Origin: Oscillospiraceae bacterium
GTDB taxonomy: Bacteria > Bacillota > Clostridia > Oscillospirales > Acutalibacteraceae
Reading direction: 5' to 3'
DNA: 36,718 nucleotides
Assembly: GCA_031267965.1 (NCBI GenBank)
Contig: JAIRYC010000031.1
Span: 1 to 36,718, forward strand
Shown here: one piece after another, positions 1 to 36,718 of the stretch
Numbering within the stretch: the first letter of the stretch is position 1
How the letters are laid out: the number at the start of each line of letters is the position of its first letter
The notes under the pieces: model-generated
Database searches by the model: none
Told to the model about the DNA's origin: nothing
What the model saw: only the letters and a program-made list of their open reading frames with translations
Made by a program: the position numbers and the translations under genes

Positions 1-198
1 AAAACGGAAATCATCGTCTCTGTCGTGCTTAAGCGACAGGGCGATTGCGTCTTCCGCCGCTGCTTGCAGGCGTGTGATGGTGTACTGAGCAGGGGATATG
101 CTCGTCTGCGATTCCTCGCTGCCACTTGCAATTACGGTCATGCTGCTGCTTGTGATATGCACCTCAGTACAAACTGTTTCAAGGGTGATACCGTCCAT
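1..198 (-). CDS. Start of a small phage tail-module protein (partial)
   Basis: The frame is open from an ATG at 198-196 to the left edge, giving 66 residues with no stop. The ATG shares a TAATG overlap with the stop of the preceding tail gene, which indicates translational coupling in the tail operon. The N-terminus (MDGITLETVC...) has no motif that I recognise. The segment is rich in Ser, Thr and Ala and ends in a charged stretch. From position I infer a minor structural or accessory tail protein. The rest lies outside the window. Confidence 0.6.
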   Translation of the reverse strand, partial: MDGITLETVCTEVHITSSSMTVIASGSEESQTSISPAQYTITRLQAAAEDAIALSLKHDRDDDFRF

Positions 199-1202
199 TA
201 GAGGAACGTCTGAATTTCAGCAGGGATGTACGCAGCCAACGCAGCGACTTCAAGCCACGCCGATTTCAATTCTGTGAATACAACGCCATCGGCATAGGCG
301 GGCACGAGCTGGTTTTCTCCCATATCGAATGCCAGCCCCTCGGCGTAGGCAGTGTTGTCGGTGTCAAGAATGTACTGGTAGTAAATCGCGGACTTTTGAT
401 AGTCGCAGTCGATGATGTTGTCATCATCAAAGACCATATTGCCGGTGTTGTCGCCGTCAAGAAAGAACCCGGCATCGTAATAGGGGGCGCTTTCCTCTGT
501 GAATGTGCCTGCATCTTGACCGGGAACTGTTGGCACATCGAATGTGCCCGCGTCCCGCACGTAGGACAGAGAGTGCTGTTGCCCGCTTGTGCGGCGCACC
601 ACAATGTTCCCCTCCCTGTCTGCCTCCACCCAGCCACAGATGAGCTGCGCGTACATACTCAGCAGTTGCCTGAGGGACGCATCATCAACCATAAGGTCTT
701 TCGCGGTGGTCGCATCGATGAGGTAGGTTTCCGGCAAAACCAGCGTCAGGTCTTTCAGTGCGCACTGCTCCTGCAACAGCGCGCCCACCTGAGCAAATGT
801 GCTACCGGCGGGGATAGCCAGCTCGGCAAAGGTATCCAGAAAGCGGATATTGTCCTCCAGCTTGCAGTCGTAAAACCCCATGCGCGAAGACTTCACCGCC
901 GACACGATAGTGAATACCCCCATAGGGATTTCAAACGGGCTGCCGTCCGGCATAGCCACGCCGATGTAGAGCGTTTGCTTTTGCCCCTCTAGGTCGGTTG
1001 CATCGTTGGCAATCGCGGTAAATTCGCACGTAGTGATTTGGCAGGAGCCGGGGAGCCAGATGGTCTTGTCGCCGATGGCGCGGTCGAGTTTGAAGTTCGC
1101 GCCCACGAGGCTCTCGTTGTCCAGCAGGTCGCCAAAGCGGAATTGGTAGGTGACGGTTTCGGAGGATAACGCGGTCTGTACTTCTGGCGTGATTGCGTAC
1201 AT
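198..1202 (-). CDS. Phage tail / baseplate-hub-like protein
   Basis: This 334-residue protein is the third gene of the minus-strand tail module, 17 bases after the DUF6711-like gene and with a G-rich Shine-Dalgarno sequence before its ATG. The N-terminal half (about 1-110: YQFRFGD, QKQTLYIG, GVFTIVSA) resembles the first domain of tail-tip and baseplate-hub proteins that lie downstream of tape measure genes in Clostridia prophages. The middle (about 110-205) looks like a hub domain (FAELAIPAGSTFAQVGALL, then SLRQLLSMYAQLICGWVEADREGNIVVRR). It would act in the virion at the tail tip, not in the cell. The family is assigned by gene order and general resemblance, so the exact role (distal tail or hub) is inferred. 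Confidence 0.7.
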   Translation of the reverse strand: MYAITPEVQTALSSETVTYQFRFGDLLDNESLVGANFKLDRAIGDKTIWLPGSCQITTCEFTAIANDATDLEGQKQTLYIGVAMPDGSPFEIPMGVFTIVSAVKSSRMGFYDCKLEDNIRFLDTFAELAIPAGSTFAQVGALLQEQCALKDLTLVLPETYLIDATTAKDLMVDDASLRQLLSMYAQLICGWVEADREGNIVVRRTSGQQHSLSYVRDAGTFDVPTVPGQDAGTFTEESAPYYDAGFFLDGDNTGNMVFDDDNIIDCDYQKSAIYYQYILDTDNTAYAEGLAFDMGENQLVPAYADGVVFTELKSAWLEVAALAAYIPAEIQTFL

Positions 1203-1219
1203 AATCTGTGCCCCTTTTT

Positions 1220-1717
1220 TCAGTATTCAATCAGGTTGACGTCCATTGAGTGCCGAACGCCCGCACTATCCTTTCCGCACCAGTAGTTCGCATTAACCTC
1301 CGGCGTGGTACAGTAGCACTTGATTTTGATGTATCCATTGTGGATTGCAGACGGAAAGCACACCCATACAAAGTCGTTCGCGCCGTCGTTTTTCGCGCCC
1401 GGCTTGAGCAAGGAACACAGCCCGACTGTTTCTTTCCAAGTCAGGCTATTCCAGCCGATTGCGAGGGTCATCACGCCCTGGCGGAGGATAGAGCGGTGCA
1501 TCACCCCGCTCTTTGTGCGCACTGAATTCTCGCCGTCTAGCGTGTCTGCTTTGTACTTGAGATTTGCAACGGTCGGTAGCTTCACATTTGTACCGCTCTC
1601 TGTGGCAGCGGCATAGACGAGGTTTGGCGTCTGGATGTCCTGCGCCCCGATGGAGGAGAGATACGCCGTAAAATCCTGCGTGTTTATCGGGGCTGTTTGC
1701 CCCCAGGCCTTTGACAT
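1220..1717 (-). CDS. DUF6711-like phage tail protein
   Basis: This 165-residue protein (MSKAWGQTAPINT...) resembles the DUF6711 family of Clostridia prophages, which sits directly after the tape measure gene. Its ATG overlaps the tape measure stop as TAATG, so the two are coupled. Visible features are the Asn/Trp-rich segment TLAIGWNSLTWKETVGLC and a C-terminal stretch with several Cys residues (KIKCYCTTPEVNANYWCG). It has no signal peptide or membrane segment. It is probably a minor structural component of the tail; the biochemical role of this family is not established. Confidence 0.75.
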   Translation of the reverse strand: MSKAWGQTAPINTQDFTAYLSSIGAQDIQTPNLVYAAATESGTNVKLPTVANLKYKADTLDGENSVRTKSGVMHRSILRQGVMTLAIGWNSLTWKETVGLCSLLKPGAKNDGANDFVWVCFPSAIHNGYIKIKCYCTTPEVNANYWCGKDSAGVRHSMDVNLIEY

Positions 1718-4095
1718 TATGCGTACCCCCTTATTCTCTGCATGTGTCCAGCATACTGTGCCACAGCGCGGGCGATTTCCCGCCCATCCAGCATCACCGG
1801 GACGTTGATTGTTGTTGCCTGCCCGTCGCCCAAGAGGTTTGCAAGCTCTTCCCGCAGAATCTCACGAATCAGCCCCTCAGGGGCTTCCAGATTGCGCCCG
1901 TGTTTCTGGTCGCCGAGGATTGCCGCGAACTCCGCGCGGGGTGGTATAACCGCACCAGTGGCAAGGCGGGGCAGGCTCACGTTTGGCAGCGTACCGATGT
2001 TGAAGCCAAACTTCTTGCCGCCGATGAGCGGTATCCAATCTGGCACGTCAAAGCTGATTTTGTTGATACCCGCGATGATGTTGTTGATGCCGCGCAGGAA
2101 GAAGTTGATGAAGTTTTCCACCATGGAGAGCAGCCCGTTGATGGGGGCTTTCGCGCCGTTTTTGACGCTCGTCCACATGGCGGCGGCTTTGTCCTTGATG
2201 GCGTTCCACGCGTTCACAAAGGCATCCTTTATCTTCTTGGCGATGCCGTCTATGAACTCACGGAACTTTGTGTTGTTGTCGTAGAGGTACTTGAAAACAC
2301 CCGCAAACGGGTTTAGGATGAACGTGAGGATGTTTTTCCAATTGGTTTTGACCCAGTCAATGGCTTTTTGGAACACCTCTGTGATTTTTGTCTTGATATT
2401 TTGGAAAACAGCGACGACTTTGTCGATGACGTTCACCTTGAACCAGTCCGCGACTTTCTTCCAGATTTCCACGATTTTCGCCCACACAGCGGCGGCGACT
2501 TCCTTGACTTTATCCCAGTTTTTGACCAGCAAGATAATGCCCGCCACAAGGGCGGCAACCGCGAGGATAATCAAGGTGATAGGTGACGTCAACACCGCCA
2601 TAGCTGCGTTGAACAGCCATGTTGCCGCTGCTGCGGCGGCTGTCGCTACAGTCTGTGCCACAGTTGCTACTGTGTCGGCTATTTTTGCCGCAGTTTGCGC
2701 TATCCACTGTATGATTGAGCCAATCAGTGCGGCAGTCTGTAGGATAAAGCCACGAATGCCGTTTGCCACCTCGTTTGCTACGGAAGCCACGGTATCCGCA
2801 ATCTTTGCCGCAGTTTGCGCTATCCATTTCGCAATTGAGGTCACAATAAAGGCAATTTGCGTGGCAAGGCCTTTAACGTAGGCAACAGCGTTTTGGAATG
2901 TGTTTGTAATCGTGGCGGCAGTATCGGAGGTTTTTGTTGTGATGAGCACGAGGAGCATTCCTACTGCCTGTTGCACGACAGCCCCCAGTCCCCCCATCGT
3001 GTGCAACCACGAGAGTAGCTTGGTGACTTCCCACGCTGCCACAAGAGTGCCGATGACAATCACAAACGCAGATACGGTGGTCTGGTTGTCTTTTATCCAG
3101 TTGCCGATTTTGCTCAACGCATCCGCGAGCGTGTTTAGGATGGCTACTATCAGACCGCCTGTCCATGCGCGGATTGGTTGTAGAAAATTATCCCACAGCC
3201 ACGCTGCATAGGGCTTCAAAATCTCAAGTACCCCATCAAGAAAATCCAGTGCGCCTGCGAGCAGGTTCAACGATGCCGGGGCGGCTTCTTCAACGTACCA
3301 TTTCGCGATGGGCGCAAGTACGTTGTCGTTCAGCCACTTCAAGCCGTCTTTGACTTTGCTGATAAGCGGCTCAGCGGCGGTTTTCACTTTGTCAAAGGCA
3401 TTTACAAGATTGGTAAAGTCAATGTTCTTCCACGGTGTCGCGAGGTCAGACATGAAACCTTTTATTTTGGATATCGTCCCCTGAATCTTTGTTGCCAGTT
3501 CGTCTAGTTTGGCTTTCATGCCGCCATCCAGTACGTCCATCTCCTCCAGTGCCGCGCTGGTATCGATGGTGGGAGTGATCGTCGCGGGTGCGGCGTTTGG
3601 GGGCGTCGTCGCTGCGCTGGCGTCAGAAGTATTTATTACATTCAGCTGGTCGAACCCTGCGAGTTGCCCGGCTTTCTTTTGGGCTCTCGCGGCTTTATCC
3701 GTGGCTTTGGCAAGGGCGGTTTCGCCTGCCGCCGCCGCGTTGGCAGATGCGGCCACAGCGGCATTGCCTTTCGCCGCCTTATCTGCCGACGAGGTCTTGC
3801 CAAAGAGCAGCTGCATCACGTAGCTTGCCGCCTGCGCTACCCGCGTGAGGGCGGCAATAATCGCACTCAGCGAGGGGAGTACCGCCTTGGCGATGGGAAT
3901 GAGCGCATTGCCCACCGACACTTTCAGCTGGTTCAGATTGAACGATAGCTGCGACAGTTGCCCGCTGAAAGTCCCCGCCACCTTTGCCGCGTCGCCGGTC
4001 TGGAAGCGCGTCTCTACCATGATACCGTTGACCTCGGCAAGGATTTTCTGCTCTTGCGTGAGTTTGTTGGCAGTTGTGCCGATGGAGCGGGCATA
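1717..4095 (-). pseudogene. Phage tail tape measure protein, N-terminus missing
   Basis: The reading frame runs from the join near 4095 to a stop at 1719-1717, and the first in-frame ATG is at 4020. Just inside the join the sequence has the conserved core typical of TP901/siphophage tape measure proteins (LTQEQKILAEVNGIMVETRF, GTFSGQLSQLSFNLNQLK). Long Ala/Thr/Val helices, several hydrophobic helices (for example LTSPITLIILAVAALVAGIILL) and a Gly/Pro-rich tail follow. About 790 residues remain; upstream the frame runs into a TGA at 4107-4105 within unrelated WYL-gene DNA. The start and N-terminal coiled coil are therefore gone. In an intact phage this protein sets tail length and passes through the host membrane. 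Here it is a remnant unless the join is an assembly error. Confidence 0.85.
2684..2826. repeat. Two 23-base direct repeats 120 bases apart inside the tape measure gene
   Basis: Bases 2684-2706 and 2804-2826 are identical (they begin tttgccgcagtttgc). Together with similar flanking sequence they encode two copies of the helical segment WIAQTAAKIADTVA. Internal repeats are common in tape measure proteins, where repeat number scales with tail length. Confidence 0.8.
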
Positions 4096-4805
4096 AGCTC
4101 CAACTCAATTTTGTGATGCATATGAATGGCACTGAGCAACTCCAACATAATCCCACTGTCCAGCGCAAAGAGCATATACCTATGCTTATATGATAGATAA
4201 TCCGGCAAATCGTCGTATTTGTCCAAAATGTAACTGCCAACAACGCCCAGTGGGTTATCCTCAGTAAAGAAGGCAATGGCCTCGCGCCAGACGCGTAAAT
4301 CAAGTGACTTGATGGGTAACTTGTACACAAGCTGTTTGCCCTGCTTTTGGGCTGTAATCAACCCAAGTTCCGAATATTCCTTGAGCTTTTTGCGCAGAGT
4401 GGATTCGTCAATCGGGTCGGCATTTTGAAAGTGCGGGAGATATTCGCGGTCGATAATATCCAAAATATCAGTGATACTTTTTGGTTCATCGCAGATAAGA
4501 ATATCCAGCAGCAAAAAGTGCAGGCTGATGTCATTTTTTGTGAAGCACTTAGCCTTCCATGCTTTATACAGCGGGTTGTGTGTAATGTGGCGGCTGTCCA
4601 CCGAGAGAAACACCGCCTTGCCGGTTGCATCCTGCCGAAAGGACATGAAATTCCCCAGCCAGCTTTCAACCCGGCGTTTTTCGTTATCATAGCTCCGGGC
4701 GCTTTTTGCGTCGAACTCATCACGGCTGCGAAAACCGTAGACAAGAAATTGCCGCATGTAGTTGCGTATACCCGCGAAGTTTTTAATCAGCTCGCTGTAT
4801 GCCAC
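4096..4805 (-). pseudogene. WYL-domain transcriptional regulator, C-terminus lost at phage join
   Basis: The gene starts at a GTG (4805-4803) behind an AAGGCGG-like ribosome binding site, 30 bases after the phosphatase-like gene. About 237 residues are native. There is an N-terminal helical region (MAYSELIKNFAGIRNYMRQF), a winged-helix region about 75-155 (DILDIIDREY...LKEYSELGLITAQKQGK) and the beginning of a WYL ligand-sensing domain (LLSAIHMHHKIELEL). The frame then enters tape measure DNA and runs 26 unrelated residues to a stop at 4014. Members of this family are usually about 300-350 residues, so most of the WYL domain is missing. WYL regulators often control phage-defence operons; here the gene is the last of the operon. 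DNA binding may persist, but ligand sensing should be lost. Confidence 0.8.
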
Positions 4806-4835
4806 GGTTTCACCGCCTTTCGTGAGTTTGTAGTT

Positions 4836-5231
4836 TTATTCAGAATAATTGCGGTTAATGTGTTCGTTTACTTTGCTTCTAATTATATCCACAAGCTGTT
4901 TGTCCATGAATTCGTAATTGTCTGGAATGTACAGGCAGATTACCTTTTTGCCACTAAGCTCCGTTTGGTACCGCTGGCGTATTCGCTGGGTATGCTTTTT
5001 CTCCATGGTGAAAATAATATCTGCCCACCCAATCATGCCGCCTGTCACTTTAACACGCGCATTGTTTTCCGTCCCGGCAGATCGCACATCCAGTTCGGAC
5101 TCGTGAGCCAATGTGCGCTCGGCGGTTAAACTACGCCGCTTGTTTTGGCTGCACAAGAACAGCAATTTAAGCTTGTGATTAGCTTCGTTGGGCATTTGTT
5201 TCATCATATCCATAGCACTTCTTTTAACCAT
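4836..5231 (-). CDS. Low-molecular-weight protein tyrosine phosphatase-like protein
   Basis: This 131-residue protein has the phosphatase P-loop as LFLCSQNKRRS, matching C-x5-R-S, near residue 27. It also has the downstream motif SAGTE/AR (ELDVRSAGTENNAR) and the IPDNYEFMD segment of a small LMW-PTP-like subfamily. It would be a cytoplasmic phosphatase acting on phosphotyrosine or a phosphorylated small substrate; the substrate is unknown. The start at 5231 is chosen for the AAGGGA sequence just upstream; ATG codons at 5213 and 5207 are alternatives. It lies 42 bases after the YobI-like gene and 30 bases before the WYL gene, so it is very likely part of the defence-like operon. That is an unusual partner and suggests a signalling or modification step. 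Confidence 0.8.
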   Translation of the reverse strand: MVKRSAMDMMKQMPNEANHKLKLLFLCSQNKRRSLTAERTLAHESELDVRSAGTENNARVKVTGGMIGWADIIFTMEKKHTQRIRQRYQTELSGKKVICLYIPDNYEFMDKQLVDIIRSKVNEHINRNYSE

Positions 5232-5273
5232 CAGATCCCTTGTCTCTCTTCGTCTTGAATGGATAGACTCTAA

Positions 5274-8200
5274 TTATGTCGCAGTCACGCTCATCTTCTT
5301 TATAAGATGAAACCCATCTGTTAGCTTGAAGCTGTATAAGAATTCTCTCATGTATACATCAAACAACGCTATTGGGAACTCCCCTGTGAAGTCACCAAGA
5401 ACCTTGGCAATATTATCTACAACGATATTTTCAATGCACTTCTGGACATCAGTTGCCTCTTGTGGATATTGTAGAACAAGTCCAATAAGTTCGCTCATGT
5501 CAAAATTGTTTTTCAATATTTGCGTTTTCACTGCAACTGAATAAGATTTGGGCAGAATTTTTATGGGTTCTTCTGTGAATTCTAGCAAGCGGATTTTCAA
5601 GTCATCAGATATGTTCAAATCCAAAACATTCAGCGCTTCGTCAACATCAAAAAGCCCTTCGGTCATTATCTCAACATACTCTTCAACGTGCTTTTCAATG
5701 AATACGAGAAGCGATTTGGAGTAGTTTTTTCTTATAAAAACAAGTGCATCCTCATGCATGTGGATCGTATTGATATCAACGAGAATGCTAAATTTGTCAG
5801 CACAAATTCCGCTTATTGAGAAGCCTTCCTCATAGCAAAAATCAAGACCAGCTAAAATGTCTTTGTATACTTGATTGCTCAAACTGTTGCAAATAATAGC
5901 TGCATCAAATAGACTTTCGGCAATTTTATCATCGAAAATTACCGCTGTGGTAGAAAAGTCAATGGTTCCTGCGTGACGATTGATAAAGTCGATAAGCGTA
6001 TCGTCGAAAACCTTTTTGGAATCCAGAAAATATTGAACAATATTCTCAACATTACAGGGCACTTTATCTTCTTCAAGTAATTGCGCCCACAAGGATTTAT
6101 CTTCAACGGTCGATATGTGTTGTATGGTGCTATTAAGTGCAGAAATATATGAGGCTTTGTGATCGTTTGTGATTTCGCCGGAATTTAGAACACTTATGGC
6201 AACAGCTTCGTCATCTGAAATTTCTCCTGCCGCCATGTCGAGGTAGATGCCCATGTAAATATCAATGTTCTTCCAAATGTACTTTGCAAGTGGACTGTCT
6301 GGTTGCGCCATAATAAGAGTGAGGTTGTTGTGATAAAACTCTGTGTTCCCAAGATCATATGTTACTCGAAGCATTAAGGTAATATTTGAAGAGTTAATTT
6401 CATAGAGACACTTTTTATAAACCCCATCAAAAAGCTCGCTATCAGACTTTTCATAGTTCAATGTTTTGAATTTTACATCAAGAAAACAAAACCGATCAAG
6501 AAGTCTATCTCTGTTTGGTTCATCGCTTCTCTCTCCTTTATAATGCTGGCCGAACTCAAGAAACTCAGGATTATCCTGAATATAAGCAGTTATGCACTCG
6601 TCAATATTTGCTGCTTTTAATTCAGCATTTGATGTGAAATATAGTGTCAACAATACAAAGTTGTCGATTGCAACAGCTTGATTTTCACGGGGCAGAACTT
6701 CATTCAATATACGGATACCAGTATTCTCTTTTTGCGATATTTTGCCGTTACAATTTGCCGAAATATCTGAAATAAACTCCGGCCAAACTTGATTGACTTT
6801 GTTTATAAAAGCGTTGTCTTTAATCCCCCATAGGATTGCGGATAAAATATAATGGTAATTCTTTTCGTCGACAATCAAAGCAAAGAATAAATCTAAATAC
6901 GCCCCATCGTTTTCGCTTTTCAGCAGGTAAGACATTAAGGTGAAGTTTAGAGTTTGAGTGTCTTTCATCATATCTTTACTCAGATATGTTAAGACCAACT
7001 GGGGATTGTCCAGAGGATAATTAAATGGTTTAGGTTTTCTATCGTGAATACCTCGGAGGTATTTCTTATCTTGCTCTGTAATGCTATTCGGATAGAAATA
7101 TGTCATATAGTCATGATATGATTCGTCAATCATGCCAGACCTCAGCAGATAAATGAGTAGATCAAAGTAGTACATATTTTCAGTGCTAAAATATTTTTGG
7201 GCTTCTTGCTCATTAAATACAGACCTTGTTGATCCGGATTCGATAATTGCCGAAATCGTAAGGGATTGCAGCTCCTTTATTTTTTCTTTGAGGATTTTGA
7301 TCTCGGATTCAAGTTTATAAACTTTCCCGTCTTTCTTTGCTGTAATCAAATCAAGTCGTTTGTCGAGTTCTTCCTTAAATTTTGAGTAGTAATATCTGTG
7401 CTGAGCAAAGTTTTCTCGATTTACATAATTACCCCACTGCAATATATCTTTTGAAGCGAAATATTGATGTGCTTCTTCAACCGACTGCATGTGTTCGGCA
7501 TTGATCGTTGATAGCACCTTTTTCTTCTTCTCAATTTCTACCTCATAATCTGCTTTTTTATCATCAACAAAATCAGGCTTGCGGTCAAACAATGAAGCAA
7601 CATAGCCGCGCCCAAGTTGAAGTTCGCTAAAATCTCTGGGGAATAAGTTCTTGTATGTGATTATCGCAAGCATCTTATTCCAGTCTTGATCTGTAGTCCC
7701 GATACGAGTGATATATACTTTGAATTCGTTATAAATATTGAGAAGCACACGCATATCATCAATGTACAGAGAAAGGCTTTTCAAAAAATGTTCATCGAAC
7801 CTACCGAATATCTTACCCTTTTTGAGAACCTCAATAAATTTGTCGTATGAATTAGATCCATCTATGATGGGAACGACGGGCAGTATGTAATCGAAAAACT
7901 TTGTACGATCTTTTGTGGAGGTGAAAATATCATCGCGAAGCAAATAAAAGAAGCGAAGCGGTTTGTATTCACGAGTGCGCCTGATAAACAGTTTTGAAAC
8001 TCTATCATATTGCTTCTGACGCTGCTCATTGATTAACGTGTTTACCTCACGGAGCCTTTCGAATATACTAACGGCGTTGAAGCGATCCATATCCTCAAAT
8101 ACAATCACATCAACACCTGATCTTTCAAACAAATATAGAACCTCGTTCAAATATTTATCGAAATATGACTCTTCAGACTGTTCAAAAATTTCTATCTCGT

Positions 8201-8828
8201 TGCCTTGCACTGATAGCTTTTTGAATATGGTCTTATATTTAAAAATATGATATAGACGGAATATCATATATATAATAGCGGCAGCAAGCAGAATTAACCC
8301 TGCAATACGCGAAAAATCGCTGATGGAAAAGTAAAGAATGTTTTTTATCCAAGGAGAGCTTAATCCATTGACAAAGCCGCTCCACTTATCGAACAAAAAC
8401 GAGTATACGCCCAACATAACAGCTGCAACAAAAACCTCAAACAGTGACTTAGGCTTTGAAACTCGCTGTTTCACCCTGAAATTTGTCTGTGGTATGTTTT
8501 CGGGGGTAATCTGATGAATAAGTTGATTGAGGATTTTTCCTTCTAATACGGATTCCTTGATCGGTTTTTCTTGACCTGTCATTGCCGTTACGACTTCTTG
8601 TGAGCCTTCAAAATGAGCAAGGGAAATATGGAGGAATTGTGTTGATGGGTGAGATTTCTTGTAGGAGGCAATAACACTACTTTTACCAGCGCTATAAGCG
8701 CCGGAAACAGCAATATTTCTTAAATCCTGCTCGGAGAAGATAAAATCAAGCGCATCAGAATAAATGCCAAGTTCGGCATCATCAACTGGCGTTAGTTTTT
8801 GAAAATTATGGATGTTTTTGGCGCTCAT
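5274..8828 (-). CDS. YobI-family membrane P-loop NTPase (1184 aa)
   Basis: The N-terminal block (FQKLTPVDDAELGIYSDALD, then AVSGAYSAGKSSV) is characteristic of the YobI P-loop NTPase family. Walker A is GAYSAGKS at about residues 43-50, and a Walker B-like VIVFEDMDRFN lies at about 241-251. Two hydrophobic segments at about 130-147 and 175-195 interrupt the NTPase domain, an arrangement shared with KAP-type NTPases, so the protein is probably anchored in the inner membrane with a large cytoplasmic C-terminal part. A charged coiled-coil-like stretch follows at about 475-580. The remaining roughly 600 residues are helical and unassigned. The start at 8828 is preferred over an upstream ATG at 8993 because AGGAGGA precedes it (8839-8833) and the earlier start would lie deep inside the methyltransferase gene. 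It overlaps that gene by 23 bases. The function of YobI proteins is not established; the context suggests phage defence. Confidence 0.9.
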   Translation of the reverse strand: MSAKNIHNFQKLTPVDDAELGIYSDALDFIFSEQDLRNIAVSGAYSAGKSSVIASYKKSHPSTQFLHISLAHFEGSQEVVTAMTGQEKPIKESVLEGKILNQLIHQITPENIPQTNFRVKQRVSKPKSLFEVFVAAVMLGVYSFLFDKWSGFVNGLSSPWIKNILYFSISDFSRIAGLILLAAAIIYMIFRLYHIFKYKTIFKKLSVQGNEIEIFEQSEESYFDKYLNEVLYLFERSGVDVIVFEDMDRFNAVSIFERLREVNTLINEQRQKQYDRVSKLFIRRTREYKPLRFFYLLRDDIFTSTKDRTKFFDYILPVVPIIDGSNSYDKFIEVLKKGKIFGRFDEHFLKSLSLYIDDMRVLLNIYNEFKVYITRIGTTDQDWNKMLAIITYKNLFPRDFSELQLGRGYVASLFDRKPDFVDDKKADYEVEIEKKKKVLSTINAEHMQSVEEAHQYFASKDILQWGNYVNRENFAQHRYYYSKFKEELDKRLDLITAKKDGKVYKLESEIKILKEKIKELQSLTISAIIESGSTRSVFNEQEAQKYFSTENMYYFDLLIYLLRSGMIDESYHDYMTYFYPNSITEQDKKYLRGIHDRKPKPFNYPLDNPQLVLTYLSKDMMKDTQTLNFTLMSYLLKSENDGAYLDLFFALIVDEKNYHYILSAILWGIKDNAFINKVNQVWPEFISDISANCNGKISQKENTGIRILNEVLPRENQAVAIDNFVLLTLYFTSNAELKAANIDECITAYIQDNPEFLEFGQHYKGERSDEPNRDRLLDRFCFLDVKFKTLNYEKSDSELFDGVYKKCLYEINSSNITLMLRVTYDLGNTEFYHNNLTLIMAQPDSPLAKYIWKNIDIYMGIYLDMAAGEISDDEAVAISVLNSGEITNDHKASYISALNSTIQHISTVEDKSLWAQLLEEDKVPCNVENIVQYFLDSKKVFDDTLIDFINRHAGTIDFSTTAVIFDDKIAESLFDAAIICNSLSNQVYKDILAGLDFCYEEGFSISGICADKFSILVDINTIHMHEDALVFIRKNYSKSLLVFIEKHVEEYVEIMTEGLFDVDEALNVLDLNISDDLKIRLLEFTEEPIKILPKSYSVAVKTQILKNNFDMSELIGLVLQYPQEATDVQKCIENIVVDNIAKVLGDFTGEFPIALFDVYMREFLYSFKLTDGFHLIKKMSVTAT

Positions 8829-10467
8829 CTTGTCCTCCTGTGATTGATCCTCGTCCCAATCGTCTTCGTTGCAGCTTCTTCCATATTGCTCGGCATTGCT
8901 GGCATATCTCTGGGTCAATCCCCAGAATATCCACCAACAATTCCTTGTCAACAATATCAAGCGCCAACTCAATGTCATCATTCGCTCTGACAATCGAGTC
9001 CACTCGTTGAAGTATGTTAGCTCTCAATTCCGTATCAATTACATCAATCTTTGGCAGCAGAATATTCCCCATTTCTCCCGGGAGTATTTCCAATACGCCG
9101 CCGCCATAACTGCGACCACAGATTTCGGTGAATGCAAATGAAATGCTGTTGTAATAAGATAACAGAACATCTAGCGGATCAACGTTGTCATTGAATTTCA
9201 TGCGATGCATGGTATCTGTTGAAACAGCATCACATTCGTTCAGAACAAACTTTGGGTATAAGTTATTGCGCCGTAGGAAGAATGCATCTGGCACCCACAC
9301 GGACGGAACAATATACCATCTGTCTCGAATTGTACACTTGTAGCCCTTATGCTGTTCAGAAGATTCGCCCTCTGTAATGTAGTCTCTTTGTGGCTCGCTA
9401 TACTTTGAAACCGGTGTATTGGGGAAACTGATAAGCATCGCTTTCTTACCAGCTTTCACGTTCTTCTGCCAATCGGATTCTGTGAAATATATTCCATGGG
9501 CATGAGAACTGCGACCAATCAGCGGAAGACAGATTGGCTCCAAATCGTATTGCTCTGCTGTGTTTTGTGTTATTGAAAAGTAATCGTTATTTCCTGTGGT
9601 GATGCCGACATTGATAACACCATAATCTCTAAACGGCGCAAAACGGGTATCTGAGCGCAGTTGCTGAATCAACTCAATCTCGCTTGCGGATGTAAAATAC
9701 TTCGTCCACTTTTCCTTGACATGCTGCATTTTTCGGAAGCCATTTTGGTTCAAATCAAGAGTTTTGAACCCATCAAGCGTATCTAACTCAATGATGCGGA
9801 TTCCTTTTTCTTCGCCGCCTTTTTCTCCGATGAACACTAAAACCTCTTGTTCGATTTCGCTGAATACCAATTTTTCAAAGGTTATCAGTGTAATACGAGA
9901 AAGCTGCGTGGATAAAAACAGCCTCAAATCTTCTGCATATGCAACCTGTAATATTTCGGCGGGAACGACAAATGCCAACTTGCCATCTTCGGAAAGCATC
10001 TGCACACTGGCCACTAAAAAGCAAACCCATGCATTAATCAGTTTGTTTGCTTTCATTCCATGGGAGGTTAGGATTTGTGACAGTATTTCTCGTTGTTGCT
10101 CTGTCAGGTATTGATATCGAATATAGGGAGGATTGCCCAAGATTAGGTCATATTGCTGCGCATCTCTATTGCGATCATAAAACTTGAAAAAATCTTCTGT
10201 AATGACGTCCACATTGGTATCTTCGTATGAACGTTTTACCTTTGCAGCCTCCTGCGGTTCTATTTCAACAGCAGTTACAGAATCTATTTGTTCCAGCATT
10301 CCGCATGCAGAAAGACTGTCGATAAAAACACCGTCACCGCAACTTGGCTCAAGCACATGATGAATCGGTTCGTCCGAAAAAAGGCTCACCATAGCATCAG
10401 CCAATTGAACTGGCGTGTAGTAAGCGCCACGCAATTTTTGCAGGGTGCTGTTTTGTTTCAAACGCAA
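8806..10467 (-). CDS. N6-adenine DNA methyltransferase (Eco57I/PaeR7I-like)
   Basis: This 553-residue class I methyltransferase has its SAM-binding motif as VLEPSCGDGVF (about 38-48) and catalytic motif IV as LGNPPY (about 110-115), which indicates adenine-N6 methylation. The N-terminal RGAYYTPVQLADAM is typical of PaeR7I/Eco57I-type enzymes. The C-terminal half (about 300-530) should carry target recognition. The start is a TTG at 10467-10465 behind an AGGAGGG-like site and overlaps the previous gene by 10 bases; its end overlaps the YobI-like gene by 23 bases. Enzymes of this type are usually paired with a restriction enzyme, but here the next gene encodes an NTPase. It may mark self DNA for the operon's effector. 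Confidence 0.9.
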   Translation of the reverse strand: MRLKQNSTLQKLRGAYYTPVQLADAMVSLFSDEPIHHVLEPSCGDGVFIDSLSACGMLEQIDSVTAVEIEPQEAAKVKRSYEDTNVDVITEDFFKFYDRNRDAQQYDLILGNPPYIRYQYLTEQQREILSQILTSHGMKANKLINAWVCFLVASVQMLSEDGKLAFVVPAEILQVAYAEDLRLFLSTQLSRITLITFEKLVFSEIEQEVLVFIGEKGGEEKGIRIIELDTLDGFKTLDLNQNGFRKMQHVKEKWTKYFTSASEIELIQQLRSDTRFAPFRDYGVINVGITTGNNDYFSITQNTAEQYDLEPICLPLIGRSSHAHGIYFTESDWQKNVKAGKKAMLISFPNTPVSKYSEPQRDYITEGESSEQHKGYKCTIRDRWYIVPSVWVPDAFFLRRNNLYPKFVLNECDAVSTDTMHRMKFNDNVDPLDVLLSYYNSISFAFTEICGRSYGGGVLEILPGEMGNILLPKIDVIDTELRANILQRVDSIVRANDDIELALDIVDKELLVDILGIDPEICQQCRAIWKKLQRRRLGRGSITGGQDERQKHP

Positions 10468-13400
10468 GGAGGAAACCCTCCTTCCTGAAACTCTAATCTA
10501 TATACTTTGGAAATCAAAATCTCTATTTCACTGATTAGAGTTTGTTTGCGACGCGCTAACACACTCTCGGCACTCTTGTTGGGATTTGCTGCGAGTGATT
10601 CATTGATTTCATATATCTCGCGAGTTTTAGAAATAATGTCATCGTGCAGTTTTTTCTGTTCAGCCTTTGTAAAATCAAGCTCCACAAAAGGCAAGGTAGA
10701 CAAGATGAATGTGCCACGGGCGACAAACCCGCCTTCAAAATCACTGCCGGAAAGCCGGATGATTTTCTCGGTATATGGATGTGTAAGCCACGCTTGAATA
10801 TATTCAATGGCGTATTGACTATCTGCTTTGGGGCTAATGGCACAATATCCTGCCGTTCCACCGGATGCTATCAACATGTCAGCATTGTCAAAGGCATACA
10901 TCGGTTCTTTGCTCAGTACGCCAACAATCAGCTTTGGTGTGTTGATAAATGCAGTCAAAGCCTGTGTCCGCCCATATTGATACCATGTTTCAGCTGTTGC
11001 GCCTGGAACGTCGCGAACGCCAGATGGTGATACGATTTTTGGGACAAGGCGCGAGTAGTAATGCTGTAGATATTTAAGCGTAGCGGGATAATCCGATTCC
11101 ATCGTTTCGAGCGGAATCAGTTTGCCTTTTTCGTCATATGGGAAGATGATTGACTTGTCGGTTGTCAAATGCGCATAAGAATTCAGCCCTTTTTCAACTT
11201 TGCGCGTGGGCTTAAAATAGGGCTTTAGTAGAGCCTTCTCAATTTGAAAATGCAAACCATTCCGAATAATTGTAATGGTTTTTATGTCTTCGAATACGAC
11301 TTCATCCGCTGAAAACCAATAGATCGGCGTGGGGCGCTCAGCGCTGGTCTGAATACCGTTGAAAACATCCGCATGAAAAGTTAGAGGAACAGCACGTTCT
11401 TCCAACTGCTGCATAATTCGAAGAAGGTGAATATCCGTAGTCAGTTTCCATGTGAATTCATTCAACATTGCTGACTTTATGACAATGGAATCAATCTCTT
11501 CTCCCGCCCAAAGCTTAGGCGCGGAAGTCACGTTCGAATATGTAAATTCGTTCTGCGGCAGCTTTTGTAGAAGCAGGATTGAACTATATATGGTCTTATC
11601 ATCGAACAACTGTGCATCTCCAAAATCGTCCAACTGCACCAACAATTTTTGATCGGAGATTATCTTGCGCAAGTTCTTTCCGGCGGCAATCTTGAAGAAT
11701 TTGTTTGGAACGATATAGGAAATAACACCCTTATCCTTAACGCGCTGTATCGCTCGCTCTAAAAAAATAAAGTATTTATCGAACTGTTTATACGCCGACT
11801 TATATTTGGACTTATACACTTCAAATTCAATATTCGGCACAAGTGCATGAAGCTCTTCGGTGCTCACATAGGGCGGATTACCGATAATAGCATCGAATTG
11901 GACGTCTGGCGCGATTTCTGACCAATCAAAGGGCGTAATTTCCAGCAAATCATCAGCAGACACAGTTACGCTGTTCAGTTCATCCGAGCTAATCAAGGCA
12001 TTGCCGTGGAAGATGTTTTGGGATAGTTCAGGCAAAATAGGAGCAGAATCTGCAACAGATGGAGCGGTTTCATTTTCAATTAATTTGATGAGCAAAGAGA
12101 ATTTTGCTACTTCAACAGCGTGAATGTCAATATCAATTCCGTACACACAGGAACAAAGTAGTAGCTTCTTCTCCTCAAGAGGGAGTTTGTATAACCCATT
12201 CCCGATTTCCAGAAGATGAGCCGGGGCATTTATTGTGTACCATTCAATGCAATGATTCTGGAGATAATCAAAAGCCGCCTCCAAAAACACGCCAGAGCCG
12301 CAAGCGATGTCTGCAATACGGATGCCCAGCAATTCTTGCGGGGATTTACCCGCGCAAAGAATTGAAATAGACTTCTCGGTCATGTACTTCACGATTTCCG
12401 TTGGTGTTGTCACGATGGAACGGTTAGTGCAATCTTTCTTTTTTGCAAGACCGATATTGCCACTCGGCAGTTCTACCAGTTGTTCGGTCAGGAACATCTC
12501 GTAAATTTTACCAAGTAGATTAGATTCGATAATGCTGAAAAGATATGGACTTTGCGGATAATACAGCCCTTCAATGATATCCGCTACAACTGCGCTGCTC
12601 AGATCAAAAACAATAGATTTACCTGAAAACAGCCCCGAATTATACCGTTTATCGGTCGCTCGAAACAACTCCTCCAAGCGGAAGTTAAGCTGTTCAGGAT
12701 CAGCGATTGTTTCCTTCAACTTGTGATATAGAGGTAGATTTTTATCCTCGCAAATGCGCAGGAAAACAATTTGATTGATAAACTCCTGCACAACGTCATT
12801 TAACACCTCTAATGAATGGTACTGCGAGTGTTTGCCGTAGAGTTCATTGCTGAGAGATACACGCCACTCATTGATTTGTTGCAAAAAGAGTTCATCTACC
12901 TGTTGCTTGCGGCTTGATGATCCTGAAAACTGTGCATCAAAATAACAATCAAATGCGCCGGAATAAACGGTATCGCGAGAAATCAAGCTGCGGATTTCTT
13001 CAAACTTCTCCGCATATTCTGTGTAATGATAATACCTAAAACGTGCAAAGGCACAGCCATCATCTTCTTTTGGAACAATGGTTGTGTCATATATTATCAA
13101 ATATTCAAAATTGGTGAGAACAGTAACTTTGTGCTTGGCATTCCACCCATACTTTCGTGCTTGCAAAGCCGGATCGGAAATTTTGAAGATATCTACAGCG
13201 GGCTTTTTTGCCTCAACAAAGAATTTTGCAACTCCGCGCAGAGTGATTGAGTAATCTGGTCGGTCTGTTTTTGTAGAATAATTCTCAGCAATGACCTCGC
13301 GATATTGCGGTGGCAGTCCTTTGGCGTTGGCCACATCCCATCCCAACAATTGAAGCAGCGGGTCAATGTACTCAATCCGGCAAGAATGTTCATTATATGC

Positions 13401-13481
13401 GTTTTTGCTGTTTTTGTAATATGACAAATTTGCCGCAAACCTTTCAGTCAGGGCTTTCATTTGTGTCAAATCAACCATCAT
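10458..13481 (-). CDS. Type IIG restriction enzyme / adenine methyltransferase fusion
   Basis: This roughly 1007-residue protein carries nuclease and methyltransferase in one chain. The N-terminal nuclease has a PD-(D/E)xK signature, with DRPDYS at about 73-78 and FFVEAKKP at about 87-94. The methyltransferase follows with IADIACGSGVF (about 388) and IIGNPPYVS (about 532). The C-terminal region (about 680-940) fits a TaqI-like target recognition domain. It should methylate adenine at a specific site and cut unmodified DNA nearby. I choose the ATG at 13481, the first of two adjacent ATGs after a GCGGGG sequence; a frame extension to 13523 lies inside the HTH gene. It overlaps the HTH gene by 11 bases and the next methyltransferase by 10. 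Confidence 0.9.
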   Translation of the reverse strand: MMVDLTQMKALTERFAANLSYYKNSKNAYNEHSCRIEYIDPLLQLLGWDVANAKGLPPQYREVIAENYSTKTDRPDYSITLRGVAKFFVEAKKPAVDIFKISDPALQARKYGWNAKHKVTVLTNFEYLIIYDTTIVPKEDDGCAFARFRYYHYTEYAEKFEEIRSLISRDTVYSGAFDCYFDAQFSGSSSRKQQVDELFLQQINEWRVSLSNELYGKHSQYHSLEVLNDVVQEFINQIVFLRICEDKNLPLYHKLKETIADPEQLNFRLEELFRATDKRYNSGLFSGKSIVFDLSSAVVADIIEGLYYPQSPYLFSIIESNLLGKIYEMFLTEQLVELPSGNIGLAKKKDCTNRSIVTTPTEIVKYMTEKSISILCAGKSPQELLGIRIADIACGSGVFLEAAFDYLQNHCIEWYTINAPAHLLEIGNGLYKLPLEEKKLLLCSCVYGIDIDIHAVEVAKFSLLIKLIENETAPSVADSAPILPELSQNIFHGNALISSDELNSVTVSADDLLEITPFDWSEIAPDVQFDAIIGNPPYVSTEELHALVPNIEFEVYKSKYKSAYKQFDKYFIFLERAIQRVKDKGVISYIVPNKFFKIAAGKNLRKIISDQKLLVQLDDFGDAQLFDDKTIYSSILLLQKLPQNEFTYSNVTSAPKLWAGEEIDSIVIKSAMLNEFTWKLTTDIHLLRIMQQLEERAVPLTFHADVFNGIQTSAERPTPIYWFSADEVVFEDIKTITIIRNGLHFQIEKALLKPYFKPTRKVEKGLNSYAHLTTDKSIIFPYDEKGKLIPLETMESDYPATLKYLQHYYSRLVPKIVSPSGVRDVPGATAETWYQYGRTQALTAFINTPKLIVGVLSKEPMYAFDNADMLIASGGTAGYCAISPKADSQYAIEYIQAWLTHPYTEKIIRLSGSDFEGGFVARGTFILSTLPFVELDFTKAEQKKLHDDIISKTREIYEINESLAANPNKSAESVLARRKQTLISEIEILISKVYRLEFQEGGFPPCV

Positions 13482-13656
13482 TTTGCCCCGCTTTCTTTTT
13501 ATCGTTTGTCGGCTTTTTTGCATTTTGTGGAATTACCCAGATGCGACTCATACGAGCAGCGCCTTCGATGCGCCCTTCCTTGCAGAGGATTTGCACTTGG
13601 CGAACAGTAACGCCCCATTTATCGGCAGCCTCTTGCGCTGTAATGTACCCGTTCAT
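13471..13656 (-). CDS. Small helix-turn-helix DNA-binding protein
   Basis: This 61-residue protein (MNGYITAQEAADKWGVTVRQVQILCKEGRIEGA...) is an excisionase/MerR-like HTH protein (HTH_17 type). The helix-turn-helix is at about residues 6-30, a wing with RIWVIPQ follows, and the tail is Lys-rich. An ATG at 13665 gives three more residues, but its Shine-Dalgarno sequence would be too close; GGGAG sits at better spacing for 13656. It is the first gene of the defence-like operon and overlaps the restriction-methyltransferase start. Such proteins precede type IIG restriction genes in many Firmicutes. It is the natural candidate for binding the palindrome in the operon promoter, which is inference. 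Confidence 0.8.
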   Translation of the reverse strand: MNGYITAQEAADKWGVTVRQVQILCKEGRIEGAARMSRIWVIPQNAKKPTNDKKKAGQNDG

Positions 13657-13695
13657 TTTCCGCATCTCCCTTGTCGCTCTTCAAAGACTACATAT

Positions 13696-13724
13696 ATTAT
13701 ATTCGTTTGAACGAAATTTGTCAA
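13696..13724 (-). promoter_or_regulatory. Perfect sigma-A promoter with palindromic operator in the spacer
   Basis: On the minus strand, TTGACA (13724-13719) and TATAAT (13701-13696) are both perfect consensus and are separated by exactly 17 bases. Within the spacer, 13702-13715 forms the palindrome TTCGTT-2-AACGAA. Transcription would start near 13689, about 30 bases before the HTH gene. A repressor bound to this palindrome would block RNA polymerase, and the HTH protein encoded first in the operon is an obvious candidate. Confidence 0.85.
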
Positions 13725-13833
13725 TAGTTGCGCGGGGTAATTTGAAAATTTCTTCGTAGGAACGCAGGACAACTTTTTTCGCCCCATCAGCCGCATAAAC
13801 ATAACATGAATACCTATTTTGCGAGGTGCGGCC

Positions 13834-16059
13834 ATGGACAAATACTTAAACATCCCAGAATCTCTGCGCCAGCGCGGGCTTTTCTGTTGCTGGCGATACG
13901 AGGGGCGAGGTGGCAGAAAGACAAAAATCCCATACAACCCGGCAACTGGCCAGCGGGCGCAGACCAATAACCCCTGTAGCTTTGTAGACTTTGTAACTGC
14001 CAAGCAAATGGTGCAAAACTATGACGGCATCGGCTTCTTAATCACGGACGGTCTGTTTGTAATCGACTGTGATCACTGTAAAAGTGCAGATGGCTCACTA
14101 ACCCAAACCGCTGCGGATATCGTTGAACTTTTCAGCGGTGCATATGTTGAATGGTCGCCGTCAGGTGAGGGACTGCACATTATCGGATATGCGCTGGATT
14201 TTGCCTTTGATAAGCAGAAATATTGGATGAACAAACGCGTCATCAACGTTGAAGTGTATATCTCCGGTGCGACAAACAGATTCATGACTTTGACTGGAAA
14301 CGTATATCGTGCGGGTGAGCTACTCACCTGCACGGATAAACTGCAAGTTTTCTTGGATAATTATATGCAACGTAATAACTCGGCTTTGGCTGCTCCGACT
14401 TCTGTGCCTGTCGGCGACTCCTTCCTGACCGATGATGAAGTTATCACCAAAGCCACATATGCCCGCAACGGCGCTGTTTTTCAGAAGCTTTGGAGCGGCG
14501 ATTACAGCGGCTATGCCTCCCAAAGTGAAGCGGATTTGGCGCTGGCAGGTGTGCTGGTTTTTTGGTGCGGCAAGGATATTGCCCAGATGGATCGACTCTT
14601 CCGGGCAAGCGGCCTGTTCAGAGAAAAGTGGGATCGCGTGCAGACAGGTTCTACTTATGGGCGGATTACGCTGGAAAAAGCAGCCATCGGCTCAGGGCGC
14701 TTGTTTGCTGACTATTTATTTTCAGGCGATTGCCAGATATGTGCCGGAGCGCAAGCTGTGGTATTGTTTTGATGGCAGCCGCTGGGTGCCGGATTTGCAG
14801 GATTTGAAAGTGGCAGAGTTGGCGAAAAAACTCTCGGATGAGCTGATCTGTTATGTCACACGCATTGAAGACGAACGCCGCCGTGAAGTGTACTTGGGCT
14901 ACTGCAAAAAGTGGATGCGCCGTGCATTCCGTGATACCATCGTGAAGGAAGCCCAGAGCGTGTATCCGATTTCTATGGACGATTTTGACGCGGATATTTA
15001 TGCATTCAACTGCAAGAACGGTACGCTGCATCTGGACACCATGGAGTTCAGACCCCATAACAGCGCTGATATGATCACAAAGCTGTCGCCAGTAAATACG
15101 ACCCATCCATGCGCTGTGAGCGTTGGGAGAAGTTCATCTCTGAAATCATGCTGGAAGACAAAGAAACCGCCGCTTTTATGCAGACCGCTTTCGGCTACGC
15201 TCTGACAGGCGAAACAAGGTATGAGTGTCTGTTCGTTTTATACGGAAAATTAACCAGAAACGGTAAAGGTACTCTGTGTGAATCGGTTATGAGAGTGATG
15301 GGAGATTATGGACGGTCGGTCAAGGTAGAGACCATCGCGCAAAAGCACAATCAACTTGGCAATATGCCTAGTGAGGATTTCGCCCGGCTTGCAGGGGTGC
15401 GCTTCGCCAATATCTCCGAGCCGGATCAGCGGTTGGAGCTTAATGCCGCGCAAGTAAAATCCATGACGGGCAACGATAAGATTCTGGCACGATTTTTGTA
15501 TGAAAACAGCTTCGAGTTTTATCCTCGCTTCAAGATTTATATCAACACAAACTATCGCCCCAACATCTGCGACATGACACTCTTTACCAGCAATCGTGTG
15601 TATATTATTCCTTTCGAGCGGCACTTTGAGGGATCGGAACAAGACCTCACGCTAAAAGATGAATTCCAAAAGCCACTGAATCAGACCGGCATTCTCAACT
15701 GGCTTGTTGAAGGGTATCGTCTGCTAAAAGAACGCGGACTCAAACCTTTCGCCGCCTCCGTCTCGGCAACGCAGGAGTATCGGCATGACTCGGATAAAAT
15801 CAGCCAGTTCATTGAGGATGTGCTGACCCCTGACCCAAACGGCGAGGAGCGCACCCAGTCTGTGTATAATCATTACAAGGTTTGGTGCAAGCAGAATGGA
15901 CTACGTCATGAGGGCATCAACAACTTTAAGCAGGCGTTCTCGTCAATCGCCGTTGTTGAGCGCAAACGCCCTCGCGGCGGCGGCAACCTGACCACTCTGC
16001 TTTTCGGATACACCCTGCCCGACAGCGGTTATGGCTACCAGCAGACCCTCTGGGACTGA
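13834..16059 (+). pseudogene. P4/D5-type phage primase-helicase, two compensating frameshifts
   Basis: The gene is read in three pieces. The first (13834 to about 14718) carries the primase-polymerase-like N-terminal domain (CCWRYEGRGGRKTKIPYNPATG, VIDCDHC, EWSPSGEGLHI) and a zinc-free linker domain. The second (about 14720-15093) continues as YFQAIARYVPERKLWYCFDG to DMITKLSPV in the next frame. The third (about 15095-16059) returns to the first frame with YDPSMRCERWEKF, a Walker A-like GKLTRNGKGTL, SEPDQRLELNAAQVKSMTGND and ERKRPRGGGNLTTLLFGY. One extra T near 14716-14720 and one missing A near 15091-15094 would restore a single protein of about 740 residues. The ATG at 13834 follows GAGG; a TTG at 13819 is less likely. 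Homologues start phage or plasmid DNA replication. Confidence 0.85.
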
Positions 16060-16158
16060 CCGCCAACCGCCCTTGTTGCAGTTTGCACACAATAATAATC
16101 ATTGCTTTCAGATACATGGGAAAAGAGAAGAAGAGTAATACGATACGCTTAACCGGGA

Positions 16159-16202
16159 GGGGCGGTCTCAATCTCTACAGCCTTTAGCATGGACACCGCC
16201 CC
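16159..16202. repeat. Inverted repeat GGGGCGGT / ACCGCCCC
   Basis: Eight-base perfect arms at 16159-16166 and 16195-16202 enclose a 28-base loop. No T-run follows, so it is not a standard terminator. It could be a protein site or an RNA stem. Confidence 0.6.
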
Positions 16203-16292
16203 AGGGTATCACGCTAATTTCACGCGATTTCAAAATACCTGTTGGGAGCGTTTTGACTCCCAAAATTTTTGCCGGAATTCTCAGGAAAATCC

Positions 16293-16370
16293 GCACTATA
16301 AAACGCTTATTCAGCCCGATTTTTCGAGATTCTGCTCCTCTGAAACCCAGCGAATTATAGTGCTTTTTTT
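16293..16370 (+). terminator. Nine-base inverted repeat followed by seven T
   Basis: Arms GCACTATAA (16293-16301) and TTATAGTGC (16355-16363) are perfect complements and the second is followed by T at 16364-16370. The loop is long (53 bases) and the arms are A/T-rich, so terminator function downstream of the primase is possible but uncertain. Confidence 0.4.
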
Positions 16371-16746
16371 AGAAACTGTCTTCTGCCTCACTTTTGGAAG
16401 TGAAATCATACCCAATCATAGAACTGGCTTTTATCAATGTTTTTTCAAACTTTTTGTCTTTCGGGTTTGCCTGAATGATTTTTATGTAATGTCAATCAGT
16501 TTTATCAGACACTACGCCGGTTTCAAATTCGCAAGGGTTTCACTTACGTTTTAGGGTTATAGGCAATCTGCACTATCAAAACAAAAGCTTGTAACTATAC
16601 ACTGAAGCCGCGTTTTCATGCATAATATTCATTGCCCGGCTACCGACGTTTCTCTTGTTGCCTGTGTTCAAATAGCAGAGAGTAAAGAGCCGAAAAAGCA
16701 AGCAATATCAATGGATTAATCCTCCATTAACTCCATTATTCAGCCG

Positions 16747-16775
16747 TTGATTAGTGAGCCAAACAGAGGTATCAT
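16747..16775 (+). promoter_or_regulatory. Promoter for the 'virulence protein'-DUF4314 pair
   Basis: TTGATT (16747-16752) and TATCAT (16770-16775) are separated by 17 bases. The start of transcription would be near 16782, giving a leader of about 38 bases before the ATG at 16820. Confidence 0.6.
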
Positions 16776-16819
16776 GTAGTCACCCAAAGGGGAAAATATA
16801 CAATATGGAGGCTACAATA

Positions 16820-17782
16820 ATGGCACAGTACAAATTCAACCGCACAGGCGCAGAACGCAAGCAGCTAGTGGGAGCCATCAGCGAAATCCTCAACGCGCCG
16901 ACCAAGTATCTCGGAATGCCCACAGCGGCATACGAAGTCGGCGGCTACCACATCGACAAGGAAGGCACAGTGGAGGGCGAATTCAACCTGACACTTTTCG
17001 CCGTGCTGGAAGCAAAGGGCTTCGACTACGAAACCGACAAAACCTACCACCTGATTACCCCGCGAGGCACATTCCTCATACTGCAGCATTTTGCAACCGC
17101 TGAGGAAGCCGAGGCTGAGGGCTATGGAATCTACTTCAACCACGAAGGGCGCGACGTTTATATCAAGCAAAACCCGGACGGCGCAACCGAACACTCAAAG
17201 CTTTTCGCGGTAGTTGGCTCACCTTTCGCCCAAGAAGCTCCGGCGGCAGAAGCCCCAACGCAGGATGCGCCGCAAGATGAAACGCCAGAGATGGCAGCCG
17301 CAACCGCCGAGGAAACCGACCTTGTTAGCATTGAATTGCCCTTGGATGGCTTCGCGCCGGAAGCGCTCGACAACCTCGCCAAGATGGTTAAAGCGAAAGA
17401 ACCTCTGCTCAAAAAGTCGCTGGATATGGATGATTTGCCCATCCAAATTGAAGAAGAACGCATTTGCTTCCCTTGGTTCAGACTTCACGAGGATAAAGGC
17501 GAGATTGCCTCATACAGCCAATTCATCGCTTGCCTTTGCGAGACCGCCAAAGAGAAAAAGCGTGTAACTGCCAAGGCGCATGAGACTTTCGAGAACGAAA
17601 AATTCGCCCTGCGAGTTTGGCTCATAGGGCTTGGCATGGTCGGTAAAGAATACAGCGCGGCTCGAAAGCTTCTTGTTAACAATCGACTTCTGGGAAACAG
17701 TGCTTGGCGTTTTGGAGTCCCGGAAAAAGCCCCGGAAACCGCAATCGAAGCCGAGGAAACGGAGGTGCAGGGCGATGAATAA
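16820..17782 (+). CDS. Mobile-element 'virulence protein'-type protein of unknown function
   Basis: This 320-residue protein begins MAQYKFNRTGAERKQLVGAI, the conserved opening of a family found in conjugative and phage-like elements of Clostridia and often labelled 'virulence protein'. The N-terminal domain (about 1-140) contains LNAPTKYLGMPTAAYEVGGYHIDK. A linker rich in Ala, Pro and Glu (about 142-185) joins a C-terminal domain with LPLDGFAPEALDNLAKMVKAKEPLLKKSL and FALRVWLIGLGMVG. The start is set by GGAGG nine bases before the ATG. It overlaps the DUF4314 gene by 8 bases. Its biochemical role is unknown. Confidence 0.8.
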   Translation: MAQYKFNRTGAERKQLVGAISEILNAPTKYLGMPTAAYEVGGYHIDKEGTVEGEFNLTLFAVLEAKGFDYETDKTYHLITPRGTFLILQHFATAEEAEAEGYGIYFNHEGRDVYIKQNPDGATEHSKLFAVVGSPFAQEAPAAEAPTQDAPQDETPEMAAATAEETDLVSIELPLDGFAPEALDNLAKMVKAKEPLLKKSLDMDDLPIQIEEERICFPWFRLHEDKGEIASYSQFIACLCETAKEKKRVTAKAHETFENEKFALRVWLIGLGMVGKEYSAARKLLVNNRLLGNSAWRFGVPEKAPETAIEAEETEVQGDE

Positions 17783-18179
17783 CTTCCCCTCCAAAGCCGC
17801 CATCGAGGCGCGGAAAGCGCGGTATACTCCGGGCAGTCGCGTGGAACTCATCAGCATGGATGACCCGTATACCAACCTCAAGCTCGGAGACCTGGGATTT
17901 GTAACAGCGGTCGATGATATCGGCACGGTTTTCGTGAAATGGGATAACGGCTCAAGTCTTGGCGCAGCCTACGGTGACCAAATCCGTCTTGCGCCATATA
18001 TTTCTGACGAATTGCTGGCAGAAATTAAGGCGGTGCAAATTTCGGCTGAGACAAATATGTTCGATGTCAAAACGGTTTTCGAGATTGCCGTGCGCGAGGG
18101 CTACTACCTTCTGGTAGATTTCGTATTCACCGACACCAAACGCTACAGCACCTTCATTCTCACAGGCAACCGCGGATAA
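17775..18179 (+). CDS. DUF4314 domain protein
   Basis: This 134-residue protein has a DUF4314-type N-terminal domain of about 75 residues (FPSKAAIEARKARYTPGSRVELISMDDP, then DDIGTVFVKWDNGSSL), which looks like a small beta-barrel fold. The C-terminal part (about 80-134) is extra and ends VFTDTKRYSTFILTGNRG. The ATG lies inside the end of the preceding gene, with GGAGG ten bases upstream, so the two are translated together. Such proteins are common accessory genes of integrative and conjugative elements; no activity is known. Confidence 0.8.
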   Translation: MNNFPSKAAIEARKARYTPGSRVELISMDDPYTNLKLGDLGFVTAVDDIGTVFVKWDNGSSLGAAYGDQIRLAPYISDELLAEIKAVQISAETNMFDVKTVFEIAVREGYYLLVDFVFTDTKRYSTFILTGNRG

Positions 18180-18294
18180 GACAGCAATCAACCCGGCAAC
18201 GCTCCAATAGTGGGGGCTGTTGCTGCTATGTTCTGTAGTTAATGCGATGGCGGGAAATGAGAAATGTATCTGTCTGTTTTAATTCCTATGCGAC

Positions 18295-18323
18295 TTGAAT
18301 CGTGAGTTTTTTTGTGGTATGAT
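18295..18323 (+). promoter_or_regulatory. Promoter upstream of the VOC-nitroreductase gene
   Basis: TTGAAT (18295-18300) and TATGAT (18318-18323) with a 17-base spacer, about 65 bases before the chosen ATG. The stretch 18180-18294 upstream shows no gene. Confidence 0.6.
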
Positions 18324-18391
18324 ATGTAAGGAGTTTTGTGCGCTTTTGGATGGTGCTATATGATTTGATTCAACAGAGGGAGATGAGCCTA

Positions 18392-19316
18392 ATGTCATTC
18401 GATGTATTTTTGAATTTTGACGGAGATTGCCGCGCTGCACTGGATTTTTACGCCGATGTGTTTCTAACAGGAAAACCTGCTGGGCTGATGACATATGGAC
18501 AGAGTCCAAACGGTTGTTCCGTCGCTGACAAAGACCGTATTCTATATGCAAGTTTGCCGATATTCGGGCACAGCCTTATGTTTTCAGACTGCCCCTCAGG
18601 CGAACAGTATGTCAAAGGTAGCAATGTTGCTCTAACATTGGGCAGCGATAACACTGATGAAATTCACAGAATTTTTGTGGCGATGTCGGTCGGCGGCGAG
18701 ATATTCATGCCACTGGAAAAGACATTCTTCAGCGAGCTATATGGGATGGTGCGGGATAAGTTTGACATAACATGGCAGTTGAGCCTGACTGCATTTGAAG
18801 GAGCAACATCATCATTCAATGAACTCGCCAATGCACGCTATTCTGTGCGCAGCTTCAAGCTACATCCAATAGGAGATGAAAAGATAGCGGCAATTCTCGA
18901 AGCCGGGCGTATTGCGCCCACTGCTTGCAACTATCAACCTCAACGGATAAAAGTTATCACAGGTGGCGATTTGGAGAAGGTTGACGCATGCTCTCCCTGC
19001 CGTTTCGGCGCTCCGACTGTTCTGCTGGTTTGCTATGATAAAAATATCAGCGCCAAACGCAGCAGTTTTGATAATAAAGAATTAGGCGAAATTGACGTAA
19101 GCATTGTAACCACTCATCTGATGTTTGCCGCGCACGAGCAAGGACTTGGCTCTTGCTGGGTGGCTCATTTTTAATCCTGATAAGATTGCAGAACTTTTTG
19201 CTTTGCCTAACAATATAGTGCCTATTGCGCTGTTGCCTATTGGATATCCTGCTGATGATGCCAAGCCCGCAGCGATGCATACAACGAAAAATAAGCTAGG
19301 GGATATCTTGCTGTGA
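18392..19316 (+). pseudogene. VOC (PhnB-like) / nitroreductase fusion with one frameshift
   Basis: The first part (about residues 1-130: MSFDVFLNFDGDCRAALDFYADVF, RILYASLPIFGHSLMFSDC) is a glyoxalase/PhnB-type VOC domain. The second (from about 140: FNELANARYSVRSF, EAGRIAPTACNYQPQRIKVI, THLMFAAHEQGLGSCWVAHF) is an FMN-dependent nitroreductase domain. The frame stops at 19172-19174, yet the next frame continues as NPDKIAELFALPNNIVPIALLPIGYP to a stop at 19314-19316. Removing one T from the TTTTT run near 19168-19172 restores a roughly 307-residue protein. I start at 18392 because the family begins at this residue and GGGAG is well spaced; ATG 18383 is the alternative. The domain pairing is unusual and could serve reductive detoxification. 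Confidence 0.8.
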
Positions 19317-19366
19317 GCAAGCCCAATCTATTAATATTCTGCTTGGAGAGAAGAGGTTGCTCGCGC

Positions 19367-19528
19367 ATGGTTAATGTTCCAAAACTTCTGGTTCGCATTG
19401 GTACTCGACCGGAAGTAATCAAAATGAGTCAGTTTATCTTGGCGGCAAAGCGCGATCCTTCGATTGAGTGCTTAGTTTGCGCTAACCCAGCCGCAAAGGC
19501 GCGAAAAAATTTTCAAGAAAAAAGCTAA
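19367..19528 (+). pseudogene. 5' fragment of a UDP-GlcNAc 2-epimerase (wecB-like)
   Basis: The reading frame MVNVPKLLVRIGTRPEVIKMSQFILAAKRDPSIECLVC matches the start of UDP-N-acetylglucosamine 2-epimerases, including the IGTRPE-IKM signature. After about 45 residues it becomes unrelated (NPAAKARKNFQEKS) and stops. Intact enzymes are about 370 residues. GAGG lies upstream of the ATG. This is a gene remnant just before the peroxidase operon promoter, and it should not be active. Confidence 0.65.
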
Positions 19529-19534
19529 AACCCC

Positions 19535-19564
19535 TTGACAAAGCAAATTATATTGTGTATAATT
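19535..19564 (+). promoter_or_regulatory. Consensus promoter with OhrR/MarR-like operator for the peroxidase operon
   Basis: TTGACA (19535-19540) and TATAAT (19558-19563) are perfect consensus with a 17-base spacer. A palindrome AATTATA-5-TATAATT covers 19546-19564 and overlaps the -10 box. A/T-rich dyads of this kind are typical MarR/OhrR operators, and an OhrR-like gene is the fourth gene of the operon, which suggests autoregulation. Confidence 0.8.
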
Positions 19565-19597
19565 AAATTGAGAAAAATATAAATCGGAGGTAACAGT

Positions 19598-20080
19598 ATG
19601 GGCATTTATGATTTTAGCGTCAAAAACGCAAGCGGGGCCGATGTCAGTCTGTCCGAATACAAGGGCAAGGTGTTATTGGTGGTAAACACCGCTACAAAAT
19701 GCGGCTTCACACCCCAGTACGCGGGACTTCAAGAATTGTACGCCAAGTACAAAGACGAGGGCTTTGAGATACTGGATTTTCCGTGCAACCAATTTGGTAA
19801 TCAAGCCCCCGGCACGAATGAGGAAATCAAGAGCTTCTGCACGGGACGATTTGGTATCACTTTCAGGCAGTTTATGAAAATCGATGTCAACGGCGAAAAT
19901 GCAAGTCCCCTGTATGAATGGCTCAAAGAGCAGAAAAGCGGCATAGGCAGCAAGAATATTAAGTGGAATTTCACCAAATTCCTTGTGAACAAAAACGGTG
20001 AAGTGATAGGTCGTTTCGGGTCAACAAAAACGCCTGCCGCTTTGGCTAAAGAAATAGAAAGGCTATTGGGTAAAGCGTAA
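19598..20080 (+). CDS. Glutathione peroxidase family protein (Cys type)
   Basis: This 160-residue protein reduces hydrogen peroxide and organic hydroperoxides, probably with thioredoxin as reductant, as most bacterial cysteine-type members do. The active site is NTATKCGFTPQY with Cys35 where animal enzymes have selenocysteine; no in-frame TGA is present. The second conserved block FPCNQFGNQAPGTNEEI supplies Cys63 and Gln69, and KNIKWNFTKFLV holds the catalytic Trp and Asn. Length is normal for the family. GGAGG is well placed before the ATG. It is the first gene of a four- or five-gene operon, and its stop overlaps the next ATG. Confidence 0.95.
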   Translation: MGIYDFSVKNASGADVSLSEYKGKVLLVVNTATKCGFTPQYAGLQELYAKYKDEGFEILDFPCNQFGNQAPGTNEEIKSFCTGRFGITFRQFMKIDVNGENASPLYEWLKEQKSGIGSKNIKWNFTKFLVNKNGEVIGRFGSTKTPAALAKEIERLLGKA

Positions 20081-20349
20081 TGAAATACAGCTATAAGACA
20101 AAAAGAACTTGCTCCTCAAAAATCAGCTTTGATTTGGATGATGATATTGTCAGCAGTATTGTATTTACGAACGGCTGCGAAGGCAATCTGCAAACCATAC
20201 AAAGGTTGCTGGACGGTTGCACGGTCGAGCAAATCGAAGAAAAATGCGGCGGTATCCAGTGCGGTATGCGCGGCACGTCCTGTGCTGACCAGCTTTCGGT
20301 TGCCGTCAGGAAAGCCTATAATAAATCATTAAAAGGAGAAGCAATATGA
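20080..20349 (+). CDS. TSCPD domain protein (TIGR03905-like)
   Basis: This 89-residue protein resembles the small TSCPD proteins related to the C-terminal domain of NrdJ ribonucleotide reductases. It has conserved Cys residues in FTNGCEGNL, LLDGCTVEQI, KCGGIQCGMRGTSCADQL. It may bind a metal. It starts at a TAATG overlap with the peroxidase gene and ends in an ATATGA overlap with the flavodoxin gene. Its precise role is unknown; the company of redox genes suggests thiol or metal chemistry. Confidence 0.85.
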   Translation: MKYSYKTKRTCSSKISFDLDDDIVSSIVFTNGCEGNLQTIQRLLDGCTVEQIEEKCGGIQCGMRGTSCADQLSVAVRKAYNKSLKGEAI

Positions 20350-20750
20350 AAATCGAAGTGAGATATTTAAGCAAATCCGGCAACACCGCAAAGGTTGCTG
20401 AATCAATCGCCAAGGCGGTAAATGTTAGTGCGGAGCCGATTACAGTTCCTGTTTCTGATGATACCGATTTGCTCTTTTTAGGCGGAGCGACCTATGCGTT
20501 CGGTATCGACGATAAAATGAAGCAGTATGTATCAGGACTACCGCAGACCGTAAAATGTGTGGCTGTGTTTACCACGAGCGCGATTGTAAAATCAGCTTTT
20601 GGGCAAATACAACAAGCTTTGGAAGATCGCGGAATCAAGGTTGCCGACAGAGCGTTCTATTGTCGCGGCGAATTTAGGGTTATGCACAAAGGGCGTCCAA
20701 ATTCTGACGATTTGAAAAAAGCCGGAGAATTTGCAAAGACAGTGATTTAA
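20346..20750 (+). CDS. Flavodoxin family protein
   Basis: This 134-residue protein has the flavodoxin-like FMN phosphate-binding loop at its N-terminus (YLSKSGNTAKVAESIA) and a typical LLFLGGATYAFGIDDKMKQYV strand-loop. It should be a cytoplasmic FMN electron carrier. AAGGAG lies 6 bases before the ATG, inside the TSCPD gene. In this operon it is a plausible electron donor for the radical SAM enzyme or a reductase, which is inference. Confidence 0.85.
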   Translation: MKIEVRYLSKSGNTAKVAESIAKAVNVSAEPITVPVSDDTDLLFLGGATYAFGIDDKMKQYVSGLPQTVKCVAVFTTSAIVKSAFGQIQQALEDRGIKVADRAFYCRGEFRVMHKGRPNSDDLKKAGEFAKTVI

Positions 20751-20751
20751 A

Positions 20752-21189
20752 ATGGAATATGATGTTTTGAAACTGAGCAATCAGCTTTGCTTTCCGCTCT
20801 ATGCCTGTTCGCGGGAAATCGTGAAAAAGTATAAGCCGTTTCTCGATGAAATCGGGCTGACTTACACGCAGTATATCGCCATGATGGTGATGTGGGAAAA
20901 GAAAACGGTCAATGTCAAAACGCTTGGCGAGTGTCTTTATCTTGATTCGGGAACGCTGACGCCGCTTCTCAAAAAGTTAGAGGCGGCGGGGCTTGTAACC
21001 CGCGAACGCTCGGAGAAGGACGAACGCAATCTCGTTATCGGCATCACGGAAAAAGGCGAATCCTTGAAGGAACCAGCAAAGACTGTTCCCGAAAAAATGG
21101 CTTCCTGTATGAATCTAAGCATGGAAGAGGTGAGCACTCTTTATTCCTTGCTCTATAAAATATTGAAAGCAGACGAGGTGTGCGAATGA
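20752..21189 (+). CDS. ohrR: MarR-family organic peroxide sensor (OhrR-like)
   Basis: This 145-residue winged-helix repressor has the OhrR N-terminal signature LSNQLCFPLYACSREIVK, with Cys13 in the position of the peroxide-sensing cysteine of OhrR (Cys15 in Bacillus subtilis). It also has the wing region SGTLTPLLKKLEAAGLVTRERSEKDERNL. Oxidation of the cysteine releases it from DNA. The gene lies inside the peroxidase operon, and the operon promoter carries a matching A/T-rich dyad, so self-repression relieved by hydroperoxide is likely. The end overlaps the radical SAM ATG. Confidence 0.9.
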   Translation: MEYDVLKLSNQLCFPLYACSREIVKKYKPFLDEIGLTYTQYIAMMVMWEKKTVNVKTLGECLYLDSGTLTPLLKKLEAAGLVTRERSEKDERNLVIGITEKGESLKEPAKTVPEKMASCMNLSMEEVSTLYSLLYKILKADEVCE

Positions 21190-22136
21190 AGCCTCATCAA
21201 ACATTGTTCGCGGGCAATATAGACGTTTCGTTGAAAACCGCCGCAAGTCTATTATCCTCTTATCCCGCGTCCGGGGCTGCTTTTTTGCGCCTTTCAAAAG
21301 GACTTAAAAAGGCACAGGCAATCCGGGAAAAGCAAACATCAGAAGGAATGGAAATCCTGCCGCTGATGATTTTAAGCACGACAGAGACGTGCAATCTCGC
21401 CTGTGCCGGATGTTACGCCTGCCCCGCTAACCGCAAGCCGGATGACGAGCTTTCCGACGTGCGTATTGCTGAAATCCTTGACGAAGCATTCGATTTGGGT
21501 GTCAGCATTGTCATGCTGGCGGGCGGCGAGCCGCTGTTATCCCACGGCTGGATGGACGCTTTAGCCGTACATAACGAAATGGTAGGCGTTGTATTTACCA
21601 ACGGTACGCTGTTTGATAAAAACCGCGTGGCGTGGTTTGATAAGTACCGTCACATTTTCCCGACTTTCAGCATTGAGGGCGACGAAACACAGACCGATAC
21701 CCGGCGCGGCGCGGGCGTATATGCAAAGGTGCAGGTTGCCATGTCAGGCCTTCATAAAAACGGTGTTCCTTTTGGCATATCCGTGACGGCCACAAGCGAG
21801 AACATTGACAGCATTTTGAATGATGAATTTACCGCAGAATATATCGGCAAAGGTTGCCGCTTGTTTGTATTTCCCGAATATGTCCCGGTGGAGTCGGGCG
21901 GCGAACCAATGGCCCTTTCGAGGGCCGAAAAAAGGCGGCTGAACGAATATGCAACGCTAAGTACGAAAAAGTATCCCGCACTGTTTATCCCGTTTCCCGG
22001 CGACGAGGAACAATTCGGAGGATGCTTGGCTGCGGGGCGCAGTTTTATGGCTTCCGCGTCTGTTCGTCATTTTTGGAACAGCCCTCGGCGGGGAGCGCGA
22101 TGTTTGCCCTCTCGCCGCGCAGTTTCAAGGACGTGA
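21186..22136 (+). CDS. Radical SAM protein, C-terminus replaced by unrelated sequence
   Basis: The cluster-binding motif TETCNLACAGCYACP gives Cys69, Cys73 and Cys76 for the [4Fe-4S] site, followed by the SAM-binding motif MLAGGEPLL (about 118). About 285 residues look native, up to FGGCLAAGR, a block that in relatives precedes a C-terminal Cys-containing domain. Beyond about 22040 the frame reads out-of-frame through an ATPase gene fragment and stops at 22136. The start at 21186 overlaps the ohrR stop and follows GAGG. The substrate is unknown. The loss of the C-terminal segment, which in such proteins often holds an auxiliary Cys, may have inactivated it. Confidence 0.8.
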   Translation: MKPHQTLFAGNIDVSLKTAASLLSSYPASGAAFLRLSKGLKKAQAIREKQTSEGMEILPLMILSTTETCNLACAGCYACPANRKPDDELSDVRIAEILDEAFDLGVSIVMLAGGEPLLSHGWMDALAVHNEMVGVVFTNGTLFDKNRVAWFDKYRHIFPTFSIEGDETQTDTRRGAGVYAKVQVAMSGLHKNGVPFGISVTATSENIDSILNDEFTAEYIGKGCRLFVFPEYVPVESGGEPMALSRAEKRRLNEYATLSTKKYPALFIPFPGDEEQFGGCLAAGRSFMASASVRHFWNSPRRGARCLPSRRAVSRT

Positions 22137-22525
22137 ACGGCGTAATGGCTGTGCCGGACAAAGGGTTCAAGCTGACTACGGAGGTTCTGCGCCGAAAGCC
22201 CGACTCCACCTTGGCGTGATATGAGGATTTCCGCGATGACGACGCTCTCTCTGCCAACAAAAAGCGGTTTGATGACCTCAAAGACCGCTTTATCAAGGCG
22301 GGGCTACTCGACCGAAACAACCAAGACGAGGTGACAACGGCGGTGGAGGGTTGCTATCCCTTGCGCCCTGTTTCCACCTTCATCTTGCCACGCCTTTCTG
22401 AGAAAGTAGCGCAGAATGAGCGCATATTATTTACATTCTTGTCCGCTGACGATAGATTCACTCTCTCAGCTTTTATTCGTTCTACGAGAGAGGGTTTTGC
22501 CCTGCTAACACCTTGTCAAGGGTAA
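22050..22525 (+). pseudogene. Internal fragment of a large defence-type P-loop ATPase
   Basis: A frame different from the radical SAM frame reads SAMFALSPRSFKDVNGV, then after an in-frame TGA at 22217-22219 continues KKRFDDLKDRFIKAGLLDR, GCYPLRPVSTFILPRLSEK, VAQNERILFTFLSADD and ends at a stop at 22525. The YPLxPxxxFxLPRLSExVAQNERxLFTFLS pattern is typical of very large (over 1000 aa) ATPases of BREX-C/PglY-like and related defence loci. No start, Walker A or C-terminus is present, so only the middle survives. I am confident it is an ATPase remnant but not of the exact family. Confidence 0.6.
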
Positions 22526-22586
22526 ATAACTCTGGCAAGACACGTCTAGGTTGCTGCGCTGAGGCGCCCTTTGTTTTAAACATGGA

Positions 22587-23009
22587 CTACCAATCCATAA
22601 TATTTAGCCCCGTGTCAGGGCAAACCCTTCTGTTGACATCGCCCGGCAGTGTGCGCACAAAGATTTCAGCCGTCGCACCCACAAGCAGCTCATTTAGGTG
22701 CCCGGCAAGAAAAGTACCCGTCACCGGATTTGCCAGCAGCGCGTGTATGTGCAGGTATGGTTTTCCGTCTTGGCGGGTCAGGTTCCCGGTGAACGAAACC
22801 GCTTCCAGAAATTCCGTTGAATGCACCGATCGATATGATTTTGCCGCTGGGTCGAAAATACCCACCGTTACAGATTTTGAGGCGCCAAGTCCGCTGATTT
22901 CTGCCGTGTGGACATCCTCCGTTGCCGCCAGATCCAGCAGGCTTTGGATAAGGTCATCACCAATTTCCAGGCGGACGACATAGCTTTCGGCAATTTTTTT
23001 GTACTGCAT
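22587..23009 (-). CDS. PPC (DUF296) domain DNA-binding-type protein
   Basis: This 140-residue single-domain protein matches the PCC/PPC family: an N-terminal SYVVRLEIGDDLIQSLLDLA, a GLGASKSVTVGIFDP block and the metal-site motif YLHIHALLANPVTGTFLAGHL. Bacterial members form trimers and are usually stand-alone; plant homologues carry AT-hooks, which are absent here. AAGGGA precedes the ATG. It is followed (3') by nothing on its strand and preceded by a dead HAD gene, so it may once have been part of a small operon. Its function in bacteria is not established. Confidence 0.85.
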   Translation of the reverse strand: MQYKKIAESYVVRLEIGDDLIQSLLDLAATEDVHTAEISGLGASKSVTVGIFDPAAKSYRSVHSTEFLEAVSFTGNLTRQDGKPYLHIHALLANPVTGTFLAGHLNELLVGATAEIFVRTLPGDVNRRVCPDTGLNIMDW

Positions 23010-23029
23010 GGTATACTCCCTTATGTGTT

Positions 23030-23371
23030 TTAAATCCGAGTGAGATATTCCCGCGACGCAAGGCCTCGTAGCACATGCGCTTCCAAGATTTTTTAAACAA
23101 TCTGAGCATCATTGCCACTAAAATAATGCGAATGTATAACTTTACGTGTTGCATTGTTTAAGATAAAAGCATCGTTACAACAGACAACTGGGAACGAGGC
23201 ATTCAGTCTACTTGTCACCTTTTGCGCCGTTACGAGCAAGCGTGCGGTTGCGTAGGAAAATCATCCGCCCTGCGATACAAAATGATTGGCGGTATTGGCC
23301 GTATATTCTGAAATCATCTCGTCAGAATGAATCAGCGTGCCATCCAAATCAGACAGGTATAGGATGTTTAT
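23030..23371 (-). pseudogene. Degraded Cof-type HAD phosphatase (HAD-IIB)
   Basis: Translation of the minus strand from 23371 gives NILYLSDLDGTLIHSDEMIS, the HAD motif I with both Asp residues, then NHFVSQGG, a TGA where relatives have Arg, FSYATARLLV, FPVVCCNDAFILNN, a TAA in DAQIV*KILEAHVL and a stop at 23032-23030. The start codon position reads ATA after a GAGGTG site, so the ATG also appears lost. Intact proteins are about 260-280 residues, so the C-terminal two thirds are gone. Several independent lesions show a true pseudogene. The bases 23372-23518 beyond it show no gene. Confidence 0.75.
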
Positions 23372-23518
23372 GCTGCACCTCGCGGTTACTTTTGGAGAAT
23401 ATGTTGTACACTGCTACGGAATTATCCCCCGCAACGCAAGGCTTTACACGGCCAAATCAACCTTGTCGCAAGGCAGATGAGATCATCTCCGCACATGTGG
23501 GGCACTTTCAGCGAGTCA

Positions 23519-26422
23519 TCATTCCTTATCGGCAACCCAGCGGTTCATCAGATCCACAACGCGTTCCGTGCTGTGCCCGTCGCAAGCCCCCATTTGCCGT
23601 TTACGGAATGCCGAAAGTTTATCGGTGCGCGGCTGTGCAAGCGTTTTTCGCAGCGCTTCTGGCAAATCTACCCAGTCCGTCGCCAGCACACCAGGAAGGT
23701 CATCCGGAAAACTCAGGTAAAATTCACGCTCATAGTCCTCCCAGTCCGGGCAGTAGAACAGCACAGGCTTACCCAGCAGCGACGCTTCCTGCACCACGGC
23801 GGAATAGTCTGTCACCAGCACATCACAGACTGAGAGCATGTCCGCCAGCGGCTCGTTGGTGTAGTCGCGCACACGGCGATAGTGCTGTCCGGCAATATAC
23901 GTCTCACGGCTAAGCGGGTGTCGGTGTATGACAAAGATCTCGTCCTGCTCCAGCGACTGCGAAAGTTTTTTCCAGCGGATTTTGGGGTCAAAAACGCCTG
24001 CGCGCGAGGTTGGACAGTAGACATACACTTTTTTGCCGCGCAGCACAGGATGGTTGTGGAGCATACGCTCACGGCGGGCTTGCATCGCGTCCGCGTCCAA
24101 AAGTGTATCCGTATGTGGAGAGCCGAGCGGCAGGACACGCTCCGGCTCCAAATTAAAGGCATGCGCGGCAAAATCACGGCATTCTTCCCCGCTGACTATC
24201 GCCGCGGTGTATTGCGCGTGTGCCTTCTCCTCCGCAGAACGCGGCCTGCTGAGGGGCGCGTCCAATGCAAAGCGCTTGTAGGCTCCGCAAGCGTGCCAAA
24301 TCTGCAGGACGCGCTGATCTCCGCGCAAGCGGAATTCTGCGAGGTCGGGCACTGTGCCGTCCGTGATTATGATCCGCGTGGTCATCAGGTGCAGGAAGCC
24401 CACTGTCCGCTGCCAGAGTGAGTGCGGCAGCGCTGCGGCAAAAACGCGCTTTTGACCATCTAAACGCTCGTATACCAGACGCAAATCCTCCGGTAGGGCG
24501 CGGGAATCCTTTCGCGCGGCGTGCTGATTGCGTTCTGTGTGGCGTGAGGTTGTATAGCTGCTTGCCGGACGTGCTGTGTAGAACAGTGTTTCATTCCGCA
24601 AAGGCAGACGGTGGAACATCGCGCGCATCATGTGCAGAAAAAAATTGCCGGGCAGGGCGGAGATGAACTGTGCGCGTCTGCTAATTGCCGTACTCCGGCG
24701 GCGGAAGCTCATTAACGTAGAACGCATATGCAAGCAGCGTGTCTTGACACGTAGCTCCGGCGGCAGAAGCGCACCCTCGCGCCGCAGTGCCGCGAGTAGC
24801 TCGTCCTGCGTCAGCGTGAGATAGAGAGCGGTTTCCGGTAGGCGCACAAAGGACGCGTTTTGATAGAGCCGGCAGCAGTCCAGCGCAGAGTCCGCCGAAA
24901 ATGTAAAGCGTACTCCTTGCAAATGCCGCAGCCGCAACAGCTTATTCTCCCAGAGCAAATCCAGCGGATAATCCGGCGCTTGCTCCATACGCTCACGTCC
25001 TGCGGTTAGGCTGCCTGAGTCAAAATAAAGTTGCGCACTGGCATATTGACCAACGCGTTCACCGTCAAAACGCGAGTATGGCGCAGTGGTAAAGCCCGCG
25101 TCAGGCTCTTTTTTGATTGCGTGCCAGTGCCGCTGTAACGCCTTGGGATCAAGCCGCGCAGGACGTTCCAAAATCAGCAGATAGCGTGTCCCCGCCTGCT
25201 CCAGCGCCGCCTGCTTGATTGCGGCCTGCCGCTCGCCCGGTCGTGTCTCCGGAACAGACAAAAAGCGCAAACGCGGGTCGGTCAGATCAGCCGGGAATAA
25301 TGGCTCAAGGCGCTCGTCGCACAAAAGCTCAAAAAACGGAAGCGTTTGTGCACCAAGGCTTTCGAGTTGGGCTGCAAGCTCGTCCGCAGTGCGCTCTCCG
25401 CAGAGCAGTATGGTGACCTTGCGGGTATCGGCAGCTTCCTCAATGCTGGTTGGCAGGTCGCCGCCAAGAAGAATATCAGCGTGGGCGCGGCGCAGGATTG
25501 CCTTGCCCGAATTGCTGAGCATTTCGTATTCATGCAGCACAGCGCGCGTGGCGGTTGATAAAAGCTCCGGCGTGATGTTGTAAAATCGGCGGTAAAACCG
25601 GTACAGCAACACAGTCAGCAGCTTGCCGCGTACTTGGTCAAGGTAAGCTGCACGGGCACGCTTTGCCTCGCGGCGCGGGAAGTCGCCCAGCGCGTTTGCG
25701 ATTTCGCCGTCAAAGTATTCTTCCGCCTGCCGCTTAATCTGCCCGTATGCCGAGATATAGCTGGCAAGCTCTGCCTGCGTGGGTAAGGAATCTTCAAATG
25801 GTTCCTCGCGCCATTCGGAAAATCCTTTGCGCGCACTGGCAACCGCCTGCGTTGCAAATGCAAATGTAAGTGTGAACAGCGCGTCTGCCGCATAGCCAAA
25901 GTCCTCCATAAAATGCAGGTCAAGGCGGCGGATGTCCTCAAGCCGGTAGAGCTTGTTACTCACAGATGGGTTCCAAAGCAGACGGAAATCCGTGCATCTA
26001 ATAGATCGGTGCAAGGAGAGAGCGTCCGCGGAAGTGAAATCATGCCGGCCGAGCGCGCCAAAGCTGCGCTGGCGACCGACTACAAGCGTGGCATTTTCTT
26101 TTTCGGCCGTCTGTAAAAGTCCCGACAGGAAACGCGGTGTAAAGCGGTTTTTGCTGTGCAGAAACGCGGCGTATTTTCCTTTGGCCGCCGCCAGACCGGC
26201 ATTGCGCTGCTCTGTGAACGGCGTATTTGCGGGAACTGTGACAAGCCGCCCGCGCTTGCCGCCAAAACGCTGAAGCCGACGCAGTATGTCAGCAGGCGTA
26301 TCCTCCGGGGCAACACAAACAAGCTCCCAGCCAGCAAGTGTCTGACGGCGCAGACTATCCAAGGCGGGCTGTAGGTTCTCCCACGGAGGGGAAATTGTAA
26401 AGATTACACTGAGCTTTGGCAT
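23519..26422 (-). CDS. Two-domain glycosyltransferase / CDP-glycerol glycerophosphotransferase
   Basis: This 967-residue protein starts with a family 2 glycosyltransferase domain (about 1-240: PKLSVIFTIS, SLRRQTLAGWELVCV, NAGLAAAKGKYAAFLHSKN). A long middle region holds a second GT2-like stretch (about 335-520: VTILLCGERTADELAAQLESLGAQTL). The C-terminal third is a TagB/TagF-type domain, with LQIWHACGAYKRF (about 705), VLPLGSPHTD (about 765) and VLVTDYSAVVQEA (about 868). It should add sugar and glycerol- or ribitol-phosphate units to a teichoic acid or surface polymer at the inner membrane face. The key residues of the C-terminal domain are present; the GT2 active site is less clear. GGAGG lies 12 bases before the ATG. 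It is divergent from sigK. Confidence 0.85.
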   Translation of the reverse strand: MPKLSVIFTISPPWENLQPALDSLRRQTLAGWELVCVAPEDTPADILRRLQRFGGKRGRLVTVPANTPFTEQRNAGLAAAKGKYAAFLHSKNRFTPRFLSGLLQTAEKENATLVVGRQRSFGALGRHDFTSADALSLHRSIRCTDFRLLWNPSVSNKLYRLEDIRRLDLHFMEDFGYAADALFTLTFAFATQAVASARKGFSEWREEPFEDSLPTQAELASYISAYGQIKRQAEEYFDGEIANALGDFPRREAKRARAAYLDQVRGKLLTVLLYRFYRRFYNITPELLSTATRAVLHEYEMLSNSGKAILRRAHADILLGGDLPTSIEEAADTRKVTILLCGERTADELAAQLESLGAQTLPFFELLCDERLEPLFPADLTDPRLRFLSVPETRPGERQAAIKQAALEQAGTRYLLILERPARLDPKALQRHWHAIKKEPDAGFTTAPYSRFDGERVGQYASAQLYFDSGSLTAGRERMEQAPDYPLDLLWENKLLRLRHLQGVRFTFSADSALDCCRLYQNASFVRLPETALYLTLTQDELLAALRREGALLPPELRVKTRCLHMRSTLMSFRRRSTAISRRAQFISALPGNFFLHMMRAMFHRLPLRNETLFYTARPASSYTTSRHTERNQHAARKDSRALPEDLRLVYERLDGQKRVFAAALPHSLWQRTVGFLHLMTTRIIITDGTVPDLAEFRLRGDQRVLQIWHACGAYKRFALDAPLSRPRSAEEKAHAQYTAAIVSGEECRDFAAHAFNLEPERVLPLGSPHTDTLLDADAMQARRERMLHNHPVLRGKKVYVYCPTSRAGVFDPKIRWKKLSQSLEQDEIFVIHRHPLSRETYIAGQHYRRVRDYTNEPLADMLSVCDVLVTDYSAVVQEASLLGKPVLFYCPDWEDYEREFYLSFPDDLPGVLATDWVDLPEALRKTLAQPRTDKLSAFRKRQMGACDGHSTERVVDLMNRWVADKE

Positions 26423-26604
26423 TGGTTCACCGCTCCTCCAAGATACAAGACAAGTGTTTTAGGATATATCAACACATGTTAAAAAGTATATCACGTTTTG
26501 AGCCTGAGCGCAATGCAGAGGAAGGATATAGCTATTTTTTTCATATACATCGCGCCCGCGTTCATGATGCATGTACTTACACTGCAAGCATAACGTAATT
26601 GGTC

Positions 26605-26642
26605 AACCCTCCAATCGCATAGTCTAAAGCGATTGGAGGGTT
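26605..26642 (+). promoter_or_regulatory. 14-bp hairpin covering the sigK ribosome binding site
   Basis: Arms 26605-26618 and 26629-26642 are perfect complements with a 10-base loop. The right arm contains GGAGGG, the Shine-Dalgarno sequence for the ATG at 26648. No T-run follows on either strand, so it is unlikely to be a terminator. In RNA the hairpin would hide the ribosome binding site. I see no clear sigma-A promoter in 26423-26604. Confidence 0.75.
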
Positions 26643-26647
26643 TGATT

Positions 26648-27337
26648 ATGTTACAAGCTTTATTCTCGTTGCTTACAAACGGATTCTTATTCTTTGCGCT
26701 GCATTTATCCAGAGGTAATTCGTTCCCGTCACCGCTGGGCACGCAGGAGGAGCGTCGTTGCCTCGACCTGCTCGCCAAAGGAGATACGCTCGCGCGTGAA
26801 AAGCTCATTAGCCACAATTTAAGACTCGTCGCGCACATAATCAAGAAATATTACGCCACTGCCACAGATCAGGATGACCTGATATCCATCGGCTCCATCG
26901 GTTTAATTAAGGCAGTTGATAGCTTTAAGCCCGAGAAAGGCGCCCGGCTCGCGACTTACGCAGCAAGATGTATAGAAAATGAAATCCTGATGCATTTCCG
27001 TGCGCAAAAAAAATCCGCGCAGGACGTTTCGCTGGAAGATCCAATTGAAACCGATGGCGAAGGCAACCCGTTAACACTCATGGATATCCTGTGCGCTGAG
27101 GATACGCTTGAGGACGAGGTCATCATGAATATTGAGTCTGAACGTCTGCGAAAGGTTATTGCGCAAATTAAAAACAGACGTGAGCGTGAAATCTTAATAC
27201 GGCGCTACGGTTTGGATGGAAGCGAACCGATGACGCAAAAGGAAATCGCCGCTGGAATGGGCATTTCACGCTCCTACGTTTCACGCATAGAAAGCAAAGC
27301 GCTAGAGTCAGTAAAAGCGGTTATGGGTGGGGATTAG
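26648..27337 (+). CDS. sigK: Sporulation RNA polymerase sigma factor SigK
   Basis: This 229-residue protein begins with a hydrophobic pro-sequence-like segment (MLQALFSLLTNGFLFFALHL) as in pro-sigma-K. It continues with region 2 (REKLISHNLRLVAHIIKKYY, DQDDLISIGSIGLIKAVDSF, ARLATYAARCIENEILMHFR) and region 4 (NRREREILIRRYGL, MTQKEIAAGMGISRSYVSRIESKAL). The order and spacing match SigK, which directs late mother-cell genes for coat and cortex. The coding frame is continuous, so no skin-type insertion is present. ATG 26648 is chosen over a TTG at 26633 because of the GGAGGG site. A convergent terminator follows. Confidence 0.95.
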   Translation: MLQALFSLLTNGFLFFALHLSRGNSFPSPLGTQEERRCLDLLAKGDTLAREKLISHNLRLVAHIIKKYYATATDQDDLISIGSIGLIKAVDSFKPEKGARLATYAARCIENEILMHFRAQKKSAQDVSLEDPIETDGEGNPLTLMDILCAEDTLEDEVIMNIESERLRKVIAQIKNRREREILIRRYGLDGSEPMTQKEIAAGMGISRSYVSRIESKALESVKAVMGGD

Positions 27338-27402
27338 GATTCTGAGAAGCCATATATTTTAAGCTTATTGTCCAACGCTTATTCATGCATTTCAAAAAGC
27401 AA

Positions 27403-27435
27403 AAAGAAACATAAGGTCAAGCCTCATGTTTCTTT
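27403..27435. terminator. Bidirectional terminator between sigK and the secreted-protein gene
   Basis: Arms AAAGAAACATAAGG (27403-27416) and CCTCATGTTTCTTT (27422-27435) pair with one mismatch around a five-base loop. A T-rich stretch follows on the plus strand and A-runs precede it, so it can serve both convergent genes. Confidence 0.75.
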
Positions 27436-27447
27436 ATTTTGTCATGC

Positions 27448-28143
27448 TTACAGTGTATAATACGGCTTATTGCCAAACGGGATGATATTAAACAATGTAA
27501 AAATTAGGTTGAGGAGATGCCAGAGAAAATCCGAAAGTCCCTGATCCTTTAAGGGCAGATCGGCCTGTGCGGCAAGATATTCTTCAGCGTAAGCATCCAA
27601 TTTATCCTGCGTCAAGTAGTAGGTTTCATATGCCTTAATGGCAGCTTTCTTCGCCGTGTCATAAATCTTCCATTTTTTGCTGTCGTAAAGGAAAGCAAAA
27701 TTGAGCGTATCATCGTTGTTGAGCGCGTCGCGGAGCTTTTTGCGATCCGGGACAATGAAAGTGCAAACATTCGGCGTATTTGAGTTAACGCTAGTACCGT
27801 TCCCCTGTTGAACTTCAACCGTAATCTGGTAAGTCCCGGCGGGCAAACCAAGCCCAACGGTAAAACCTGCGAAATTGGCAGAACCGCTGTTCACAGAGGT
27901 GGGCAATTCCTGTCCGGCGGAATCCTTGACAATCCACTTAACGACATTGCCGGGATAAACACCTGTCACCCAGACAAAGAAGTAACCTGGTTGGATGAAT
28001 TCACCATTTGGCGCTTTGCTTTCGGGCGTGTGCACGGTGATTTTCTCGTCAACGTCCACTTCGGCAGATGCATTGAATGCGGCACCTGAACCAAATAGCA
28101 TAAGCACGGCCAGCAAAATGGCAAGGATTCTTTTTGTTTTCAT
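27448..28143 (-). CDS. Secreted protein of unknown function
   Basis: This 231-residue protein starts with a clear signal peptide (MKTKRILAILLAVLMLFGSGAAFNASA, cleavage probably after ASA). A beta-rich domain follows (about 30-140: KITVHTPES, GYFFVWVTGVYPGNVVKWIVKDSAGQ, LPAGTYQITVEVQQGN) that looks like an extracellular immunoglobulin-like fold. A helical part comes next, and the C-terminus is hydrophobic (LSDFLWHLLNLIFTLFNIIPFG), perhaps membrane-associated. The ATG at 28143 has AAGGAGG upstream and lies at the start of the signal peptide, so the in-frame extension to 28179 is not used. I do not recognise the family. Confidence 0.8.
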   Translation of the reverse strand: MKTKRILAILLAVLMLFGSGAAFNASAEVDVDEKITVHTPESKAPNGEFIQPGYFFVWVTGVYPGNVVKWIVKDSAGQELPTSVNSGSANFAGFTVGLGLPAGTYQITVEVQQGNGTSVNSNTPNVCTFIVPDRKKLRDALNNDDTLNFAFLYDSKKWKIYDTAKKAAIKAYETYYLTQDKLDAYAEEYLAAQADLPLKDQGLSDFLWHLLNLIFTLFNIIPFGNKPYYTL

Positions 28144-28210
28144 AGGGTTTGACCTCCTTATGTACTTGCATACGAACAAATCGCTGCGGTGTTTAGAGAA
28201 TTCTGTGTCT

Positions 28211-28239
28211 AGTCTACCACATTTGGGCTAAAAACGCAA
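28211..28239 (-). promoter_or_regulatory. Promoter for the secreted-protein gene
   Basis: On the minus strand, TTGCGT (28239-28234) and TAGACT (28216-28211) with a 17-base spacer, about 65 bases before the ATG. Confidence 0.55.
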
Positions 28240-28334
28240 GCCCTTTCGTCTTATTTGTAAGAATAAAAAAGAGCGAGCTTGTCAGACTAAACAAGTCCAA
28301 TGGACACACTTCACATTTGTTCATATTTTAGCTA

Positions 28335-28362
28335 TTGCTTTTTGCGGCTGTTATGGTATAAT
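28335..28362 (+). promoter_or_regulatory. Promoter for the DegV-DUF368 genes
   Basis: TTGCTT (28335-28340) and a perfect TATAAT (28357-28362) with a 16-base spacer. The predicted start near 28369 lies about 30 bases before the chosen DegV ATG and argues against the earlier ATG-like start at 28373. Confidence 0.65.
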
Positions 28363-28399
28363 ATCACAAATAATGGCAGCAGATAGAATGGAGCGCGTA

Positions 28400-29242
28400 A
28401 TGCCGACTGTGCATATTTCTGCCGACAGTCCCTGCGATATGACCACCGAGCTTGCTTATACCAACAGCGTCACGCTCATTCCGCTTTACCTGCATTTTGG
28501 TGATGGCCAAGCCATGCGCGACGGCATTGAGATTACCGGGCGCGACGTAGTTGAGCATTACGAAAAGTCCGGCAAGCTGCCAAAAACCGCCGCACCGTCT
28601 ATCGGCGACTATCTTTCCGCTTGGGAACCGCTGATTCACGATGGCGGTGAAGTGTTGCATATCGCATTCTCTTCCGGCGTTTCGTCTGCATGCCAGACTG
28701 CGCGGATTGCCGCGCTGGAGTGTGGACACGTTCATGTGCTTGACAGCAAGCTGCTGTGCGGAGCATACACCCTTGCGGTACTGCACGCGTGTGAATTGCG
28801 TTCTCATGAGATAGGCATAGCCGAAATTGCGGTGGAAACGGCAGCGTTTAGCAAAGAACTTCACAGCGCGTTCCTTGTCGAGGACATTACCTTTCTCAGG
28901 GCGGGAGGGCGTTGCAGCGCGATGGAAGCGCTAGGTGCAAACTTATTCAAAATCCGTCCTTCACTGACGACACTTGACGGTAAACTCGTGCCTATGGGAA
29001 GTTATCGAGGCAAAATGGCGGATATCCGGCAGCGTTTTCTTAAAGATATGCTCACCCAATATCCTGTTGCCAATAACCACAAAAGCGCAATACTTGAATA
29101 CACAGTCTTGCCGCAAGGTGATATTGCGCCATTGGTAGAGATATTAGAAGACAGCGGGCACTTTAGTAAAATTATAACCTGTGAAACAGGCAGTGTCATC
29201 ACAGCGCACTGCGGCAAGGGTATGGTAGCCCTGTTCTTTTAA
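28400..29242 (+). CDS. DegV family fatty-acid-binding protein
   Basis: This 280-residue protein has DegV features. The N-terminal ISADSPCDMTTELA carries the Ser/Asp stretch that begins the lipid pocket. The fatty-acid carboxylate motif appears as IAFSSGVSSACQTA, and EDITFLRAGGRCSAMEALGANLFKIRPSLT is the second-domain signature. Family members bind a single fatty acid and in Firmicutes act as FakB partners of the fatty acid kinase FakA; no fakA gene is in the window. GGAG lies six bases before the ATG at 28400, and the resulting length is typical. The next gene follows after 11 bases. Confidence 0.9.
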   Translation: MPTVHISADSPCDMTTELAYTNSVTLIPLYLHFGDGQAMRDGIEITGRDVVEHYEKSGKLPKTAAPSIGDYLSAWEPLIHDGGEVLHIAFSSGVSSACQTARIAALECGHVHVLDSKLLCGAYTLAVLHACELRSHEIGIAEIAVETAAFSKELHSAFLVEDITFLRAGGRCSAMEALGANLFKIRPSLTTLDGKLVPMGSYRGKMADIRQRFLKDMLTQYPVANNHKSAILEYTVLPQGDIAPLVEILEDSGHFSKIITCETGSVITAHCGKGMVALFF

Positions 29243-29253
29243 TTGGAGGTCAA

Positions 29254-30123
29254 ATGAAACAATTTTTCTACCGTATATTCTGCGGATTTTTCCTTTGCTT
29301 TGCAGTGCTTGCGCCGGGCGTAAGCGGCAGTGTTATGGCGGTCATGATGGGAATCTACGAAGATTTGCTGGCAATTGTCGTGAACCCTTTCAAGAATTTT
29401 AAGAAAAACCTAAGTTGGTTGATTCCGCTTGGAATTGGCTCGGCAGTAAGCGCTCTGCTGTTCTTTATTGTGTTCAACCAACTGTTCAACACCTATCCTC
29501 TGGCGACGATTCTGCTCTTTCTTGGCCTCGTTGCAGGCAATCTGCCCGCCGTTTTTAACGACGCAAAATCGAATGGCTTTAAGGGTAAATATTTTATTCC
29601 CATGGTGCTTGCCTTTTTACTTGCACTGGGTTTAGGCGTGCTCCAAATTTCCCCCGCGGCACCAGACGCTCTATGGTATCTGGCAATTTGCGGCGTGATT
29701 GCTGGCGTGGCTTCTATGGTGCCGGGTATCAGCATCAGCATGACGCTCATGTTATTCGGGGTCTACGATAGATTAATGGCTGCCGCAAAAGGCAGTATTG
29801 ACGAGGCGTTGGTGTTTGTCGGTTTACGCACTGGTGAGGGCGGATTTTCATTTATCATTGCCGCTGGCGTGACGACACTGTGTTTTTTGGCCGGCATGTT
29901 TACCTTTTCGCGCCTGACCAAATCCGTTTTGGAACGCCACAGAGCCACCGCCTACTGGACGATTTTTGCATTTATGTGCGGCTCTTTAGGTGCAATCGTG
30001 CTGAAGCTGCCATTGGACGACCCCAATTTTTCATTCTGGCAGATGTTTTTATCACTCCCATTGGGAATTGGCATTTCGCTGGCATTCGTTCTGCTGGGCA
30101 AACGCATGCATCGTGGGGCGTAA
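29254..30123 (+). CDS. DUF368 membrane protein (PopT-type polyprenyl-phosphate transporter)
   Basis: This 289-residue polytopic membrane protein has about eight hydrophobic segments and two copies of the DUF368 signature: LAPGVSGSVMAVMMGIYEDLL near the N-terminus and SMVPGISISMTLMLFGVYDRLM near residue 155. The pseudo-repeat is typical. Members of this family have been shown to recycle undecaprenyl phosphate across the membrane for cell wall synthesis. GGAGG precedes the ATG, 11 bases after the DegV stop, so the genes are cotranscribed. A link between fatty acid supply and wall lipid carriers is suggested by position only. Confidence 0.9.
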   Translation: MKQFFYRIFCGFFLCFAVLAPGVSGSVMAVMMGIYEDLLAIVVNPFKNFKKNLSWLIPLGIGSAVSALLFFIVFNQLFNTYPLATILLFLGLVAGNLPAVFNDAKSNGFKGKYFIPMVLAFLLALGLGVLQISPAAPDALWYLAICGVIAGVASMVPGISISMTLMLFGVYDRLMAAAKGSIDEALVFVGLRTGEGGFSFIIAAGVTTLCFLAGMFTFSRLTKSVLERHRATAYWTIFAFMCGSLGAIVLKLPLDDPNFSFWQMFLSLPLGIGISLAFVLLGKRMHRGA

Positions 30124-30136
30124 TCATATATTTCGT

Positions 30137-30165
30137 TTGCATTTTGCGCGGAAGCGTGGTATACT
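30137..30165 (+). promoter_or_regulatory. Promoter for the YbjN-domain gene
   Basis: TTGCAT (30137-30142) and TATACT (30160-30165) with a 17-base spacer, about 40 bases before the ATG. Confidence 0.65.
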
Positions 30166-30205
30166 ATATACCATAATATTATAAATTAAGGTAGGTAGTG
30201 TTATT

Positions 30206-30679
30206 ATGAGTTACAGTGCAGTAATTGCAAAACAGGTTGACCTCTATTTGCATAGTCAGGATTGGCACTACGATTTCGATCAAGAAAATGGAGCTTTTGA
30301 TTTTGGAATGAACATCAGCGGTAAGGTTAAGAACTTGCGGATGAGAATTATGCTGGGCGACGACTATTTTACGGTCTACGCAATTGCCCCCATGCGCGCA
30401 GATGAGAACGACCTTGAGACGCTCGACTTGGTTAACGAATACCTTACACGGGCGAATTTTGGTTTGCGCACAGGTAACTTTGAGCTTGATTTCCGCGACG
30501 GTGAAATGCGCTATAAAGCATCGCTTTTTTGTGCGGATGAGGTGCCGTCGATTAAGATGATTGAACGTGTGGTTGATGTCCCCTTCCTGATGTGGAAGCG
30601 TTATGGCACTGGTATGATAAACGTGCTCTACGGCGGCAAATCCCCAGCGGATGAGATAGCGGCGGTCGAGACCGAATGA
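30206..30679 (+). CDS. YbjN domain protein
   Basis: This 157-residue acidic cytoplasmic protein resembles the YbjN/type III chaperone-like fold: an N-terminal helix, QDWHYDFDQENGAFDFGMNI, YFTVYAIAPMRAD, LDLVNEYLTRANFGLRTGNFELDFRDGEMRYK. The pattern of a short beta-sheet and a final long helix fits. No catalytic residues are evident; a chaperone-like or adaptor role is the family guess. It has its own promoter and a modest AAGGTAGG site before the ATG. The 144 bases after it show no gene or obvious terminator. Confidence 0.75.
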   Translation: MSYSAVIAKQVDLYLHSQDWHYDFDQENGAFDFGMNISGKVKNLRMRIMLGDDYFTVYAIAPMRADENDLETLDLVNEYLTRANFGLRTGNFELDFRDGEMRYKASLFCADEVPSIKMIERVVDVPFLMWKRYGTGMINVLYGGKSPADEIAAVETE

Positions 30680-30823
30680 TTTTGAACACACTCCAAGGTT
30701 GACAATTTTCAATCCCTTATTTATTGGCAGATAAGTCAGTTTGAGATATTTTTCATCTATATTGTTATATAATTGGACTAAAATGTTAAGTGTATACACT
30801 GCACGGCAAATCTGCCTTTTGTC

Positions 30824-31103
30824 TCAATGAGTTTGCGCAAACTTTGTTTGACCGCCAAGCAATGATTGCAGAGAGTCAGCGGCAAAACCCATTTGATTAT
30901 ATTTCTCATGGTCGTAAGTCCCCAAAATGCCGACGCTCATCAGCATAGCCAATGGCAACGCCCCATTCTTCGACACTGACGCATAATTTATTTACAGAAT
31001 CAATTTCCAAGCAATCTGGTGCAATATCAAATCTGTTCACATCAATAAGCTCCGACAAGCTGTCAAGAAAAATGCTCATGTTACAATTAGTTTTCTCTCC
31101 CAT
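30824..31103 (-). pseudogene. Small conserved-looking gene with one frameshift, function unknown
   Basis: The frame from 31103 (MGEKTNCNMSIFLDSLSELIDVNRFDIAPDCLEIDS...SVEEWGVAIGYADERRHFG) stops at 30906-30908. Shifting by one base at the GGGG run (30920-30923) continues as TYDHEKYNQMGFAADSLQSLLGGQTKFAQTH and ends at 30824-30826. The continuation is protein-like, so an intact gene of about 92 residues is likely. It lies just after rbgA on the same strand. I do not recognise it. A GTG at 31112 is an alternative start; no clear ribosome binding site is visible. Confidence 0.5.
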
Positions 31104-31112
31104 AACAATCAC

Positions 31113-31976
31113 TTAATCCAGTGTAATGCGTCCTAACTTGCCCGCGCGGTATTCATCCATCAATGTATGTGCCGCACGGCGCGTATCCACATTGTTGCCG
31201 CGCAGCAAAAATCCGCGTGAAAGAGCAATTGACTGCAACAACTCGTAATCAGCAGAAGAGTTTTCGTCCACATCTGCCGTTAAATCAACATGATAACGCT
31301 CTTGAATCCGCTCAGGATACCGTTGCCGCATGACGTGGAGGAAAGCGCACACCAGTTCCTCAACGTCCAAAATCTCGTCCTTTACGGAGCCGATAAACGC
31401 CAGACGCATGCCCACAACGGGATCATCAAACTTGGGCCAAAGTACACCTGGCGTGTCTAAAAGCTCCAGCCCATTGCCGATTGTAAACCAGTTTGTGCGC
31501 TTCGTAACGCCGGGACGGTCAGCCGCCTCAGCTTTGGCGCGCCCCGCCATGCGGTTAATAAACGATGACTTGCCGCAGTTGGGAATCCCAACCACCATAA
31601 AACGCAGCGCGCGCCCAACCATTCCCTTACTCTCATTGCGCGCGACTGTTTCTGTGCAAACCTTACGGGCAAGCGGAGCAAATGCGTTCAATCCGCGCCC
31701 GCTGCTACAATCAGCCGTCAACACGGCAATACCGTCGCGACGCAATTCTAAAACCCGGTGAACTGTGGTGTCAGCATCTGCCAAGTCGGCTTTGTTCAAC
31801 AACAAAATACGCGGTTTATCCACCAAAAGTTTATCAATTTCGGGGTTACGCCCCGAATGTGTAACTCGCGCGTCGATTATCTCTACGGCACCATCGCACA
31901 GGTGCAAATTTTCGTGAATCAAACGCCGCGTTTTTGCCATATGTCCCGGGAACCACTGAATTTGCGGTGTACTCAT
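31113..31976 (-). CDS. rbgA: Ribosome biogenesis GTPase RbgA (YlqF)
   Basis: This 287-residue circularly permuted GTPase has G4 first (LLLNKADLAD, about 58-67), then G1 (VVGIPNCGKSSF, about 128-139), G2 (PGVTK, about 155-159) and G3 (LLDTPGVLWP, about 172-181). The N-terminus IQWFPGHMAKT is the family hallmark. It acts in late assembly of the 50S subunit. It is the last of rplS-lepB-rbgA; its ATG overlaps the lepB stop by four bases. In Bacillus subtilis ylqF is also close to rplS. Confidence 0.95.
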   Translation of the reverse strand: MSTPQIQWFPGHMAKTRRLIHENLHLCDGAVEIIDARVTHSGRNPEIDKLLVDKPRILLLNKADLADADTTVHRVLELRRDGIAVLTADCSSGRGLNAFAPLARKVCTETVARNESKGMVGRALRFMVVGIPNCGKSSFINRMAGRAKAEAADRPGVTKRTNWFTIGNGLELLDTPGVLWPKFDDPVVGMRLAFIGSVKDEILDVEELVCAFLHVMRQRYPERIQERYHVDLTADVDENSSADYELLQSIALSRGFLLRGNNVDTRRAAHTLMDEYRAGKLGRITLD

Positions 31977-32584
31977 GGCGTCGTCTTATAAACATTCCAC
32001 TCGCCAAAAGGTTTTATTCGGAACATAACCTTGCCCAGCAGATATTCATTACGGATACAGCCAATGCCACGGCTGTCGTGAGAGTCGTTGCGGTTGTCAC
32101 CCATCACAAACACAGAGCCTTCCGGCACCTGAACCTCACCGACAAAGCGACTGATGTTCAGCGGAAAACTATCAATGCTTTTCGTTTTGATTTTTTCGCG
32201 GATAAACGGCTCGTCCTGTAAAACGCCATTTACCCAAACATCCCCAACCTGAAAATCAATACGAATTGTCTGCCCGCCAACGGCAATCACACGCTTAACC
32301 AGCGGGTCATGCTCACCGGGCTTGGTGATGATGACGATATCATGCTGTTTAACGTTGGGCATAAACGCTGTGACAATCAGGCTCTGTTTTTCCTCAAGTG
32401 TTGGATACATTGAGTTTTGCACAACCCCTACCATGCGGAAGCCAAAAACGAATACAAGCAAAACTACTACCACAGCAGACACCGCGACAGAAGCTAAATC
32501 ATATAAAGTGCGCAATAAGGCTTCACGCAAGGACCACGTTTCCGCTTCTTTTTTATCCTGCGTTGCGTTAAGTTCCTCTGGCAA
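31973..32584 (-). CDS. lepB: Signal peptidase I
   Basis: This 203-residue inner-membrane serine protease removes signal peptides from exported proteins. A single N-terminal membrane segment (about 30-50) leads to the catalytic Ser58 in MVGVVQNSMYPTL. Lys97 follows in LVKRVIAVGGQTI, and the conserved box GDNRNDSHDSRGIG comes later. Length matches Gram-positive SipS-type enzymes. It is 68 bases downstream of rplS with an 11-bp hairpin in the gap, and its stop overlaps rbgA. The start has an AGGAGG sequence upstream. Confidence 0.95.
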   Translation of the reverse strand: MPEELNATQDKKEAETWSLREALLRTLYDLASVAVSAVVVVLLVFVFGFRMVGVVQNSMYPTLEEKQSLIVTAFMPNVKQHDIVIITKPGEHDPLVKRVIAVGGQTIRIDFQVGDVWVNGVLQDEPFIREKIKTKSIDSFPLNISRFVGEVQVPEGSVFVMGDNRNDSHDSRGIGCIRNEYLLGKVMFRIKPFGEWNVYKTTP

Positions 32585-32605
32585 AGGAAGACCTCCTCCG
32601 CTGAA

Positions 32606-32635
32606 GGCAGGGGCACGTCATGATGTGCCCCTGCC
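32606..32635 (-). promoter_or_regulatory. 11-bp perfect hairpin between rplS and lepB
   Basis: Arms 32606-32616 and 32625-32635 pair perfectly around an 8-base loop. The sequence after it on the minus strand has only two T, so termination is unlikely to be efficient. It may be a processing or stability element that sets rplS and lepB levels apart. Confidence 0.7.
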
Positions 32636-32652
32636 CACACAAATCAATCAAA

Positions 32653-33153
32653 TTACCGAAGTCGTTCGCGAACCTTTGCCGCCTTGCCCACACGACCACG
32701 CAAATAGTAAAGCTTAGCGCGGCGAATGCGTCCATAGCGAACGGTTTCTACCTTATCAACATTGGGGGAATGCACAGGGAACACGCGCTCTACGCCTACT
32801 CCGTAAGAGAGACGGCGCACTGTGAAGGTTTCGCTCACACCAGAACCGTTACGGGCAATAACAATGCCCTCAAAGATCTGAATGCGTTCGCGCTCACCTT
32901 CGCGGATTTTTACGTGAACCTTAACCATGGAACCTATATCAAACTTGGGCGGTTCCGCCTTCATGCTATCTCGAGCGATGAACTTAAGCGGATCAATATA
33001 AACAGGCTTAGGTGCCGGCGCAGGAGCTTTTTTTGCGGGTGTTTCAACCTCAGCTACTTCTTCGACAACTTCAGTAGTTTCCGCCGTTGGCTCTTCTGTG
33101 ACCGCCTCGGTTGTTTCTTCCGCTTTTGTCACAACTTTTTCTTCGTCTAGCAT
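32653..33153 (-). CDS. rplS: 50S ribosomal protein L19 with acidic N-terminal extension
   Basis: The C-terminal 100 residues are canonical L19 ([78 protein letters not shown]). The usual length is about 115 residues; this protein has 166. The extra N-terminal stretch of about 65 residues is rich in Glu, Thr and Val and then Ala/Pro/Lys ([12 protein letters not shown]). The start is firm, since GGAGG lies before the ATG and the predicted promoter is 100 bases upstream. L19 sits at the 30S-50S interface. The extension is probably disordered. Confidence 0.95.
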
Positions 33154-33247
33154 GGGATATCCTCCGAATATTCGACATTGTTCTTAAACGCGCTTTGCCG
33201 CCAGAGGAACAACTGATTAGTACCGTTGCGGTTTCTGCAAAGGCACG
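33154..33247 (-). promoter_or_regulatory. Structured rplS leader, possible L19 autoregulatory element
   Basis: The roughly 90-base untranslated leader contains an outer stem CTTTGC/GCAAAG (33242-33237 with 33198-33193) enclosing CCGC/GCGG and CAAC/GTTG pairings. Several Firmicutes carry an L19 leader RNA that binds the protein. The placement fits, but I cannot confirm the consensus. Confidence 0.45.
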
Positions 33248-33253
33248 ATAATT

Positions 33254-33282
33254 ATTATAACATGTTCAACACGCTTTGTCAA
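33254..33282 (-). promoter_or_regulatory. Perfect consensus promoter of rplS-lepB-rbgA
   Basis: On the minus strand, TTGACA (33282-33277) and TATAAT (33259-33254) are perfect and separated by 17 bases. The start of transcription should be near 33247. Confidence 0.85.
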
Positions 33283-33302
33283 GCCAGAGAGCAGATAACG
33301 GT

Positions 33303-34559
33303 TTAGTTGAAAATCCAGTGATCTTTTTCGCTCAGCGCGTTAATCTGTTCCATCTGTTCCATATAAAACCCGACCAGCCAATCCTTGTCTTGCCCCAGAC
33401 CGATTGGTTTGCCATGATCGCCGCGCTGCGCGGGCATTACATTCCAAACACCGCGTTCAAGCTTGTCTGCAGAAAATACCGCCTGTGCATCTTCAAAAGG
33501 CGCTGTCGCCGAAATCGTGTTCACTAAGCCGTCATTCGGCAACCACGTTTCGTCCACCGGGATATCATTGACTTTATTTTTATCATACGAGCCAATGATT
33601 GCCGCAAGTGGCTTTAAGGCCAAGCTCATCTCGCTGTCGCCAACTCGGCCTTTAGCACTAAAAAGGCTGAATGCGGCATCCTTCGTCGCATCATAAGGAT
33701 AAGAAAAATAGTATACCTTTGATGCAGGCTTTACCCATTCGTTAAGCTTTTTTGCGCCCTCCAACGTCAGTTCATAGTAGCTATTATCCTCCGTTTGAGA
33801 TAGCTTTACCATCTCATCGAATGATAGCCCGGATCTGCTTTCCAAGCTGACTCCAAATGCTTCCAGCTGCTGTCTTAAACCAGAGGTGTTTAAAGCGCTC
33901 AAAATCCCACCGATAATTTTACCGCTATTGTCGCCGCCCAAGGCATAAAGCAATGTTGTGCCATTATGCGGTGCCGCCAGCGCTGTAACGCTGAAAATCC
34001 GGTTTTCTTTGCCGCCTGTAAAAAGCGGGGAGGTATCTTTGCCGGAAGCCTTGCGCTCTTCTTCGCTTCCTTCCGCCATAAGCTGAGTGAATACGCGTAT
34101 CGTTGCGCCGCCAAAACTGTGACCGATCAAATTGATTTTACGCGTGCCATTCCGCATGCCCCAATCTGGAATCAATGCGGTATTGTATGTTTTGCCAAAA
34201 CGCTCGTGGTCATATTTTTCGGCGTGCGCCGCGCCATAATCCACCGTGCCGCCAGTAAGCTGTGCATAAAGCTCGCAGGCGCGGTCCCAAGCGCTATCCG
34301 CTTTGCCGACGCTTGGCGCATAGCACGTAACGCCCTTTTCATCCAGCAGCTGCATTAAATTGCCGGCAGTGGAACCCCAGTAAGGGTCAGACTCCGCATC
34401 ATCGGTTTTGTCCGTACCTTTACCGTTCAAGCCATGTACGAAAACATAAGGATATGGCTCCTGCTTGCGGAACGCGCCTAAGATCCAAAGCGTACCAACG
34501 CCACCTGTGGCAATCACAAGAGCCAGAACGATGCCGATTATTTTTGTGCTTTTTTTCAT
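33303..34559 (-). CDS. Secreted or membrane-anchored triacylglycerol lipase (staphylococcal/Geobacillus type)
   Basis: This 418-residue protein starts with a signal anchor (KIIGIVLALVIATGGVGTLWIL, about 6-28) and has a lipase-like oxyanion motif PYVFVHGLNG (about 38-46). The nucleophile Ser148 is in LIGHSFGGATIR, and DYGAAHAEKYDHERFGKTYN is the zinc/activation region of family I.5/I.6 lipases. NDGLVNTISA and RGDHGKPIG toward the C-terminus fit the calcium site and catalytic His. The order of motifs is right for that family. The start at 34559 has AGGGA upstream. An in-frame extension to 34967 would lie upstream of the promoter and is rejected. No terminator is visible downstream before the rplS promoter. 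Confidence 0.85.
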   Translation of the reverse strand: MKKSTKIIGIVLALVIATGGVGTLWILGAFRKQEPYPYVFVHGLNGKGTDKTDDAESDPYWGSTAGNLMQLLDEKGVTCYAPSVGKADSAWDRACELYAQLTGGTVDYGAAHAEKYDHERFGKTYNTALIPDWGMRNGTRKINLIGHSFGGATIRVFTQLMAEGSEEERKASGKDTSPLFTGGKENRIFSVTALAAPHNGTTLLYALGGDNSGKIIGGILSALNTSGLRQQLEAFGVSLESRSGLSFDEMVKLSQTEDNSYYELTLEGAKKLNEWVKPASKVYYFSYPYDATKDAAFSLFSAKGRVGDSEMSLALKPLAAIIGSYDKNKVNDIPVDETWLPNDGLVNTISATAPFEDAQAVFSADKLERGVWNVMPAQRGDHGKPIGLGQDKDWLVGFYMEQMEQINALSEKDHWIFN

Positions 34560-34594
34560 AAATATATCCCTGTAAAATGCTTCTTTAAAAAAAT

Positions 34595-34623
34595 AGTATA
34601 GCACAGCGTGAATTAAAAGTAAA
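34595..34623 (-). promoter_or_regulatory. Promoter of the lipase gene
   Basis: On the minus strand, TTTACT (34623-34618) and TATACT (34600-34595) with a 17-base spacer, about 35 bases before the ATG. Confidence 0.6.
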
Positions 34624-34645
34624 GTGCGGCGGCCCCAAAGCTTTG

Positions 34646-34674
34646 TTGACAGTGCATAGATATTGTGATATACT
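34646..34674 (+). promoter_or_regulatory. Promoter of the glycoside hydrolase gene
   Basis: Perfect TTGACA (34646-34651) and TATACT (34669-34674) with a 17-base spacer. It overlaps a longer in-frame start at 34665, so translation must begin further down, at 34713. It is divergent from the lipase promoter, with only 22 bases between the -35 boxes. Confidence 0.75.
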
Positions 34675-34712
34675 TCACAAAAGCAGAGCAAAAATATTGT
34701 GAGGATATGCAA

Positions 34713-36584
34713 ATGAGGCTTGCAGAATATTTCCGTGAAAAGAAAGTAAGACGTTACCCAAACGCCCGTCTCTGTACTCGCTGGGGCAAGACGCTTGATC
34801 GTGAACACCCATTGCCGGAATATCCCCGCCCACAATTTAGGCGAAATAGCTATATGAACCTCAACGGGGTATGGGAGTACGCGATTGCGGAATCTAAGCC
34901 CAAACAATATCAGGGTGAGATTGTTGTGCCTTTCAGCCCAGAAAGTCTGCTCTCTGGCGTAGGGCAATTTCTGAATCCAACTGAAACGCTGTTTTATAGG
35001 CGCACGTTCACTGTTGACAACGTATTCCTAAGTGATGTGACATATCTGCATTTCGGCGCAGTGGACTGCGACTGCACTGTGACCCTTAACGGTGCGCAAG
35101 CCGGTTCGCACAGCGGCGGGTTCTTACCGTTTTCGCTCGACGTCACGGGCGCAATACATGAAGGTGAGAATGAAATCTGCGTGGCAGTCACCGATCCGAC
35201 GGACACGTCATGGATCAGCCGGGGCAAGCAATCCAGCAAGCCCGGCGGGATTTGGTATACACCGCAATCGGGGATTTGGCAAACGGTATGGCTGGAAAGC
35301 GTGCCTAAAACGCATATCAAATCACTGAAAATTACGCCGGATATTGACGCGGAGGCGGTACGCATGCTCGCCGAATGTACCGTTGACTGTCAAATCAGCG
35401 CTGTCATATTTGACGGTGAAAACGAAATTACAAGTGTGGCACTACAACCGGGGGTAGAATGTTTTGTTAAAATCCCAGAGGCAAAGCTTTGGAGTCCTGA
35501 ATCGCCTTTCCTTTATAATGTACAGTTTGCGGTCGCTATGGATATCGTCCATAGCTACTTTGGTATGCGCAAGTTTAGTATAGGGTTTGACGAAAACGGT
35601 GTTCCGCGCCTTTGCCTGAATAATCGGCCCTATTTTCACAACGGACTGCTTGATCAAGGCTACTGGTCAGACGGACTGCTGACGGCGCCGGACGACGCGG
35701 CTATGGTTTGGGACATTGAAAAAATGAAGCAATTGGGCTTTAATATGCTGCGTAAGCATATTAAAATCGAGCCGGCACGTTGGTATTACCATTGCGACCG
35801 ACTGGGTATGCTCGTGTGGCAGGACATGGTGAATGGCGGCGGACAGCACAGAGAAAGCGGGTTCCGTCTGCGGGAAGAAGCTCTCCCGGAAAGCGAGTGC
35901 ACTGACACTGAAGCACCTGCAAAATCTGTCGGCTATTCCTTTAACGTGGTGGGCGTGCTGCCATTTAGGGGCAAAGTAATTAGCGATGGCGAGGAAAACT
36001 ACGCGCGTTTTTCCCGTTCGGATGCAGCCGGACGCGAGTCCTATTGGCGTGAGCTTGCAGCGACTGTTGCGCATCTGCAAAACTGTGTATCCATTGCCAT
36101 GTGGGTGCCGTTCAACGAGGGCTGGGGGCAGTTTGATGCGAACGCGGCGGCGGAATATCTGCGCGAACACGACCCCTCACGCACAGTTGACCATGCAAGC
36201 GGCTGGCATGATCAGGGCGGCGGCGACGTTGTCAGTCTGCATGTTTATTTTAAAAAACTGCCTGTGCCCAAATTTGAGAACGGCAAGTGGAATGTGGAGA
36301 ATGCCTTTAAGCCTCCGCAAACACCGCGCGCGCTAGTGCTTTCAGAGTTCGGTGGATATTCATACCACACGCCGGGTCATGTTTATAACCCGTACCGCGT
36401 GTTTGGTTACAGGAAATTCAAATCCGTGGAGAAATTCCGCGCGGCGTACCAAAAGTTATACCGTAAACAACTCCAGCCGATGATTGACGCGGGCCTGAGC
36501 GCGGCTGTCTACACGCAGCTCTCGGACGTGGAGGATGAAACCAATGGTCTGGTGACGTTTGACAGAGAGGTTTGCAAGCTATAA
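34713..36584 (+). CDS. Glycoside hydrolase family 2 protein (beta-galactosidase/glucuronidase-like)
   Basis: This 623-residue enzyme has the family 2 layout. A sugar-binding jelly-roll domain comes first (about 30-190: FRRNSYMNLNGVWEYAI, YRRTFTV, LHFGAVDCDCTVTLNGAQAGSHSGGFLPFSLDVT). A short beta-sandwich follows (about 195-290), then a TIM barrel (from about 290: FHNGLLDQGYWSDGLLTAP, GFNMLRKHIKIEP). The acid/base Glu is in MWVPFNEGWGQF (about 475) and the nucleophile Glu in LVLSEFGGYS (about 558). No signal peptide is seen, so it should act inside the cell on imported glycosides. The ATG follows a GAGGAT-type site. The substrate cannot be told. Confidence 0.9.
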   Translation: MRLAEYFREKKVRRYPNARLCTRWGKTLDREHPLPEYPRPQFRRNSYMNLNGVWEYAIAESKPKQYQGEIVVPFSPESLLSGVGQFLNPTETLFYRRTFTVDNVFLSDVTYLHFGAVDCDCTVTLNGAQAGSHSGGFLPFSLDVTGAIHEGENEICVAVTDPTDTSWISRGKQSSKPGGIWYTPQSGIWQTVWLESVPKTHIKSLKITPDIDAEAVRMLAECTVDCQISAVIFDGENEITSVALQPGVECFVKIPEAKLWSPESPFLYNVQFAVAMDIVHSYFGMRKFSIGFDENGVPRLCLNNRPYFHNGLLDQGYWSDGLLTAPDDAAMVWDIEKMKQLGFNMLRKHIKIEPARWYYHCDRLGMLVWQDMVNGGGQHRESGFRLREEALPESECTDTEAPAKSVGYSFNVVGVLPFRGKVISDGEENYARFSRSDAAGRESYWRELAATVAHLQNCVSIAMWVPFNEGWGQFDANAAAEYLREHDPSRTVDHASGWHDQGGGDVVSLHVYFKKLPVPKFENGKWNVENAFKPPQTPRALVLSEFGGYSYHTPGHVYNPYRVFGYRKFKSVEKFRAAYQKLYRKQLQPMIDAGLSAAVYTQLSDVEDETNGLVTFDREVCKL

Positions 36585-36718
36585 CGGCAGCCTTCTTAAA
36601 TTTCTAATTTAGAACAATAACATTATTTTAAAAATATACTCACTGATTAAGAGCTGTGGCGGCTAAAAATATCCGCTCTTAGGTGCTTAGACGGGGCGGC
36701 TCCATCCCGTTCATATGC
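36585..36718. other. Window edge: A/T-rich non-coding DNA with short inverted repeats
   Basis: No gene is visible. A palindrome TTCTA-3-TAGAA lies at 36602-36614. TAAGAGC and GCTCTTA pair around a 20-base loop near 36647-36680, followed by GACGGG and CCCGTT. These could form a structured RNA continuing outside, but I recognise no known family. Confidence 0.4.

Follow-up and report, generated by a model that had tools for sequence, protein, structure and literature searches.

Defective prophages are common in bacterial genomes, and the WYL-family regulators of defence loci are represented by BrxR and by CapW, the latter reportedly the WYL factor that is linked to CBASS. In one study, BrxR homologues were located together with defence systems in about half of cases (48%; PMC9122601), and a second paper (PMC9122588) describes a WYL factor associated with CBASS. 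The locus analysed here joins a WYL regulator gene to a phage tape measure gene in a window of 36,718 nucleotides, which is the whole of contig 30 of the draft bacterial genome G000 (1.95 Mb in 123 contigs).

The full-length relatives of the window's WYL gene resemble BrxR and CapW in that the WYL region follows a part that weakly matches winged-helix repressors, and the copy in genome G097 adjoins a Wadjet type II operon. The likeness to BrxR is one of architecture and context; in contrast to BrxR and CapW, the relatives form a tandem WYL pair. Unlike either regulator, the window copy has about 18 WYL-domain residues, and it has no partner gene. On the phage side, a truncated tape measure gene, a broken tail gene and the lack of adjoining head genes are features of defective (cryptic) prophage remnants, against which nothing in the window is unusual. 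The prophage region of Faecalispora jeddahensis JCD (NZ_CBYL010000046.1) encodes a tape protein that is 42% identical over residues 2-755 and, as in the window, has a PHROG 1194 gene after the tape gene; unlike the window, it keeps the tape start and the terminase, portal and head genes. We conclude that the join is most likely a deletion scar in a bacterial chromosome, running from a defence island to a defective prophage and probably formed by illegitimate recombination.

A truncated WYL-family regulator gene

On the minus strand, the frame from 4805 to 4014 encodes 263 aa and is 65% identical to residues 1-239 of a 411-aa WYL protein in G097, with 47-56% identity to 11 other relatives. The 237 residues encoded at 4095-4805 are homologous to the front of the full-length relatives, through which the gene is assigned to its family. 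The PADLOC WYL model matches residues 219-379 of the full-length G097 protein (E 1.3e-10), and Pfam WYL matches its residues 220-283 (E 0.005), a match that falls short of Pfam's cut-off. The preliminary description had called this a WYL gene, a label that holds for the family but not for the domain, most of which is gone: the fragment ends inside the WYL domain after about 18 of its residues, and searches of it against Pfam, PADLOC and NCBIfam detected no WYL domain at E 0.001. The full-length G097 protein is also without a Pfam match at E 0.001. With E values up to 1, Pfam WYL matches 11 of the 12 members of an alignment (A2) of 11 relatives and the window sequence, the best at 6e-9. The A2 profile has weak winged-helix repressor matches (best E 0.023) at about positions 113-189, inside the retained part. 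Two pattern matches to the fragment were obtained in viral contigs, neither of them a relative.

A second gene of about 300 aa directly follows the first WYL gene in all 12 full-length relatives (11 found with a query from G097, and G097 itself as the twelfth) and is missing from the window. In G097 this partner also matches the PADLOC WYL model (3e-9). The G097 pair (L044 2891-17931) lies between a Wadjet type II operon, with JetA2-D2 matches, and a DUF2828/DUF7788 gene, and an RtcB gene is found further on; a DUF2828-type gene is also near the WYL pair in G091, G054 and G012. The WYL relative of G042 (L049 6537-8807) is a single 756-aa frame with about 340 additional residues at its front, a part that matches no Pfam family at E 0.1.

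A truncated tape measure gene in a phage remnant

The second gene (1717-4098, minus strand) is a 793-aa open frame that matches the tape measure family PHROG 1535 (E 2.3e-96) and lies before the next tail genes in the same order as in the loci L056 and L058. Its longest open reading frame with a start codon begins at the ATG at 4020. The counterpart of residue 2 of the open frame (Y, 4095-4093) in the nearer tape frames is residue 182 or 184, as counted from the preceding stop in each. Thus, as the preliminary description had proposed, both genes are truncated: of about 411 residues, 237 are left in the WYL gene, and the tape gene is without about 180 N-terminal residues. Relatives of the tape protein were found in viral contigs (eight, best 42% identity) and in genome contigs (two, best also 42%); the 188 records obtained among annotated phages were all below 60% identity, and none covered 80% of the query. 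Across 148 genomes, including its own, the tape protein has matches in 13 and the WYL protein in 14 at E 1e-10, and no near-identical copy of either was found in the other genomes at this threshold.

The tape gene is followed on the minus strand by a phage gene (DUF6711, PHROG 1194; 1220-1717), an order shared with L056 and with the same-genus genome G002, and then by a tail gene (1-1202, minus strand) within which the contig ends. The tail gene appears broken, matching an 880-aa G002 gene (38% identical) in two frames, and residues 332-351 of the G002 protein have no counterpart in the 23 bases that the window has at that point (187-209). Because of this two-frame match, the phage part was probably a remnant in its own right, with a lesion separate from the join. 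In the G002 prophage the order is terminase, portal, major head protein, tape, DUF6711-type gene and next tail gene, and terminase, portal, minor head and major head genes lie upstream of the tape gene in both relatives checked (F. jeddahensis and G002). The window does not hold a functional prophage: the tape start is missing, the next tail gene is apparently frameshifted, and there is no portal match in its own genome.

Two homologies meet within a few bases

Codon comparison with relatives on both sides placed the join at 4093-4098. Read on the minus strand, homology to the full-length WYL regulators reaches base 4095, and tape measure homology begins at 4095-4093. On the WYL side, the nearest relative reads I-E-L-E-L-Y-P where the window reads I-E-L-E-L and then M-P, so that L237, ending at 4095, is the last firmly shared residue; the remaining WYL relatives have already diverged at this spot. 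On the tape side, W-(E, D or A)-(D or E)-Y-A in the nearer relatives corresponds to V-G-A-Y-A in the window. The overlap of a few bases is an estimate from relatives, the best of which are 65% identical for the WYL protein and about 42% for the tape protein over its length. Mutual crossing of the two frames had been placed at 4095-4098 in the preliminary description, and these comparisons agree with it.

Beyond the join, the WYL frame continues out of frame in tape DNA for 26 residues and a stop codon at 4016-4014 (4014-4094, minus strand), and the tape frame extends upstream for two further codons to a TGA at 4107-4105. A working fusion protein was rejected, because the frames differ and each meets a stop soon after the join. 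Comparison of the 60 bases at 4066-4125 with the rest of the window, on both strands, gave no exact repeats of at least 12 bases, and a 32-base exact pattern spanning the join had no matches in viral contigs.

Evidence for a deletion

The join brings together two unrelated genes of the same strand, both broken off at a single position at which they have little or no sequence in common, the overlap being estimated from relatives. Homology on both sides ends at this position, an arrangement that fits a deletion junction. A deletion would have lost the segment from within the first gene of the WYL pair to within the tape gene of a defective prophage, after which the ends would have been joined with little or no common sequence by illegitimate recombination. 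One event probably took the rest of the WYL pair, the phage head genes and the start of the tape gene, and it would have occurred in the cell and not in the assembly.

To look for the lost parts, we searched the draft genome G000 itself. The WYL back half, the WYL partner gene and the tape start each gave no matches at E 10. As positive controls, the WYL back half and the partner were each strongly matched in six of six control genomes. The tape start was strongly matched in three of four; in the fourth (G002) the match was only at E 0.34, on a contig other than that of its tape gene, so that the search would overlook a tape start that had diverged as far as the one in G002. A portal query, run without a control, had no matches in G000 at E 1. 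At the level of the draft assembly, with controls for the WYL parts and the tape start, the lost segments are thus absent from the genome, and since G000 is a draft this is absence from the assembly, not from the cell.

A same-strand deletion that also removed the head genes and the tape start had been suggested in the preliminary description and is supported in part. In its favour, both genes lie on the minus strand and are cut at one point, the lost parts are unmatched in the assembly, and the tape gene of related phages is preceded by terminase, portal and head genes; we infer one deletion, as opposed to several steps, and its removal of the head genes and tape start in one event. The comparison with related genomes that had been advised did not yield an intact pre-deletion locus among the relatives examined, the best of which are 65% (WYL) and about 42% (tape) identical. 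Nor did the genes that neighbour the WYL stump in the window (phosphatase-like, YobI-like, methyltransferase and type IIG) match anything in the stretches of the 12 WYL relatives at E 1e-6, and there is therefore no intact copy of the island in those stretches.

We also infer that neither product keeps its normal role, because the WYL protein no longer has a sensor domain or a partner, and the tape protein no longer has its start or the head genes. Damage of this kind to a genome is ordinary, and the case matters mainly for annotation: the WYL frame and the tape frame should not be counted as working genes, and the join should not be annotated as a fusion protein.

Alternative origins of the join

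One alternative explanation is that the join is an assembly chimera: the phage piece (1-4095) would belong to a different genome or locus, and the assembler or a chimeric read would have attached it to the defence island. The draft assembly consists of 123 contigs, the end of the contig lies about 4 kb from the join, within the phage part, and GC differs across the join (0.55 against 0.47 and 0.41), a difference that fits two origins and does not separate a deletion from a chimera. According to a review of metagenome assembly (PMC7299287), chimeric contigs form at points where graphs have k-mers in common, and sequencing errors can also link graphs. Against an artefact of this kind, the two homologies overlap here by only a few bases and show no common stretch as long as a k-mer, so that a chimera would require either a join with no visible shared k-mer or a chimeric read. 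A mis-join within the genome should, moreover, have put the lost halves elsewhere in the assembly, and no contig with them was found; their absence would also be expected if the phage piece came from another genome. Against such a foreign source, among the loci compared, two of the phage genes found matches solely in a same-genus genome (49% and 38% identity), and the assembly is rated 94.3% complete with 0% contamination. We consider a chimera unlikely.

A complex rearrangement, in which an insertion or several deletion or inversion steps placed a defence cassette in or beside a prophage and the join is one edge, would fit a second phage-like stretch on the opposite strand beyond the defence genes (13819-16059, with a primase broken over three frames) but is very unlikely. 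Insertion into the tape gene would leave the front of that gene on the far side, and the tape fronts of six relatives matched nothing in the window at E 1. A search of the whole assembly with one relative's tape front was also empty. Insertion into the tape gene was rejected on these grounds, the front of the gene having been found nowhere in the window or the assembly. We retain a deletion between the defence island and the defective prophage as the probable origin of the join, one that would account for all of these features; because of the second phage-like stretch past the defence genes, the region as a whole probably underwent several events.

A second truncated copy of the WYL pair

Another truncated copy was found in G012 (L015 948-1479), where residues 1-71 only of the first WYL gene are present (86% identity to G097). 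The partner matches from residue 215 to 301 at 58 bases after the end of the first-gene match, and is followed by the start of a DUF2828-type gene (residues 1-267, reaching the end of the locus), which is downstream of the pair in G097 as well. Because its break points differ from those in the window, G012 looks like a separate truncation of the same WYL pair. Of the first WYL gene, nothing but the front is left in either the window or G012, and the frames of the neighbouring genes examined are uninterrupted. Truncated copies number two in 14 genomes with the WYL protein (the window's own included), from which no trend can be claimed, and we regard it as very unlikely that loss of the tandem pair is recurrent and selected. 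If recurrent loss held in more genomes, it would suggest that defence islands tolerate or favour losing regulators. On that unlikely reading, the WYL stump, with its repressor-like part kept and its sensor domain gone, could be a regulator deaf to its signal; alternatively, its loss could keep the defence genes switched on at all times.

The defence island and the remainder of the window

The defence genes sit upstream of the WYL stump on the same (minus) strand. Nearest to the stump is a small protein that weakly matches low-molecular-weight phosphatases (4836-5231; Pfam LMWPc, 6.4e-06), followed by a YobI-like ATPase that resembles the defence protein Tmn (5274-8993; Pfam PF20693, 2.5e-114; PADLOC Tmn, 8.4e-72, best stretch residues 52-507), a type II DNA methyltransferase (8806-10467; PADLOC MTase_II, 6.8e-180) and a type IIG restriction enzyme-methyltransferase (10458-13523; PADLOC REase_MTase_IIG, 2.1e-263).

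In the stretch beyond these genes (13819-16059), the phage-type primase/helicase, on the strand opposite to the tail genes, extends over three overlapping frames with breaks near 14690 and 15105 and is probably a pseudogene. Further phage-type genes, with an amidoligase match and matches to DUF4314 and DUF5049, lie at 16754-18179. No tRNAs were found in the window, and positions 1-15000 had no match to plasmids. The right end of the window is syntenic with three same-genus genomes: G003 over 31.1-33.3 and 34.8-36.6 kb, G002 over 31.3-33.2 kb and G004 over 31.1-32.0 kb. In the frame at 18338-19174, matches to a glyoxalase-like family and to the nitroreductase family occur in one protein.
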